Of a DNA stretch of 64,000 nucleotides, positions 1-64,000 are shown one piece after another. Each line of letters starts with the position of its first letter. The stretch's first letter is position 1. The DNA lies in the NCBI GenBank assembly GCA_031253625.1, contig JAIRVZ010000032.1, positions 1 to 64,000 of the forward strand. Direction: 5' to 3'. Below the pieces are notes generated by a model, which saw nothing but the letters and a program-made list of their open reading frames with translations, was not told where the DNA came from and made no database searches. Made by a program: the position numbers and the translations under genes. The stretch comes from Dysgonamonadaceae bacterium. Lineage in GTDB: Bacteria > Bacteroidota > Bacteroidia > Bacteroidales > Azobacteroidaceae.

Positions 1-19
1 AGTTTGGAACAGTAATCTT

Positions 20-331
20 ATGAATCAACAAATATTCAACGAAATACAAGCTTTGAAACGGCGATTGTTGCCGAATGATAAAGTAATTCTTTTCGGCTCG
101 CAAGCACGTGGAGATGCTCGCCCCGATTCCGATTGGGATTTACTTGTGTTGTTGAATAAAGAAAAAATAACTTACGAAGACGAAAATGCATACGCATATC
201 CATTTGCAGATATGGGATGGAATTATGGAACTTATATAAGTGTAAAGTTATATACCAATAAAGAATGGGAAGAACGTAATTTTATGCCTTTTTATAAAAA
301 TGTATTAAAAGACGGAATTGAAATAAATTAA
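20..331 (+). CDS. Minimal nucleotidyltransferase (MNT/NTase-fold) domain protein
   Basis: ILFGSQARGDARPDSDWDLLV matches the GSxARG...SDxDL NTase motif. Confidence 0.85.
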   Translation: MNQQIFNEIQALKRRLLPNDKVILFGSQARGDARPDSDWDLLVLLNKEKITYEDENAYAYPFADMGWNYGTYISVKLYTNKEWEERNFMPFYKNVLKDGIEIN

Positions 332-333
332 GG

Positions 334-426
334 ATTGTTGTTAAAGAATCTGACATTATTCCCCTTCTTAAACCTGCCGAGAAATTTATTGCTGAAATAG
401 AAAACTTGATAAATAAAAATAAATAA
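334..426 (+). pseudogene. Possible C-terminal remnant of a HEPN-domain partner of the NTase
   Basis: Open frame IVVKESDIIPLLKPAEKFIAEIENLINKNK* directly after the NTase; resembles the HEPN C-terminal helix; no start codon or N-terminal half. Confidence 0.4.
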
Positions 427-540
427 CAATAAAAAAGTAAATTACTGAAAGGATCAAAGATTTTAACCTATGATATAAAATAAAAATCAGTGCTAACAAG
501 CACTAAATAAAACATTTTAGAAAAAAGCGTTAGCTTTTAT

Positions 541-728
541 TCTTGTTATAGAAACTTAGACAATTTCTTAAAGGAGCAAGGGTAGGTGCCGATGCTCACG
601 CCAATTCCGGCGTGGGCTTACTTATTTGCTCCAAAGGTAGTCTAATACCTCTATAACAGATATAGTTAAAGTCCCACGCTTTTGCATTTTAAATAACCTG
701 CCGATTCGGGGCCAGAGGCATCAAAAAA
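541..728 (+). ncRNA. Candidate structured 5'-UTR RNA, copy 1 (unidentified family)
   Basis: Nested stems TGTTATAGA(544-552)/TCTATAACA(650-658), TTAGAC(556-561)/GTCTAA(640-645), GGAGCAA(573-579)/TTGCTCC(626-632), GCTCACGCC(594-602)/GGCGTGGGC(609-617); alternative pairing GCGTGGG(610-616)/CCCACGC(673-679); same architecture at 42051-42228. Confidence 0.6.
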
Positions 729-740
729 TTATTATTATTT

Positions 741-3737
741 ATGAGAAAAAATTTATTTTTACTGCTCTCCTGTAGTCTGATGGCAGTATACGGCTTTGCA
801 CAAACATTTATACCACCGTCAGATGACGTTCCCGGTGTATATGTCTATTCAATTGAAGATGGCAACAGCTTTTCTGGTGCAAATATCATGTTAGGTGATA
901 ATTTCAATGTGTGGCCATGGTCAGCAGGTTGGGATAAAGCTTTCACGCCAGAGAAAGGTGGAACGTACACAATGAAATTCACATTTCAGACTACCGGTTC
1001 ATTTGGAGGTATGCGTGTTCGTTGGATTACTGACAACAACTACGGAATAGACAAAGGAGAACCTTTTACAGTCGGTATGTTTGGTGAAGGCGAAGGTGGT
1101 CCCAACAGATTTACAGCCTTGAACGAAAACAATGCTGTTGCTGATGGTGTTTCTTGTTATTTCACAGGAGGTCCTGCTTATGGAATTGACGAGGAATATA
1201 CTCATATCGTTAACTTCACAATGGATGATGTAGCTGCAGGTGAAAATATCGGCAGTCTTGGTATTCGCGGAGGCGCAGGTGCAAACGCATTTATTGTTAA
1301 TACGATTGTGATTACAGACTCCAAGGGTAATATGCTCGTGAATTATGCAAGAAATCCGGCATCGCAATACTTTAATATTACCGCTACAGCCGGCACAGGA
1401 GGCAGTATTTCTCCAAATGGAGCAATAACAGTCGATTCCGGGGACAATCAAACATTTACTTTTGCACCCAACTCAGGTTATAAAATCAATCGGGTATTAA
1501 TTGATGGAGTAAATAATCCTACAGCCGTTTCTCAAGGAAGTTATACTTTCACAAACGTTACGAAAAATCATACTATTGCTGTTTCTTTTATATCTGACTC
1601 TCTAATAGAAACTGGTTGGTCTTTCGGTTTTGAACCATCAGAAATGGGAGAAGGGATGGAACCATGGATTATTTTAAACTCAAATGGAGCAACATTCGAG
1701 ATTACCAACGACGCAAAAACAGGAAGTGGTGCAATGAAAGTAGATGTAACCGAAACTGCGGATCGAATTTGGAAAGCCCAAATCCAAGCTCCTACTTTTA
1801 AAGTAATTCCAGGGCACACATATAAACTCTCTTTTTGGGCAAAAATGATAGGAGACAGTCCCAGTTGGGTGCGAGTTGCAAGCGAAGATACACCACTCAA
1901 TACTATGGGTGAGGACGTAAGTGCCAGCGGTGCACAATTAGGTTATTATGATGGACCACCTCGACCAAGTGGTTATTGGCCATATATCAATGATATAACA
2001 AATACTTGGCAAGAATTTGTTTATGATAATCTCGTCCCAAATCAAGATGAAGACTTTGATGGTGTTGTAACGTTGAATTTTAACTTCGGAACTCCTGTTG
2101 ATGAGGCAGGTATGTATTATAATCCGGATGTCATTGAGGCTGCTCATAGAATTTATTTTATTGATGATATTACACTTATTGATTTAGAGACAACTCCACC
2201 GGAACCCGAAAAATTTACGATTACCGCTATGGTCGGTGGTGATGCTCATGGTAGTATTTCTCCAAGTGGAACAATAACCGTAAATCGTGGAGACAATCAA
2301 ACATTTACTTTTACTCCAGATGTAGGTCATAAAATCTATAGAGTGCGAATTGATGGAGTAAATAATCTTACAGCTGTTTTGCAAGGAAGTTACACTTTCA
2401 CAAATGTAATAGCAAATCATACTATTGATATTGCTTTTGTCTCTGACACTCCACTTACCGATTGGCCTTTCGGTTTTGAACCATCAGAAATGAGAGAAGG
2501 AATGGAGCCATGTACTATTCTAAACTCAGATGGAGCAACGTTTGAAATTACAAGCGATGCATACATGGGAAATGGGGCATTGAAAGTTAATGTATCTGAA
2601 ACAGCAGATATGGCTTGGAAAGCTCAATTCGTAATCCCATTTTTTAACGTAACTCCGGGACACAAATACAGATTTTCTTTTTGGGCAAAAATGACAGGCA
2701 CGGAACAAAGCTGGTTAAGAGTTTCAAGTGAAGATACGCCACTTGATAATTTTGGAAATGACCTAAGTACCAGCGGTGCACAATTAGGACCGGATTGTTA
2801 TCTTCCGGATTGTCGTGATGCTGATGGTCTACCTGAAATATATTGGCCATTTATTACTAATATCTCAGATACTTGGCAGAAATTTGTTTACGACGATATT
2901 ATTACAAATCAAGAAGGAAACTTTAATGGTGTTGTAACATTGAGTTTCAATTTCGGGACACCTATTAATGAGGATGGAAAGGAATATATGCCGGAGCCTG
3001 TTATTCAGGGTGCTCGGACTTATTTTCTTGATAATATTATGCTTGTCGATTTGAATGCAACTCCTCCAGAACCTGAAAATGTATATCTCACAGTAACAAC
3101 AAATAACAACGATTTGGGAACTGTTTTAGGAGAAGGTTCTTATACCCGAAATTCACAAGTAACAATTTATGCTATTCCAAATATTAATGTTGTTTTTACA
3201 GGTTGGACAGACGGAAATACCGACAATCCTCGAAAAATAATTGTATCGGAAAATTCAACTTTCACAGCTAACTTTGAGGGACGCAATGTCACGGAACTTT
3301 TATCTCAGATTGCAGGATTGGAAACTGATACGGTAATTTATCGTGCACAAATTATAGAATTAAAAACCGATATAGTTGCATTAGAGACCTTCATTAGCAA
3401 TTTGCAAGGATTATTGGACGCTGCAAGTAACACCATTCTTGATTTACAAGAACAGTTAGACGAGTTGGAAAATCAATTAAAAGAATGCAAGGAAGGTAAT
3501 TCAGCCCCGCCATTAAAAGTTGAATCGTTGCAATTATATCCTAATCCTGCCACAGATCATATTACTATTTCAGGGTTAAAAGGGAATGAAATACTTCGTT
3601 TTTACGACATTAATGGCATCTTATTATTTAGTAAAGAGGCTATGCAAGAAACGGAAAATATTTCAATAAACCATTTACCGGCAGGTATATATTTGGTAAG
3701 AATAGGTAATAGTGCAATAAGAGTAATGAAGAAATAA
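741..3737 (+). CDS. Secreted multidomain protein: duplicated CBM-like modules, InlB-like repeats, coiled coil, T9SS type A C-terminal sorting domain
   Basis: Signal peptide; two ~200-aa repeats (WxFGFEPSEMxEGMEP...); repeated TITAxxGGxxGSISPxGTITVxxGDNQTFTFxP; C-term LQLYPNPATDHITISG...LPAGIYLVRI. Confidence 0.85.
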   Translation: MRKNLFLLLSCSLMAVYGFAQTFIPPSDDVPGVYVYSIEDGNSFSGANIMLGDNFNVWPWSAGWDKAFTPEKGGTYTMKFTFQTTGSFGGMRVRWITDNNYGIDKGEPFTVGMFGEGEGGPNRFTALNENNAVADGVSCYFTGGPAYGIDEEYTHIVNFTMDDVAAGENIGSLGIRGGAGANAFIVNTIVITDSKGNMLVNYARNPASQYFNITATAGTGGSISPNGAITVDSGDNQTFTFAPNSGYKINRVLIDGVNNPTAVSQGSYTFTNVTKNHTIAVSFISDSLIETGWSFGFEPSEMGEGMEPWIILNSNGATFEITNDAKTGSGAMKVDVTETADRIWKAQIQAPTFKVIPGHTYKLSFWAKMIGDSPSWVRVASEDTPLNTMGEDVSASGAQLGYYDGPPRPSGYWPYINDITNTWQEFVYDNLVPNQDEDFDGVVTLNFNFGTPVDEAGMYYNPDVIEAAHRIYFIDDITLIDLETTPPEPEKFTITAMVGGDAHGSISPSGTITVNRGDNQTFTFTPDVGHKIYRVRIDGVNNLTAVLQGSYTFTNVIANHTIDIAFVSDTPLTDWPFGFEPSEMREGMEPCTILNSDGATFEITSDAYMGNGALKVNVSETADMAWKAQFVIPFFNVTPGHKYRFSFWAKMTGTEQSWLRVSSEDTPLDNFGNDLSTSGAQLGPDCYLPDCRDADGLPEIYWPFITNISDTWQKFVYDDIITNQEGNFNGVVTLSFNFGTPINEDGKEYMPEPVIQGARTYFLDNIMLVDLNATPPEPENVYLTVTTNNNDLGTVLGEGSYTRNSQVTIYAIPNINVVFTGWTDGNTDNPRKIIVSENSTFTANFEGRNVTELLSQIAGLETDTVIYRAQIIELKTDIVALETFISNLQGLLDAASNTILDLQEQLDELENQLKECKEGNSAPPLKVESLQLYPNPATDHITISGLKGNEILRFYDINGILLFSKEAMQETENISINHLPAGIYLVRIGNSAIRVMKK

Positions 3738-3864
3738 ATTACCCTATAATTAATTTTACCAATCTCGAAGACTTGCTCAATTCTATACCATAGTCTTGGA
3801 CAAGTCTTTTTTTTCCATAGATTATAATATGTTTTTTACTACTTTTGTGGAAAATTTTACACTA

Positions 3865-4992
3865 ATGAAACGTATTCTATTTTTAATTTCATTTTTTTGC
3901 ATTTCATCTCTTTCATTTGGACAACAGCCGGCATCTGTATGTGAATTGGGATTTAGTTATACCATTAGCCGTCAGAATAACTGGGGATTCAGCAAGCCTG
4001 TCGTAACGTCTGTTCACATTGGTTCTCCGGCAGAAAAAGCAGGATTGAAAATAAATGATATTATCGAAAGAATCGACGGACAACCTTCCGACCGATATTA
4101 TTCGGATGCTATTTTTGCCCTACTGCATGAAGAAAGATATATCAAGTTGATAGTTAGTAATTTAGGGTATAGAAACAAAGAATTAATCTTCTCGAAAGAT
4201 TGCGATTTGATGGATGCCGTCAGTGAAAAACAGATGGCTTCCGATTTGGCTCCTTATAGTTTGGGAAATGTTGAGGAGAAAGTTTTTATTCGCAATTTCA
4301 AAACTACGGTAACACAATCTCCTCAAATCAATTTCTTGAATTATAAAACCTTTGGATTTAAAGAAAATGCACATCAAAACAATTCTGATAAATTTCTGAA
4401 CAATCGAATTAAAATGGTTTTAGAGAAAAGAGGGCTGATTTATAGTGCGAAAAATCCAAATTTATTTATTTCAACAAATGTATTGTCTTATAAAGAAGGA
4501 GAAGAATTTGTTCGCATTACAATTAGCTTTATAGATCCAAGATATTCAACGGAAGAAGAACCTTATATTATTTGGCAATGCACAGCTAAGGATTATGAAA
4601 TCATTCCTGATTCTGATATTTCTCTTATGTTGATGCAATATCCTTTCCCTCAAACATTTGATGAGGCGCGTTTTCGTCACTTCAAGAAAAAATATAATTA
4701 TACGGGCATCATCTACGATATGAATAATTTCCGGAAGATTTTTTATGTCGACCCGGTTTCTCCCGCATCATTAGCCGGAGTTGAAACCGGTGATGTGATT
4801 CTGAAAATAAATAATATCAAAATGGTCGAAAATTTTAAGAGACAAGGATATAATAAAGTATTTTCTTATTTATTCGACTTCAAACCTTATCAAATTAATT
4901 TCATTTCATTCAAGTTGAAAAGAGGGAAGAAACAGTTCAATATTCAAGTCGAGCCAATAACGATGGAATATGAACAGTTCGAAATTTTTTAG
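3865..4992 (+). CDS. PDZ-domain-containing secreted protein
   Basis: Start at MKRILFLISFF (signal peptide); two PDZ-like segments (VHIGSPAEKAGLKINDIIERIDG; VDPVSPASLAGVETGDVILKIN). Confidence 0.7.
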   Translation: MKRILFLISFFCISSLSFGQQPASVCELGFSYTISRQNNWGFSKPVVTSVHIGSPAEKAGLKINDIIERIDGQPSDRYYSDAIFALLHEERYIKLIVSNLGYRNKELIFSKDCDLMDAVSEKQMASDLAPYSLGNVEEKVFIRNFKTTVTQSPQINFLNYKTFGFKENAHQNNSDKFLNNRIKMVLEKRGLIYSAKNPNLFISTNVLSYKEGEEFVRITISFIDPRYSTEEEPYIIWQCTAKDYEIIPDSDISLMLMQYPFPQTFDEARFRHFKKKYNYTGIIYDMNNFRKIFYVDPVSPASLAGVETGDVILKINNIKMVENFKRQGYNKVFSYLFDFKPYQINFISFKLKRGKKQFNIQVEPITMEYEQFEIF

Positions 4993-5017
4993 AGATAATA
5001 TCCTTGCAAATAAAAAT

Positions 5018-5060
5018 GAAAGAACCCCAAAAGTTTTTATCTAACTTTTGGGGTTCTTTC
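5018..5060. terminator. Bidirectional intrinsic terminator between convergent genes
   Basis: GAAAGAACCCCAAAAGTT / AACTTTTGGGGTTCTTTC, 18-bp perfect stem, 7-nt loop. Confidence 0.85.
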
Positions 5061-5066
5061 AAATAT

Positions 5067-6644
5067 TCAAGACGAAAGAGATTCTTCGTCTTTCATGTCA
5101 AATTCATTTTTATCCCAATCAAAAAATTTATATTCCAAAAAACCTAAGCTTTGATCGGGTATAATTTTCATACTCAGGGAATACTTCATTTTCCATTTCA
5201 TTTTAAGAGAAAAGAATCCCTGATTCACAAATGCTGCAATGTAAGGATGTACATGCAATTTGAATTTCTTCACTTTCAAATTTTCGACCACATTTTTGAT
5301 TTGCTCTTCCAATGTATCGGTAAACAAGATGGAAGATTGGATTTCACCTTTACCGAAACAGGTAGGGCAAGTTTCTGCCGTATTGAAATCCATTGCTGGG
5401 CGTACGCGCTGGCGGGTAATTTGCATCAAACCGAACTTGCTCAACGGAAGGATATTGTGTCGGGCACGATCTAACGCCATGGCATTACGCATGTGTTCGT
5501 ATAATTTATTGCGATTTTCGGATTCGTGCATATCGATAAAGTCGATAACAATAATCCCTCCCATATCGCGGAGTCGCAACTGACGAGCAATTTCGTCGGC
5601 AGCTGCAATGTTTACATCAATGGCCGTGTTTTCTTGTCCCGTACTCGATTTAGAACGGTTTCCGCTATTTACGTCAATAACATGCATCGCTTCGGTAGAT
5701 TCGACAATCAGATAGGCTCCGCTTTTGAACGTGACTGTTTTTCTGAAACCTGATTTAATCTGTTTGGTTATCGCGAAGTTGTCGAAAATAGGAAGTTCTC
5801 CTGAGTAATGTTCAATAATTCCTTTTCGATCCGGTGCAATAATGCTGACATAATCGTGTATTTCGTTATACACATCTTGGTCATTAACATAAATGTGTTC
5901 AAACGAAGGATTAAAAATATCACGGAGCAAAGCGACCGCCCTTCCTGTTTCTTCAAAAACGAGTGAAGGAACTTTGGCTTTCAGCAATTTCCCCATGTTA
6001 TCATCCCAACGTTTGACAAGTGTTCTCAACTCGGTATCTAATTCAGCCACCTTTTTTCCTTCGGCAGAAGTGCGAACGATAACTCCAAAATTTTTCGGTT
6101 TAATACTCAAAATCAATTGTCGGAGTCGTGCGCGTTCTTCATTCGATTTAATTTTCTGAGAAACAGAAACTTTGTCTCCAAAAGGAATCGCAACCAAAAA
6201 ACGTCCTGCAAAAGATATTTCGGACGTGAGGCGCGGGCCTTTGGTAGAAATCGGCTCTTTGGCTATTTGCACCAGAACTTCATCGTTCTGAGTAAGTAGA
6301 TCGGTAATACTTCCTTCTTTGGGTATTTCCGAATTCCGTTGCATTTTCCCGATAGCCGGTAATTTCTTCTTTTCGGCAGAAGAAACTGTTTTTAAAAATT
6401 TTTGAAGTGTACTGAAATTAGAACCTAAGTCCTGATAGTGAAGAAAAGCATCTTTTGAATATCCTACATCAATAAAGGCAGCATTCAAGCCGGGCATCAG
6501 TTTCTTAACTTTGCCTAAATAAACGTCTCCTACCGCAAATGAAACATTGCGCGCTTCTTTTTGGATTTCAACCAATTTCTTGTCTTCCAAAACAGCGATT
6601 GATATTTCTTTGGGTTGGACGTCGATGACTAATTCGCTAACCAC
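5067..6644 (-). CDS. rng: Ribonuclease E/G family
   Basis: MVSELVIDVQPKEISIAVLEDKKLVEI, S1 region GDVYLGKVKKLMPGLNAAFIDVG, VIDVNSG, IIVIDFIDM, CPTCFGKG. Confidence 0.93.
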   Translation of the reverse strand: MVSELVIDVQPKEISIAVLEDKKLVEIQKEARNVSFAVGDVYLGKVKKLMPGLNAAFIDVGYSKDAFLHYQDLGSNFSTLQKFLKTVSSAEKKKLPAIGKMQRNSEIPKEGSITDLLTQNDEVLVQIAKEPISTKGPRLTSEISFAGRFLVAIPFGDKVSVSQKIKSNEERARLRQLILSIKPKNFGVIVRTSAEGKKVAELDTELRTLVKRWDDNMGKLLKAKVPSLVFEETGRAVALLRDIFNPSFEHIYVNDQDVYNEIHDYVSIIAPDRKGIIEHYSGELPIFDNFAITKQIKSGFRKTVTFKSGAYLIVESTEAMHVIDVNSGNRSKSSTGQENTAIDVNIAAADEIARQLRLRDMGGIIVIDFIDMHESENRNKLYEHMRNAMALDRARHNILPLSKFGLMQITRQRVRPAMDFNTAETCPTCFGKGEIQSSILFTDTLEEQIKNVVENLKVKKFKLHVHPYIAAFVNQGFFSLKMKWKMKYSLSMKIIPDQSLGFLEYKFFDWDKNEFDMKDEESLSS

Positions 6645-6680
6645 AATGTTTTTATTTATTTTAAAAGATGAATAATCCAG

Positions 6681-6760
6681 TTGAAAGTTGAAAGTTGAAA
6701 ATTGAAAGTTAAAGATATATTTGGTTTCTTAACTTTCAATTTTCAACTTTCAATTTTCAA
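6681..6760. repeat. Near-perfect inverted repeat of TTGAAA(A/G)-type units upstream of rng
   Basis: TTGAAAGTTGAAAGTTGAAAATTGAAAGTTAA vs revcomp of TTAACTTTCAATTTTCAACTTTCAATTTTCAA: 31/32 match. Confidence 0.85.
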
Positions 6761-6776
6761 TTAATAAAGAATAAAC

Positions 6777-6869
6777 TTATTTTTTCTTTTTATGTCTATT
6801 CTTTCTTAGTCTTTTTTTCCGTTTATGGGTAGACATTTTATGTCTTTTCCTTTTTTTACCGCTTGGCAT
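6777..6869 (-). CDS. 30-aa basic AURKAIP1/COX24-domain (mS38/bS22-like) protein, below the ORF-track cutoff
   Basis: ATG..TAA encodes MPSGKKRKRHKMSTHKRKKRLRKNRHKKKK. Confidence 0.85.
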   Translation of the reverse strand: MPSGKKRKRHKMSTHKRKKRLRKNRHKKKK

Positions 6870-6899
6870 TGTTCAATAATTTAATTATTAGTACTCGAT

Positions 6900-7196
6900 T
6901 TATTTTTTCTTGCCGTCTAAGTTATTTCTCAACTTTTCAGAGAAATACTGAGATGGTTTGAAAGTAGGAACAAAGCGTTCCGGGATAATGATAGTTGTTT
7001 CATTTTGGATGTCGCGCGCTGCTTTAGCTGCTCTTTTTTTAACAACGAATGAACCGAATCCACGCAAATAAACGTTTTTACCTTCGGTCATAGAAGCCAT
7101 AACTTCATCCATAAACGCCTCAACAATACTGAGGACAGTACTTCTGTCAACACCTGTGTTCTTAGCAATTCCGCTAACAATATCAGCTTTTGTCAT
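6900..7196 (-). CDS. HU/IHF family DNA-binding protein
   Basis: MTKADIVSGIAKNTGVDRSTV...GKNVYLRGFGSFVVKKRAAKAARD. Confidence 0.93.
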   Translation of the reverse strand: MTKADIVSGIAKNTGVDRSTVLSIVEAFMDEVMASMTEGKNVYLRGFGSFVVKKRAAKAARDIQNETTIIIPERFVPTFKPSQYFSEKLRNNLDGKKK

Positions 7197-7241
7197 GATT
7201 TAAATGTTTAATATTTAATGTATTAGTTTTTTTTCGGACTG

Positions 7242-7249
7242 CAAATATA
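7242..7249 (-). promoter_or_regulatory. Bacteroidetes -7 element (TATATTTG) upstream of the HU gene
   Basis: CAAATATA on + strand. Confidence 0.55.
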
Positions 7250-7314
7250 CGGCTTTTTATCGAACTGAGAAAAAATTCTTTATCTATTTTCAAAATTAAC
7301 TATAAATAAAAAAA

Positions 7315-7818
7315 TTACCTCATATCTTTTAGGAAAAACTGCAATTCCTGACGGGCTAAAAAGATTCTACTTTTAATTGTTCCTAACGGCAGATTCAAGT
7401 TTTCAGAAATTTCATTATATTTATACCCGCTAACGTACATAGAAAACGGTAATTTCAGTTCATTGGTTAAAGAAGTAATAGCATTATTGATTTCCTTAAT
7501 TGTAAAAGCACCTTCGGGAGTATCTAAGCCGGAACCTTGAGGGAGATTCAGGTGATAAAAATTTCCGGTTTGGTCTATGACAGTCTGATTACGAACAATT
7601 TTTCTGTAATTATTAATGAAAATATTACGCATAATTGTTAATACCCAACCTTTAAAGTTGGTATTGTCAATATATTTTTTGTAGTTATCTAACGCTTTTA
7701 GGGTGGTGTCTTGCAGTAAGTCTTCGGCATCATCTTTGTTAGCTGTCAGTATCATTGCGAATCTGAGCATATTATCTTGCATGCTCATAATTTTATTTTG
7801 AAACTGTAATGCATTCAT
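7315..7818 (-). CDS. RNA polymerase sigma factor, ECF type
   Basis: DAEDLLQDTTLKALDNY (region 2), LPLGTIKSRIFLARQEL (region 4). Confidence 0.9.
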   Translation of the reverse strand: MNALQFQNKIMSMQDNMLRFAMILTANKDDAEDLLQDTTLKALDNYKKYIDNTNFKGWVLTIMRNIFINNYRKIVRNQTVIDQTGNFYHLNLPQGSGLDTPEGAFTIKEINNAITSLTNELKLPFSMYVSGYKYNEISENLNLPLGTIKSRIFLARQELQFFLKDMR

Positions 7819-7855
7819 GATTGCAAAATTCTTAAGCGTGTAATTAATTATGCTG

Positions 7856-7863
7856 CAAATGTA
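7856..7863 (-). promoter_or_regulatory. Bacteroidetes -7 element (TACATTTG) upstream of the sigma factor
   Basis: CAAATGTA on + strand. Confidence 0.5.
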
Positions 7864-8023
7864 AGAATCTTTATGATAGTGGTATTATTACAAGTGTTAA
7901 TTAAAGCAAAAACTTTCATATTTGTGTATTTTTTTGGTACTTTTGTTGTGATTTTAACAACTGCAAAAAAGCGTTTAATTATTAATAGCCAGTTTTTTAC
8001 GAATAAAAATTATATAAAATTAT

Positions 8024-9400
8024 ATGAAAACTCATTTATCATTTTTTTTCGCGTTATTTTTCCTTTCCGGATATGTTTTTGCTGAGAATTCCGTACCTCT
8101 TGTTTATCAGATTACTATTGACAAAGAGATAAATCCTACCAGTCGGATTTACCTCCTAAACGGATTGAAAGAGGCCAAAAAATTGAATGCCGATCAGGTG
8201 CTTTTACGTTTAAACACATACGGAGGTTCTGTGGTCGATGCCGATTCGATGAGATCTGCCATATTGTACAATCCGATTCCTGTTTCGGTTTTTATTGATA
8301 ACAATGCAGCCTCTGCCGGTGCTTTAATCTCTATCGCTTGTGAAAATATATATATGCGAAGAGGGGCCAATATTGGTGCGGCAACAGTAGTAAATACAAC
8401 GGGAGAACAAATGCCTGATAAATACCAATCATATATGCGCTCAACCATCCGGGCGACGGCCGAAGCACATGGAAAAGACACCATTTTTTCAAAGAAAGAC
8501 ACTATATTGGTATGGAAACGCGACCCGCGTATTGCAGAGGCCATGGTAGATGGTTCGATTTACATTCCAAATGTGGTCGACAGTGGAAAAGTTTTGACAC
8601 TTACAGCACAAGAGGCCCTAAAATTAGGATTTTGCGATGGCATTGCCGAATCTGTTCATGAGGTGATTACCAAGTTCATGGGATATCCTGAATATAAATT
8701 GGTAGAATACAAACCTTCTGGTTACGATAACCTGAAAGGATTTCTGATGAATCCTGCATTTCAGGCTATATTAATTATGCTTATCATTGCTGGAATTTAT
8801 TTCGAATTGCAATCTCCCGGTGTAGGAATTCCTTCCATTGTCGCCGTCACTGCTGCAATCCTATATTTTGCACCGTTATATATGGATGGTTTAGTCCAAA
8901 ATTGGGAAATTATCGTTTTTATTATCGGGATTATTTTAATCGGGGTGGAAATATTCATAATTCCCGGATTCGGAGTTACAGGTATCGCGGGAATTGTATT
9001 GATAGTAACGGGATTAAGTTTTGCGCTGTTGGATAACGACGGTCTTTCTTTCAAGGAAGTCCAAGCACCTGATCTTTCTCGTTCGGTATTGACGGTTTTA
9101 TCCGGCATAGTACTCGGTTTTGTTCTTATGATTTATCTTTCTTCTAAAATAGGGAGCAAGGGAATATTCCGGAAAATCGCATTAACCACCGATTTGGAAA
9201 ACTCCATATCCATTGATACCGAAGTGAAGACATTAGTCGGAGCCGAAGGTGAAGCTGTAACGGTTTTACGTCCATCGGGAAAAATCATGGTTAATAATGA
9301 AATATATGATGCCGTTTCTGAAATCGGATTCATAGAAAAAGGAACCAAAATAAAAGTAAACAAGGTTGAAAGCGCACAATTTTATGTAGAGCCGGTGTAA
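8024..9400 (+). CDS. NfeD family ClpP-class membrane serine protease
   Basis: LLRLNTYGGSVVDADSMRSAI, NNAASAGALISIACENIYMRRGANIGAA, C-term OB domain LVGAEGEAVTVLRPSGKIMV. Confidence 0.88.
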   Translation: MKTHLSFFFALFFLSGYVFAENSVPLVYQITIDKEINPTSRIYLLNGLKEAKKLNADQVLLRLNTYGGSVVDADSMRSAILYNPIPVSVFIDNNAASAGALISIACENIYMRRGANIGAATVVNTTGEQMPDKYQSYMRSTIRATAEAHGKDTIFSKKDTILVWKRDPRIAEAMVDGSIYIPNVVDSGKVLTLTAQEALKLGFCDGIAESVHEVITKFMGYPEYKLVEYKPSGYDNLKGFLMNPAFQAILIMLIIAGIYFELQSPGVGIPSIVAVTAAILYFAPLYMDGLVQNWEIIVFIIGIILIGVEIFIIPGFGVTGIAGIVLIVTGLSFALLDNDGLSFKEVQAPDLSRSVLTVLSGIVLGFVLMIYLSSKIGSKGIFRKIALTTDLENSISIDTEVKTLVGAEGEAVTVLRPSGKIMVNNEIYDAVSEIGFIEKGTKIKVNKVESAQFYVEPV

Positions 9401-9406
9401 AATTAT

Positions 9407-9414
9407 TATCTTTG
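9407..9414 (+). promoter_or_regulatory. Bacteroidetes -7 element (TATCTTTG) upstream of apgM
   Basis: TATCTTTG ~40 nt before the start. Confidence 0.5.
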
Positions 9415-9442
9415 TACGGTTTTCGTAAAATTGACTTACATA

Positions 9443-10648
9443 ATGAAATATATCATCATATTGGGAGACGGAATAGCTGATGAACCAATTGAAAGTTTAG
9501 GTAATAAAACTCCGCTACAAGTAGCTGATATTCCTAATATTGATAAATTGGCAAGTCTGGGAAATTTAGGATTGTTACAAACCATTCCCGCAGGATTTCA
9601 GCCGGGTAGCGAAATTGCCAATCTCTCTGTTTTAGGATATAATGTAGCTGAAGTTTTTGAAGGCAGAGGTTCGCTTGAGGCCGCCAGCATGGGTATTGAA
9701 ATATTTCCGGGCGAAATGGCGATGCGTTGCAACTTGATTTGTATTGAAAACGGAAAAATCAAAAATCATTCAGCCGGGCATATTTCCAACCAAGAGGCTG
9801 AAGAATTAATCGCTTTTCTGAATGAAAATTTGGCCGACGAGTTTGTGCATTTCTTTCCGGGAATTTCATATCGCCACCTGTTGAAGTACAAAAATGGCAA
9901 TAAAAACCTGATTTGTACTCCGCCTCACGATGCTCCGGGAACTCCGGCAAATAAGGTAATGATTAAACCTGCAACTCCGGAGGCCAAAGCAACAGCCGAT
10001 CATTTGAACCAATTGATATTGCGTTCGCAAGAATTACTCGAAAATCATCCGGTAAACCTGAAACGGAAAGCGGAAGGAAAAGACCCGGCCAATAGCATTT
10101 GGCCATGGTCACCGGGATACAAACCTCAAATGCAACCATTGACCGAATTATATCCCATCCAATCGGGAGCCGTTATTTCTGCGGTCGATTTAATCAAGGG
10201 AATCGGTGTGTATGCAGGTTTGGAACCGATTGAAGTTGAGGGGGCAACAGGCTTATATAATACCAATTACGAAGGTAAAACACAAGCGGCTTTAAATGCT
10301 TTGAAAGACAAAGATTTTGTTTACCTCCATATCGAGGCCAGCGACGAGGCCGGGCACGAAGGTGATGTAGATTTGAAAATTAAAACAATAGAATATTTAG
10401 ATCAGCGAATAGTAAAACCCATCATGGAAGAAACGGCTAAGTGGAACGAGCCGGTTACAATTGCGCTGCTGCCCGATCATCCGACTCCGTGCCGTATCAA
10501 AACACATACGTCTGCCCCTGTTCCGTTTATCATTTATAAACCCAATACAAAAAGTGATAACATTCAGAATTACAATGAATTTTCGGCACAGAAAGGCTCT
10601 TTTGGTTTATTAAAAGGAGATGAATTTATGAAATCCTTATTTAAATGA
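9443..10648 (+). CDS. apgM: Cofactor-independent phosphoglycerate mutase (archaeal type)
   Basis: MKYIIILGDGIADEPIESLGNKTPLQVADIPNIDKLA...HIEASDEAGHEGD...LLPDHPTPC. Confidence 0.9.
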   Translation: MKYIIILGDGIADEPIESLGNKTPLQVADIPNIDKLASLGNLGLLQTIPAGFQPGSEIANLSVLGYNVAEVFEGRGSLEAASMGIEIFPGEMAMRCNLICIENGKIKNHSAGHISNQEAEELIAFLNENLADEFVHFFPGISYRHLLKYKNGNKNLICTPPHDAPGTPANKVMIKPATPEAKATADHLNQLILRSQELLENHPVNLKRKAEGKDPANSIWPWSPGYKPQMQPLTELYPIQSGAVISAVDLIKGIGVYAGLEPIEVEGATGLYNTNYEGKTQAALNALKDKDFVYLHIEASDEAGHEGDVDLKIKTIEYLDQRIVKPIMEETAKWNEPVTIALLPDHPTPCRIKTHTSAPVPFIIYKPNTKSDNIQNYNEFSAQKGSFGLLKGDEFMKSLFK

Positions 10649-10968
10649 TGGTAAACATGGAAGAAAAATTTAACAAGCAAATATTAGATTTCTGTTTCGA
10701 TAATTCATATCATATTCATTTTGATATGATGCTGGATTCGGATTTTTTCAGGCAACCGTCTGATAAAAACATATCGTGGTTCAAAAGTAATATTGATAAA
10801 TTAATCAGCTTTTCACATCATATTGAAGAATATACCAATATGAATGGGAAAAAAGTTAAAATTATATTAGTAGAATTAGAATATCGAGAAAAAAGCATCA
10901 CCCAGTTGGTATTATTTAAAATGTTGCATTTGCATTATCCAAGATTTGAAGAATTAATAGGAATATGA
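10645..10968 (+). CDS. Hypothetical protein
   Basis: ORF overlapping apgM stop by 4 nt; compact operon-like spacing. Confidence 0.6.
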   Translation: MMVNMEEKFNKQILDFCFDNSYHIHFDMMLDSDFFRQPSDKNISWFKSNIDKLISFSHHIEEYTNMNGKKVKIILVELEYREKSITQLVLFKMLHLHYPRFEELIGI

Positions 10969-11756
10969 AAAAAATAACATTAGTCTTCATACTTGCTATA
11001 ACATTAGTAAATACAGCCATAGCCGAAACCATTTCGACTATTGATAGGGACAACCCTCAAAGTATTTTATATGTTTTTCAACGATTTGCAGAAATCTCTA
11101 CGGATGTCATTGTTGATTCTTTGGCAAAAAATGGTGAATATATTGTATTTGAAGTATTTACCGATGATGATGAGAAAGTTGTGTATGGAGAAGAAGATTA
11201 TAATCCTTACGATGAAAATATTGATGAAAATGACCCACCGGAAATTTGGAGAAGTGCTTATTATTTGCATACTGATATAAACGCTATTAATCACGAATAT
11301 ACTTGCGTGCGAAATTGTGCTGGAAATACACAAGCAACATATAGATTGTTACCCTCTGAAACAGAAACTAAGTTTTTGCATTATTTTTTGAATTATGGAT
11401 CAAATGTTCAATGTATAGGGGAACTTGATATTTATGATTTTAATTCTCTCACGGAAAGTTTCTCTTTGGATACTACTGTTTATGAAATATTAGATGTTTC
11501 TCTTGATAATTTCTTTAAAGAATCAACACCGGATTCTCTTATGGGATTTTTTGATTATTGTTTTTATCCTGCTTATTATACAGATAAATATATTGCACAG
11601 TATCGGTTTCGTTCTTATGTAGGTTCTTATTTTGAAGAACGAAAAGAAGAACTTGAAAAATGGATGTTAGGCAATGTAATAGATATTTATTTTATTAATG
11701 GAAAATTCGTTCGTTCAGAGCCTTATTTTGAAGACGATTGGCAATGGAACTACTGA
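10965..11756 (+). CDS. Hypothetical secreted protein
   Basis: Signal peptide MKKITLVFILAITLVNTAIA; overlaps previous stop. Confidence 0.65.
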   Translation: MKKITLVFILAITLVNTAIAETISTIDRDNPQSILYVFQRFAEISTDVIVDSLAKNGEYIVFEVFTDDDEKVVYGEEDYNPYDENIDENDPPEIWRSAYYLHTDINAINHEYTCVRNCAGNTQATYRLLPSETETKFLHYFLNYGSNVQCIGELDIYDFNSLTESFSLDTTVYEILDVSLDNFFKESTPDSLMGFFDYCFYPAYYTDKYIAQYRFRSYVGSYFEERKEELEKWMLGNVIDIYFINGKFVRSEPYFEDDWQWNY

Positions 11757-11802
11757 TAATAACCCCTGTAAGGGCGTAAGGAAACTAAAAACAAATATTT
11801 TT

Positions 11803-13128
11803 ATGAAATATTATAGCACCAATAAAAAAGCACCGCTTGCAAGTTTACAAGAGGCAGTTACTAAAGGCTTGGCAAGCGACAAAGGCTTATATATGCCGGA
11901 AAAAATCAAACAATTGCCTGATTCTTTCTTTGAGAAAATGAAAGACATGTCGTTTCAGGAAATTGCATACGTTGTTGCCGATGCTTTTTTCGGAGAAGAC
12001 ATGGAAGCAGATATGCTGAAAACAATTGTTTATGATACATTGAATTTCGACACTCCGGTTGTTCATGTGAAAAACAATATATATAGTTTGGAATTATTTC
12101 ATGGTCCGACGCTTGCGTTCAAAGACGTTGGTGCCAGATTCATGGCGAGAACGCTTGGATATTTCATCAAAAAACAAGGATTAACCGATATTAATGTGTT
12201 GGTTGCCACTTCGGGAGATACCGGAAGCGCTGTTGCCAACGGATTTTTGGGAGTTCCGGGTGTCCAGGTTTTTGTGCTTTATCCGAAAGGAAAAGTAAGT
12301 CCCATCCAAGAATGTCAATTCACTACTTTGGGGCAAAATATCACTGCATTGGAAATCGACGGAACATTCGACGATTGTCAAGCATTAGTCAAAGCTGCCT
12401 TTATGGATGAAGAACTAAATCAAAAAATGCAATTGACTTCGGCTAATTCCATCAATGTTGCACGGTTTTTACCTCAAGCATTCTACTATTTCTACGCTTA
12501 TGCTCAATTAGCCAAACAAGGAATTATCGAAGATAATCGACCTGGCTCAAAAGACAATGTAGTCTTTTGCGTTCCCAGCGGAAACTTTGGAAACATCACA
12601 GCCGGATTATTCGGTAAACGTATGGGATTACCGGTCAAACGTTTCATTGCGGCCAACAACAAAAATGATATTTTCTTAAAATACCTGCAAACTAAAGAAT
12701 ATACTCCGCGTCCGTCGGTGGCTACACTTGCCAATGCAATGGATGTAGGAGACCCAAGTAATTTTGTACGTATTCTTGATTTGTACAATCACAATCACGA
12801 TGCGATTAGCAAAGATATTTCGGGATACAGGTATTTAGACGAAGATATTCGTTCTACACTCAAGAAATGCTACGAAGAAACCGGATATTTGCTCGACCCG
12901 CACGGTGCTTGCGGTTATCAAGCATTAGTAGATGAACTAAAACCCGACGAAACCGGAGTGTTTTTGGAAACAGCACATCCTGCCAAATTCTTGGAAACGG
13001 TAGAAAGCATTATCGGAGAGAAAGTAGAAATTCCACAAAAACTGCAAGCTTTCATGCAAGGAAAAAAACAAAGCTTCGAACTAACCAAAGATTTTGGAGG
13101 GTTCAAAGCCTTTTTACTTGCTAAATAA
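11803..13128 (+). CDS. thrC: Threonine synthase
   Basis: MKYYSTNKKAPLASLQEAV...GPTLAFKDVGARFMART...VATSGDTGSAVANGF. Confidence 0.95.
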   Translation: MKYYSTNKKAPLASLQEAVTKGLASDKGLYMPEKIKQLPDSFFEKMKDMSFQEIAYVVADAFFGEDMEADMLKTIVYDTLNFDTPVVHVKNNIYSLELFHGPTLAFKDVGARFMARTLGYFIKKQGLTDINVLVATSGDTGSAVANGFLGVPGVQVFVLYPKGKVSPIQECQFTTLGQNITALEIDGTFDDCQALVKAAFMDEELNQKMQLTSANSINVARFLPQAFYYFYAYAQLAKQGIIEDNRPGSKDNVVFCVPSGNFGNITAGLFGKRMGLPVKRFIAANNKNDIFLKYLQTKEYTPRPSVATLANAMDVGDPSNFVRILDLYNHNHDAISKDISGYRYLDEDIRSTLKKCYEETGYLLDPHGACGYQALVDELKPDETGVFLETAHPAKFLETVESIIGEKVEIPQKLQAFMQGKKQSFELTKDFGGFKAFLLAK

Positions 13129-13143
13129 GTTCCAAAAGGTTTT

Positions 13144-14814
13144 TTACGACAAGCCTTCGATATACCCATTTACGATGTCGATATTTTTGGCTTGAGGTTC
13201 TTTGGGAAGTCCCGGCATCCGCATGATTTGTCCGGCAATGGCGACAATGAATTTGGCTCCGTTATTAATCACGATGTCATTTACCTTGAACTCGAAATCT
13301 TTGGCAACACCGTATGCTTTTTCGTTATCGGAGAAAGAGTATTGTGTTTTAGCGATACATATCGGGAAGTGATTAATGTCTAAAGCATCAATCAATTTCA
13401 ACATCTTTTGGGCTTGTGCACTAAAAGTAACGAATTCCGCACCGTAAATATTTCCGGCAACTTTTTCTATTTTCGTTTTTATAAGTTCTTCGTCGTTATA
13501 TGTGAACTGTAACAGTTTGGAAGGATTTTTCTCGATTGTTTCGACAACCACTTTGGCAAAATCAACAGCACCTTCTCCTCCTTTGACAAACGCCTCATTG
13601 ATGGCGAAACCAACACCTTTTTTGTCGCAATATTCTTTCAATAAAGCCATTTCATCATCAGTATCACCGGCAAATTTGTTGAAAGCGACTACAATGCTTT
13701 GTCCGAATTTCTGCATATTTTCGATATGCTTTTCGAGATTAGCCAATCCTTTTTGTAATCCTTCAATATTTGGTTTTTTAATGTCTTCAATAGATACGCC
13801 TCCGTGCATTTTCAAACCTTGAGCAGACGCAACGATAACGGTTAATTTAGGTTGCAATCCCGATTTACGACACTTGATATTGAAGAATTTTTCGGCTCCC
13901 AAATCAGCTCCGAATCCTGCCTCGGTAATAACATAATCGCCATAAGTCAACGCCATTTTAGTTGCCAACAAAGAGTTGCAACCGTGAGCAATGTTGGCAA
14001 AAGGACCTCCATGTACGAATGCAGCCGTGTGCTCGGTCGTTTGAACGAGATTAGGACTGATGGCGTCTTTTAACAATACGGTGATTGCACCTTCTATTCC
14101 TAAATCTTTTACTGTAAATGGTTTGTTATCGTAAGTAAATCCCAGCAAAATATCACCGACACGTTGCTTTAAGTCATCAAGACTTGTTGTTAAACAAAGA
14201 ATTGCCATGATTTCGGATGCAGGAGTAATATCGAATCCTGTTTCGGTAGGAATTCCATTGACAGTGCCTCCCAAGCCGGTAACGAGGCGACGAAGAGAAC
14301 GGTCGTTTACATCGAGAACCCTTTTCCACAAAACCTCCTTGAGTTGTTTTTCTGCCACGCCTCTGTTTTGATACAAATAGTTGTCGAGTAAAGCTGTTAT
14401 CATGTTGTGAGCTGAAGTAACCGCGTGGAAATCACCTGTGAAATGCAGGTTGATATTTTCCATGGGCAATATTTGCGAATATCCGCCACCGGCAGCACCG
14501 CCTTTCATTCCGAAACAAGGGCCGAGCGATGGTTCTCTCAAGGCAACAATTGCTTTTTTGCCGATTTTATTTAATCCCAAAGCCAAACCGATAGAAACAG
14601 TCGTTTTTCCGATTCCTGCTTTGGTTGGAGTGATGGCAGTAACCAAAATCAGATTGCTGTTTTTTATCTTTTCTTCATTAATTAAATTGATAGGAATTTT
14701 GGCAATATATTTTCCATAATTCAAAACTTCATCTTCAGGGATATTGATTCCGGTTGCTATTTTTTTTATTTTATCAAGCTTGATACTTCTTGCAATTTCG
14801 ATGTCTGTCTTCAT
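13144..14814 (-). CDS. fhs: Formate--tetrahydrofolate ligase
   Basis: [43 protein letters not shown]. Confidence 0.95.
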
Positions 14815-14837
14815 TTTTATTTTTATTAAAAAGCCCA

Positions 14838-14845
14838 CAAAAGTA
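14838..14845 (-). promoter_or_regulatory. Bacteroidetes -7 element (TACTTTTG) upstream of fhs
   Basis: CAAAAGTA on + strand. Confidence 0.5.
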
Positions 14846-14902
14846 ATATTTCTTGTATTAAATCCATAATAGAGAGCAGAAAAAATGTTGAGGAACTCTC
14901 CC

Positions 14903-16903
14903 TCAATTGATCATTTTTTCTAATTTGATTAATTCATCTCGATATTGTGCGGCTTCTAAGAAATTGAGGTTTTTGGCGGCAAGTTGCATGGCTTTGCGTG
15001 TTTTTTCAATTAATTTTGTGATTTCGGGTTTGCTCATATACTTAACAACAGGGTCGGCAACCAAACTTATTGTTTCAGGCTCCATATAAGCTTTAGCTTG
15101 GTAAGTTCCTTTTGTCAGCGAAGAAGTAGTATAACCTTTTTTAATTTGCTGCGGAGTTATTCCGTGTTCTTTGTTATAGGCAATTTGTTTTTCCCGGTGA
15201 TGATTGGTTTCGTCAATGGTTTTCTGCATACTGTCGGTTATTTTGTCGGCATAAAAAATAACTTTGCCGTTGATATGACGCGCAGCGCGCCCGGCTGTTT
15301 GCATCAACGAGCGATGCGAACGGAGAAATCCCTCTTTGTCGGCATCCAAAATCGCAACCAACGAAACTTCGGGTAAATCCAGTCCTTCTCTCAATAAATT
15401 GACACCGATAAGTACGTCGAAAACCCCATGCCGGAGATTTTCCATGATTTCGATACGTTCCAACGTTTCTACATCCGAATGAATATAACTGCAATTGACT
15501 CCCATTCTTGAAAGATAATCATTCAATTCTTCGGCCATGCGTTTGGTCAGAGTTGTTACCAGCACCCGTTCTTGCACCTTTATTCTTTGACTGATTTCTT
15601 CCATCAAATCATCTATTTGGTTGAGGCTCGGACGTATTTCGATAACCGGGTCTAACAGTCCGGTTGGACGAATTAATTGTTCGATAACAACGCCTTCGCT
15701 TTTATAAAGTTCGTAATCGGCAGGAGTTGCACTTACATAAATGGTTTGTCCGGAAATTGCTTCAAATTCTTCAAAATTCAATGGCCTGTTGTCAATAGCG
15801 GCAGGCAAACGAAAACCGTATTCCACTAAGTTACGCTTACGGGAATTATCTCCGCCAAACATTCCTCTGATTTGCGGAATGGTTACATGGCTTTCGTCAA
15901 CAACCAATAAATAATCTTTTGGGAAATAATCCATCAGGCAAAAAGGCCGGGTTCCGGCATCTCTTCCGTCGAAATATCGAGAATAATTTTCTATCCCCGA
16001 ACAATATCCCAATTCTTTTATCATTTCCAAATCGAAAGTTACCCTATCTTCGATTCGTTTGGCCTCTAACATTTTACCTTGTGATTTGAAGAAGTCGATT
16101 TGTTTTCCCAAATCAATTTGAATTTCGGCTACGGCACGGTTGATGCGCTCGCGTGTGGTAACAAAAAGATTGGCAGGAAAAATATTATAATCTTCAAAAA
16201 TATTCAACCGGCCTCCTGTTATCGGGTCGAAAGAATAAATATTTTCGATTTCATCTCCCCAAAAAGAAACCCGCAAAGCAAAATCGGCATAAGCCAAGAA
16301 AACATCTACCGTATCGCCTTTTACCCTGAAATTTCCTCGATTAAATTCTCTTTCATCGCGTGAATAGAGGCTATCGACCAATTTTCTCAAAAAAGTATCT
16401 CGTGCTATTTTTTGCCCTTTATAGATGGAAACTTTATTTTCCTCAAAATCATCCGGATTTCCGATGCCATATAAGCAAGATACGGAAGAGACGATAATCA
16501 CGTCTTTTCTTCCTGATAGCAAGGCTGATGTTGCGGAAAGACGCAGTTTTTCGATTTCCGCATTAATCGACAAATCTTTTTCTATATAGGTGTTTGAAGA
16601 TGGAAGATAAGCTTCCGGCTGATAGTAATCGTAATACGATACAAAATATTCGACGGCATTATCCGGAAAAAAATTCTTGAACTCCTCATATAACTGCGCT
16701 GCTAACGTTTTATTATGACTTAAAACCAACGTCGGGCAATTAATCTCTTGAATAACATTAGCTACTGTAAAAGTTTTTCCGGAGCCGGTAACTCCCAGTA
16801 AAGTTTGGTATTGAACATGCTGATTGAGTCCCGAAACTAAAGCGGAAATGGCTTCAGGTTGGTCGCCTGTGGGCTGATAATCAGAGGTAAGTTTGAAATC
16901 CAT
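14903..16903 (-). CDS. uvrB: UvrABC system subunit B
   Basis: [34 protein letters not shown]-terminal UVR motif. Confidence 0.97.
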
Positions 16904-16926
16904 ATACAAAAGCGAAAATTGTCTTG

Positions 16927-16934
16927 CAAAGGTA
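16927..16934 (-). promoter_or_regulatory. Bacteroidetes -7 element (TACCTTTG) upstream of uvrB
   Basis: CAAAGGTA on + strand. Confidence 0.55.
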
Positions 16935-17029
16935 GATTTTCTTTTGAATGTTCGGAATCTTTCCTCTATGTATTTGCATCATTCAAAGCAAATGATTTTC
17001 TTTGCACCAAAATTTCAAACCAAAATAAT

Positions 17030-17614
17030 ATGGAGTTACAACCAATTCAAAACAAAATTTTTGAGATTAGAGGCTATAAAGTAATGTTAGATTTTCATTT
17101 GGCGGAAATCTATCAGGTAGAGACAAGAGTTTTAAATCAAGCTGTGAGACGAAACATTAAACGATTTCCGGAAGATTTCATGTTTCAACTCACAAAAGAT
17201 GAATGGAAAAACATGTTGTCACAATTTGTGATGACATATCCTACAAAACGGCCTAAGATGGCATTACCTCTTGTATTTACAGAACAAGGAGTTGCTATGT
17301 TATCAAGCGTATTAAGGAGTGAAACTGCTATAGCTGTAAATATAAAAATCATGCGTGCCTTTGTTGCTGTACGTCAATTGATACTTAATCCACCTGTTAA
17401 CGAGGTCAAAGAGTTACAGCAAAAATTTGAAAAGTTTCAGGAATATATCGAAGATGTGTTTACTGACTACAACGACATCAACGAAGATACTCGTATGCAA
17501 CTTGAACTTATTAATGAAACATTAGCAGAATTGCAAATGAAAAACAGAGAGTTGAACAAGCCTCGTAATCCGATCGGATTTAATGCTCCACAATACAAAC
17601 AACAGTTAAAATAG
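17030..17614 (+). CDS. ORF6N/KilA-N-type DNA-binding domain protein
   Basis: IFEIRGYKVMLDFHLAEIYQVETRVLNQAVRRNIKRFPEDFMFQLT...ALPLVFTEQGVAMLSSVLRS. Confidence 0.88.
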   Translation: MELQPIQNKIFEIRGYKVMLDFHLAEIYQVETRVLNQAVRRNIKRFPEDFMFQLTKDEWKNMLSQFVMTYPTKRPKMALPLVFTEQGVAMLSSVLRSETAIAVNIKIMRAFVAVRQLILNPPVNEVKELQQKFEKFQEYIEDVFTDYNDINEDTRMQLELINETLAELQMKNRELNKPRNPIGFNAPQYKQQLK

Positions 17615-17618
17615 TTTC

Positions 17619-18908
17619 ATGAATTATACTCAAACATTGGATTATTTATACAATAGTCTTCCAGTATTTCAAAAAATAGGAAGTTCTGCCTACAAAGAAG
17701 GATTGGAAAATTCGCATGCTATTGACCAAAGATTAAATCATCCTCACCAAAAATACAAAACAATACATGTGGCAGGAACCAATGGGAAGGGCTCTACCTC
17801 TCATCTTTTGGCTGCAATTTTACAAAAATCGGGATATAAAACAGGGTTGTATACTTCTCCACATTTAGTTGATTTCAGAGAAAGAATCAAAATAAACGGG
17901 AAGATGATTTCTGAGGATTATGTCGTTTCGTTTGTTGATAAACATATTGATTTTTTTGACCAAATTCATCCATCCTTTTTTGAAGTTACCACAGCTATGG
18001 CGTTTGATTATTTTGCACACGAAGAAGTGGATGTCGCGGTAATCGAAGTCGGACTGGGAGGCCGGTTGGATTGCACCAATATTATTACTCCCGATGTGAG
18101 TATTATCACAAATATCAGCTTCGACCATATTGCTTTACTCGGAAACACTTTGTCTGCCATTGCTGCCGAAAAAGCAGGTATTATTAAGCCGAATATTCCG
18201 GTTGTTATAGGTGAAACGCTCCCGGAAACCAAAAATGTTTTTCTACAAAAAGCACATTCGGAAAAGGCTCCGGTTGTTCTTGTTGAGGAAGAAAATCCGA
18301 TTTTGAGTGCAGAATTATCCGATACCGGAAAATGGATATTCGCAACGAAAGATTATCCGAATCTTATTGGAGAATTAGGAGGATTGGTTCAAGAAAAAAA
18401 TGCGGCAACAGTTCTTTGTGCCATCCGTATTCTAAAAGAAAAAGGATATAAAATCAGTGATTCCGCAGTTTACGAAGGATTTGCCAAAGTTGTTGAAATT
18501 ACAGGATTACAAGGTCGTTGGCAATGTATTGGTACAAATCCGAAAATCATTTTAGATACAGGCCACAATGTCGATGGGATCAAATTTTTAGTTAAACAAC
18601 TTGAAAAAGAAAAACAAAATCGACTGAATATTGTTATAGGTATAGTAGAAGACAAAGATGTTGACTCGATCTTAAAATTATTGCCTAAGGATGCGATTTA
18701 TTATTTTACAAAAGCGTCAATTCCTCGGGCATTGAATGAAACGATTTTGGCAGATAAAGCGCTGTGTTTCGGACTGAAAGGAAAGTCTTATTCTACGGTA
18801 GGACAAGCAATTGATGCGGCAAGAGAAATTGCGGGAGTAAAAGATGTTATTTTCATAGGAGGAAGTACTTTTGTTGTAGCTGATGCTTTGTTGACTCTGA
18901 AAGTTTAA
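17619..18908 (+). CDS. folC: Folylpolyglutamate synthase/dihydrofolate synthase
   Basis: VAGTNGKGSTSHLLAAILQKSGYKTGLYTSPHL, DTGHN. Confidence 0.93.
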   Translation: MNYTQTLDYLYNSLPVFQKIGSSAYKEGLENSHAIDQRLNHPHQKYKTIHVAGTNGKGSTSHLLAAILQKSGYKTGLYTSPHLVDFRERIKINGKMISEDYVVSFVDKHIDFFDQIHPSFFEVTTAMAFDYFAHEEVDVAVIEVGLGGRLDCTNIITPDVSIITNISFDHIALLGNTLSAIAAEKAGIIKPNIPVVIGETLPETKNVFLQKAHSEKAPVVLVEEENPILSAELSDTGKWIFATKDYPNLIGELGGLVQEKNAATVLCAIRILKEKGYKISDSAVYEGFAKVVEITGLQGRWQCIGTNPKIILDTGHNVDGIKFLVKQLEKEKQNRLNIVIGIVEDKDVDSILKLLPKDAIYYFTKASIPRALNETILADKALCFGLKGKSYSTVGQAIDAAREIAGVKDVIFIGGSTFVVADALLTLKV

Positions 18909-19000
18909 TTTTTTGTGTAATTTTCAGGTTAAAATAAATATAATTTTATATAAAGTGTGTTTATTTGCTAATTTTATTGAAATAGATGTTAGTTTTTAAC

Positions 19001-19008
19001 TATCTTTG
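19001..19008 (+). promoter_or_regulatory. Bacteroidetes -7 element (TATCTTTG)
   Basis: Upstream of the polysaccharide biosynthesis gene at 19067. Confidence 0.5.
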
Positions 19009-19066
19009 TGGGTTCAAAGTTAATATATGGCATTTTTACTACACCAAATAATATGAGGAGGTAAAT

Positions 19067-21061
19067 ATGAAAGAAACCATTAAACAAAAACTTCGATATA
19101 TCGTTGTAACAACGTTTTCTTCCTTTAAGGAATTTCCCTATTTACCGAGATGGACGGTATTGTCTATAGATATCTGTATAGCTATATTTGCCTTTACTGT
19201 TTCCTATTTACTTAGTTATCAGTTGATGCATCAAGTGGTTGTTACAGGTCCTTTTTTGGCAAAACTGTTAGTAAACACTTTTGTAACCCTATTTTTCTTT
19301 TTGATTTTTAAAACCTATGCTGGAATTCTTCGCTATTCCAGCTTTATGGATGCTTTACGGATATTGATAACATTGTCTTGTATAACTGCAACAATGTTTA
19401 TGCTCAATTTTCTGTCGGTAATTTTTTGGAAATACACAATAATTCGATACAGTGGATTTTTTATTAATTTCTTGCTGACTTTTTCTTTGATGTTTATCTT
19501 CAGGATGTTAGTGAAATTAGTATATGACCAAATCGGAAATGGTGAATTGTCGTACAAAAAGGGAAATATACCTCTATTAATATTTGATGTTACACCTTCG
19601 GCTGTGGCAATCGCCAAAATGATTAAAAATGACATAACGATTCCGTATCGTGTTGTCGGTTTTATTTCGCCTAATAAGAAAGCTATTGATAAGTTTATCC
19701 TGAATGAGCCGGTTTATTCTATGGATGAAGATGATGTTTTGAAAATCAAAAAGAAAAGAGTAGAAGCATTATTGGTTAATCCGATGGAATTAAGCAGAAA
19801 GGAAAAACAAGTCATTGCAGATTACTGTTTGGGAAATGATATTCAAATGGTATCTTTACCTCCTGTTTCTGAGTGGGATAATGGTCGACCGAGGGTAGAT
19901 AAAATCAAAAGCATCCAAATTGAGGAATTATTAGGCAGGATTCCTATTAAAATTTCGGTAGAAGAAATAGGCAGAAGTTTGGAACAAAAATGCGTAATGG
20001 TAACCGGTGCTGCGGGTTCTATAGGTAGTGAGATAGTTCGTCAGGTTGCACGTTTTAATCCGAGTTTGTTATTGTTATGCGATGCTGCAGAGAGTCCATT
20101 GCATCAGTTACAATTAGAGATTACTGAAAAATATCCAAATTTGAATTTCCGTCCTGTTATTTGTGATGTTCGTGATTACGACAGAATGGAACAGATTTTC
20201 AAGGCTTATCATCCGCATCATGTATACCATGCTGCTGCATATAAACATGTTCCATTAATGGAAAACCATCCGGCAGAGGCCATTCATACCAATGTGATGG
20301 GTTCTAAAAATATCGCTGACTTGTCGGTAAAATATGGAGCAGAAGTGTTTGTTATGATTTCTACCGATAAGGCTGTTAACCCAACCAATGTAATGGGTGC
20401 ATCCAAACGGATTGCAGAAATATATGTTCAATCTCTGTCTAAAAACTTGAAAGAGAATCCGACAACAAAGAACAAGAAAATAAAAATAATCACCACCCGT
20501 TTCGGAAATGTATTGGGCTCTAACGGCTCGGTAATTCCGCGATTCAAAAGTCAGATAGAACAAGGTGGTCCGGTAACTGTTACACATCCCGACATCATCC
20601 GTTATTTTATGACCATTCCGGAAGCTTGTCGTTTGGTTTTGGAGGCCGGTAATATGGGAAAAGGAGGCGAAATATTTGTATTTGATATGGGCGATCCTGT
20701 TAAAATCGTTGATTTGGCCGAAAAAATGATTCGTTTAGCGGGACTTATACCATATAAAGATATAGACATTAAATTTACAGGATTGAGACCGGGCGAAAAA
20801 TTGTATGAAGAATTATTGGCAGATGAAGAATCTACCAAACCAACGCATAATGCAAAGATTATGATTGGTGCTGCCCGCGAATACGATCTCCTTATTGTAC
20901 AGAAGAAATTAGACAAATTATTTTCTTCCGTTGCTAACAACCATGACGAAAATGTAGTGAAAATAATGAAAGAATTGGTGCCTGAGTTTATAAGTGCTAA
21001 TTCTACTTACGAAATACTTGATAAAGAAAAACAACAGGAAATATGCTTACTCTTAAAGTAA
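19067..21061 (+). CDS. Membrane-bound nucleoside-diphosphate sugar epimerase/dehydratase (FlaA1/CapD-like)
   Basis: N-terminal TM helices; MVTGAAGSIGSEIVRQV; YHAAAYKHVPLMENHP; GLRPGEKLYEELL. Confidence 0.92.
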   Translation: MKETIKQKLRYIVVTTFSSFKEFPYLPRWTVLSIDICIAIFAFTVSYLLSYQLMHQVVVTGPFLAKLLVNTFVTLFFFLIFKTYAGILRYSSFMDALRILITLSCITATMFMLNFLSVIFWKYTIIRYSGFFINFLLTFSLMFIFRMLVKLVYDQIGNGELSYKKGNIPLLIFDVTPSAVAIAKMIKNDITIPYRVVGFISPNKKAIDKFILNEPVYSMDEDDVLKIKKKRVEALLVNPMELSRKEKQVIADYCLGNDIQMVSLPPVSEWDNGRPRVDKIKSIQIEELLGRIPIKISVEEIGRSLEQKCVMVTGAAGSIGSEIVRQVARFNPSLLLLCDAAESPLHQLQLEITEKYPNLNFRPVICDVRDYDRMEQIFKAYHPHHVYHAAAYKHVPLMENHPAEAIHTNVMGSKNIADLSVKYGAEVFVMISTDKAVNPTNVMGASKRIAEIYVQSLSKNLKENPTTKNKKIKIITTRFGNVLGSNGSVIPRFKSQIEQGGPVTVTHPDIIRYFMTIPEACRLVLEAGNMGKGGEIFVFDMGDPVKIVDLAEKMIRLAGLIPYKDIDIKFTGLRPGEKLYEELLADEESTKPTHNAKIMIGAAREYDLLIVQKKLDKLFSSVANNHDENVVKIMKELVPEFISANSTYEILDKEKQQEICLLLK

Positions 21062-22314
21062 TCACAGAAGATACAACCGGAGTCATCCGACGATTAGCAA
21101 AAAAGCATTACGATGCTAAAGATATAATTAACCAAGTTATTACAACCGACAAAAAGAGGAAAAGTACTCAAACTCAATTAGATGCGAATTTAGCAGAATT
21201 GAACCAACTGTCGAAATCCATAGGACAATTGATGAAAGAGGGCAAAAAAGAAGAAGCAGAGGCTGCCCGGAATCAAGTTTCATCAATGAAAGAGGGTAAC
21301 AAGCAATTGGAGAACGAGATGAAAGACGCTGAAAAAGTGTTAACCGAATTGCTCTATCAAATTCCTAATCTTCCCTCAGATGAAGTTCCCGAAGGTCGCA
21401 TAGCAGAAGATAACGTTGTTGAACGTGAGGGTGGAGTTATTCCCAACCTTTCTTCGGATGCCGTTCCTCATTGGGATTTGGCAAAAAAATATGACTTGAT
21501 TGATTTTGAAACAGGAGTGAAAATTGCCGGAGCAGGTTTTCCTGTATATAAAGGAAAATTAGCCCGCCTGCAACGAGCTTTAATCAATTTCTTTTTAGAT
21601 AATGCCCTCGAAGCCGGTTATTTGGAAGTACAACCTCCTTATGTGGTAAATGAAGACTCCGGCTACGGAACAGGAAATTTGCCTGATAAAGAAGGACAAA
21701 TGTATCATTGCGGATTGGATGATTTATATCTGATTCCTACAGCAGAAGTTCCTGTAACCAATATTTACAGAGATGTTATCCTCGAAGAAAAAGACTTACC
21801 CATAAAAAATACCGCATATTCGGCTTGTTTTCGCAGAGAGGCCGGCTCTTACGGAAAAGATGTGAGAGGTTTAAATCGTTTACACCAATTTGATAAAGTC
21901 GAAATTGTGAGAATCGACAAACCCGAACATTCTTACGAATCGTTGAAAGAAATGGTCGATTATGTTCAGTCTTTAGTCGAGAAATTAGAATTGCCTTGGC
22001 GAATTTTACGCCTTTGCGGAGGAGATATGAGTTTTGCTTCTGCTTTGACATTCGATTTTGAAGTGTTTTCAGCAGCACAACAACGATGGCTGGAAGTAAG
22101 TTCGGTTTCTAATTTTGAAAGTTTCCAAGCCAATCGACTCAAATGTCGTTATAAAGACGAAGCTAAAAAGACTCAACTTTGTCATACTTTGAATGGAAGT
22201 GCTATGGCTTTGCCAAGAATTGTGGCTGCTTTGTTAGAGAATAACCAAACTCCCGAAGGAATTCGTATTCCTAAAGTTTTAGTTCCATATACCGGGTTTG
22301 AGCTAATAGATTAA
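21043..22314 (+). CDS. serS: Serine--tRNA ligase
   Basis: MLTLKVITED..., IPTAEVPVTNIYRD, CFRREAGSYGKDVRGLNRLHQFDKVE. Confidence 0.96.
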   Translation: MLTLKVITEDTTGVIRRLAKKHYDAKDIINQVITTDKKRKSTQTQLDANLAELNQLSKSIGQLMKEGKKEEAEAARNQVSSMKEGNKQLENEMKDAEKVLTELLYQIPNLPSDEVPEGRIAEDNVVEREGGVIPNLSSDAVPHWDLAKKYDLIDFETGVKIAGAGFPVYKGKLARLQRALINFFLDNALEAGYLEVQPPYVVNEDSGYGTGNLPDKEGQMYHCGLDDLYLIPTAEVPVTNIYRDVILEEKDLPIKNTAYSACFRREAGSYGKDVRGLNRLHQFDKVEIVRIDKPEHSYESLKEMVDYVQSLVEKLELPWRILRLCGGDMSFASALTFDFEVFSAAQQRWLEVSSVSNFESFQANRLKCRYKDEAKKTQLCHTLNGSAMALPRIVAALLENNQTPEGIRIPKVLVPYTGFELID

Positions 22315-22321
22315 TTTACTC

Positions 22322-22379
22322 TTGATGTATTATCAAGTCTCCTACGGAGACTTGCGTAATTTCAATTATAATACATCAA
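22322..22379. repeat. Bipartite palindromic structure between serS and rpsA
   Basis: Outer TTGATGTATTAT/ATAATACATCAA enclosing CAAGTCTCC-TAC-GGAGACTTG. Confidence 0.75.
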
Positions 22380-22431
22380 CATTAAGATTAATTTTTTAGT
22401 CTTCAAATTTTATTCTTCGATTATTTTGTTG

Positions 22432-22439
22432 TAAATTTG
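22432..22439 (+). promoter_or_regulatory. Bacteroidetes -7 element (TAAATTTG) upstream of rpsA
   Basis: TAAATTTGC ~65 nt before the start. Confidence 0.55.
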
Positions 22440-22501
22440 CAGCCATTTTATTTCAAGACAATATAAAGTCTAACTTATTAATTAACAACAATTATTTAAC
22501 A

Positions 22502-24457
22502 ATGAGCGAAGAACTGAAAAATGCAGAAACTGTTGAAACTCAAGAAACAGTAACTCCTGCTGAAGTACAAGAAGTGGCAGCTCCTGCTGCAACTGAAGAA
22601 ACCGCTGCTCCTGCAGAGGTTCAAGAAACACCTGCTCCCGCTAAAGCTAAAAAAGAAGAACCGGTTGCTAAAAAAGCTGCTACTGCTGCTGAATTTGACT
22701 GGGACGCTTATGAACAAGGCGAATCTTTCCGCGGTGTAAGCAAAGAAGAGTTAACAAAAACTTACGACGAAACATTGAACAAAATCAATGATAATGAAGT
22801 CGTAATGGGACGTGTAACTTCAATGAACAAACGTGAAGTTGTAGTTAACATCGGTTACAAATCGGATGGCGTAGTATCTATGAACGAATTCCGCTACAAT
22901 CCGGATTTGAAAATTGGCGACGAAGTAGAAGTTTACATTGAGAGCCAAGAAGACAAAAAAGGACAATTGCTCCTTTCTCACAAAAAAGCGCGTGCTACCC
23001 GCTCTTGGGATTTGGTAAACGCTGCGCTTGAAAACGACGAAATTGTTAAAGGTTACGTTAAATGCAGAACGAAAGGCGGTATGATTGTTGATGTATTCGG
23101 TATCGAAGCATTCTTACCGGGTTCTCAAATCGACGTTAAACCTATCCGTAATTACGACGTATTTGTAGATAAAACAATGGAATTCAAGGTTGTTAAAATC
23201 AATCAGGAATTCAAAAACGTGGTTGTTTCTCACAAAGCACTTATCGAGGCTGAACTGGAACAACAAAAGAAAGACATTATCTCTAAGCTCGAAAAAGGTC
23301 AAGTACTTGAAGGTGTGGTTAAAAACATCACTTCTTACGGAGTATTCATTGACTTGGGTGGCGTAGATGGTTTGATTCACATTACCGACCTTTCTTGGGG
23401 ACGTGTTACACACCCGGAAGAAGTGGTTAAATTGGACGATAAAATCAACGTGGTTATCCTTGATTTTGACGACGACAAAAAACGTATCGCTCTCGGCTTG
23501 AAACAATTAACTCCTCATCCTTGGGATGCTTTAGATGCAAATCTCAAAGTAGGTGATGTTGTGAAAGGTAAAGTAGTGGTTATGGCCGATTACTGTGCAT
23601 TTATTGAAATTGCTCCGGGAGTTGAAGGTTTGATCCACGTTTCTGAAATGAGTTGGACTCAACACTTGAGAAGTGCTCAAGATTTCATGAAAGTTGGTGA
23701 CGAAGTTGAAGCTGTTATCCTTACTTTGGATCGCGAAGAAAGAAAAATGTCGTTGGGTATCAAACAATTGAAAGCTGATCCATGGGAAAACATCGAAACC
23801 AAATATGCTATCGGTTCTAAACATACAGCTAAAGTGCGTAACTTTACAAACTTCGGTGTATTTGTTGAAATCGAAGAAGGCGTTGAAGGTTTGATTCACA
23901 TTTCCGACCTTTCTTGGACAAAGAAAATCAAACACCCAAGTGAATTCACAACAATTGGTGCTGAAATCGAAGTTCAAGTATTGGATATCGACAAAGAAAA
24001 CCGTCGCTTGAGCTTAGGTCACAAACAATTGGAAGAAAATCCATGGGATGTTTTTGAAACTATCTTTACTGTAGGTTCTGTTCACGAAGGAACTATCGTT
24101 GAATTGATGGATAAAGGTGCTGTAGTTTCTCTTCCTTATGGTGTTGAAGGTTTCGCAACTCCGAAACACCTTATCAAAGAAGACGGATCTTCTGCTCAAC
24201 CGGATGAAAAATTGATGTTCAAAGTGATTGAGTTCAATAAAGATTCCAAGAGAATTATTCTTTCTCACAGCCGTATTTTCGAAGACGAACAACGTGCTGA
24301 AGCGAAAAAAGATAAAGAAGTTGTAACTGAAAAGAAAACAACTAAAAGAGCTAAAAAAGAGAAAGAAGAAGCTCCTATAACTCAAACAATGGAAAAAACC
24401 ACACTTGGTGACATCGAGGAACTTGCTGCTTTGAAAGAAAAATTGGAAGGTAAATAA
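22502..24457 (+). CDS. rpsA: 30S ribosomal protein S1
   Basis: Multiple S1 repeats (GVFIDLGGVDGLIHITDLSWGRVTHPEEVVKL, GVFVEIEEGVEGLIHISDLSW). Confidence 0.95.
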   Translation: MSEELKNAETVETQETVTPAEVQEVAAPAATEETAAPAEVQETPAPAKAKKEEPVAKKAATAAEFDWDAYEQGESFRGVSKEELTKTYDETLNKINDNEVVMGRVTSMNKREVVVNIGYKSDGVVSMNEFRYNPDLKIGDEVEVYIESQEDKKGQLLLSHKKARATRSWDLVNAALENDEIVKGYVKCRTKGGMIVDVFGIEAFLPGSQIDVKPIRNYDVFVDKTMEFKVVKINQEFKNVVVSHKALIEAELEQQKKDIISKLEKGQVLEGVVKNITSYGVFIDLGGVDGLIHITDLSWGRVTHPEEVVKLDDKINVVILDFDDDKKRIALGLKQLTPHPWDALDANLKVGDVVKGKVVVMADYCAFIEIAPGVEGLIHVSEMSWTQHLRSAQDFMKVGDEVEAVILTLDREERKMSLGIKQLKADPWENIETKYAIGSKHTAKVRNFTNFGVFVEIEEGVEGLIHISDLSWTKKIKHPSEFTTIGAEIEVQVLDIDKENRRLSLGHKQLEENPWDVFETIFTVGSVHEGTIVELMDKGAVVSLPYGVEGFATPKHLIKEDGSSAQPDEKLMFKVIEFNKDSKRIILSHSRIFEDEQRAEAKKDKEVVTEKKTTKRAKKEKEEAPITQTMEKTTLGDIEELAALKEKLEGK

Positions 24458-24478
24458 TCCAAATTTCTATAAAAACGA

Positions 24479-24513
24479 AAAAGGCTATTTCATTATGAGA
24501 TAGCCTTTTGTTT
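24479..24513. terminator. Intrinsic terminator between rpsA and tdh
   Basis: AAAAGGCTATTTCA / TGAGATAGCCTTTT hairpin, followed by gTTTT. Confidence 0.8.
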
Positions 24514-24529
24514 TATGCGATTTCCTGAT

Positions 24530-25555
24530 TCACTCCCAATTTAAAATAACCTTTCCGCACTCTCCGCTCTCCATCACATCAAATCCTTTTTGGAAATCGT
24601 CGATTGAAAAATGATGTGTAATAATTGGAGATAAATCAATGCCCGAAATAAGCATTTGTTCCATTTGATACCAAGTTTCCCACATTTCGCGACCGTATAT
24701 TCCCTTCAAAGTCAATGCTTTGAAAATAATTTTGTCCCAATGAACCATTGTTGTATTGGGCAATATACCCAATAAAGCAATCTTAGAACCATTGTACATA
24801 TTTTCAATCATGCTCTCAAATGCGACAGGTGAACCCGACATCTCAAGACCAATATCAAAACCGTGCATGTGTAAGTCTTTTATGGCCTGCTCGATTGTTT
24901 CTCCTTTTGTTGGGTTTACAGTGTATGTAGCACCCATTTGTTTGGCAATATTCAATCGGTAATCGCTCAAATCACTGACCACAATATGGCGTGCCCCTGC
25001 GAAACGACAAATAGCAGTCGCCATCGAACCGATTAATCCTGCCCCTGTAATCAATACATCTTCCCCAATCATGGGAAATGAAAGTGCTGTGTGTGTGGCG
25101 TTTCCGAATGGGTCCATGATGGCTGCCATATCGTCAGAAATGCGGGAATCCAAACGAACCACATTTTGTGCCGGTAACGATAAATATTCAGCGAAAGCGC
25201 CGTCGCGATTTACTCCCACGCCAATACTATTTTCGCAAACATGCAATTTTCCTCGACGACAATTCCGGCAATGCCCACAAGCGATATGTCCTTCACCGGT
25301 AACACGATCACCTATGTTGACATTTTCAACACCGCGTCCTTTATCTGCTACCACACCCACATATTCGTGTCCGATAATCATGGGAGTTTTAATCGTGCGT
25401 TGCGACCATTCATCCCATTTATAGATGTGCAAATCGGTTCCACAAATGGCGGTTTTTTTAATTTTTATCAATACATCATTGACTCCTATTTTCGGCACCG
25501 GGACATTTTCCATCCAAATACCTTTTTCAGGACGAAGTTTTACGAGAGCTTTCAT
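24530..25555 (-). CDS. tdh: L-threonine 3-dehydrogenase
   Basis: [30 protein letters not shown]; adjacent to kbl. Confidence 0.94.
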
Positions 25556-25559
25556 AATA

Positions 25560-26750
25560 TTACTTTAAAACGTTCAACTCTTTACCTGTTTTGATAAACG
25601 CTGCAATACATTTATCTAAATGTTCTTTTTCGTGAGCGGCAGAAATCTGTACCCGAATGCGTGCTTGTTCTTTGGGAACAACAGGGAAATAAAATCCGGT
25701 TACATAAATACCTTCCTCAAGCAGACTTGCTGCCATATCTTGCGATAGTTTTGCATCGTAAAGCATAACGGCACAAATGGCTGATTCAGTAGGTTTAATA
25801 TCAAATCCGGCATCAATCATTCGTTTTACAAAATATTCGGTGTTGGTGTGCAGTTTATTTTGTAAATCGTTTGTGCTGTCCATCATTTCAAACATCTTTA
25901 TTCCGGCAGCAGCAACCACCGGAGGAATGGAGTTGGAGAATAAATAAGGACGTGAACGTTGACGCAACAAATCGATGATTTCCTTTTTTCCGGTAGTAAA
26001 TCCGCCGATAGCACCACCGAACGCTTTTCCTAAAGTGCCTGTAATGATTTCTATTTTTCCTTTCAGATTATATCTTTCAGTTACTCCATGACCTGTTTTT
26101 CCGACTACACCTGCCGAGTGAGATTCATCGACCATAATCATTGCGTCGTATTTTCCTGCCAATTCATAGATTTTATCCAATGGAGCAACATTTCCGTCCA
26201 TCGAAAAAACGCCGTCTGTAACAATCAACTTGAATCGCTGTGCTTGTGCTTTTTTCAATTGATTTTCCAAATCTTCCATATCGGCATTGGCATATCGGTA
26301 GCGTTGTGCTTTGCTTAATCTTACGCCATCAATTATTGATGCATGATTTAGTGAATCGGAAATGATTGCATCTTCTTCTGTCAGCAAAGGTTCGAATACT
26401 CCTCCGTTCGCATCAAAACAGGCAGCATATAGTATTGAATCTTCCGTACCGAAAAAATGAGCAATGGATGCCTCTAATTTTTTGTGCAAATCTTGTGTGC
26501 CGCATATAAATCTGACGGAAGACATGCCGAATCCATGTGTATCCAATGCTTGCTTGGCGGCATCTTTTAATTGTTGACTGTTAGATAATCCCAAGTAATT
26601 GTTGGCACAAAAGTTCAACACTTCTTTTCCATCGGCCAATCTGATTAATGCGTCTTGCGGAGAAACAATAATACGTTCGTTTTTGAACAATCCAGCTTGC
26701 TTGATGTCTGCCAGTTCTTTTTCCAAATGTGATTTAAATGACTGATACAT
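25560..26750 (-). CDS. kbl: Glycine C-acetyltransferase
   Basis: [40 protein letters not shown]. Confidence 0.94.
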
Positions 26751-26779
26751 AATCTATAGTGTATTTAGTGCAACATTTT

Positions 26780-27286
26780 TCAACCATGAATAGAGGCTTC
26801 GTTTAGTTCTATTACTTCCAAATCTTTAATTGTCTTCCCTTCGATTGCGAAACGAACCAGTGTTCTGACCTGATGAAATCCTTGCATTCCGGCAGCTCCC
26901 GGATTGACATGCAGCAGTTTGAGCGTATTGTCGTACTGCACTTTGAGAATATGAGAATGCCCGCAAACAAACAATTGAGGCGGATTGGTGAAGATATCGG
27001 GACGAACATCGGGAGCATATTTTCCGGGATAACCACCGATATGCGTAATCCACACATCCACTTCTTCTGCCTTGAAACGCAAATGTTTAGGGCATTCGCT
27101 ACGGATTAAATGTCCGTCGACATTTCCATGCACTGCTCTCACTGGTTTGATTGTCCGCAATTTTTCCAACACTTCTGGACTGCCTATATCTCCCGCGTGC
27201 CAAATTTCATCGCACGAAGCAAAATATTCGGCATATTTATTATCCCAATAAGCATGAGTATCTGAAAGCAATCCGATTTTCAGCAT
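26780..27286 (-). CDS. Metallophosphoesterase (YfcE/MJ0936 family)
   Basis: LLSDTHAYW, HAGDIGS, VHGNVD, CGHSHI. Confidence 0.9.
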   Translation of the reverse strand: MLKIGLLSDTHAYWDNKYAEYFASCDEIWHAGDIGSPEVLEKLRTIKPVRAVHGNVDGHLIRSECPKHLRFKAEEVDVWITHIGGYPGKYAPDVRPDIFTNPPQLFVCGHSHILKVQYDNTLKLLHVNPGAAGMQGFHQVRTLVRFAIEGKTIKDLEVIELNEASIHG

Positions 27287-27305
27287 AAAATTTTGATTTG
27301 GATTA

Positions 27306-27313
27306 CAAATTTA
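27306..27313 (-). promoter_or_regulatory. Bacteroidetes -7 element (TAAATTTG)
   Basis: CAAATTTA on + strand upstream of the phosphoesterase. Confidence 0.5.
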
Positions 27314-27377
27314 ATACATTTACGGGAATATTTTATAAGGTTTGAACAATAGGATGAAATAATTGTTTTTAAATATC

Positions 27378-29423
27378 ATGGAAAATCAATATAAATATTT
27401 CAATCGCGATGTCAGTTGGCTCTCTTTCAACTATCGGGTGTTATTGGAAGCTACCGACCAAACTTTACCACTCTACGAGCGCATCAAATTTTTAGCCATA
27501 CATGCGTCGAATCTTGAAGAATTCTACAAAATCAGAGTTGCTGAACATCAGGATATTATTAAGAAAAAAAAGCGAGCAGAGGAAGATTCGGAAAATTCTG
27601 AACAGATATTGTCTGAAATTAAAACAGAAGTAACCCGACAACAGGAAGAATTTTCACGAATTTTTGAACAGATGATTATTCCGGAACTTCAAGACAATAA
27701 AATCTTCCTGTATCAAAATGAACAGGTCAATGATTTTCATAAAAACTTCATTCAAAATTATTTTAGTGAAGAAATATATCCTTTCCTCGAACCTGTTCTG
27801 ATATTGAAAGATGAAATAAAATATTTCATTCGAGACAATCGGATATATTTGGTTGTGAGGATGATAGAAAATAAAAGCGGTGATTTCCGCTATGCAATAA
27901 TGAAAATTCCTTTTGCAAAAGTTCCGCGTTTTGTTAAACTTCCTGTGCTTGATGATAATTATTATTTCATGTTTGTGGAAGATATTATCAAAGCCAACTT
28001 AAAAAAGATTTTCTACGGATTTACTATTGATTGCAGTTATTGTGTCAAGATTTCGCGCGATGCCGATATTATCATAGACGAAGAGAAATTTTCCAACAAC
28101 AATTTAGTCGAAACAATCAAACAAAAAATAAAAAGGCGAAAGATAGGCGATCTTAGTCGTTTTGCATATGATTATAATATGCCGAAAGATTTTTTGGCAT
28201 TTTTGGCCTCGGCATTTGAAATACCTAAAAATGAAATGGTGCCCGACAGTCCTCATTTAAATATGCAGGATTTAATGAAATTACCTAATCCGGTTGGAGA
28301 AAAGCTTGTTTCGAAAACGCGAAGTCCAATCAGAATTCCAATATTAGACGATTCAAAAAAGGTTTCCAGTGTGATTCAAAAGCAGGATATTTTCCTGTTT
28401 TATCCCTATCATTCGTTTAATTATTTTCTCCGGTTTTTGAAAGAGGCAGCCTCTCCCGATTCGAAAGTGGAAAGCATCAAAGTAACTCAATATCGCGTGG
28501 CCGAACAATCAGATGTAATTAATACACTGATTTATGCTGCCCAAAACGGGAAAAAAGTTACGGTTTTTGTCGAGTTGAAAGCCCGTTTCGATGAAGAAAA
28601 TAATCTTGAGACAGCCGAGCGCATGGAAAAAGCCGGAATCAGGATTATTTACAGTTTGTCTAAATTAAAAGTACACGCTAAAGTGGCTTTAATCAAGGAA
28701 AAATATGGTTTAGCGGGAAAACAAAATAGAAGTTACGCTTATCTGAGTACCGGTAATTTCAATGAAAAAACGGCAAAACTTTATTCGGATATGTCGATTT
28801 TGACCTGTAACAAACAGTTAACCAACGAAGTAGGCCGTGTTTTCGATATATTGGAAGGAAATCTTACTAAATACGAATTCAAACATCTTTTGGTTACGCA
28901 ATCCAACTTGGTGCCAAGTCTGCAACAGATGATTCAGCGCGAAATCAAACATGCCAAACAAGGTCAAAAAGCCCATATTATTTTGAAAATGAACGGACTA
29001 CAAGATCCTGCTATGATTGATGAATTATACGAGGCAAGCAAAGCCGGTGTAGAAATTGACTTGATAGTGAGAGGAATATGTTGCTTGGTTCCCGATCAAC
29101 CATACAGTAAAAATATTCGCATCACACGAATTGTCGATGCTTATTTGGAGCATGCCCGCGTTTGGTATTTTTACAATGCCGGCAAAGAAGATTTATTCCT
29201 GACTTCGGCCGATTGGATGAAACGTAATCTTTACAGGAGAATAGAAACAGCTTTTCCGGTTATCAATCAAACCATCAAAAAGAAAATCATTGAAATTCTT
29301 AATATTCAATTAAAGGATAACGTGAAAGGATGTTTTATCGATGAAAACTTGAATAATGTTTTTAAAACAGAAGTAGGAGAGGAGCCAATAAGATCACAGA
29401 AGAAAATTTATACGATTTTGTAA
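27378..29423 (+). CDS. ppk1: Polyphosphate kinase 1
   Basis: YFNRDVSWLSFNYRVLLEA; VTQYRVAEQSDVINTLIYAAQNGKKVTVFVELKARFDEENN. Confidence 0.95.
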   Translation: MENQYKYFNRDVSWLSFNYRVLLEATDQTLPLYERIKFLAIHASNLEEFYKIRVAEHQDIIKKKKRAEEDSENSEQILSEIKTEVTRQQEEFSRIFEQMIIPELQDNKIFLYQNEQVNDFHKNFIQNYFSEEIYPFLEPVLILKDEIKYFIRDNRIYLVVRMIENKSGDFRYAIMKIPFAKVPRFVKLPVLDDNYYFMFVEDIIKANLKKIFYGFTIDCSYCVKISRDADIIIDEEKFSNNNLVETIKQKIKRRKIGDLSRFAYDYNMPKDFLAFLASAFEIPKNEMVPDSPHLNMQDLMKLPNPVGEKLVSKTRSPIRIPILDDSKKVSSVIQKQDIFLFYPYHSFNYFLRFLKEAASPDSKVESIKVTQYRVAEQSDVINTLIYAAQNGKKVTVFVELKARFDEENNLETAERMEKAGIRIIYSLSKLKVHAKVALIKEKYGLAGKQNRSYAYLSTGNFNEKTAKLYSDMSILTCNKQLTNEVGRVFDILEGNLTKYEFKHLLVTQSNLVPSLQQMIQREIKHAKQGQKAHIILKMNGLQDPAMIDELYEASKAGVEIDLIVRGICCLVPDQPYSKNIRITRIVDAYLEHARVWYFYNAGKEDLFLTSADWMKRNLYRRIETAFPVINQTIKKKIIEILNIQLKDNVKGCFIDENLNNVFKTEVGEEPIRSQKKIYTIL

Positions 29424-29429
29424 ATACTC

Positions 29430-30773
29430 CTAATTATTACCCCACACTTTATCATTATAGCCGATTCCGTGCTCCGTTCTTAGTTTACGAATATGCTTAC
29501 TTAATTCATCAATTTTAACTTCAATCTCTTTTATTTGTTCTTGGTTTGAATCCGGTTGGTCTAACAGCGATTCCTGATAACTCAGCAATGCTCCCTGATA
29601 TTGTGTGTAATAGAAGACGGCCATTTTGTAATCCTTCAAATCATATTCCAACAAGACGGACAAATTGAAAAATAGTTCCATTCTTTGCGCATTGGATGAG
29701 GCATAAGGAACGGCATTTGAATAGTACATAGCAGCATCCTGAAATAAATTGTCTTTCTCGTAAGCCTGAGCCAATCCATTGTAATAAGTATAGAGCGCAT
29801 TTCGATTGGGGAGTGCATTTTCGATCAATTTTTGATACATTTGAACAGCCTCCGGATAATAACCCAAATTATGGCTGACCTGCGCTAATGCATATAATAC
29901 CGTCATATTTGTTGAATCACGTTCGTAAGCTTGTTGCAAATATGGATAAGCAGCCGCGTCGTTTTTCAAAAAGAAATGTGAAATTCCCAAACTTCGATTT
30001 ACTATCAGAGAAGAGTCTCCGGCTGCGTGGCATTTTTCGAACCGGAGGACAGCTTCTTTGTAATTGTCCAAATTATAATAAGCAAAAGCATTCAAGGCAT
30101 TCATTTGAACATTAGTAGTATCGATAGTCAGAAAAGTTTCGGAATGTAATAAAGCCTGTGCGTAATCTTTTTGCTGAATACAAAGTTTTACTATACTTAA
30201 TGCAGAAAAAATGTCGTTAGCATCCAACTCCCAAGCGGCTTGATAGTAAGCTTTTGCGCTATCCGGTTGGTTGAGTTTTTCGTAACAAAGCGCAATGCTT
30301 TTTTTTAGATAGGAGGGATTATAAGTTTCAGGGTCAATTTGCAGGTAGTTTTCCAAGGCTGTCCTATATTTTTCGGATCGATAAAGCAAGTCGGCTTTTC
30401 GTACCTGAAAATAAGTATTGGTAGAATCCGTTTCTATTAATTTCTCATAACAATGAATACTTTGTGAGTATTGCAAACGATTTTCATAACATTGTGCCAA
30501 TTCTAATTGAATAAGAATATCATTCGGATAATTTTCCCGTAAGTGTTCTAAAATTTCGATGGCTTTGGAATAATTACTTAACCATTTATAACACAGAGCT
30601 TTTTGACATTCTAAATTTCGTGTAGGCTCCAGTGTGTTGATGTATTCAATCCCTTGTTGGTATTGTGCTTTCCGAAGATAATTTGTCAGTATAGAATCTT
30701 GTTCCTGAGCCTGAGAAATACTTACACCGAACAAGAAAATGCTTGCGAAAATCCATGTGATACTTTTTTTCAT
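29430..30773 (-). CDS. Tetratricopeptide-repeat secreted protein
   Basis: Signal peptide and repeated TPR helices. Confidence 0.85.
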   Translation of the reverse strand: MKKSITWIFASIFLFGVSISQAQEQDSILTNYLRKAQYQQGIEYINTLEPTRNLECQKALCYKWLSNYSKAIEILEHLRENYPNDILIQLELAQCYENRLQYSQSIHCYEKLIETDSTNTYFQVRKADLLYRSEKYRTALENYLQIDPETYNPSYLKKSIALCYEKLNQPDSAKAYYQAAWELDANDIFSALSIVKLCIQQKDYAQALLHSETFLTIDTTNVQMNALNAFAYYNLDNYKEAVLRFEKCHAAGDSSLIVNRSLGISHFFLKNDAAAYPYLQQAYERDSTNMTVLYALAQVSHNLGYYPEAVQMYQKLIENALPNRNALYTYYNGLAQAYEKDNLFQDAAMYYSNAVPYASSNAQRMELFFNLSVLLEYDLKDYKMAVFYYTQYQGALLSYQESLLDQPDSNQEQIKEIEVKIDELSKHIRKLRTEHGIGYNDKVWGNN

Positions 30774-30936
30774 ACTACAACTATGTCATTTGCGTAAATT
30801 TACGCATTTTGCGTAGAATAAGGCGGATGTCACATAAGTTATTTTATGGCATTAACGTAGTTTAACTTAATTGTCGCTTTTCCTGATGAATAATAAAGCA
30901 ATCCGGTTAAATAAATTCAAAAAAAATCAATTTTTC

Positions 30937-30968
30937 TTTGGCGTTTAAAGAATAATTATTTTTCTTTG
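30937..30968 (+). promoter_or_regulatory. Probable Bacteroidetes promoter for the trpB2 leader
   Basis: TTTG (30937-30940), N20, TTTCTTTG (30961-30968), one mismatch from TANNTTTG. Confidence 0.5.
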
Positions 30969-31002
30969 CGATATAATTGTGACAAAAAGTTATAAAAAAG
31001 AG

Positions 31003-31053
31003 ATGAAAAGTATCGTTATTTCTAAAAATTGGTGGTGGCAGTATCAATCTTAA
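31003..31053 (+). CDS. Tryptophan leader peptide MKSIVISKNWWWQYQS
   Basis: 16-aa ORF with TGGTGGTGG, ~180 nt upstream of trpB2 and followed by terminator. Confidence 0.85.
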   Translation: MKSIVISKNWWWQYQS

Positions 31054-31054
31054 A

Positions 31055-31130
31055 GGTGGATGCTCCATTGTGTGTGTTTTTAGTTCAACAAAAAATATAA
31101 ACCGTAGGAATCCACCCCTGCGGTTTTTTT
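31055..31130 (+). promoter_or_regulatory. Trp attenuator: antiterminator/terminator alternative structures
   Basis: Terminator AAACCGTAGG (31099-31108)/CCTGCGGTTT (31117-31126) then T-run; competing pairing GGTGGAT-gc-TCC (31055-31066) with GGAATCCACC (31107-31116). Confidence 0.82.
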
Positions 31131-31179
31131 GTATCAAAAAATTCTTCAAGTAATATATAAACAATTAAAGATTAAAATT

Positions 31180-32547
31180 ATGAGTACAAAAACGAAAAGA
31201 TTCATTTTACCGGAGAGCGAAATACCAACAGCGTGGTATAATATTGTGGCCGATATGAAAAACAAGCCGTTACCTGTTTTAAATCCCGGCACTAAGCAAC
31301 CGTTGAAAGCAGAAGATTGGTATCCTCTTTTTGCGAAGGATTTGGCTGACCAAGAAATGAATCAGACCGACAGATTTATCGAAATTCCGGAAGAAGTCAG
31401 AGAGTTGTATAAATGCTACCGTTCAACTCCTCTTGTGCGGGCTTACGGATTAGAAAAAGCTTTAGACACTCCGGCACATATTTATTTCAAAAACGAAAGT
31501 GTTAGTCCGGTTGGTTCGCATAAGTTGAATTCGGCTTTAGCGCAAGCTTATTATTGTAAAAAAGAAGGAACTACCAATATTACAACAGAAACCGGAGCCG
31601 GACAATGGGGTGCCGCTTTATCGTATGCTGCCAATGCTTTCGGATTGGAATTAGCTGTTTATATGGTTAAAATAAGCTACGAACAAAAGCCTTATCGTCG
31701 GTCGATTATGCAAACGTATGGAGCGCAAGTGATTGCCTCTCCTTCCATGTCGACTAAAGCTGGACGTAAAATTCTTACCGAACACCCGAATTATCAAGGA
31801 AGCTTGGGTACGGCGATTTCCGAAGCAATAGAATTGGCTATGCAAACTCCTAACTGCAAATATACTTTGGGAAGTGTGCTCAATCATGTGTCTTTGCATC
31901 AAACGATTATCGGATTGGAGGCTGAAAAGCAAATGGCCATGGCAGGAGAATATCCCGACATCGTGATAGCTTGTTTCGGAGGTGGCTCCAATTTTTCAGG
32001 GATTGCATATCCATTCCTTCGTCATAAAATATCAGGAGAAAAAGATACTCGTTTTATTGCTGCCGAACCGGCATCTTGTCCGAAATTGACTCGTGGAGTT
32101 TTTCAATACGATTTTGGCGATGAGGCAGGTTATACCCCACTGATACCGATGTTTACTTTAGGACACGATTTTGCTCCCGCAAACATTCATGCCGGAGGAT
32201 TGCGTTATCACGGTGCAGGAGCAATCATCAGTCAACTGAAAAGAGATAATTTGATTGAAGCGGTAGATATTATGCAATTAGATTCATTTAAGGCTGGGAT
32301 TTTGTTTGCTCAGACAGAAGGAATTATCCCTGCTCCAGAATCTTCTCATGCTATTGCGGCTACAATCAACGAGGCACTGAAAGCCAAAGAAGAAGGAAAA
32401 CAAAAAACTATTTTGTTTAATTTATCCGGACATGGCTTGATTGATATGACAGCGTATGATGCTTATTTATCCGACGACTTGACTAACTATGAGTTAAGCG
32501 ACGAGATTATCAAAGCGAATACATGCAAGTTGGAGAAATTAATCTGA
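31180..32547 (+). CDS. trpB: TrpB-like PLP-dependent enzyme (tryptophan synthase beta, TrpB2 type)
   Basis: GRPTPL-like YRSTPLVRAYGLEKAL, NESVSPVGSHKLNSALAQAYY, ETGAGQWGAALSYAA, ACFGGGSNFSG. Confidence 0.93.
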   Translation: MSTKTKRFILPESEIPTAWYNIVADMKNKPLPVLNPGTKQPLKAEDWYPLFAKDLADQEMNQTDRFIEIPEEVRELYKCYRSTPLVRAYGLEKALDTPAHIYFKNESVSPVGSHKLNSALAQAYYCKKEGTTNITTETGAGQWGAALSYAANAFGLELAVYMVKISYEQKPYRRSIMQTYGAQVIASPSMSTKAGRKILTEHPNYQGSLGTAISEAIELAMQTPNCKYTLGSVLNHVSLHQTIIGLEAEKQMAMAGEYPDIVIACFGGGSNFSGIAYPFLRHKISGEKDTRFIAAEPASCPKLTRGVFQYDFGDEAGYTPLIPMFTLGHDFAPANIHAGGLRYHGAGAIISQLKRDNLIEAVDIMQLDSFKAGILFAQTEGIIPAPESSHAIAATINEALKAKEEGKQKTILFNLSGHGLIDMTAYDAYLSDDLTNYELSDEIIKANTCKLEKLI

Positions 32548-33543
32548 TTTAAGAAGATAATTTCGAGCTGCCTCAATGAATGGGTCTTGAGTTCTATCTT
32601 TATCATCCCATTCTTCTATGAGAATGTCAGGGTCTATTCCTGATTCAACCGGCTGTTTGTCAGCATCATAGGTCGGACAAGCAGAAAATCTCACCGCCCA
32701 TCCGTTGGGCAGTTCGGAAGACATCGGTAAACCACTTCCTCCACCCGTTTTGTCGCCCATGATAGTTACCAATGGGAACAGGCGCATGGAACTCACAAAG
32801 TCGTTTGTTGCACTGTAACAACTTCTGTTAGTAAGAACCACAACAGGTTTTTGATAGCGTATCCGCGTGGATGGGTCTAAATATATTGGGAAAAGGTCGG
32901 AAAAATCATTGTGGCCTTTTCCTGTTTTATGTTGGATATATCCGACGAGTTTTCTCTCGTTTGTAAATCTGGAGGCAAATTCGGTAGCATTGCTTAGCAA
33001 GCCTCCTCCGTTATTTCTTACATCGATAATAATTCCATCGCAATCGGCAAATTTATACAAGATATAGTCTAAGGAAGTTGGACTTATTCCTGAAGAAAAA
33101 TTGCCATAATAAATATAGCCTATACTGTCTTCCAGCATTTTGTAACGCATTCCGGATGCAATTGAAAAATCGGTTCCCAAGTAATGTTCGTTAAGTATTT
33201 TTCCGTCGAAGTTTTCGGGGTAATCTTCAAACCATTTCCAATATCGCCCAAGGTCGAATGGGGTTATCAAATTGACGTGCCCATCCTGCAGTTCTTGCAA
33301 CATTTTGTTTAATAATTGGAATAACTCGTCTCTATTCATTTTATCTTTTACTTGTGCAGAATAACGGTCGTGTATTTCATTCCAATCGACCTCTTTATAA
33401 GAAAAGAAACAATATCTTTCATCCATGATTTTCCAAAGTGCCTCGAAATTACCACGAGGAGTGTCTTTAAACTCATCAATTTCTACGCACGAAGAAAAAA
33501 TGTAGAGAAAAGATAAGCATATTATTGAGATTGTTTTTGTCAT
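32539..33543 (-). CDS. S41 family C-terminal processing peptidase-like lipoprotein
   Basis: Start MTKTISIICLSFLYIFSSCVE (lipobox); IIIDVRNNGGG; VVLTNRSCYSATNDFVSSM; GDKTGGGSGLP. Confidence 0.87.
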   Translation of the reverse strand: MTKTISIICLSFLYIFSSCVEIDEFKDTPRGNFEALWKIMDERYCFFSYKEVDWNEIHDRYSAQVKDKMNRDELFQLLNKMLQELQDGHVNLITPFDLGRYWKWFEDYPENFDGKILNEHYLGTDFSIASGMRYKMLEDSIGYIYYGNFSSGISPTSLDYILYKFADCDGIIIDVRNNGGGLLSNATEFASRFTNERKLVGYIQHKTGKGHNDFSDLFPIYLDPSTRIRYQKPVVVLTNRSCYSATNDFVSSMRLFPLVTIMGDKTGGGSGLPMSSELPNGWAVRFSACPTYDADKQPVESGIDPDILIEEWDDKDRTQDPFIEAARNYLLKSD

Positions 33544-33550
33544 TGCCGCT

Positions 33551-33799
33551 GTTCGGCGTAGTCTCTGACTACGTCGTGTTAAGAACAAAGCTCTGCTTTG
33601 TAAATTGCAAGTCAGAGACTTACTTTTAGCTGCGACGTAGTCAGAGACCAATGTCGTCAACTTAAGAAAATTTGTGTCCGTCATTGCGAGGGCTTTGCCC
33701 GAAGCAAGCCAGTTTAAAGCTTTCTGGTTTGTTTCGTCGTTCCTCCTCGTAATGACGAATCGCTTAAGTTGACGACATTGGTCAGAGACTACGCCGAAC
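33551..33799. repeat. Nested palindromic repeat cluster (three families inserted in each other)
   Basis: Outer GTTCGGCGTAGTCTCTGAC..GTCAGAGACTACGCCGAAC; middle CAATGTCGTCAACTTAAG (33649-33666)/CTTAAGTTGACGACATTG (33763-33780); inner CGTCATTGCGAGG (33679-33691)/CCTCGTAATGACG (33745-33757). Confidence 0.85.
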
Positions 33800-33854
33800 G
33801 AACTCCCTGTAACTTCGTTTAACTTCCTGTAACTTCGTCTAACTTCCATAATCT

Positions 33855-34694
33855 TTATTCAAAAACCCGTTTAAAATTCCCTTTAACCTGTTTTTTGCCC
33901 GGAATTGTAAAAAATTCCCGGGAAAAACCTATCATAAAACTGTTATTATAAATGCGAGTGTTTATATAATTAACACGAGTTTCATAAAACGAATTGGCGT
34001 ACATCAATCTTATAGTCATGAAATTAAATGGAATCTCAAGAGAAAGATTATTTCGCAGAATGATTTGGTTATGATAAGAGGCAAAATGCACTAAATTTTC
34101 ATTATTCCCTATCGAAATTTCGTAAAAAGATTGTCCGAAATTTTGGGAAAACATGGCCCCCACAAATGGAGAACTGATTTGATAGCGTAATCTGAAAGGC
34201 TGTGATTTTATCCTGAAATCGTATGATGCGGCAGCTGATAGAGTCAGGTTTAGATGCGCTTTCGCGGTTGCCGGATTATTGGAGTTTCTAGGATTATAAA
34301 CAAATCCGGCAAGTGCGTTGATTTGACTACCTGCAAAAACTTTCAGATCGGGCAAAGGTGCCAACCGGTAAAATAATCCGGGACTATACTCTAAGAATCC
34401 TGCATATTGAATAGCATTTCCGGGCGGATTTAGTGTTGAATAATAATCGAGATAAAACAGTTGTTGAACGGCAATATTCCCATTCGATAAACCGGTCATG
34501 CTTATGCGCTCTTCCATGAAACTATATGAATTTCCCGAATAATTCAATGGAGAAAGATACGAGTCGTAAACACTTGCTTGCCCCAAGCCGAGCATCGACG
34601 ACCTGTAGTTTAATCTTAGCGGCTTATCTTCTTGCGAAAAACAAGGAAACAAGGTAAAACATGACAAGATCAAAAAAGCTAAATATTTTTGCAT
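33855..34694 (-). CDS. DUF3316-like secreted/outer-membrane protein
   Basis: Signal peptide MQKYLAFLILSCFTLFPCFSQ; SSMLGLGQASVYDSYLSPLNYSG; aromatic-rich beta strands. Confidence 0.6.
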   Translation of the reverse strand: MQKYLAFLILSCFTLFPCFSQEDKPLRLNYRSSMLGLGQASVYDSYLSPLNYSGNSYSFMEERISMTGLSNGNIAVQQLFYLDYYSTLNPPGNAIQYAGFLEYSPGLFYRLAPLPDLKVFAGSQINALAGFVYNPRNSNNPATAKAHLNLTLSAAASYDFRIKSQPFRLRYQISSPFVGAMFSQNFGQSFYEISIGNNENLVHFASYHNQIILRNNLSLEIPFNFMTIRLMYANSFYETRVNYINTRIYNNSFMIGFSREFFTIPGKKQVKGNFKRVFE

Positions 34695-34713
34695 AAGGTT
34701 TATATAAAAAATT

Positions 34714-36036
34714 CTACATATCTTCCAACGACAGACAGATTGTTCCAATCCGGTATTTGGGTAGGAGTTTATGTTTAAGATGCTCCACTTTTGCAGCCAG
34801 TAATTCCGGTTTAAAATTCTTCTTCTGTCGTTTTATTTCTGCAACTACCGCCTGATTTTTCTCTAATTTCAATGCAACGATATCTATTTCATTCTGACTG
34901 TCTTTAGGTTCCCACCACGATCCGATAGTTTGATATTGGAAACTTTCGGCAAATTGTTGTTTGAAATAGAATTCCAACAATTTACCGGAGTAAGTCGGAT
35001 AGTCGGATTTAATAATGGATTGCAAGCCAACAAAATTTTTAATCTCAATCAGGAAACGATAGCGGTCGAAATAGTTGAACCAAAAACGGATAAAATTATC
35101 TTGTATTTCGTAGCGGACGGTTTGACTGCCTTCTTTTGCTAATATCGGACGTTGGCGAATGATAATGTTATAATCCTCTATAAGCCTTTTGAGTTGTCCG
35201 CCGGCACTTTTATTTCCCAACGCAGATTCTATTTCTGGCTGTGTGTTAATGCCTCCGGAAATAGCACTTAAAATAGAAAAATAGGTAGCATAATTTTTTC
35301 CAAATTCTTCTATCAGCAGGTTTTTTCCTTCGTCTGTAAACGGAGAATTTTCCCGAATCATAAAGTTAATCATTTCATCAACACTCAATGCTCCGTTATC
35401 GCAAAACAATTCGACATATTTGGGGATTCCACCTGTAAAAGAATACAATGCCAACAAATCATCATTGATATATTGCGGACGATAGTCATGTATGATTTCT
35501 TTCAGAGTTGACAAATCGAAAGCCGATAATTTGATAATATTGTCTGCTCTCCCGAACAATGGCTCTTTTGAATGTTGGAATATTTTCTGCATCAATGAGT
35601 AAATAGAGCCGGAAACAATCAAGTTCATTCGAGACTTCTTTCGGTAAGAGTCCCAAATGTTTTGCATATCGCTGTAAACCGATTCATTGATATTGTAAAA
35701 TTCTTGAAACTCGTCAATGACAAGATTGAAAGGTTTATTGACCGCCAATTCCATCAGATATTGGAACAACGACCGGAATGTGCGGATTTCATTCGGCACA
35801 AATACATCAAGCGACTGTGCAATGACCGGAATAAATTCCGAACAAAGAGTTGTTTCATTTTTTCGGCCTACAAATAAATAAACAGTTGGCAAATCCTCAA
35901 CCGATTTCATGATGAGGCTTGTTTTGCCGATCCGTCTTCTTCCGGTTACTACTGTTAAGCGAGAATGGTCGTTAAACGACAAATTTTGTATTCGTCGCAA
36001 CTCTGCTAATTCGCTTACCCGGTTGTAGAATTTCAT
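34714..36036 (-). CDS. AAA+ ATPase (archaeal-type ATPase with DUF234-like C-terminus)
   Basis: VTGRRRIGKTSLIMK, LVIDEFQEF, IVSGSI; NEIDIVALKLEKNQAVVAEIK. Confidence 0.88.
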   Translation of the reverse strand: MKFYNRVSELAELRRIQNLSFNDHSRLTVVTGRRRIGKTSLIMKSVEDLPTVYLFVGRKNETTLCSEFIPVIAQSLDVFVPNEIRTFRSLFQYLMELAVNKPFNLVIDEFQEFYNINESVYSDMQNIWDSYRKKSRMNLIVSGSIYSLMQKIFQHSKEPLFGRADNIIKLSAFDLSTLKEIIHDYRPQYINDDLLALYSFTGGIPKYVELFCDNGALSVDEMINFMIRENSPFTDEGKNLLIEEFGKNYATYFSILSAISGGINTQPEIESALGNKSAGGQLKRLIEDYNIIIRQRPILAKEGSQTVRYEIQDNFIRFWFNYFDRYRFLIEIKNFVGLQSIIKSDYPTYSGKLLEFYFKQQFAESFQYQTIGSWWEPKDSQNEIDIVALKLEKNQAVVAEIKRQKKNFKPELLAAKVEHLKHKLLPKYRIGTICLSLEDM

Positions 36037-36078
36037 AATGTTTATTCCCTGTTATAGCCGTAACTGTTACGGCGGTTA

Positions 36079-36086
36079 CAAAGTTA
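36079..36086 (-). promoter_or_regulatory. Bacteroidetes -7 element (TAACTTTG)
   Basis: CAAAGTTA on + strand upstream of the ATPase gene. Confidence 0.5.
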
Positions 36087-36181
36087 AGCGAAAAATTGGT
36101 ATTCACATAACAATCACGAAAAAATTTTAATCAAACAATTTCTGTCTATGTTTTATCGACGACCCCTACAAATATAAGGGA

Positions 36182-37750
36182 TTACTCCAATGTCATCACG
36201 CCCCATCTATATTTTGTTTTGAAGAATCCTATATCAGTGGCTCCCACTAAAAACTTTCCATCACCCAGATAAGTGGATAAAAGAGGTGAGAAGTTTTTTC
36301 CATCGTTGCCTGTGGAAAGTTCTATAAATGATTCTTTTCCATCTTTATCCAACGACAGGCAAACCGTTTTCTTAACCGAACCTAATCTTATTTGTGTAAT
36401 ACCGGACGATGTTAAATTATAAATGAAATTCAGCCTGTCATCCTGATCAATATTTCGTATATAGCCGCCATAGAAATTAGCGGAATTTATCAATCTTTGC
36501 GTTTGAGGTATTTTCTGCACCCACATGATTTTACCTTCTGCATTGTATGTAAGTACGATAATATCATCATAGTAAAAATTGTAAAAGATGGTTTTTCCTG
36601 TTTGGCGGTTGTAAATAGTAGTTATGATTAATTTTTTCTTTTGAATGACATGAGATGTTCCTCCATCCTTACGTTTGATTTTCCCTCCGAAATCGTATCT
36701 AAAATCTTTTTCAAATTCTTTGTCATTATCTATTTTTTCTTCCATTTTTTGAACGGATTTTTCATCCATTCCTTTGGTAAAGAACGATTTGTCAAAATCG
36801 CGACTATCAATACTTCTAATAGATGTTTGTCCTTGGTTGCAGACAATTGAAAAATTACCGACAGCACTCTCATTTCCTTTTTTAGCATATAATCCGATGC
36901 ATACCAATTCATTCTTTTCATTTACATGAAAATCTTGTGCTGTGATGAATTTATCGCCCGAGAGAGACAACTCTTGATTTGTTCCTGTGGAGCCATCTTT
37001 ATTAATGAGTTTTACATACAATTTGCTTCTCTCATAGTGCTTATTGGCATCCTTCGGATCTTCAAAGGCGCGCGAGGTCATGTAGACATTTGCGTCATGG
37101 TCGATTATGTATTTATATAAAAACCATTTCCCTTGAACTTTAGGAATGTCGTCTTCAAATTTCCAGATTTCATTAAATTGCAAATCCAATACCTTAAACC
37201 CATAGCGAAGAATACTGCCGTCTTTGGACTGAAGCGTATAGGATATGAGAATATGTTTCTCATCGTCGGAAAGCCACAAGTCAAAATCGCTGCTTTTCAA
37301 TCCTTTCACATTTTCATAATCAATCTCGGCAATCATTCGAGGGTTATTTTTTAACACAAACTTATTTATATCCACATTTTCTACAAAAAAATAATATTTA
37401 TTTTTCTTGCTGTTTTTGAAAGAAGAAAAGATACAAATCGTATCATTGAGAGTGTTAACTAATCGCCAATCTCGCTCAACGCCTTCTGTTTTAAGCTTTA
37501 ATGGAAGATTTCTTATTTTATTGGCTTTAGCATTATATTCCATTATTTGGGAGACTCCTTGATAGTTTTTTTGAAAATAATAAAAGAGATTTTCATTACC
37601 TTTTAAAAAAGTATAATCCCACATGGATGTTATAAGAGGTTGTTTTGGCTCCGGATTCCATGAAAAATTGGCTCCCGTAGGAGCTTGTGCAAAAAGGGTA
37701 GTTGCAAAGAACAATGTAACAACAAATGAAATAATTACTCTCTGTGTCAT
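36182..37750 (-). CDS. Hypothetical secreted protein
   Basis: Signal peptide; no recognisable domain. Confidence 0.7.
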   Translation of the reverse strand: MTQRVIISFVVTLFFATTLFAQAPTGANFSWNPEPKQPLITSMWDYTFLKGNENLFYYFQKNYQGVSQIMEYNAKANKIRNLPLKLKTEGVERDWRLVNTLNDTICIFSSFKNSKKNKYYFFVENVDINKFVLKNNPRMIAEIDYENVKGLKSSDFDLWLSDDEKHILISYTLQSKDGSILRYGFKVLDLQFNEIWKFEDDIPKVQGKWFLYKYIIDHDANVYMTSRAFEDPKDANKHYERSKLYVKLINKDGSTGTNQELSLSGDKFITAQDFHVNEKNELVCIGLYAKKGNESAVGNFSIVCNQGQTSIRSIDSRDFDKSFFTKGMDEKSVQKMEEKIDNDKEFEKDFRYDFGGKIKRKDGGTSHVIQKKKLIITTIYNRQTGKTIFYNFYYDDIIVLTYNAEGKIMWVQKIPQTQRLINSANFYGGYIRNIDQDDRLNFIYNLTSSGITQIRLGSVKKTVCLSLDKDGKESFIELSTGNDGKNFSPLLSTYLGDGKFLVGATDIGFFKTKYRWGVMTLE

Positions 37751-37775
37751 AATTGTATTGTATTAAAATTAAACA

Positions 37776-38447
37776 TTAAAACCAGTATCCTATTTTTACA
37801 GAAATAGGGAAAGTAAGATATAATATGTCGGGATAAGATCCTTCCAATCCAAGATTCTCAGGATAATCATACCTGTCTTCCGCATTAAAAACATAACTTT
37901 TTTTGTCAATAGAAAATTGACAAGTTAATGCAATTCCGGCAGAAATATCTATCGTCAACCGGTTATCAAACATCCATTGTTTTCCCAAAGCCAATCCTCC
38001 ATCGAATAAAACTAATTGTCCCGGGTAAATTCGTAAAGAAAGAGGAAATGAAACATAGTAGGCTTCAAAACCATTTCCTTGATTGCTAAATAGTTTTTGG
38101 CTAAATGCGTTGAGAATTTTTGGCGACAAATGCAAGCTGCCTCCCAGACGGGGCGATTTTAATGAGTTTTGTCCCAGATCTCCTCCATATATTAAAGGAC
38201 GATTGTAGAAAGGCAGAACCACTCCCGCTCCCATCTCCAATGAAAAATTACGGCTAAACAGATGTTCCCAAATGAACGGAACAGTACCTTGATAGATTAA
38301 AACAGGGTCTGTTTTCAGAATGTTGGTAGCTTTAGCACGTCCTCCATCATCAAGATATTGTGCAATAGAATTTGTCTGATTGACGTCCTGTGCTATGACA
38401 CTACTGCTGAATATTACCAAAAAGATTAAAAAAAATAATTTCTTCAC
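37776..38447 (-). CDS. Hypothetical outer-membrane beta-barrel-like protein
   Basis: Signal peptide; alternating beta-strand pattern. Confidence 0.6.
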   Translation of the reverse strand: MKKLFFLIFLVIFSSSVIAQDVNQTNSIAQYLDDGGRAKATNILKTDPVLIYQGTVPFIWEHLFSRNFSLEMGAGVVLPFYNRPLIYGGDLGQNSLKSPRLGGSLHLSPKILNAFSQKLFSNQGNGFEAYYVSFPLSLRIYPGQLVLFDGGLALGKQWMFDNRLTIDISAGIALTCQFSIDKKSYVFNAEDRYDYPENLGLEGSYPDILYLTFPISVKIGYWF

Positions 38448-38466
38448 AAAACAATATATTTATTAG

Positions 38467-39096
38467 TTATTTTAATGCACAACCAAAGATTAACGACAAA
38501 TTAATTTGTGGGATAACTTTATTGTCAGAACTGAGCGGATTAGGATCCATCTCATACAGCAAGGGATAATTTTTTGATGGCCATTGAAAAAGAAGCCCTG
38601 CACTGGCTGAAATTTCAATAAAAACCTTTTGGGATAAAAAGAAGGTGTATCCACCTCCATAGCCGATTTCGCCTGTGGTTAGATGTTGATATTGTCTGAA
38701 TCTGAAAAACGGGAAATGAGCTATGTCGGAAAGAAACCAATGAGTATAAAATCGAGGCTTAAGCATCAAACTGAACCCGGCATTGCTTTTGAAATCGTCT
38801 CGACGCTCAACACCGACAATCGACATAATGGAAAATTCTGTTGGTTGAAGTAAAAAACCTGCTCCGCCTTCAAGTCCGAACTTATCGGAAAATCGGTGTT
38901 CATACAGCAAGGCAAGATCGCCTGCTGCGAGAGAAATCAAATCCGTTTTGATCGTATTTTCAAAATAAGTTGATCCTTTTTTTTCCGGATACACTTCTTT
39001 CTGATAATAGTATGATTTTTGCGACAGCAAACTTCCTGCCATCAAAAATGCAAAGCAAATCGTCATAACATACTTCAAAAAGTCTGTCTTTTTCAT
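38467..39096 (-). CDS. Hypothetical outer-membrane beta-barrel-like protein, related to the neighbour
   Basis: LLYEHRFSDKFGLEGGAGF vs IWEHLFSRNFSLEMGAGV in 37776-38447. Confidence 0.6.
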   Translation of the reverse strand: MKKTDFLKYVMTICFAFLMAGSLLSQKSYYYQKEVYPEKKGSTYFENTIKTDLISLAAGDLALLYEHRFSDKFGLEGGAGFLLQPTEFSIMSIVGVERRDDFKSNAGFSLMLKPRFYTHWFLSDIAHFPFFRFRQYQHLTTGEIGYGGGYTFFLSQKVFIEISASAGLLFQWPSKNYPLLYEMDPNPLSSDNKVIPQINLSLIFGCALK

Positions 39097-39100
39097 AATC

Positions 39101-41812
39101 TTAATCAAACAATTTTCCTTGCCCAAGAATTTCGTCTAAAATATCCGAGGGCGATTTTTCTTCTTCGGAAATAATATCTACTTCGATTGACACTTCCGTT
39201 TGCTCCGGTTCGAGGAAACGGGTAGGTTCCAACTCGTTAACCGTACTGATTTCGTAAGTAGTGAGGCGTTTTCCTTTGGCCTTGTAACTTTTGACTGCGA
39301 TAAATTCTTCCGCATCTACTACCATTGATTCCCTGAAACTGTCATGTCCGCCATATACTACTTCGATACGAGGATATATTTCATCGGTGAGCAAAATAAG
39401 ATTTGAATTGCCGTTATCACCTAAAAAGTTCATTTTTCTTGAGGTTTCCTCAAATATAAATCTTTTAAGATAAGGCTTTCCTTCCTGATCGGCATCGAAC
39501 AGAGCAGCAGACCATATTTTGTTAACATTGAATTTTTCAATAATCAGTATGTTGTCTTCGTAGTGATTGCTTACATCGAAATTACTTGTATAAAATTCGC
39601 CATTTTGACACACAACTAAAATCAAATCATTAGCGAAAAATTCGCCCAACAATTCGCCCCGTCCTTCGTAATTCAAACGCAGTACGTCGCGGTCGAACCA
39701 AACTTCGCGTCCGCCCAGTGTAGAACCGCCTTTTTGTTTCAGTGAGATCTTATGCACCTCGGCTTTAGTCAGGATATTACCCATAGATTGACGTCCTTTG
39801 ATAGCAATTTCACTGAAATTTTTGTCGAAAACGAGTAATTTCTGACGAGGTTTCGGTTTAAGGATAACCTTGATTGTTTCGGCCTCACCATTGGGATTGG
39901 CAGAAAAATAAATGATGCGACTTCCGGGAGTGCCTTGTGTCAAATCGTATTCTTTATCACGAGTAACTCCTGTTACGTTAAAACGTTTGATGTAATATGG
40001 AACAACTTTTCCATCGCGATAAATCACATTGTAAATGGTGCGATTGTCGTTCTTTTTGAATACGTTGATGTAGAGGATATTTTTCCCGACGAACAATTTT
40101 TCGGCAACTTTCACCACTTTATATTTTCCGTCGCGGAAGAAGATGATAATATCGTCGATATCCGAACAGTTACAAACATATTCGTCTTTTTTCAATCCGT
40201 AGCCGATAAAACCTTCTTCGCGGTTGATATACAGTTTTTCGTTGGCCTCTACTACTTTTGTTGCCTCAATCGTGTCGAAACTGCGGATTTCCGTTTTGCG
40301 AAGATGGTCTTTGCCGTATTTTTCTTTCAAGTTGGCAAACCAATCGATTGTATATTCTACGATATGGTTGAGATGAAAATCGATTTGTTCTATTTGTGTT
40401 TTGTAAGAGGCGATTTGTTCTTCGGCTTTATCTTTATTGAATTTCAGGATACGCCCCATTTTGATTTCCATCAAACGCAAAATATCGTCGCGTGTGATTT
40501 CGCGAATAAATGAAGGCTTGAACGGAGTCAGTCTTTTATCGATATGCGCGACGGCCTCGTCCATTGTTTTGGCGTTTTCAAATTCTTTATCTTTATAGAT
40601 ACGTTCCTCGATAAATATTCTTTCTAAAGATGCAAAAAGCAGACTTTCCAATAATTCTCCTTTTTGAATCTCCAATTCCATCCGGAGCAGTAGCAAAGTG
40701 TTATCTGTGCAATATTTCAGTACATTGGAAATGCACAAGAAATGCGGCTTGTTATTTTCGATAATACAGCAATTCGGAGAAATACTGATTTCGCAATCGG
40801 TAAAAGCATAAAGCGCATCGATTGTTTTATCCGAAGAAACTCCGGGGGCCAAATGGATAACAATTTCCGCGTTTTTGGCAGTCATATCGTCGACTTTGCG
40901 AATCTTGATTTTACCTTTTTCATTGGCTTTTAAGATAGATTCGGTCAAAGAAGAAGTCGTTTTACCGAAAGGTATTTCGGTTACGGAAAGCGTTTTGTTA
41001 TCGACTTTATTGATTTTTGCGCGTACTTTCACGGAACCACCTCTTTCTCCGTCGTTGTATTTGCCGACGTCGATATATCCTCCTGTCAGAAAATCGGGAT
41101 ATAAAGTGAAACCTTCGTTTTTAAGGTGAGCGATAGAGGCATCCAACAATTCGTTGAAGTTATGAGGCAATATTTTTGATGAAAGTCCGACGGCAATACC
41201 CTCCACTCCTTGCGTTAATAATAATGGAAATTTAACGGGAAGTGTTATCGGCTCTTTGTTACGTCCATCGTAAGAAAGTTTCCAATCGGTTGTTTTGGGA
41301 TTAAAGACAACTTCGAGTGCGAATTTCGAAAGACGAGCCTCGATATAACGAGGAGCAGCAGCGCCATCTCCGGTCAGGATATTTCCCCAGTTTCCTTGGC
41401 AATCGATTAACAAGTCTTTTTGTCCGAGCTGCACAAGTGCATCACCGATTGAGGCGTCGCCATGCGGGTGAAACTTCATGGTTTCTCCCACGATATTTGC
41501 CACTTTGTTGTAGCGACCGTCTTCTAAGCGACGCATCGTATGAAGAATTCTTCGTTGTACGGGTTTCAATCCGTCGTTGATATGCGGAACGGCACGCTCC
41601 AGAATAACATAAGATGCGTAATCCAAAAACCAGTTTTGGTACATTCCCGACAAGTGGTGTTTTATTATTCCGTCTCCACCGGTTGGAACTTTATAATCGG
41701 AATGAGTGGTTGAAGAAGATTCGTTTTCTTCGTTGCTATTATGTTCAGGAGGTTCCTCGCTGTGCTCGGAATGACGATCAGGTACTTCTTCGTTTAACTC
41801 TTCGATGCTCAT
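39101..41812 (-). CDS. parC: DNA topoisomerase IV subunit A (GyrA/ParC family)
   Basis: YASYVILERAVPHINDGLKPVQRRILHTM; GNWGNILTGDGAAAPRYIEARLSKFA. Confidence 0.92.
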   Translation of the reverse strand: MSIEELNEEVPDRHSEHSEEPPEHNSNEENESSSTTHSDYKVPTGGDGIIKHHLSGMYQNWFLDYASYVILERAVPHINDGLKPVQRRILHTMRRLEDGRYNKVANIVGETMKFHPHGDASIGDALVQLGQKDLLIDCQGNWGNILTGDGAAAPRYIEARLSKFALEVVFNPKTTDWKLSYDGRNKEPITLPVKFPLLLTQGVEGIAVGLSSKILPHNFNELLDASIAHLKNEGFTLYPDFLTGGYIDVGKYNDGERGGSVKVRAKINKVDNKTLSVTEIPFGKTTSSLTESILKANEKGKIKIRKVDDMTAKNAEIVIHLAPGVSSDKTIDALYAFTDCEISISPNCCIIENNKPHFLCISNVLKYCTDNTLLLLRMELEIQKGELLESLLFASLERIFIEERIYKDKEFENAKTMDEAVAHIDKRLTPFKPSFIREITRDDILRLMEIKMGRILKFNKDKAEEQIASYKTQIEQIDFHLNHIVEYTIDWFANLKEKYGKDHLRKTEIRSFDTIEATKVVEANEKLYINREEGFIGYGLKKDEYVCNCSDIDDIIIFFRDGKYKVVKVAEKLFVGKNILYINVFKKNDNRTIYNVIYRDGKVVPYYIKRFNVTGVTRDKEYDLTQGTPGSRIIYFSANPNGEAETIKVILKPKPRQKLLVFDKNFSEIAIKGRQSMGNILTKAEVHKISLKQKGGSTLGGREVWFDRDVLRLNYEGRGELLGEFFANDLILVVCQNGEFYTSNFDVSNHYEDNILIIEKFNVNKIWSAALFDADQEGKPYLKRFIFEETSRKMNFLGDNGNSNLILLTDEIYPRIEVVYGGHDSFRESMVVDAEEFIAVKSYKAKGKRLTTYEISTVNELEPTRFLEPEQTEVSIEVDIISEEEKSPSDILDEILGQGKLFD
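41736..41776. repeat. Palindromic-repeat-like segment translated inside parC
   Basis: ctattatgttcaggaggttcctcgctgtgctcggaatgacg, encoding DRHSEHSEEPPEHNS in ParC. Confidence 0.6.
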
Positions 41813-41855
41813 AGAATAGATTATTTAGCATTGTAAAAACATTCAAAAACGATGA

Positions 41856-41863
41856 CAAAGATA
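41856..41863 (-). promoter_or_regulatory. Bacteroidetes -7 element (TATCTTTG) upstream of parC
   Basis: CAAAGATA on + strand. Confidence 0.55.
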
Positions 41864-41905
41864 ATCTTTAATTATATGTAGATAGTACTTCTTAGCTTAA
41901 AATTC

Positions 41906-41913
41906 TATATTTG
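41906..41913 (+). promoter_or_regulatory. Bacteroidetes -7 element (TATATTTG), possible promoter of the peptide-export operon
   Basis: TATATTTGC; would give ~325-nt 5'UTR carrying structured RNA copy 2. Confidence 0.5.
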
Positions 41914-42050
41914 CAAACGCAACAGTTCATTTTGGGAACTAAAATACTTGAAGTGTTAGGAATAATAACTACATTTGCCGTGCCGGTGAATTCATAACCG
42001 GCATAACTTATTGGTAAAATCAAACATGGAAAGTGTTTGACTTATTTCTC

Positions 42051-42228
42051 TCAAGTGAAATCTAGTAAATTTTGGAGTGAGAGTAAGTTGAATAGTTCTC
42101 ATGCCTTTACAGGCGTGGACTGTTGCTTATTTTAACTCCAAGGCATACTAGAGCCCCACTTGATAAAGTATGGCAAAGGTTCACGCTTTCTTCTTGTAAA
42201 ACAATCTCCTTTTTTGAACCAGAGGATA
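42051..42228 (+). ncRNA. Candidate structured 5'-UTR RNA, copy 2 (unidentified family)
   Basis: Stems TCAAGTG(42051-57)/CACTTGA(42157-63), TCTAGTA(42061-67)/TACTAGA(42146-52), TTGGAGT(42072-78)/ACTCCAA(42135-41), CATGCCT(42100-06)/AGGCGTG(42111-17); alternative GCGTGGAC(42113-20)/GTTCACGC(42179-86). Confidence 0.6.
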
Positions 42229-42243
42229 ATTGACATTCGCTGT

Positions 42244-43401
42244 ATGAAGCAATTATTTCCTGTCGAAATTGTCGAAAATTCCGTTCAAACACACTGGACA
42301 AAACGACATTCCAAATCTAAAATCATTTATTTCATTATTATTGTCAGTCTGATAGCCACTTTGGGCAGCTTGCCTTTTATTTATGTAGATGTATCCATAC
42401 AAAGCAGAGGGATAGTCAGGTCGGTAAATGAGAACAATAGCATACAATCGGTTGTTTATGCGGAAATTGTAAAAATAGAAATATTTGAAAACAAAGCTGT
42501 TAATGCCGGAGATACCCTGATATGGCTCAGAACTGATGAATTAGATGAACAAATATGCAGATTAGAAGAAAGGCAAATCGAAAACAGCTTATTTATAAAG
42601 GATTTGAACAATTTACTGTCGAATTCACACAAAAATGTATCAACGCCCAAATACAAATCCGAGTTGGTGCAGTATAGAACCAAACTTGCGGAACAAGATG
42701 TAATATTAAAACAAACCAAAACAGCATATGAAATATCGAAAACTCTTTATGAAAAAGGGATTGAAGCACGGTTTGAACATCAGCAAACAGAAAGCAAATA
42801 CCAATCTTCCAAATCGCAAAAGGAACTGGTTCACCGGCAGCAAATGAATAACTGGCAAGCCGAAATGACACGCTTGGAATACGAGAACAAAGATTTGCAC
42901 TCTCAACTACAACAATTGATAAAAAGAAAAAAGCAATATATCATAACAGCTCCTGTCGGCGGGAATATTGTACAATATAATAGTATTCAACCCGGCAATT
43001 TTACACAAACAGGACAGACTATTGCCCAAATCACTATATCCGATACTCTATTAATCGAATGTTATATATCTTCTGCCGACATTGGCTATATCGAAAAAGG
43101 GCAAAAAATACAGGTGCAAGTCGATACCTATAACTATCAACAATGGGGACTTTTAGAAGGAAAAGTCGCAGAAATTTTGCCCGATATAGCAGAAATAAAT
43201 AATATGCCATGTTTCCGGGTCAGGTGTGCAATGAACAGCAATTATTTAGAATTGCCCAACGGATATAAGGGTTATATGAAAAAAGGCATGACCATTACAG
43301 GCAGGTTTTTCCTGACAAGACGTTCATTGCTTCAACTGTTATTCGACAAGATAGACGATTGGATGAATCCTAAAATAATAAACCATGGGAATAAAAGTTA
43401 A
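42244..43401 (+). CDS. HlyD/membrane-fusion adaptor protein for peptide export
   Basis: Single N-term TM, coiled coil, ITAPVGGNIVQYNSIQPGNFTQTGQTIAQI lipoyl-like motif; overlaps the ABC exporter. Confidence 0.9.
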   Translation: MKQLFPVEIVENSVQTHWTKRHSKSKIIYFIIIVSLIATLGSLPFIYVDVSIQSRGIVRSVNENNSIQSVVYAEIVKIEIFENKAVNAGDTLIWLRTDELDEQICRLEERQIENSLFIKDLNNLLSNSHKNVSTPKYKSELVQYRTKLAEQDVILKQTKTAYEISKTLYEKGIEARFEHQQTESKYQSSKSQKELVHRQQMNNWQAEMTRLEYENKDLHSQLQQLIKRKKQYIITAPVGGNIVQYNSIQPGNFTQTGQTIAQITISDTLLIECYISSADIGYIEKGQKIQVQVDTYNYQQWGLLEGKVAEILPDIAEINNMPCFRVRCAMNSNYLELPNGYKGYMKKGMTITGRFFLTRRSLLQLLFDKIDDWMNPKIINHGNKS

Positions 43402-45541
43402 ACAACGCGATATAACAGATTGCGGAGCAGCCTGTATAGCCTCCGTTTCGGAATATTACAAACTGAAATTACCTGTCGCAAAAATTCGACAAATAGCAGG
43501 AACAGACCAAAAAGGAACAAATGTTTTGGGAATGATTAAAGCTGCCGAGCAGTTGGGTTTTGAGGCCAAAGGCGTGAAAGGCACAATCGATTCGCTTTCT
43601 AAAATTCCCTTGCCGGCAATAGCGCATATTCTTGTAAATGGGATACTTCAGCATTATGTAGTTATTTATTCCATCTCAAGGGGCAAGGTAAAGTATATGA
43701 ATCCGTCAGATGGTAAAATACATAAAACGAGTGTTGAAGATTTTGCAAAAATATGGACAGGCGTACTCGTTTTGCTTATACCTTGCGATGATTTCAAACC
43801 GGCCAATGAGAAAATCTCAAATCTGTCGCGCTTTTTCTTCCTGTTGCGCCCGCACAAAGGCATATTGCTGCAATGTTTGGTTGGAGCCATTATTTATACT
43901 GCATTGGGGTTATCCACTTCTATTTATGTAGGTAAGATAACCGATTATGTGCTGATTGGCGGCAATACAAACCTGTTGAACCTGATGAGTATGGGTATGC
44001 TCGTCATACTGGTATTGAGGGTTCTTTTGTCGGTATTTCAAAGCTTGTTCATGTTGAACACAGGGCAGCAAATAGACGCCCGGCTTATACTTGGCTATTA
44101 CAAACACCTGCTGAAACTACCGCAACGTTTTTTCGATACTATGAGGGTAGGGGAAATTATTTCCCGCGTGAATGATGCCGTAAAAATCAGGGCGTTTATC
44201 AATGACGTTGCTATTGCGTTAATCGTGAATGTTTTTATTGTGATATTCTCATTTGCGTTGATGTTTATATACAGTTGGAAATTGGCTTTGGTGATACTCA
44301 TCACAATTCCACTTTATGCAATTATTTATTTTATTGTAAACAAGTTGAATAAAAAGCAGGAACGCAAAGTGATGGAAAGCGCCGCCGAATTGGAAAGCCA
44401 GCTGGTTGAATCTCTTAACTTGGTAAAAACAATCAAGCAATTCGGGGTCGAAGAATTTACCAACCTGAAAACGGAAAATCGTTTTATCAAGTTGCTCAAT
44501 ACGGTTTATCGCTCAGGAATCAACTCCATATTTTCCGGTGAAAGTTCCGGATTTATCAATTTTCTTTTCACGATAATTTTATTATGGACAGGTGCATATT
44601 TGGTGTTGGATAATGAACTGACAGCCGGAACCTTGTTTTCGTTTTATGCCATTATCGGTTATTTTACCTCTCCGATAGCGTCGCTGATTGGCGTAAACAA
44701 AACAGTTCAGAATGCTTTGATAGCAGCCGACCGTCTTTTTGAAATTATGGATTTGGAAAGAGAAAGCGACGACGACAAAGAAAAGATAACATTTAACCCC
44801 GAATTAACCGGAAATATCCTGTTTGACAACATTTCCTTTAGTTATGGAACGCGCACACAAGTCTTCGAAAATTTCACATTAGAAATACCCAAAGGAAAAA
44901 TAACGGCTATCATCGGAGAAAGCGGTTCGGGAAAAACAACGCTTGCCGTACTTTTACAAAAACTGTATACGCTTAATGGCGGAAAGATACGCATCGGAGA
45001 ACACAACATCAACTATTTCAGCAATAGCAGCATACGCGAATGTGTGGCTACCGTGCCTCAGCAAATTGATTTATTTTCGGGAACAATCATCGAAAATATA
45101 GCTTTAGGAGAGTTTAATCCGGATATGGAGCGAGTTATTGAAATCTGTAAAAATCTGGGCATTATGCAATTGATAGAAAACCTTCCCGGAGGCTTTGCCG
45201 CCCGCATCGGCGAGCATGGCGTAGGATTATCGGGTGGAGAAAAACAACGGATTGCCATTGCAAGAGCATTATATCGCCAACCCGAAATATTGATTATGGA
45301 CGAGGCGACTTCTTCGTTAGATTCGGATTCGGAATATTGTGTACAGCAAACTATCTCGAATTACAACCGGCAGGGAAAAACGGTAATTATCATTGCTCAT
45401 CGTTTAAGTACAGTTATGTCGGCAGATAAAATTGTAATTCTCGAAAAAGGAAAGCTAATCGAAGAAGGTACCCATGCTCAACTTTACAAAGAAGGCACAA
45501 TATATTATGATATGTGGCAAAAACAAATCCCGGTTACATGA
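43385..45541 (+). CDS. C39 peptidase-containing ABC transporter (PCAT)
   Basis: C39: QRDITDCGAACIAS, LQHYVVI, NPSDG; NBD: IGESGSGKTTLAVLL, LSGGEKQRIAIARAL, ILIMDEATSSLD. Confidence 0.96.
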   Translation: MGIKVKQRDITDCGAACIASVSEYYKLKLPVAKIRQIAGTDQKGTNVLGMIKAAEQLGFEAKGVKGTIDSLSKIPLPAIAHILVNGILQHYVVIYSISRGKVKYMNPSDGKIHKTSVEDFAKIWTGVLVLLIPCDDFKPANEKISNLSRFFFLLRPHKGILLQCLVGAIIYTALGLSTSIYVGKITDYVLIGGNTNLLNLMSMGMLVILVLRVLLSVFQSLFMLNTGQQIDARLILGYYKHLLKLPQRFFDTMRVGEIISRVNDAVKIRAFINDVAIALIVNVFIVIFSFALMFIYSWKLALVILITIPLYAIIYFIVNKLNKKQERKVMESAAELESQLVESLNLVKTIKQFGVEEFTNLKTENRFIKLLNTVYRSGINSIFSGESSGFINFLFTIILLWTGAYLVLDNELTAGTLFSFYAIIGYFTSPIASLIGVNKTVQNALIAADRLFEIMDLERESDDDKEKITFNPELTGNILFDNISFSYGTRTQVFENFTLEIPKGKITAIIGESGSGKTTLAVLLQKLYTLNGGKIRIGEHNINYFSNSSIRECVATVPQQIDLFSGTIIENIALGEFNPDMERVIEICKNLGIMQLIENLPGGFAARIGEHGVGLSGGEKQRIAIARALYRQPEILIMDEATSSLDSDSEYCVQQTISNYNRQGKTVIIIAHRLSTVMSADKIVILEKGKLIEEGTHAQLYKEGTIYYDMWQKQIPVT

Positions 45542-45882
45542 ATATTTTCAATACAATAGAACGAATAAACCGGTTACATGTTTTGATAAAGACAGGCAGA
45601 ACCGGAAATCCCGAAACTTTGGCAAAGCGATTGGGAATAAGCAGGGCAAGCCTGTATAATTTGCTCGAAGAATTAAAATCCGTTAAAGCTCCGATAGCAT
45701 ATTCACGCACTCTTGAATCTTTCTTATATACAAAAGAGTTTAATTTAGAACTGAAGTATATTGTTGAAATTGAAATGAATGAAGAATTAACAAAAATTAA
45801 CGGCGGCGAATATTCTTTTTTTCTTCCGTATAATTTTTTAGACGGAAGGATGATATTTTTGCCTCATCTGACAAATTTTTAA
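45538..45882 (+). CDS. Small HTH-domain protein, possible regulator of the peptide locus
   Basis: ETLAKRLGISRASLYNLLEELKSVKAPIAYSRTLESFLY; ATGA overlap with transporter stop. Confidence 0.75.
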   Translation: MNIFNTIERINRLHVLIKTGRTGNPETLAKRLGISRASLYNLLEELKSVKAPIAYSRTLESFLYTKEFNLELKYIVEIEMNEELTKINGGEYSFFLPYNFLDGRMIFLPHLTNF

Positions 45883-45907
45883 GTGCACATGAAAATTTGA
45901 ATGATTT
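45873..45907. promoter_or_regulatory. GTGCAC-centred palindrome + GAATGATTT upstream of precursor gene 1
   Basis: AAATTTT-TAA-GTGCAC-ATG-AAAATTT then GAATGATTT; shared with 48013-48049. Confidence 0.55.
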
Positions 45908-45960
45908 GTAGACAAAAATTGTTTGCAAAATAATATTAATTATTTAACGTTTATAATTTT

Positions 45961-46197
45961 ATGAAAACATTGGATTTGAATGCCTATGGCGTGGAAGAAA
46001 TGAATCAACTGGAAATGAAAAATGTTGATGGTGGTCTTGTAGAAACAAACACCTTAGATATACCAGATGGTGTGGATGAGTCTCGTTGGCGTTGGTATGC
46101 AGCTGCTTTGATTATTATAGGAGTTATAACATTTGACCCTGTGGTCGTACTTATGGGATCGATTTTGGGTGGAGCTGATGCTATTACCGGAGGTTAA
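45961..46197 (+). CDS. Double-glycine-leader peptide precursor 1 (bacteriocin-like)
   Basis: 25-aa leader MKTLDLNAYGVEEMNQLEMKNVDGG, 53-aa core LVETNTLDIPDGVDESRWRWYAAALIIIGVITFDPVVVLMGSILGGADAITGG. Confidence 0.88.
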   Translation: MKTLDLNAYGVEEMNQLEMKNVDGGLVETNTLDIPDGVDESRWRWYAAALIIIGVITFDPVVVLMGSILGGADAITGG

Positions 46198-46231
46198 TCT
46201 ATATTGAGCGTTGATTATCAATAGAATTTGT

Positions 46232-46275
46232 GAAGGTGTGTCAAAAGTATTTATGTCAACTTTTGGCGCATCTTC
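46232..46275 (+). terminator. Long hairpin downstream of precursor 1 (attenuator/terminator-like)
   Basis: GAAGGTGTGTCAAAAG / CTTTTGGCGCATCTTC, 16 bp with G-U pairs, no strong T-tract. Confidence 0.5.
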
Positions 46276-46299
46276 ATTAATATTTAACTGCTGTTCAAT

Positions 46300-47355
46300 A
46301 TGAAAATACGATGTTTGATATTTGTTTTTTGTTTTTTTTCTGTCTACTCTTGGGCGCACAACGTGCACATAACTATCACTGCCGACGGACAAACAGCTTT
46401 GGGTGCCAGTATATTCGTTAATGGAACAATAAAAGCCATAGCGAACGAACAGGGAGAAGCGCAGCTAAAAAACATCCAATACGGCGATACCATACAAATT
46501 TCTTACATAGGCTACAAAACCGAAAGAATTGTTTTTTCTTCTCAACATAAAGAATTGAACATTAATCTCATTCCTGATATTTTTGCGATAGGAGAAATCT
46601 CCGTATCTTCTACAAATGACAGGCATCTTTTCAGGAAAATGATGAAACGAGGTTTAAATGTTGCAATTCTATCTCAAAAGACTTCCTTTTCTATTATCGA
46701 CACATTGTCGTATATTTCTATTCCGGATCAAATTTACCGGAAAACTACCGGAAGTTTTGTTTATCCCTTGAAAGGTTCGGTAATTACGGTAAAAAATCAA
46801 CAAACAAAACTCTTAGATTCCACTTCGGAAGAGGGCAAAAAATATTATTTATCCAAGGGAGACAATTTGTATGAAAATTATAAAGAATCACCCCATTGTC
46901 CCATTAAAGGTAGAAGTATAGAGTGTAGAGATATTGAAAACTGTTTTTCTGTCTTGTATTCACTAAGCAATTTTAATAATAATATAAGATGGATTTATAT
47001 AGGCAAAGATTCAACGAAGTATTATGATCAATTCTACTATTATGTACCGGATGGCAAGTGGGTACACAATTGGGAAAAGACTAAATGCTATTACGGAGGG
47101 ATTGTATATTTAAATCCTGATGGAATAATTGAAAAAGTAAAAAAACATAGAATCGCGTTAAATTTCCATGAAATTAGCCATGAAGCAGAAATGGATTGTT
47201 TTTATGATAAAAAATATAATGAAGTTATACCTTATCGAGTTACTTTGCGGGATTACTTTTTCGATGAAGGCTTAAATGTGATATTGACAAAAAAAGCGTG
47301 TATTGAAATATATAGCAGACAAGCAGTTGCCGCAGGCATAATTACACCTCAATAA
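46300..47355 (+). CDS. CarboxypepD_reg-like (DUF4480-type) secreted protein
   Basis: Signal peptide; ADGQTALGASIFVNGTIKAIANEQGEAQLKNIQYGDTIQISYIGYKTERIV. Confidence 0.75.
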   Translation: MKIRCLIFVFCFFSVYSWAHNVHITITADGQTALGASIFVNGTIKAIANEQGEAQLKNIQYGDTIQISYIGYKTERIVFSSQHKELNINLIPDIFAIGEISVSSTNDRHLFRKMMKRGLNVAILSQKTSFSIIDTLSYISIPDQIYRKTTGSFVYPLKGSVITVKNQQTKLLDSTSEEGKKYYLSKGDNLYENYKESPHCPIKGRSIECRDIENCFSVLYSLSNFNNNIRWIYIGKDSTKYYDQFYYYVPDGKWVHNWEKTKCYYGGIVYLNPDGIIEKVKKHRIALNFHEISHEAEMDCFYDKKYNEVIPYRVTLRDYFFDEGLNVILTKKACIEIYSRQAVAAGIITPQ

Positions 47356-47450
47356 TTAAAAGGAATTTGAAATAACATTTATATTATATTTTGACCTTAT
47401 ATAAATAATTTTTAATTTTACATCGAACCCTGAGACAAAAATTCTATTTT

Positions 47451-47945
47451 ATGAAAATATATCGTTATTTATACAAATTGAAACCATATCAACTTGTACT
47501 TATAGGAACATTACTCGTATTGGCTTTTAATTATACAATTTCAATTTATTATGAATGGTTAGGTCTAGAAGATAATACAATAACTGAAGAAGATAGAGTA
47601 TCTATTTTAACAATAATTGACGCAACAATAATTTCTCCTTTATTGGAAACTCTTATTTTTCAGTATCTTCCGTTGATAATTGTATATTATCATTTCAAAA
47701 AGTACAAATATCGTTATTGCATTGTTATAGTGTTGTCTGCTATCGCTTTTGCAGCCGTACACCCGCATGAACTTCCTTATTTTACATATATACTGTTTCT
47801 CGGATTAACTTTGTCTTTCTCTTGTTTTATTTTTATCCGAAAAAAACGATACCCTATACTGTACACTTCTCTTATCCACGCAGGATATAATAGTTTTCTT
47901 TTAATAGGAAGAATGTTCTTATTAGATTTTGACCTTATCAAGTAA
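47451..47945 (+). CDS. CPBP (CAAX/Abi) family intramembrane glutamic protease
   Basis: Multiple TMs; LLETLIFQYLP, FAAVHP, SLIHAGYNS. Confidence 0.72.
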   Translation: MKIYRYLYKLKPYQLVLIGTLLVLAFNYTISIYYEWLGLEDNTITEEDRVSILTIIDATIISPLLETLIFQYLPLIIVYYHFKKYKYRYCIVIVLSAIAFAAVHPHELPYFTYILFLGLTLSFSCFIFIRKKRYPILYTSLIHAGYNSFLLIGRMFLLDFDLIK

Positions 47946-48012
47946 CATTTGCATATTTATTCTCTACTGATTGTTTTGTGCAGTGAGTCCTGTTACCTTC
48001 GCCACATCATTC

Positions 48013-48049
48013 GATATTCTATGTGCACATAGAAAAAACGAATGATTTA
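48013..48049. promoter_or_regulatory. Palindrome upstream of precursor gene 2
   Basis: Perfect TTCTATGTGCACATAGAA flanked by ATCATTCG / CGAATGAT. Confidence 0.6.
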
Positions 48050-48079
48050 ATTATTGTTTAACTGAAAAATATTAATTTT

Positions 48080-48265
48080 ATGACAAGTTTAAATTTAGAT
48101 GCTTATGGTGTTCAAGCTATAACGCATGATGAGTTAATGGAAATTGAAGGTGGCGGTTTTTGGAAAGATTTTTCGAAATGGGTTGGTACAGGAGTAGGCG
48201 AATACTTAAAGATGATGGGAAATAATCCTGATATGGCAACCGCAGCTATGAATTCTTTAAATTAA
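48080..48265 (+). CDS. Double-glycine-leader peptide precursor 2
   Basis: 25-aa leader MTSLNLDAYGVQAITHDELMEIEGG, 36-aa core GFWKDFSKWVGTGVGEYLKMMGNNPDMATAAMNSLN. Confidence 0.87.
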   Translation: MTSLNLDAYGVQAITHDELMEIEGGGFWKDFSKWVGTGVGEYLKMMGNNPDMATAAMNSLN

Positions 48266-48308
48266 AACCCAATGTGAGGTTGTCTAATTTTTTAGATATT
48301 TAATTTAC

Positions 48309-48340
48309 AGTGGCTGTTTGTCACAGATAGCCACTTTTTT
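48309..48340 (+). terminator. Intrinsic terminator after precursor 2
   Basis: AGTGGCTgtttgtcacagatAGCCACT followed by T-run. Confidence 0.85.
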
Positions 48341-48446
48341 GGTAATGCCCCCCGTTCACTTGAATATGTTGCTGCACCGTTAAGCGGCTTTTCCGAAAGC
48401 CGTTTGAGAAAGTAAGCGTTTGCAACGTCTCTATCAAATATTCGCT

Positions 48447-48713
48447 TTATGGAAATCTGTTATAAATATCTTTACGGTGTTCAAATGCGGAAAATATTAC
48501 TCTGTCATCTTCAATGAAGAGTCCAATTCGATAATCGCCCAATCTGATCCTGTAAGCCGAAGAGTGTCCTTTTAATTTTTTCAAATTAGGGATATCTCTA
48601 TCATCAGAGGCAGTCATAACCGCACGCACTACTTTGCGCAATCTCCCACGCAATACCTCATCGTGTAGATTGTCAAGTCGCTTGGAGAAATGTTTTGTAA
48701 AATCAACCTGCAT
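48447..48713 (-). CDS. RelE/ParE-family toxin
   Basis: LKKLKGHSSAYRIRLGDYRIGLFIEDDRVIFSAFEHRKDIYNRFP. Confidence 0.9.
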   Translation of the reverse strand: MQVDFTKHFSKRLDNLHDEVLRGRLRKVVRAVMTASDDRDIPNLKKLKGHSSAYRIRLGDYRIGLFIEDDRVIFSAFEHRKDIYNRFP

Positions 48714-48719
48714 AATTGT

Positions 48720-48926
48720 TTATAAACCAAGCTTTTCTAATGTCTGTGTTCTGTCGGCTAATCCTTCTTGGCGAGCATTGCGCATAATGTGAAGAAGTTT
48801 AAGGTCTTCAATTTCTTCGATTTCCCCCAAAGAAAGAGGAAGCACGTCAATGTTCATTTTTTCAGCCAATTTGCTAATTAGCCTAATGTCTGCGCCAGAA
48901 TTTCCTTTCAATACAATAGTAGTCAT
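48720..48926 (-). CDS. Antitoxin of the RelE/ParE-like pair
   Basis: 68-aa ORF directly upstream of toxin. Confidence 0.75.
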   Translation of the reverse strand: MTTIVLKGNSGADIRLISKLAEKMNIDVLPLSLGEIEEIEDLKLLHIMRNARQEGLADRTQTLEKLGL

Positions 48927-48952
48927 AATCTCTACATTTTAATTTACTAACG

Positions 48953-48960
48953 CAAAGGTA
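48953..48960 (-). promoter_or_regulatory. Bacteroidetes -7 element (TACCTTTG) of the TA operon
   Basis: CAAAGGTA on + strand. Confidence 0.5.
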
Positions 48961-49021
48961 AACAATTTCGCCCATTTTTCACTAACTAACTATCGTTTAA
49001 AGTTAATTTCATATCTCATAT

Positions 49022-49147
49022 CCCCAAAAGTTCATTAACCTGTTCGATTGTCATCCTTTTCCCTTTTCCTTCTTTGATGCTTATATTTAATAATAATCAA
49101 TTTTTCTTTCTACTATTACAAATTTATCTAAGCCGATTTGATTCCCC
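49022..49147 (-). pseudogene. Fused 3'-end fragments of two genes also present at 50275-50335 and 52246-52310
   Basis: 49022-49082 matches 50275-50335; 49086-49147 matches the 3' end of the 52249 gene (DKFVIVERKIDYY*). Confidence 0.75.
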
Positions 49148-49183
49148 CATTGCACCGAAGTTTATGATTGATAAATGAGAGTT

Positions 49184-49983
49184 CACCTATAAAAGTTGTG
49201 GAGTTGAAAAAATCCGGAACGGATTAAATCTTGGTAGCCCGATGTGAAACGTCGGGAAACGAAACAAACAAGCCACATCCAAGTGGCGAAGCCCCGAAAT
49301 AAATTTTTCTAAAACTGAGATTCTAAAAAAAATAATGTATTTTTGCGCTAAAGTATTAACCAATAAACATTTTTTTTATGGCTGGAACCTATTCCCAAAT
49401 GCACATACAATTAGTATTTGCTGTAAAAAATCATCAATCCTCCTTTATTAGGAAAGAACATAAGGATGAAATTGAAAAATATATTGCAGGCATTATTGCA
49501 AACAATAACTGCAAATTATTAGTAATATATTGCAATCCTGATCATGTCCATATTCTAATTGGCTCACGCCCCAGTGTATTATTGTCAGAATTAGTCCGGA
49601 AAATTAAATCTTCATCATCCAAATTTATTCACGAGAAATTTGATCAAAACAAGCATTTTGCATGGCAAGAAGGATATGGAGTGTTTACCTATAGTCGGTC
49701 ACAAGTGGATTTGGTGATAAACTACATATTAAATCAAAAAGAACATCACCACAGGAAAACATTTCGTGAAGAATATATCGATATGTTGAAAAAATCACGA
49801 ATAGATTTTGATAAAAAATATTTGTTTGATTGACATAACATAAATATTTGGCTAATGCCGAACGTTATTTCGGGGCTTCGCCACTTGGATGTGGCTTGTT
49901 TGTTTCGTTTCCCGACGTTTCACATCGGGCTACCAAGATTTAATCCGTTCCGGATTTTTTCAACTCCACAACTTTTGCAGGTG
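49184..49983 (+). mobile_element. IS200/RAYT-like element bounded by ~119-bp inverted repeats
   Basis: Arms 49184-49302 and 49865-49983 match except 2 positions (112 bp identical) around the TnpA-like gene. Confidence 0.85.
49378..49833 (+). CDS. IS200/IS605-family TnpA / REP-associated tyrosine transposase
   Basis: YSQMHIQLVFAVKNHQSSF, YCNPDHVHILIGSRPS (HUH), QEGYGVFTYSRSQVDLVINYILNQKEHH. Confidence 0.92.
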   Translation: MAGTYSQMHIQLVFAVKNHQSSFIRKEHKDEIEKYIAGIIANNNCKLLVIYCNPDHVHILIGSRPSVLLSELVRKIKSSSSKFIHEKFDQNKHFAWQEGYGVFTYSRSQVDLVINYILNQKEHHHRKTFREEYIDMLKKSRIDFDKKYLFD

Positions 49984-50042
49984 AGCCTAAATGAGCAAAA
50001 ATGAATCTTTAACTTAAGCAACGTTTTCAAACCATGGTCGTT

Positions 50043-50135
50043 AGGTTAAGCGCGTAAATAGCTCTGAAAGAGCGGCATCAATAGCGATGGGCGTTGCCCT
50101 ACGCTATTGATATACAAGGCTTTTAGCCTTAACCT
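50043..50135. repeat. REP-like multi-hairpin element adjacent to the transposase
   Basis: Outer AGGTTAAG/CTTAACCT; inner GCTCTgaaAGAGC, ATCAATAGCG-atGGGCgttGCCCta-CGCTATTGAT, GGCTtttAGCC. Confidence 0.8.
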
Positions 50136-50272
50136 GACTGCAATAGTTTCCGAACGTCGTTTGATAAGTTCATTGTTTTTAATGACATGATAAAAATGTC
50201 AATGATTAAAAGGAATTTGAAATATGAATTGCTTTATAATGCAATTGCCCTTCCGGGAGAAAGCGATGGCGT

Positions 50273-50380
50273 TACCCCAAAAGTTCATTAACCTGTTCGA
50301 TTGTCATTCTTTTCCCTTTTCCTTCTTTGATGCTTTGCAAACCTCTTTCAAGTTTTGTAAAATATTCTTCTTTGCTCATT
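50273..50380 (-). pseudogene. Short antitoxin-like ORF/remnant (MSKEEYFTKLERGLQSIKEGKGKRMTIEQVNELLG)
   Basis: 35-aa ORF resembling the C-terminus of small antitoxins; no adjacent toxin. Confidence 0.5.
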
Positions 50381-50410
50381 AAGGTGTCATCTTTGGTTAT
50401 AGGAACGATT

Positions 50411-51220
50411 TTATAACATTTTCCTATCCTTTACCTCTCTTAAAATCCTCATCTGCTGGATCGCAATCTGATTTAACTTTATCAATCGTTCTTGTTGCGG
50501 AAGTCCTTCGTTGACAAAAACTGCATTCAAGTTTTCCATATTCGATAGGCAAATTAATTCATTAATGGTAGCATAATCTCGAATATTACCTTTTAGGTTA
50601 GGATTGGTTTTTCTCCATTCTTTGGCAGTTATGCCAAATAGAGCAACATTCAATACGTCGGCTTCGTTGGCATAAATAATGGAAGTTTGCTGCGGTGTAA
50701 GTTCTGCAGGGATAAGATTATACTTAATGGCATCGGTGTGAATGTGGTAATTAATTTTTGCCAATTCTCGCTTGGCACTCCAAGCAATTGCCTTTTGTTC
50801 TTCAATTTTGAGCCGCTTAAATTCGGTTACAAGGTAAAGTTCAAATTCTGCCGAAATCCACGCTGCAAACTTGAAAGCAATATCCGAGTGAGCATACGTT
50901 CCTCCTCCATAACGACCTGATTTTGAAACTATTCCAATAGCATTTGTTTCAAAAATCCATTTTTGGGGAGACATCCAAAAGTGCGGTTTTGCCGACTCAT
51001 TTTTAAACCCCTCATAAATGTGGGGGTTGAAATTCGGATTGTTCAGCATTTCCCACAAACCAAGATATTCAATAGTATTGTAAGTTCTTAGCCATAAGCT
51101 GATTATCTGCGAAGGATTCCCTTTGTCTCGAGTCTTGGCAATGTCGGTCAGCGAAATATAATCTTCTTGTTCTTTTTTGTAAAATACTATTTCGGTATTT
51201 TTTACTGTTATTTTTTCCAT
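50411..51220 (-). CDS. KilA-N domain-containing protein
   Basis: DYISLTDIAKTRDKGNPSQIISLWLRTYNTIEYLGLWE...WISAEFELYLVTEFKRLK. Confidence 0.9.
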   Translation of the reverse strand: MEKITVKNTEIVFYKKEQEDYISLTDIAKTRDKGNPSQIISLWLRTYNTIEYLGLWEMLNNPNFNPHIYEGFKNESAKPHFWMSPQKWIFETNAIGIVSKSGRYGGGTYAHSDIAFKFAAWISAEFELYLVTEFKRLKIEEQKAIAWSAKRELAKINYHIHTDAIKYNLIPAELTPQQTSIIYANEADVLNVALFGITAKEWRKTNPNLKGNIRDYATINELICLSNMENLNAVFVNEGLPQQERLIKLNQIAIQQMRILREVKDRKML

Positions 51221-51325
51221 ACTGTTACGTTTTAGAATTTGCTTGGTTAGTTTTCGCAGAATTACACTTTTTTGTTAATTCTCACGCATGAATTTAGATT
51301 TTCATTGTATGATTCTCCCTGTTGC

Positions 51326-52246
51326 TTATTTATTACTTATTAAAAAGTAAATTAATATTGGGACAGTGATACCTGCCAATAAAGTACTAAGTGTAACTAT
51401 TTCACCAGCTTCACTCTCAGTGTTTTTATATTTTTTATTAAATAATCCAAGAGTAGCAGCAGTTGGTAGTGCTTGCATTAAAACAAGTACACTAATTACA
51501 ACAGAGGGAGCTCCAAGCATTCTAAGAAGTGCCCATGTAAATATTGGTGGAATAGTTAACTGTGTTAAACAAACAAAAACTACTTGCCAACGTTTAAAGA
51601 GAACTTTTAGTTTTGCTTCACTCAACATAAACCCTATACATAGTAATGCTAGTGGAGTAGTTAATCCGGCAATCATACCAACTGTTTGATTTATTATTGA
51701 TGGCAACCGAATTCCAAATATAAAGAAAACAGCACCCAAAATAATTCCAACAACATTTGGATTTATAAATCCTTTTAAAGTATCTTTCCAAGTATAATTA
51801 TCATTAAAAAGCCATATACCATAAGTAAATAAAGCAATTACCCATGGTAACATAAATCCTGCATACGCTATTAGTCCATCTTGACCAAAAGCCATAGAAA
51901 CTAAGGGATATCCAATAAACGAAGTATTATTGAAAGCAAATGCAAATTTATACTCATAATTATTGTTTTTAACTATTTTCTTAGAAAAAAGTACTTGTGA
52001 AAGCAATATTAGTAAGGATAAGATAATTATACAACTTATTAATCCCCAAAGAAATAATCTGAGATCAGCAAAATTAAATTCATCCGGAAATGAATTAAAG
52101 AATGCAATAGGCAATGTAACAGTTAAAATTAAATTGCTTAAAAATTTAACACTCTCATCGCGAATAATTTTAATCTTACTAAGAAAAAAACCTATAAAAA
52201 TTAATATAATTACAATAGCCAATCCGGCATAAAAATCAGTTAACAT
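51326..52246 (-). CDS. AEC (auxin efflux carrier) family transporter
   Basis: 10 TM-like; FAFNNTSFIGYPLVSMAFG. Confidence 0.88.
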   Translation of the reverse strand: MLTDFYAGLAIVIILIFIGFFLSKIKIIRDESVKFLSNLILTVTLPIAFFNSFPDEFNFADLRLFLWGLISCIIILSLLILLSQVLFSKKIVKNNNYEYKFAFAFNNTSFIGYPLVSMAFGQDGLIAYAGFMLPWVIALFTYGIWLFNDNYTWKDTLKGFINPNVVGIILGAVFFIFGIRLPSIINQTVGMIAGLTTPLALLCIGFMLSEAKLKVLFKRWQVVFVCLTQLTIPPIFTWALLRMLGAPSVVISVLVLMQALPTAATLGLFNKKYKNTESEAGEIVTLSTLLAGITVPILIYFLISNK

Positions 52247-52248
52247 AT

Positions 52249-53346
52249 TTAATAATAATCAATTTTTCTTTCTACTATCACAAATTTATCTAAATCGATT
52301 TGATTCTCTACCGTTGCTTTTCGAGTCCAGTTTCCGTATTTATCATAAGTACACTCGATAAAATACTTGTCGAGTAAAGCGCCTCGTCCATCATAAAACG
52401 ACCATCCGATGCGATTGCCTGCCATATCGTATTGATAGGTTTCTCTTTCACAGAAAGAAGGACTTTCTATTCCTGTAAAAATCTTCTTAGGATTACCCAA
52501 AGCATCGTGACTGGTCCATTCGATTAATTTTCCTTCGCTGTCATATTTGAACCTGATTACATTGATTACATCGTTGGCGCCCAAACCGATTTCTTCTTCC
52601 GGCCGTTCTTTGCTATCGTATACAATCCGGCGGTTTATGATTCCTTTGTTGATGTAATCTGTTTTTGTACGCTTACCGTAAGTATAACTTTCTCTCATGG
52701 AAATATCTCCGTCTCTGTCTGTTCCGATTTTTTCAGACAAGAGCCCTAACTTATCGTAATGATACGTTTCCCGGTAAACTTCATACAATTGGCCGTGTCT
52801 TTCATAGACAATAAGTTCAGATAATTTCCCTGCCTCATTATACCGATATTCTGTTTTCGTTCTTAAATCAGGGTTGTTAAAGTCATAAATAGCTTTATCT
52901 CCCGACAGACGGTAAGGTATGGTAGATTCCACTTTTTCCAATAAACGTCCGAAGGAATCGTAAACATAATTTGTGATTCTCCGGTAGTACTTTTGGTCGT
53001 ATTCTCCTATTTGATCAACAACAAGCAGGTCTCTGTTTTCATTGTATTTATGTGTCGTTACTTGGTACCCGGGACCTTCGACACGTTCCACATCGCCCGA
53101 CTTTGTATAAAAGGTGTTGATTTGATAAATAGGCGATTTTCCGTCTTTTTTCATCTCACTACCGGATTTTCGGGGTGCAATATTATAAAACTGTTGTTTG
53201 ACAGATCTCACCCAGCCACGATAGTTGTTGTTATATTTCCCGAAATTGGCCTCATTTTGGTCGATAGAAAGGACATTCTGTCCATTGATTGTTCCGGGAA
53301 CAATTAAGAACATCAGAAAAACAAAAACTTGACATAAATTTTTCAT
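52249..53346 (-). CDS. YD-repeat/RHS-like secreted protein
   Basis: Signal peptide; repeats YDSFGRLLEKVES, YNEAGKLSELIVY, YDKLGLLSEKI, YDKYGNWTRK. Confidence 0.78.
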   Translation of the reverse strand: MKNLCQVFVFLMFLIVPGTINGQNVLSIDQNEANFGKYNNNYRGWVRSVKQQFYNIAPRKSGSEMKKDGKSPIYQINTFYTKSGDVERVEGPGYQVTTHKYNENRDLLVVDQIGEYDQKYYRRITNYVYDSFGRLLEKVESTIPYRLSGDKAIYDFNNPDLRTKTEYRYNEAGKLSELIVYERHGQLYEVYRETYHYDKLGLLSEKIGTDRDGDISMRESYTYGKRTKTDYINKGIINRRIVYDSKERPEEEIGLGANDVINVIRFKYDSEGKLIEWTSHDALGNPKKIFTGIESPSFCERETYQYDMAGNRIGWSFYDGRGALLDKYFIECTYDKYGNWTRKATVENQIDLDKFVIVERKIDYY

Positions 53347-53365
53347 TATTGTATAAATTTTGATT

Positions 53366-54502
53366 TTATTCACCTCTGCGTATTCTTATTTGGATAGCGT
53401 TTTCAATCGGAGTTTCGCTGGCAAAGATGAGGTAACCGCCTCCGCCTGCTCCGCTCAGTTTCCATCCCAAAGCATATTTTTTATATTTATCTAACACTTC
53501 GAAAATATCTTCCGACATCATATTCGGATACATTGCTATCTGAGCCTCGAAACTATTCCGCACAGCCTCTCCGAATTGGTGTACATCTTTTTTCATGATG
53601 GCATTCCAACATGAAATGGCAGCATCGGAAAGTTTTTTCGCATACTCAGTTGTTATATTGGTATTGGCAAGCACATCGTAGCCGCTGTGTCGTGGATATA
53701 ACGGCACTAACCACAATCGTTGCTCAATCCAACTCAAAATATCATTATCTTGAATGCTCTCAATTTCGGAAGGCCAAAACTCTCCTGAATAATACAATCT
53801 GTTCAATCCGGGCATCACGATTCCCAATGAATCTTGCGAACCGCTGACGTATTTGGTTCCCGGAGGATTTTCAAAACAGAAAAGTGTCTTAGCCAATTTT
53901 TTCTTATCCCCTGCAGGAATATCTACTTGCCATAATTCAATTGCTTTTTTCCGCGAACTGGTCGACATTCCGCTTCTGTCGTTGAACTCATAATCCGGTT
54001 CGATGGAGATGGTCAACACCGGCCCCGGATACAATTTGCTAACATTGGGCTGGTCGAGCCATCCTCCGGCTAAGTCGATGCGATAGGGTATGCGACATTC
54101 TTCACGCAATGTAGTTGTAGAGCGAGCCGGCAAGTTTCCGTGCGGAATTCTCTTGCTTACAACATATTCAATCCCCATTTCTTTGCACAATTCTTCTTTC
54201 AGATTGCTGTGTCCGTCACTGTTTACGAAAAAAATATCGGGTTTTAATTGTTCTATTTCTTTCAGGAAATCAATCAATCCGCTGCCTTTGTTTACCCAAG
54301 CGTCTTTTACCGATTTGAGCGATTTTACCATATACAGCCGTTCCTGTTCATTGTTGACAGGCCGGCGGGCTTTTAATTCATGAATGGTTTTATCCGAACC
54401 GATACCTACATACAAATCACCGTGTGTAGCTGCCTCCTCAAAAAAAGCAACATGACCGCTATGGAGCATATCGTAACAACCACTGACAAAGACCTTTTTC
54501 AT
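53366..54502 (-). CDS. Fusion: nucleotidylyltransferase domain + GHMP kinase
   Basis: MKKVFVSGCYDMLHSGHVAFFEEAA; RIDLAGGWLDQP; KLSGAGGGGYLIF. Confidence 0.88.
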   Translation of the reverse strand: MKKVFVSGCYDMLHSGHVAFFEEAATHGDLYVGIGSDKTIHELKARRPVNNEQERLYMVKSLKSVKDAWVNKGSGLIDFLKEIEQLKPDIFFVNSDGHSNLKEELCKEMGIEYVVSKRIPHGNLPARSTTTLREECRIPYRIDLAGGWLDQPNVSKLYPGPVLTISIEPDYEFNDRSGMSTSSRKKAIELWQVDIPAGDKKKLAKTLFCFENPPGTKYVSGSQDSLGIVMPGLNRLYYSGEFWPSEIESIQDNDILSWIEQRLWLVPLYPRHSGYDVLANTNITTEYAKKLSDAAISCWNAIMKKDVHQFGEAVRNSFEAQIAMYPNMMSEDIFEVLDKYKKYALGWKLSGAGGGGYLIFASETPIENAIQIRIRRGE

Positions 54503-54521
54503 TCTGTTATTATATTTGGTT

Positions 54522-55442
54522 TTATTCGATGTATGAAACAAATGCAAACTGTTTGCTGTTGGGTGACCACGAATTGACATTGATTGTTCCTTGTCCGCCA
54601 AATAAATTGACCAAGGTTTTAACCTCGCCACCTTCTGCCGGCATCAATCGCAATTCGACATGTTTGCGAGGCGGATGATCACCGGGAGCAACATCCCCTG
54701 CTCTATAAACGATAAAAACTACTTTTTTATTGTCCGGAGAAATATGAGGAAACCATCCGTTACGGTCGGAGTCGAAAGTCATTTGCGTTTGTTCCGTGCC
54801 GTCGACATTCATTCGCCACACTTGCATCAGTCCTGAGCGAACCGAGTTAAACCAAATATATTTTCCGCAGGGAGAATATTCGGGGCCGTCGTCTAATCCT
54901 TCGGCAGTTGTCAGGCGAGTTTCTACTCCTCCATCCGCAGGAATGGTATAAACATCATAATTTCCGTTGCGGTCGGCACAATAAGCCAATGTTTTTCCGT
55001 CGGGCGACCAACCGTGTAAGTAACTGGGAGCTATTGGAGTAATCAAAACGGGTTGTCCGCCTGTCAAAGGCAAAGTGTAAATACGCGACTGACCGTCTTC
55101 CGCGGTATGATGGCTGATTGCAATCCGGTTGCCGCAAGGCGACAAAACATGATCGTTGTTGTTGCGTGTGGCAAATCCGGTCGGGATTTCAACATCCGAA
55201 TCAGGATTTTGAATATCTATCCGGTAGATTTTTCCACCACTGTTATATATTAAATATTTTCCGTCGACTGTCCAGTTTGGAGCTTCGATAAGGTGAGGGT
55301 ATTCTTTTAAAACCTTGCGTTGACCGGTTTCAAGGTCGTAAATTTCTAATTTACTAACTGTATTGTTTTGTGCCGATAATCCTGCCATCATACAAAAAAA
55401 GATAAGTATTAAGTTGACTTTCAATAATCTAAAGTTTTTCAT
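54522..55442 (-). CDS. TolB-like WD40/PD40 beta-propeller secreted protein
   Basis: PNWTVDGKYLIYNSGGKIYRID, HGWSPDGKTLAYCADRNGNYDVYTIPADGG. Confidence 0.85.
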   Translation of the reverse strand: MKNFRLLKVNLILIFFCMMAGLSAQNNTVSKLEIYDLETGQRKVLKEYPHLIEAPNWTVDGKYLIYNSGGKIYRIDIQNPDSDVEIPTGFATRNNNDHVLSPCGNRIAISHHTAEDGQSRIYTLPLTGGQPVLITPIAPSYLHGWSPDGKTLAYCADRNGNYDVYTIPADGGVETRLTTAEGLDDGPEYSPCGKYIWFNSVRSGLMQVWRMNVDGTEQTQMTFDSDRNGWFPHISPDNKKVVFIVYRAGDVAPGDHPPRKHVELRLMPAEGGEVKTLVNLFGGQGTINVNSWSPNSKQFAFVSYIE

Positions 55443-55758
55443 ATTTTTATATTATTGTTTTTTTTCATACAAAAATACAGAAATCTTTTTATCAGGCAAA
55501 ATGTGCATGGTTAATAAAGATTTGGAACAGCTCTATACAGAATGCGATTGTTACGATTTAAGAGTATTTTATTAATTGATATGTCAAATATCATGTATTG
55601 TCAGAACAAATTAATTTTATATTGTAATATTTGAGGACTATCATAATTCCTTTGGGCTTAAAACACCTTTAAAAGTATTAGTCATGTCCATAACTTTGTT
55701 GAAAATTTTACATCCATATACTCCAAATAAGAGTTAAACTATTAATAAATTAAAATTT

Positions 55759-55932
55759 ATGGAAACAAATAAAGTATTAAATCAGGTAAGTCTTTTAGAT
55801 ACAAAAAAAGAAGTTTATGAAGCTCCTGTTATAGAAGCAGTAGTAGTAGAAGTTGAACGAGGGTTTCAAATGTCAGTGGCACGATCCTACGATCCTCTTG
55901 TTTGGCTATTGAGAACATCAGATATGAGATAA
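55759..55932 (+). CDS. Small (57 aa) Bacteroidetes-type peptide, not in ORF track
   Basis: METNKVLNQVSLLDTKKEVYEAPVIEAVVVEVERGFQMSVARSYDPLVWLLRTSDMR*; YEAPxxExVxVEVERGF motif. Confidence 0.6.
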   Translation: METNKVLNQVSLLDTKKEVYEAPVIEAVVVEVERGFQMSVARSYDPLVWLLRTSDMR

Positions 55933-56508
55933 ATTATCTTCGGTTGTGTTGTTCTTATCCGGTTCTTTGTTTTCTTGCAGGTTTTCTTTTAGAGGTTCCG
56001 GTAAATATTCATTGAGTTTTTGAGCCTCTTTGATAAAAGGGGAAATTAATGGAACCATTAATTCTACTTTGTAAAACAAAACGGATTCATTTTTAACTTG
56101 CTCCTTTAAGACTCTCGAATCCGAATCAAAAACAGTTAACAAATTAAATAATAAACTTAAAAACAGCAAAGTGAAAATACATCCCACTACGCCTCCTAAA
56201 ACATGATTAATGAAGGATATAGGACCTAACATCGCTTTGTTTAACAGTTTACCTAACCAACTGAAAAGAACAATGATGAGGATAAATGCCAAAATATAAC
56301 AAACGGCAGTTATGATGTGTGGAGATATAATATTGGTAACTGAATCGTGTGATAGGAAATCACGCATGGGCCGGGCAATCTTACCTGCAAAAAAAATAGC
56401 GAACACAAATGATACCAATGAAATAACCTGTTTGACGAATCCGTCAAACAGGCCTTTTATCAGTCCAATGGCAACGAATATTATTATTGCTAAATCCAGC
56501 CAATTCAT
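55918..56508 (-). CDS. CvpA family protein
   Basis: MNWLDLAIIIFVAIGLIKGLFDGFVKQVISLVSFVFAIFFA. Confidence 0.88.
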   Translation of the reverse strand: MNWLDLAIIIFVAIGLIKGLFDGFVKQVISLVSFVFAIFFAGKIARPMRDFLSHDSVTNIISPHIITAVCYILAFILIIVLFSWLGKLLNKAMLGPISFINHVLGGVVGCIFTLLFLSLLFNLLTVFDSDSRVLKEQVKNESVLFYKVELMVPLISPFIKEAQKLNEYLPEPLKENLQENKEPDKNNTTEDNLSHI

Positions 56509-56512
56509 ATTA

Positions 56513-56586
56513 AGTGGAAAACGAAAAATGAAAAACGAAAAATGATTGTTTTTATTTTTCACTTTTCGTTTTTCACTTTTCACTTT
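56513..56586. repeat. Imperfect inverted repeat of GAAAAACGAAAAATG units between infB and cvpA
   Basis: GTGGAAAACGAAAAATGAAAAACGAAAAATG vs CACTTTTCGTTTTTCACTTTTCAC. Confidence 0.7.
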
Positions 56587-59479
56587 ATAAAGTTTGTTTT
56601 ACTTCGATTTCTTCGAAAGCTTCGATGATGTCTCCGACTTTGATGTCGTTGAAGTTTGTGATATTCAATCCGCATTCATATCCGGTAGCGACTTCTTTTA
56701 CGTCTTCTTTGAAACGTTTCAAAGAGCCAAGTTCTCCGGTGTAGATAACAATACCGTCTCTGATCAAGCGTACTCTGTTTCCTCTCTTGATTTTTCCTTC
56801 ACGCACTTGACATCCGGCAACTGAACCGACTTTTGTAATCTTGAATACTTCCCGTACTTCGACGGTAGCGGTGACTTCTTCCTTGATTTCAGGAGAAAGC
56901 ATACCTTCCATAGCGGCTTTAACTTCTTCGATAGCATCGTAAATAACAGAGTATAAACGAATATCGACTCCGTCTTTTTCAGCATTTTTACGCGCTTGAA
57001 CGGAAGGACGCACTTGGAATCCAATGATAATGGCTTCTGAGGCTGCGGCCAAGGTAACATCCGATTCGGAAATTTGGCCAACGCCTTGGTGAATCACTTT
57101 TATTTGGATTTGTTCGGTCGACAAACGGATTAAGGAGTCGGATAATGCCTCGACCGATCCGTCTACGTCGCCCTTAACGATAATATTCAACTGTTGGAAG
57201 TTTCCGATAGCAATTCGACGACCTATATCATCCAAAGTCAACATTTTTTGAGTTCTCAATCCTTGTTCACGTTGGAGTTGTTCGCGTTTGTTGGCCACTT
57301 CGCGTGCTTCTTGCTCTGTTTCAAGGACATTGAATGTGTCTCCGGCTTGTGGAGCGCCATTCAATCCGAGAACCACTGCCGGTTCTGACGGGCCGGCCTC
57401 TGTGATGCGTTGGTTACGTTCGTTGAACATCGCTTTCACACGTCCGAAATGGGTTCCTGCCAAGATTACGTCACCAACTTTCAGTGTGCCGTTTTGAACG
57501 AGTACGGTTGCGGTATAACCACGTCCTTTATCCAAAGTCGATTCGATGATAGAACCGATGGCGCGTCTGTGAGGATTTGCTTTCAAGTCGAGCATTTCGG
57601 CTTCAAGCAAGATTTTTTCGAGCAATTCATCCATTCCGATTCCTTGTTTGGCCGAAATATCTTGCGATTGGTATTTCCCTCCCCAATCTTCAACCAAGTA
57701 ATTCATACCGGCCAAAGCTTCTTTTATTTTTTCCGGATTGGCACTCGGTTTGTCTACCTTGTTGATGGCAAAAATCATTGGTACACCGGCAGCCGAAGCG
57801 TGGTTGATGGCCTCTATGGTTTGAGGCATCACGCTGTCGTCGGCAGCAACAATGATAATGGCGATATCGGTTACACTTGCTCCGCGTGCACGCATGGCGG
57901 TAAACGCTTCGTGACCGGGAGTATCTAAGAATGTAATATGGCGACCATCAGGAAGTTTCACGTTATAAGCCCCAATATGTTGGGTGATTCCTCCGGCCTC
58001 TCCGGCAATTACGTTTGATTTGCGGATATAGTCGAGCAGTGAAGTTTTACCATGGTCGACGTGTCCCATTACGGTTACAATCGGTGGACGAGGTGTCAAA
58101 TCTTCTTCTTTGTCTTCATCTTCCGAAATGGCATCGACAACTTCGGCACTTACATATTCTGTTTTATATCCGAATTCTTCCGCAACAATGTTGATTGTTT
58201 CTGCATCCAAACGTTGGTTAATAGAAACCATCATACCGATGCTCATACAGGTAGATATAACTTTAACAACCGGAACATTCATCATGTTTGCCAAATCATT
58301 AACCGTTACAAATTCTGTGATTTTAATGATGTGGCTATCTTGTTGTTGAAGTTCGTCTTGCTCATATTGACGTTGAGAAATCGCATCGCGTTTTTCTCTG
58401 CGGTATTTTGCCCCTTTCTTTTGTCCTTTATTGGTTAAGCGGGCTAATGTTTCTTTTATTTGCTTTTGAACATCTTCTTCGCTCACTTCCGTTTTTCCTC
58501 CTACGGGTTTTCTGAGTTTTAAGCGGGAGTCTTGATTTCTGGCAGCACCGGGAACCGGCTGTACGCCTTTTTCTATATCAACTTTTTCTTTCTTGATACG
58601 ATTCCTCTTTTTCTTTTTTTCGTCGGAATCCATATCTGCCTTTTTCAAAAGTGTTGGTTTATCTCTTTTCTCAACCGGCTGTTGTTGCTCTACAGGTTTC
58701 TTCGGAGCTTCGACAGGTTTGTTTGGAGCCGATTTTGCCAATCTTTCTTTCTTCCTTTCCTCTTTAGATTTCTTTTTCGGACGAGTAGTCTGGTTGATGG
58801 TCGATAAATCTATTTTTCCGGTAACCTTGATGGTTGATTCAATGACAGGTCTGTTTAGACGGAAAACATCGCCTTCTTCTTCAGAATCATTATCTTCTGT
58901 TTCCTCTGTTTCGTCATCTTCTTCAATTTCATCATCTTCGTCATCATCCGAATCATCAATATATTCATCTTCTTCGGAATCGTTGTCGGGAATGAAAATT
59001 TCTTCAATTTCTTCTTCAAATACGACAACGGGTTTGTCTTCTTCTGCCTTTGGCTGAGGAACAATAACTTTTTCAGGTTCTTTAACTTCCTCTATTATCT
59101 CCTCTATTTTGGGTTCAGGTTTTTTCTTACCTATTGCATCCAAATCAATCTTTCCTTTTGTTACAAATTTAGGTTTGTATTCATCTGGAACTTCGGTTTT
59201 GATTTCTTCAATCACTTTTTTCTCTTCCTTTTTCTCGTAACCTTCAACGGTCACCGACTCTCTTTTGTCTTTTGTATGACGATCGAGGCTGATTTTTTCG
59301 GATTCGAGTTTCAGATTTTTATCGGTGTTGAATTCCTTGACAAGAAGTTCATATTCCTCATCACTAATCTTTGTATTGGGATCCTCTTTCGTAGGGAATC
59401 CTTTCTTTTGCAGGAATTCCACAATCGTGGATAATCCTACATTCAATTTTCTTGTTACTTGATTTAATCTTATGGACAT
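56585..59479 (-). CDS. infB: Translation initiation factor IF-2
   Basis: [27 protein letters not shown]; acidic N-terminal extension. Confidence 0.97.
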
Positions 59480-59504
59480 ACAATTTTGTTAGGGGAATTT
59501 CTTT

Positions 59505-60761
59505 TTATTCTTCGTCTTCAAATTCAGCCTGAAGTACTGCCAATACTTCATCAACCGTATCTTCTTCCAAGTCTGCCTTATCGATTAATTCCTGACGATT
59601 TTTGTTCAGAACACTTTTCGCAGTATAACATCCGATATTTTTCAAGGCTTCAATGACCCAAGATTCTATTTCATCAGCGAATTCATCCAAGTAGATGTCT
59701 TCTCCGTCGATGTCGATGTCGCGGAACACATCGATTGTGTATTCTGTAAGCATACTCGCCAATTTGATATTCAAACCTCCTTTACCGATAGCCAAAGAAA
59801 CTTCTTCCGGACGAAGATATACTTCTGCTTTTTTATCCTCCTCATTAATCTTGATGGAAGATATTTTTGCCGGACTTAATGCTCTTTGTATGAACAATGC
59901 CGTATTGGCTGTATAATTAATTACGTCGATATTTTCGTTGCGTAACTCTCTCACGATTCCGTGAATACGTGCTCCTTTCATACCTACGCAGGCACCAACC
60001 GGATCGATGCGGTCGTCGTAAGACTCAACTGCTACTTTGGCTCTTTCTCCCGGTATGCGAGCGATGCGTTTGATGGTGATTAAGCCATCGTAAATTTCTG
60101 GCACCTCCAACTCAAACAATCTCTGCATGAAAAGATTAGATGTGCGAGAAAGAATGATTTTCGGATTATTATTCTGATTGTCGACTTTCACCACAACTGC
60201 ACGCAACGTTTCGTTCTTACGGAAAAAGTCGCCCGGAATTTGTTCTGTTTTGGGCAAAATCAATTCGTTTTCTTCATCATCTAAAAGAAGTAATTCTTTT
60301 TTCCAGATTTGATAAACTTCTGCCGCTACGATTTGACCGATTCTGTCTTTGTATTTGTTGTAAAGGCTATCTTTTTGTAATTCAAGGATTTTAGTCGACA
60401 AAGCCTGACGTAAATTCAATACCGCACGACGTCCAAAATCAGCAAAATGCACTTCATCGGTTACTTCTTCTCCCACTTCGTAGTCTTCATCTATTTTTTT
60501 CGCCTCGGTAAGAGTAAGTTGTAAATTAGGATCTTCCAATTCTCCGTCGGGAACCACCTCGCGGTTTCTCCAAATTTCAAAGTCGCCTTTATCAGGATTG
60601 ATGATAACGTCGTAGTTTTCATCTGTTCCGAACATTTTAGTGAGCACGCTACGGAAAGCTTCTTCAATAACACTGATTAATGTTGTTCTGTCGATGTTTT
60701 TGAGTTCTTTGAATTCCGCAAATGTATCGATCATACTAATCGTTTGCTGTTTCTTCGCCAT
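59505..60761 (-). CDS. nusA: Transcription termination/antitermination protein NusA
   Basis: VGACVGMKGARIHGIVRELRNENIDVINY, KH domains; operon context. Confidence 0.95.
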   Translation of the reverse strand: MAKKQQTISMIDTFAEFKELKNIDRTTLISVIEEAFRSVLTKMFGTDENYDVIINPDKGDFEIWRNREVVPDGELEDPNLQLTLTEAKKIDEDYEVGEEVTDEVHFADFGRRAVLNLRQALSTKILELQKDSLYNKYKDRIGQIVAAEVYQIWKKELLLLDDEENELILPKTEQIPGDFFRKNETLRAVVVKVDNQNNNPKIILSRTSNLFMQRLFELEVPEIYDGLITIKRIARIPGERAKVAVESYDDRIDPVGACVGMKGARIHGIVRELRNENIDVINYTANTALFIQRALSPAKISSIKINEEDKKAEVYLRPEEVSLAIGKGGLNIKLASMLTEYTIDVFRDIDIDGEDIYLDEFADEIESWVIEALKNIGCYTAKSVLNKNRQELIDKADLEEDTVDEVLAVLQAEFEDEE

Positions 60762-60767
60762 AAATTT

Positions 60768-61235
60768 TTACTTGAATCTGATTAAGTATTTTGTATATTT
60801 TATTTCATCGTGAGTAAACGTCAAATTTTCTTTGACGGTCACTTTTCTTTTCGCACCTTCGGGTTTTACCTGTTTTTCGGTTGTCAGCACTATGCTCTGT
60901 TCATTGGCGTCTTGGAGCACACCTTGCAGTTTTTTACCCGCTTTGGTTAGCACTTCCACCTCTCGGCCAATATATTTCCGGTATTGACGTAATACTTTGA
61001 ACGGCTGCGAAATCCCTGCGGAACCGACTTCCAGTTCAAAATCTTCAATATCCCGATCTAATTTCGATTCGATAAATTTGTTCAAGGCAATGCAATCGTC
61101 GATACTAACCGAGCCATCGCTGTCGATTTCTACCACGATGATGTTTCCGGGTTTGACTTCAACAGATACAAGAAAGATTTCTGTTTCTTTTGTGAAATCT
61201 TCTACTGCTTGCCTTATAATTTCTTTATCTATCAT
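60768..61235 (-). CDS. rimP: Ribosome maturation factor RimP
   Basis: VEIDSDGSVSIDDCIALNKFIESKLDRDIEDFELEVGSAGISQPFKVLRQY. Confidence 0.93.
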   Translation of the reverse strand: MIDKEIIRQAVEDFTKETEIFLVSVEVKPGNIIVVEIDSDGSVSIDDCIALNKFIESKLDRDIEDFELEVGSAGISQPFKVLRQYRKYIGREVEVLTKAGKKLQGVLQDANEQSIVLTTEKQVKPEGAKRKVTVKENLTFTHDEIKYTKYLIRFK

Positions 61236-61256
61236 ATCTTGAATCTTCTGCGTTTT

Positions 61257-61312
61257 GTTCGGCGTAGTTTGTGACTACGTCGAACGAGAGAGGGGGACTA
61301 TCAGTCCCCCTC
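61257..61312. repeat. Two adjacent palindromes; first is a dispersed family shared with 33551
   Basis: GTTCGGCGTAGT-TTGTG-ACTACGTCGAAC; GAGGGGGACT-ATC-AGTCCCCCTC. Confidence 0.85.
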
Positions 61313-61448
61313 ATCCTCCTCTACCATAATAGCCGGCACAAAATTAGTGTTTTATATTGTTACTTCCAAATAATCAGCGAAAAAACTTAGTTTCTCCTTT
61401 TGAGAGGCCTAACTGTTTTATACAGTCAAGTGAAATTTTGTGTCTTTC

Positions 61449-63998
61449 TTATCCATTGCTTTTTTGTTGATTATTGTTTTCAATCCATTTTCTTGCATTG
61501 ACAAACGCCTCAATCCATGGCGAAACTTCGTCTTGAGCCTTCCTGTTAAGCGGGTAATGTGCCCACTGCCATGGGAAAATCGCTCTTTCCAAGTGAGGCA
61601 TCATGGCTAAGTGACGACCATCACGCGAACAAATACCTGCTACTGCATAATCCGAACCGTTCGGATTGGCAGGATAACCCTCGTAATTATATTTAGCAAT
61701 CACATTGTATTTATTTTCGGGATAAGGTAAGCTGAATTTACCTTCTCCGTGAGCGACCCAAATACCTAATTTGTTGCCGGATAAAGAGCCAAACATTACC
61801 GATTTATTTTTTGGGATATGTAAACTCACAAATTCCGATTCGAATTTATGCGATTCGTTGTGCAACATTTTTGTTTTTTTCTTGTGAGTTGGATTAATCA
61901 ATCCTAATTCGGCCATTAATTGACAACCGTTACAAACGCCGAGGCTTAAGGTATCTTTGCGGGCATAGAAATTATCCAAGGCTTTTTTAGCTTTTTCATT
62001 GTAGAGGAATCCTCCCGCCCAACCTTTGGCAGAGCCCAACACGTCGGAATTAGAGAAACCTCCGCAGAAAACAATCATGCTTACATCTTCCAGTGTTTCG
62101 CGGCCCGAAGCCAAGTCAGTCATGTGAACGTCTTTTACGTCGAAACCTGCTAAATAGAGTGAGTATGCCATTTCGCGGTCGCCGTTTGTTCCTTTTTCAC
62201 GGATAATAGCAGCTTTCACGCCTGATGCTTTTTCCCTGTCGGCAGAGATGCCATATTGTTGCAACGAACCTTCAAAATTTTTGTTGAATTTGAATTGTAG
62301 TGGTTGTTGTTTATAGTTTTCGAAACGGTCTTTAGCACATTGTTCGCCACTTTGTTTTCTGTCTAATAAATACGAAGAAGAATACCATACATCACGCATA
62401 TAGTCGATGCCGAAATGATATTGGATACCGTCTTTGCTTATTAAAATATGACGCTCCTTATCGGGTTTTCCGATGCAGGCGAAAGCGACTCCGTTTTCGT
62501 TCAGGATTTTTTCAAATTCCTTTTTGTTTTGTATCTGTACCAAAATACCCGGATTTTCGCTGAAAAGAATTTTTATCAGATCTTTTTCTTTGATTTTATC
62601 GAGATTAATATCTAATCCGCCTTCCACGTTTCCAAAACACATTTCGAGCAATGCAACAAGCATACCGCCGGCAGAAATATCGTGTCCTGCCAAGATTAAA
62701 TCTTTGTTGATTAATTCCTGAACAGCATTGAAAGTCGTTTTGAAATAGGCAGCATCTTGAACGGTTGGCACTTCATCTCCCAATTTATTCAATGATTGAG
62801 CGAATGCCGAACCTCCCAATTTGAAAGCATCAAAAGAAAAGTCAATATAATAAATGCTTGTATTGCGTTTGTTGACGATAACCGGAGAGACGATTTTTTT
62901 CACATCAGAAACTTCTGCACCGGCCGAAATAATAACTGTTCCGGGAGAATAAACTTTCTCTTCTCCATATTTTTGAGTCATCGAAAGAGAATCTTTTCCG
63001 GTCGGGATATTGATGCCCAGTTCGCAGGCAAATTCGGAGCAAGCCTCAACTGCTTTGTACAAACGAGCATCTTCGCCCGGATTTTTGCAAGGCCACATCC
63101 AGTTGGCACTCAACGAAACACCGGATAATTGGTCGGTCAACGGAGCAAAAACAATATTTGTCAAAGACTCTGCAACGGCCATAACCGAACCTGCAGCCGG
63201 GTCGATTATTGCGACTTGAGGTGCATGTCCGATAGAAGTGGCAATACCTGCTTTTCCACGGTAATCAATGGCAACTGCTCCCAAATCGCTCAAAGGCAAC
63301 TGGATTTCTCCTTGACATTGCTGACGAGCGACTTTCCCAGTAACAGAACGGTCGACTTTATTGGTCAACCAATCTTTACAAGCCACTGCTTCGAGTTGCA
63401 ATACATTTTCAAGATATTCGTGCAGATTTTTCACGTCATACTTCAACGACTGGAAATTTTCGACAATCGTTTGGTCGTTCATAATTGTGCGTGGCGGTTT
63501 TCCGAAGAAATCTTCGAGTTTCAAATCGAGCGGTCTTTTGCCGTCTTTTTGCTCGAAGACAAATTTCATATCGTTGGTGGTTTCTCCTACGACATACATC
63601 GGAGAGCGTTCGCGTTCAGCGATATTTTTAACCTTTTCGATATCTTCTTTTTTGAGTAGCAAGCCCATGCGTTCCTGACTTTCGTTGCCGATGATTTCTT
63701 TGGCAGAAAGTGTCGGGTCGCCAACAGGCAAAGCATTCACATCGATTTTTCCACCGGTTGATTCAACTAATTCGGAAAGACAGTTGAGGTGCCCTCCGGC
63801 GCCATGGTCATGTATGGAAACGATAGGATTATTTTCGGATTCAGCCAAGGTGCGAATAACATTCGATACGCGTTTTTGCATTTCGGGATTTGCCCTTTGC
63901 ACGGCATTCAGTTCGATTCCGCTTTCGTATTGTCCGGTATCTACAGATGAAACGGCGCCACCGCCCATACCGATACGATAGTTATCTCCGCCTAACAC
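61449..63998 (-). CDS. purL: Phosphoribosylformylglycinamidine synthase (5' end outside window)
   Basis: IHDHGAGGHLNCLSELVE, ANWMWPCKNPGEDARLY, LGVCNGCQLMAELG, MMPHLERAIFPWQW. Confidence 0.95.
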   Translation of the reverse strand: MLGGDNYRIGMGGGAVSSVDTGQYESGIELNAVQRANPEMQKRVSNVIRTLAESENNPIVSIHDHGAGGHLNCLSELVESTGGKIDVNALPVGDPTLSAKEIIGNESQERMGLLLKKEDIEKVKNIAERERSPMYVVGETTNDMKFVFEQKDGKRPLDLKLEDFFGKPPRTIMNDQTIVENFQSLKYDVKNLHEYLENVLQLEAVACKDWLTNKVDRSVTGKVARQQCQGEIQLPLSDLGAVAIDYRGKAGIATSIGHAPQVAIIDPAAGSVMAVAESLTNIVFAPLTDQLSGVSLSANWMWPCKNPGEDARLYKAVEACSEFACELGINIPTGKDSLSMTQKYGEEKVYSPGTVIISAGAEVSDVKKIVSPVIVNKRNTSIYYIDFSFDAFKLGGSAFAQSLNKLGDEVPTVQDAAYFKTTFNAVQELINKDLILAGHDISAGGMLVALLEMCFGNVEGGLDINLDKIKEKDLIKILFSENPGILVQIQNKKEFEKILNENGVAFACIGKPDKERHILISKDGIQYHFGIDYMRDVWYSSSYLLDRKQSGEQCAKDRFENYKQQPLQFKFNKNFEGSLQQYGISADREKASGVKAAIIREKGTNGDREMAYSLYLAGFDVKDVHMTDLASGRETLEDVSMIVFCGGFSNSDVLGSAKGWAGGFLYNEKAKKALDNFYARKDTLSLGVCNGCQLMAELGLINPTHKKKTKMLHNESHKFESEFVSLHIPKNKSVMFGSLSGNKLGIWVAHGEGKFSLPYPENKYNVIAKYNYEGYPANPNGSDYAVAGICSRDGRHLAMMPHLERAIFPWQWAHYPLNRKAQDEVSPWIEAFVNARKWIENNNQQKSNG

Positions 63999-64000
63999 GA

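Follow-up and report, generated by a model that had tools for sequence, protein, structure and literature searches.

Two hairpin-forming sequences in the window, a stretch of 64,000 nucleotides from a Dysgonamonadaceae bacterium, are members of a large, uncatalogued Bacteroidota family of folded RNA leaders. As an RNA class the element is new, although its kind is known. Comparison of sequences establishes a class of RNA leaders that is conserved, covaries and can take two mutually exclusive states; by the same kind of evidence, a promoter box of its own usually precedes the element, and its core is compact and pseudoknotted, with J4/5 kissed by an upstream loop. Regulation, sensing by the core and termination of transcription in the tail state are inferences from anatomy, as is the existence of a ligand-binding aptamer. 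We consider it probable that the element, as 5' leader of the mRNA that follows, acts in cis as a riboswitch-like attenuator, a reading for which we have no expression, probing or binding data.

From 5' to 3' the element consists of a promoter box (TAnnTTTG), the hairpins P0 and P0b, P1 (8 bp), an invariant AA, P2 (7 bp), AnUUU, P3, P4, J4/5, P5, the 3' strands, GGU(A), the 3' strand of P2, ACC and the 3' strand of P1, followed by a linker of 13-16 nt, the tail, a U-run, in some lineages P7 with an anti-tail in its loop, and the start codon. In the first copy of the window (copy 1) the following parts are recognized:

489..504, + strand: upstream hairpin P0 (AGTGC/GCACT), from the sequence
523..538, + strand: hairpin P0b (AAAAGC-GUUA-GCUUUU), from the covariation of P0b with J4/5
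526-531 with 591-596, + strand: pseudoknot PK1 formed by AGCGUU (Fisher p=1.1e-8)
545..657, + strand: core, from family covariation, coordinates verified
545-552/650-657, + strand: P1
556-561/640-645, + strand: P2
573-579/626-632, + strand: P3
581-586/617-622, + strand: P4
595-602/609-616, + strand: P5
636-638/647-649, + strand: stem Pb (GGU/ACC), enclosing the 3' strand of P2 and forming a pseudoknot with P2
673..690, + strand: tail and U-rich run, with CCCACGC (673-679) as alternative partner of 610-616
697..718, + strand: weak hairpin P7 containing CCAGAGG, from the sequence
708-712, + strand: anti-tail GGGGC, pairing with GUCCC of the tail (671-675)
741..3737, + strand: gene for a secreted protein with CBM_4_9, InlB-like repeats and a T9SS C-terminal sorting domain (Pfam)

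The second copy (copy 2, 42051-42228) comprises:

41970..41977, + strand: Bacteroidota -7 promoter box, TACATTTG, from the sequence and the enrichment of TAnnTTTG in the family
41983..42002, + strand: upstream hairpin P0 (CCGGT/ACCGG), from the sequence
42051..42163, + strand: core
42051-42057/42157-42163, + strand: P1
42061-42067/42146-42152, + strand: P2
42074-42078/42135-42139, + strand: P3
42100-42105/42112-42117, + strand: P5
42142-42144/42153-42155, + strand: Pb (GGC/GCC)
42178..42192, + strand: tail (GGTTCACGC at 42178-42186) and U-rich run
42204..42227, + strand: P7 region
42214-42220, + strand: anti-tail TTGAACC, complement of GGTTCA in the tail (42178-42183)
42244..43401, + strand: gene for an HlyD-family adaptor (Pfam)
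43385-45541, + strand: C39 peptidase/ABC exporter of the operon begun by the HlyD gene (Pfam)

All stems named by the first-pass annotation are present at its coordinates when checked against the sequence, as is the proposed alternative pairing of GCGTGGG (610-616) with CCCACGC (673-679), which has a counterpart in copy 2. Its view that copy 2 repeats the same layout with different stems was right and extends to further copies of the same genome, and the linkers of 3 and 4 nt between the outer stems, which it had seen in both copies, are a feature of the family (the 3' linker measures 4 nt in 187 of 189 copies). It had overlooked the GGU/ACC pairing (636-638/647-649) and the kissing loop (526-531/591-596), and since the loop of the upstream hairpin kisses 591-596, the element begins further upstream, at about 489, and not at 541 as had been assumed. 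Most copies possess an equivalent upstream hairpin of variable stem sequence. A recognizable promoter box is missing in copy 1, and the complementarity of its anti-tail is on its own not significant (p=0.08). The shared CCAGAGG, which adjoins the anti-tail segment typical of the family, carries no weight as evidence (2 found, 2.4 expected by chance). An exported T9SS protein as target fits copy 1, for which control of gene 741..3737 is itself inferred, but not copy 2, which precedes the HlyD/C39 exporter operon. Just 5' of copy 1 lies a small nucleotidyltransferase gene (MNT-like, NTP_transf_2; window 20-331).

How widespread is the element? Within the genome that the window comes from, plain DNA similarity already turns up three further places. 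A simple motif search gave mostly chance matches (23 versus 35 in reversed controls) and covariance models were therefore used instead. The first model (R1) was built from four copies trimmed to 130 aligned columns with copy 2 and one other copy held out; it matches copy 1 at 545-685 with 108.6 bits and recovers the held-out copy 2 with 34.7 bits. In the 3.14 Mb draft genome R1 matches 12 places, both held-out copies included (about 12-14 copies, 14 with more candidates scored), and upon extension of the search to 60 relatives it matches in 32 of 61 genomes. With a second model (R2), built from 41 copies, 153 of 395 Bacteroidales genomes have a match, spread over 93 of 208 genera, and so do 57 of 399 genomes in a sample of the phylum Bacteroidota. 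Among 15 named genomes 13 have a match, those of Phocaeicola vulgatus ATCC 8482, Bacteroides faecis, B. salyersiae, Parabacteroides, Dysgonomonas and Coprobacter among them. One plasmid copy, in Rhizosphaericola mali (class Chitinophagia), was identified by DNA similarity. With more candidates scored, the copy number amounts to about 115 in one termite-clade genome of 2.8 Mb and to 50, 42 and 34 in others. It should be noted that the E-values of the covariance searches are rough and that a few of the counted matches may be antisense shadows of palindromic stems, as seen among the weakest ones. An exact-motif scan pointed to 19 viral contigs, of which only 4 hold the element by model score. In two genomes (G031, G013) many copies lie about 500 nt or less from a contig end (e.g. 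L040, L271-L290) and the downstream gene is broken; as the assembly breaks the genes after these copies, the downstream genes appear to belong to highly repeated families.

Several lines of evidence support a conserved fold. Copies 1 and 2 fold with z-scores of -4.1 and -4.4, respectively, and in neither case did any of 200 shuffled sequences fold equally well. Across 102 sequences, 96.9% of the cells of P1-P5 are paired, 29 of the 31 pairs show changes in both partners, and covariation scores 0.771 versus 0.212 for shuffled and at most 0.10 for slid alignments, albeit these figures favor the structure because the alignment was fitted to it. Three pairings lie outside the covariance model, namely tail with P5 3' strand, GGU with ACC, and P0b loop with J4/5. 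In 189 copies Pb is GGU/ACC 124 times, GGC/GCC 22 times and never GGC/ACC, and the window pair itself shows this contrast (GGU/ACC in copy 1, GGC/GCC in copy 2). Since GGU/ACC crosses P2, the core is a pseudoknot. Moreover, the P0b loop AGCAUU is accompanied in J4/5 by AUG 18 times and by ACG once, and the loop AGCGUU by ACG 65 times and by AUG 21 times (Fisher p=1.1e-8, the cells being copies and not independent events). A further hairpin in the 5' strand, Pa (GAAA/UUUC), was dropped, as alignment column 11 covaries with column 257 and not with 21; columns 11 and 257 form the seventh pair of P2. Compensatory changes thus exceed chance in the shuffling and sliding controls, which is what defines a structured RNA family. 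For the original proposal of a cis-regulatory RNA this means that structure, covariation and exclusive states are confirmed and that regulation is not demonstrated; homologs with strong covariation, the lack of which would have spoken against it, were found in the hundreds by the covariance search.

The 3' strand of P5 has two partners, pairing with the 5' strand of P5 in 99.7% and with the tail in 96.2% (102 sequences), as compared to 31-66% in slid controls of the tail helix, so that the alternative first noticed in the two window copies is borne out by the family alignment. In the tail helix 6 of 7 pairs have changed on both sides. A U.G wobble in P5 is kept in 85 of the 102 sequences and the tail offers C at this position in 86 of 102; in 99% of copies the tail duplex is predicted to be stronger than the P5 duplex. 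Directly 3' of the tail helix follows the U-run, with at least 5 U among 8 nt in 92% of copies and a mean of 6.05 T per 8 nt. A stable helix followed at once by U's is the hallmark of an intrinsic terminator. By its stable GC-rich helix and U-run before the gene the element has the anatomy of an intrinsic-terminator attenuator, and by its mutually exclusive expression-platform structures it shares a defining property of riboswitches. Termination nevertheless is uncertain, because with P1-P3 intact the tail helix is a pseudoknot and not a plain terminator hairpin.

A TAnnTTTG promoter box is found within 170 nt of P1 in 84% of copies versus 13% in shuffled sequences (median distance 74 nt), the longest open reading frame that follows shares the strand of the element in 155 cases and lies on the opposite strand in 11, and the first start codon follows at a median of 61 nt downstream. 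On position alone, without transcript data, the element has the 5'-leader location expected of a riboswitch. Among 137 dissimilar downstream proteins Pfam finds SusC/RagA TonB receptors (11), BspA-type LRR proteins (7) and RibD_C (7), the remaining families being mostly seen once. By a simple rule 60% of downstream proteins are signal-peptide-like as compared to 26% of other nearby open reading frames, and 67% of downstream proteins of at least 150 aa are so. A metabolic riboswitch is unsupported, since this tally contains no single pathway, and the variety of the downstream genes is too great to hint at a metabolite.

Some individual loci deserve mention. RibD_C/dihydrofolate-reductase-like genes repeatedly follow the element in Parabacteroides, Dysgonomonas and Bacteroides (L268, L269, L203, L254-L258, L238, L195, L198), and in Dysgonomonas sp. 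521 several RibD_C-type paralogs each have their own leader. Among the peptide operons of the putative regulon, one leader (L036) is followed by a Cys-rich RiPP-like precursor accompanied by a radical SAM-like gene, and another (L054) by a small HTH-like protein, after which comes a double-glycine-leader peptide. At L196 an open reading frame about 450 nt 3' of the element encodes a reverse transcriptase matching retron/UG-type models (PADLOC RT-Protease_XI, RT-Toprim_I-C). In most termite-clade copies a YTATG with an immediate stop precedes P0 (ATG AAG TAA; ATG GAA AAA TAA), in copy 1 at window 470-478 (ATG ATA TAA), possibly a lineage-specific minimal upstream reading frame or protein-binding site. 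As a family trait an upstream reading frame (ATG-NNN-stop) was rejected (55% versus 46% shuffled; YTATG form 28% versus 9%), and since it is not family-wide it is left out of the mechanism below.

Neither window locus nor any of 20 further copies matches Rfam 15 at gathering thresholds, in agreement with the first-pass annotation, which had recognized no known class, and relaxed searches with seven diverse copies (E<0.1) and with copy 1 (E<5) returned matches at chance level only. No description was found in the literature searched, where four papers come nearest (PMC2864571, PMC8040213, PMC11697453 and PMC7366714), although mention as an unnamed candidate in supplementary lists remains possible. 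The Bacteroidetes motifs of Weinberg 2010 (Bacteroidales-1 RF01693, Bacteroides-1 RF01694, Flavo-1 RF01705 and Bacteroid-trp RF01692) are likewise candidate structured RNAs from the same phylum, but none of them matches the tested copies at gathering thresholds or the seven diverse copies at E<0.1 (PMC2864571). The accessible part of Fremin and Bhatt 2021 reports thousands of computed RNA candidates, some of them Bacteroidetes-specific, and includes HMP2_1881, a 108 bp candidate near radical SAM genes (PMC8040213); on this partial basis overlap with an unnamed entry of their list cannot be excluded.

How might such a leader work? We infer that the core of P1, P2 and Pb, with its invariant AA, AnUUU, GGU and ACC, is the sensor and that its state picks the winning partner of the P5 3' strand. 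With P5 intact RNA polymerase would read on, whereas capture of the P5 3' strand by the tail would create a new helix that, with the U's directly behind it, halts transcription ahead of the gene. Many Bacteroidales copies also have, next to the start codon, a hairpin loop that may compete for the tail and add translational control. This anti-tail is the complement of the 5' half of the tail and lies immediately ahead of the start codon, often within a hairpin loop; being 3' of the U-run, it comes too late to influence termination, so that a translational role is suggested for these copies and, judged from its position, an added translational step for the lineages that have it. Alternatively, the switch could be translational altogether, with the tail alternating between the P5 3' strand and the P7 loop and the U-run serving as landing site for the ribosome or S1. 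The anti-tail is complementary at p<0.05 (5% expected) in 42% of termite-clade/Bacteroidales and 29% of named Bacteroidales copies, just before the ATG, but in only 10% of wider-phylum copies, where tail and U-run are also conserved, and we regard this possibility as rather unlikely. What throws the attenuator is a separate question. GEMM-I/II riboswitches for the second messengers c-di-GMP and 3',3'-cGAMP occur in tens of copies per genome. Like them, the element is a multi-copy 5' leader of diverse, often surface or secreted genes, with a compact core, near-invariant unpaired nucleotides and an alternative pairing with a terminator-like end; it differs by the absence of an Rfam match, by another architecture and by up to about 115 copies. 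A dedicated RNA-binding protein, or RNA polymerase itself as in processive antitermination of the EAR/put type, which carries the polymerase through distal terminators, could take the place of a small molecule. The very many copies before unrelated, often long surface-exposed genes would accord with a global regulatory protein, the invariant internal-loop nucleotides fit protein recognition as well as ligand binding, and epsC/EAR and other processive antitermination leaders are likewise structured leaders of long surface-related operons. However, no candidate protein was identified, the downstream genes are often short, nested pseudoknots and near-invariant unpaired nucleotides resemble an aptamer more than they do the known hairpins of protein leaders, and EAR (RF01735) is from Bacillales and does not match the element. 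We regard a protein switch as possible but rather unlikely and place small-molecule sensing somewhat ahead of it; membership among the riboswitches, which rests on a small molecule or ion being bound directly and selectively, cannot be claimed.

Two further readings deny the element a role as leader. Its own promoter box and terminator-like end would also be expected of a stand-alone, trans-acting sRNA located before genes by chance, and Bacteroides does have multicopy sRNA families with their own promoters, FopS and GibS, which are defined as trans-acting sRNAs of 65-145 nt with an R1 seed and target susC and other mRNAs (PMC11697453, PMC7366714). Yet FopS has about 65-70 nt and GibS about 145 nt, the element differs from them in size, position and fold by published description, the seed aside, and no shared fold is described. 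The strong strand bias toward the downstream gene and the tight spacing to start codons also make this reading improbable. Even less credible is a mobile DNA sequence or recombination site, such as a cassette attachment site or transposon end, whose hairpin acts as single-stranded DNA. Copies do occur on plasmids and some viral contigs, have expanded alongside gene families, and occasionally form tandem element-gene units, which look as if they arose by local duplication (in one direction; L260 at 4978 and 5487, L264 at 4334 and 5706, L278 at 559 and 1269, L305). But stems vary among copies with compensatory changes, the tolerance of G.U pairs, the promoter and the U-run are signs of an RNA, and no consistent linkage to a transposase or integrase is seen in the regions examined. 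Copies within one genome are divergent, with a median similarity of 0.65 (in G013, 20 distinct P1 sequences among 23 copies, maximal pairwise similarity 0.84), unlike a transposon end or MITE, an identity that the first-pass annotation had named as a possible refutation and that is judged here without target-site duplications; gene-cassette/attC identity was dropped for lack of near-identical copies. The mobile-DNA explanation is thus disfavored.

Returning to the attenuator, a structured leader missing from Rfam is present in more than one third of sampled Bacteroidales genomes, common human-gut species included, and in tens of copies per genome in termite-gut symbionts. Its putative regulon is dominated by exported proteins such as SusC-like receptors, BspA repeats, RHS proteins and peptide exporters. 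Tentatively, and with less than even confidence, we propose that it is an orphan, phylum-wide Bacteroidota riboswitch class by which a single signal within the cell (a stress signal, perhaps, or a nucleotide second messenger) jointly controls a large set of surface and secreted proteins specific to the lineage. If so, up to about a hundred leaders per genome would be under one signal. To our knowledge few global RNA regulators are known in Bacteroidota, and finding the trigger would therefore open a new regulatory layer, for which the leader provides a testable target for ligand hunting in a major gut phylum.

Follow-up and report, generated by a model that had tools for sequence, protein, structure and literature searches.

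What kind of sequence stands ahead of the HlyD-PCAT gene pair in this Dysgonamonadaceae genome, and could it control the genes that follow? The earlier note on the window (the whole stretch of 64,000 nucleotides analysed here) had proposed that positions 42051-42228 hold a structured 5'-leader RNA, the second of two copies in the window. Folding analysis of copy 2 bears out this prediction (z = -5.2, none of 200 shuffled sequences being equally low), and the fold of the 156-nt piece 42045-42200 reaches -53.6 kcal/mol. Every stem that had been named lay where it had been placed (Table 1), and so did the long-range complementarity of GCGTGGAC (42113-42120) with GTTCACGC (42179-42186), a pairing that is conserved across copies. 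The stems of copies 1 and 2 differ by compensatory changes in P1, P2 and P3, and the two copies do head the genes expected, the HlyD-PCAT pair behind copy 2 (TIGR01193) and a T9SS cargo gene behind copy 1 (TIGR04183). The extent of the RNA held in part: the stems lie inside the proposed interval, but the conserved element itself occupies 42033-42189, and the 3' end of the RNA takes in a further hairpin at 42205-42226. A further hairpin before 46300, which local folding had suggested, is not a copy of the RNA.

Table 1. Features of the two copies of the RNA and of their downstream genes, in window coordinates.
Feature	Position	Strand	Basis or remark
Copy 1: minimal upstream ORF ATG-ATA-TAA	470-478	+	sequence
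Copy 1: same RNA	527-682	+	152 bits, E 1.7e-35; located by local folding
Copy 1: S1	595-602	+	
Copy 1: S2	609-617	+	
Copy 1: S3	670-679	+	
Copy 1: P5, carrying S4	699-720	+	
Copy 1: S4	708-712	+	
T9SS cargo protein 3' of copy 1	741-3737	+	TIGR04183
Copy 2: likely promoter, TTG (41948-41950), 19-nt spacer, -7 box TACATTTG (41970-41977)	41948-41977	+	sequence
Copy 2: 5' hairpin TGCCGGT/ACCGGCA	41981-42003	+	sequence
Copy 2: conserved RNA element (model R1)	42033-42189	+	88.9 bits, E 3.5e-19 (genome search); copy 2 is one of the 23 rows that built R1
Copy 2: P1, TCAAGTG/CACTTGA	42051-42057/42157-42163	+	covarying helix 2
Copy 2: P2, TCTAGTA/TACTAGA, conserved internal loops on both sides	42061-42067/42146-42152	+	covarying helix 3
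Copy 2: P3, TTGGAGT/ACTCCAA	42072-42078/42135-42141	+	covarying helix 4
Copy 2: P3b, AGTAAG/CTTATT	42082-42087/42126-42131	+	covarying helices 5 and 6
Copy 2: apical stem core (P4), CATGCCT/AGGCGTG	42100-42106/42111-42117	+	helix 7
Copy 2: S1, 5' arm of apical hairpin P4	42097-42106	+	helix 7 of covariation analysis
Copy 2: S2 AGGCGTGGAC, 3' arm of P4; partner S1 or S3	42111-42120	+	S1/S2/S3 co-variation
Copy 2: S3 GGTTCACGC; partner S2 (pseudoknot) or S4	42178-42186	+	co-variation, held-out copies
Copy 2: U-rich tract TTTCTTCTTGT, immediately 3' of S3	42187-42197	+	terminator-like
Copy 2: P5 hairpin TCTCC...AGAGGA, S4 in loop	42205-42226	+	
Copy 2: S4 TGAACC, complement of S3 GGTTCA	42215-42220	+	
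HlyD-family membrane fusion protein	42244-43401	+	PF13437, PF16576, TIGR01843
Peptidase-containing ABC exporter (PCAT)	43385-45541	+	PF03412, PF00664, PF00005; TIGR01193 above cut-off
Small double-glycine-leader peptide (..NVDGG..)	45961-46197	+	sequence

The transcript that would carry copy 2 is probably shorter than had been supposed. The box TATATTTG at 41906-41913, previously taken as the promoter of a leader of about 325 nt, is present without a -33 box and is probably the wrong promoter. The arrangement TTG-N19-TACATTTG makes the likelier candidate: TACATTTG is a -7 box of the TAnnTTTG type with TTG exactly 19 nt 5' of it, it stands 63 nt 5' of the copy-2 element, and across the copies TAnnTTTG boxes gather 60-100 nt 5' of the element. 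With this promoter the transcription start is predicted at about 41982 and the leader at about 260 nt instead of 325. The hairpin that had been noticed in this leader was found and probably forms the extreme 5' end of the predicted transcript; many other copies have a hairpin at a comparable site, its sequence differing among them.

Copy 1 served as query in a DNA search of the genome that contains the window plus 60 relatives; 19 of these 61 gave matches, the element being dispersed and multi-copy. With the covariance model R1 the genome of the window yields 15 copies at E <= 0.1, none of them weaker than E 0.003. The model also matched 110 of the 295 genomes sampled from the order, and 30 of 299 from the phylum, these last mostly of the same class. 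Some sampled genomes hold at least 10 copies, this being a lower bound because the order survey scored at most 10 candidates per genome. Carriers recognised by pattern scan include Dysgonomonas, Tannerella, Candidatus Symbiothrix, Alistipes, Rikenella, Millionella, Prevotella, Coprobacter and Barnesiella. Alignment of 23 copies over 40 nested pairs showed that 91.9% of the cells pair and that 25 of the 40 pairs have undergone two-sided changes, which affect 132 cells where shuffled data gave 36, with a covariation score of 0.449 compared with 0.176 for shuffled and at most 0.111 for slid alignments. Read from 5' to 3', the features follow the order promoter, variable hairpin, arm P1-P2-P3-P4, S3, U-rich tract, often P5/S4, and start codon, and the internal loops around P2 are conserved in Bacteroidales copies as GAAAC/GACC and AATTTC/GGTA. 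We also observed a subtype with P2 CTGGTA/TACCAG (loci L207, L209, L218, L231 and L244), which precedes SusC-like receptor genes by about 230 nt and has an output part unlike that of the Bacteroidales copies.

How such an RNA might act is suggested by four strands, S1 to S4, which in copy 2 (TCTCATGCC, GGCGTGGAC, GGTTCACGC and TGAACC) are able to form all three pairings S1:S2, S2:S3 and S3:S4. Strand S2, of the GGCGTGGGC type, co-evolves with both S1 (hairpin P4) and the downstream S3: of 141 copies, 103 have S2 and S3 paired at seven of seven positions, and shifting S3 by 1-2 nt leaves no copy fully paired. At 34 positions S2 has changed and both S1 and S3 match the change (null mean 14.3, reached in 0 of 2000 shuffles), a few of these cases stemming from mis-picked S2 strands, and in a held-out set of 80 copies there were 8 such compensations against 2.8 under the null, reached in 5 of 2000 shuffles, all shuffle nulls ignoring relatedness. 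The S2:S3 covariation was not significant in the 23-sequence alignment and appeared in larger sets only; those pairs hardly vary among the 23 sequences, and larger sets were therefore used. Strand S3 pairs in turn with sequence lying 5-75 nt further on (z = 10.9, and 9.6 in the held-out copies); a control region 120-190 nt beyond it shows no pairing excess (z = -1.2 and -0.5). The energies of P4 and S2:S3 differ little (medians of -13.9 and -14.9 kcal/mol). As for an intrinsic terminator, in which a helix runs straight into a U tract, the tract is conserved (8-9 T per 12 nt across copies against a background of 2.7-3.7), but the S2:S3 helix spans a loop of about 50 nt. Among type A copies 51% have S4 enclosed by a P5 stem, compared with 19% at random places. 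Both downstream pairings (S2:S3 and S3:S4) replicate on the 80 held-out copies, as do the U tract and the kind of gene that follows. Taken together, the sequence comparisons give strong support to S1:S2/S2:S3 and S2:S3/S3:S4 as pairings that exclude each other in the manner of an attenuator or riboswitch. Pairing of the 5' edge with S3 (AAAGCG/CGCTTT) is weakly supported (z = 4.4). Type B copies (L111, L114, L135 and others) have an S3 of sequence GTTTTGTCCGCGC, then T7-ATGTGCG and a downstream GGACAAAA, so that the whole of S3 would be able to pair downstream.

The explanation that we favour, and that we hold to be reasonably probable, is a cis-acting switch RNA, a riboswitch-like attenuator, heading mRNAs of exported proteins in Bacteroidota. 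In this model the sensor would be domain P1-P3, internal loops included, and its folded (bound) state would favour S2:S3, which together with the U tract would end transcription; in the other state P4 would form, RNA polymerase would pass and S4 would then hold S3. For copy 2, the genes gated in this manner would be those of the HlyD-PCAT peptide exporter and the ones that follow them. The output might alternatively be control of translation, with the S2:S3 state freeing S4, and the termination and translation readings predict opposite directions.

That exported proteins would be the usual targets of the proposed switch RNA is indicated by the genes behind it. The earlier note had drawn its link between the RNA and export from the two genes in the window, and our survey of the genes behind homologs generalises it, about 70% of their products being signal-peptide proteins or lipoproteins; the control may thereby bear on many separate exported proteins rather than on secretion as such. 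A signal peptide or lipobox, scored by a simple hydrophobicity rule, occurs in 86 of 126 first downstream ORFs against 85 of 327 (26%) same-locus controls (Fisher p 2e-16), the controls being all of at least 200 aa, a length at which 50 of 69 of the downstream set are positive; the held-out copies gave 47 of 66 (p 1e-11). The start codon lies on the same strand at a median of 64 nt 3' of the element, and in distant copies sometimes about 230 nt away, which means that the output part varies. Downstream families include BspA-type LRR, T9SS sorting domains, HlyD, BACON, PEGA, lipocalin-like and LytTR, and in distant genomes the element also precedes apparent SusC-type receptor genes, as judged from sequence. 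HlyD-PCAT operons recur behind the RNA (L010, L011, L013 and copy 2), as do operons of an HTH gene plus double-glycine peptides (L029, L031). In the window, TIGR01193 marks the PCAT protein as a peptide cleavage/export transporter, and its substrate is likely to be the small double-glycine-leader peptide encoded at 45961-46197, for which the domain-family search returned no family match.

Several other genes were noticed in the window and at other loci of the RNA. Small HTH proteins of the MNPFDVINRLYDIHKLIQ.. type, one of them encoded at window 45514-45882, recur directly behind the RNA in other genomes (L017, L029 and L031); in L029 and L031 the HTH gene is followed by double-glycine peptides with a weak match to the class IIb bacteriocin family TIGR03949, and such loci possibly represent a bacteriocin or signalling-peptide system. 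Short HTH-like proteins starting M(E)NEKIHIGKLIRxKL.. are a recurrent first gene (L034, L131, L141, L156, L253 and L260). An IS200-type Y1 transposase gene at 49378-49833 is found near the peptide operon of the window, with no sign of moving the RNA.

Does the RNA belong to a class that has already been described? No Rfam 15 family was found for it at the gathering cut-off, permissive scans of the two window copies returned chance-level matches only (the best being U12 at E 0.004 and CRISPR-DR19 at E 0.6), and a further 5 loci gave no match, nor did 15 loci of distant phylum genomes, the latter even at E 0.1. The c-di-GMP riboswitches (GEMM) occur repeatedly in a genome, ahead of genes with surface and secreted functions. 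Our RNA resembles them in its many copies before exported-protein genes, and differs in giving no Rfam match and in the scarcity of GGDEF domains. This domain is absent from the present genome and, among the 295 genomes surveyed in the order, was found in only 11, although 110 carry the RNA, making c-di-GMP unlikely as the signal; the absence of GGDEF here led us to disfavour that candidate. With pseudoknot-platform riboswitches the RNA shares a 5' leader, a conserved arm, exclusive pairings, a U-rich tract and a multi-gene regulon, while it differs from the riboswitch families of Rfam 15 in matching none of them and in having a ligand that is only hypothesised. Of the properties expected of a riboswitch, placement in a 5' leader is indicated by position and promoter boxes, a conserved structured domain is found whose role would be that of a sensor, and the evidence for mutually exclusive folds is that of co-variation. 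Flavo-1 (RF01705) is a widespread Bacteroidota RNA motif that sometimes lies in 5' leaders (PMC9723704); the present RNA is similar in its spread through Bacteroidota and its leader placement, and dissimilar in giving no match to the RF01705 model.

The same four-strand topology could instead be worked by the ribosome. In such an attenuator, which we consider unlikely, a ribosome on an upstream ORF of 1-7 codons would report the translation state and S1-S4 would switch in the manner of ermC/tetQ, where four-strand alternative pairing is likewise accompanied by a very short leader ORF, as in many of our copies; S1:S2/S2:S3/S3:S4 is the classic attenuator topology, and tetQ of Bacteroides is translationally attenuated (PMC5418344). 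Many Bacteroidales copies do carry, between promoter and element, an ATG followed by 0-6 further codons and a stop. At GCYNATG sites 5' of the element an in-frame stop comes within 6 codons in 62 of 62 cases, whereas the two alternative frames give 23 and 33; with the ATG-NNN-stop sites set aside the figures are 35 of 35 compared with 15 and 19. The frame is under clear selection although codons vary and the peptide is not conserved (upstream parts of L083-L162). A ribosome attenuator would have a leader ORF in every copy, yet copy 2 has no ATG in the promoter-element interval, the same is true of 15 of the 105 others that have such a promoter box, and the ORF is missing in most distant copies. 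The distant held-out set yielded 5 GCYNATG sites only and a promoter-anchored in-frame test of 13 of 19 against 9 and 8; the mini-ORF was not replicated there, and we rejected it as a general feature of the family. Moreover, the ORF lies more than 100 nt 5' of S1, so that direct masking of S1 by a ribosome is not expected, and the targets, unlike those of ermC and tetQ, are not resistance genes. For some members of the family the mini-ORF may supply an additional input on the state of translation.

It is also improbable, to a similar degree, that a regulatory protein or a ribosomal or RNA-polymerase factor bound to the conserved arm sets the switch: the large arm with its internal loops would suit it, and many unlinked targets per genome accord with a trans-acting protein as well as with a ligand, but a non-systematic look saw no constant regulator gene beside the copies, and the downstream families are very diverse. 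Far less probable is a mobile repeat or promoter-leader cassette devoid of regulation of its own. Copies are many and dispersed, several near contig ends, as such a repeat would have it, whereas the structure is kept through deep sequence divergence, the placement before genes is fixed, and searches of plasmids, phages and viral contigs gave no match to the RNA. Equally hard to sustain is a stable trans-acting small RNA that ends at the U tract while downstream genes use other promoters; the unit from promoter to U tract measures about 230 nt in most copies, which would be fitting, but S4, beyond the U tract, co-varies with S3, and the element stands a median 64 nt from a same-strand start codon.

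Taking all the results, we are dealing with a real and widespread class of cis-regulatory RNA with switch architecture that is tied to exported proteins and, as far as open-access papers go, is apparently undescribed. Whether it is a new, widespread Bacteroidota riboswitch class, sensing some metabolite or a second messenger that is not c-di-GMP, and governing many exported proteins per genome, is a possibility that we advance tentatively, the label riboswitch being a hypothesis. If true, the regulon of this riboswitch would comprise lipoproteins, T9SS cargo, SusC-like receptors and bacteriocin-type exporters in genera including Alistipes, Prevotella and Dysgonomonas. The RNA would then be a regulator of major importance for Bacteroidota of the gut and the environment, present in more than one third of the sampled genomes of the order and lacking an Rfam entry, and one signal would be tied to a surface and secretion regulon, offering a target for ligand discovery in cultured Alistipes and Dysgonomonas.
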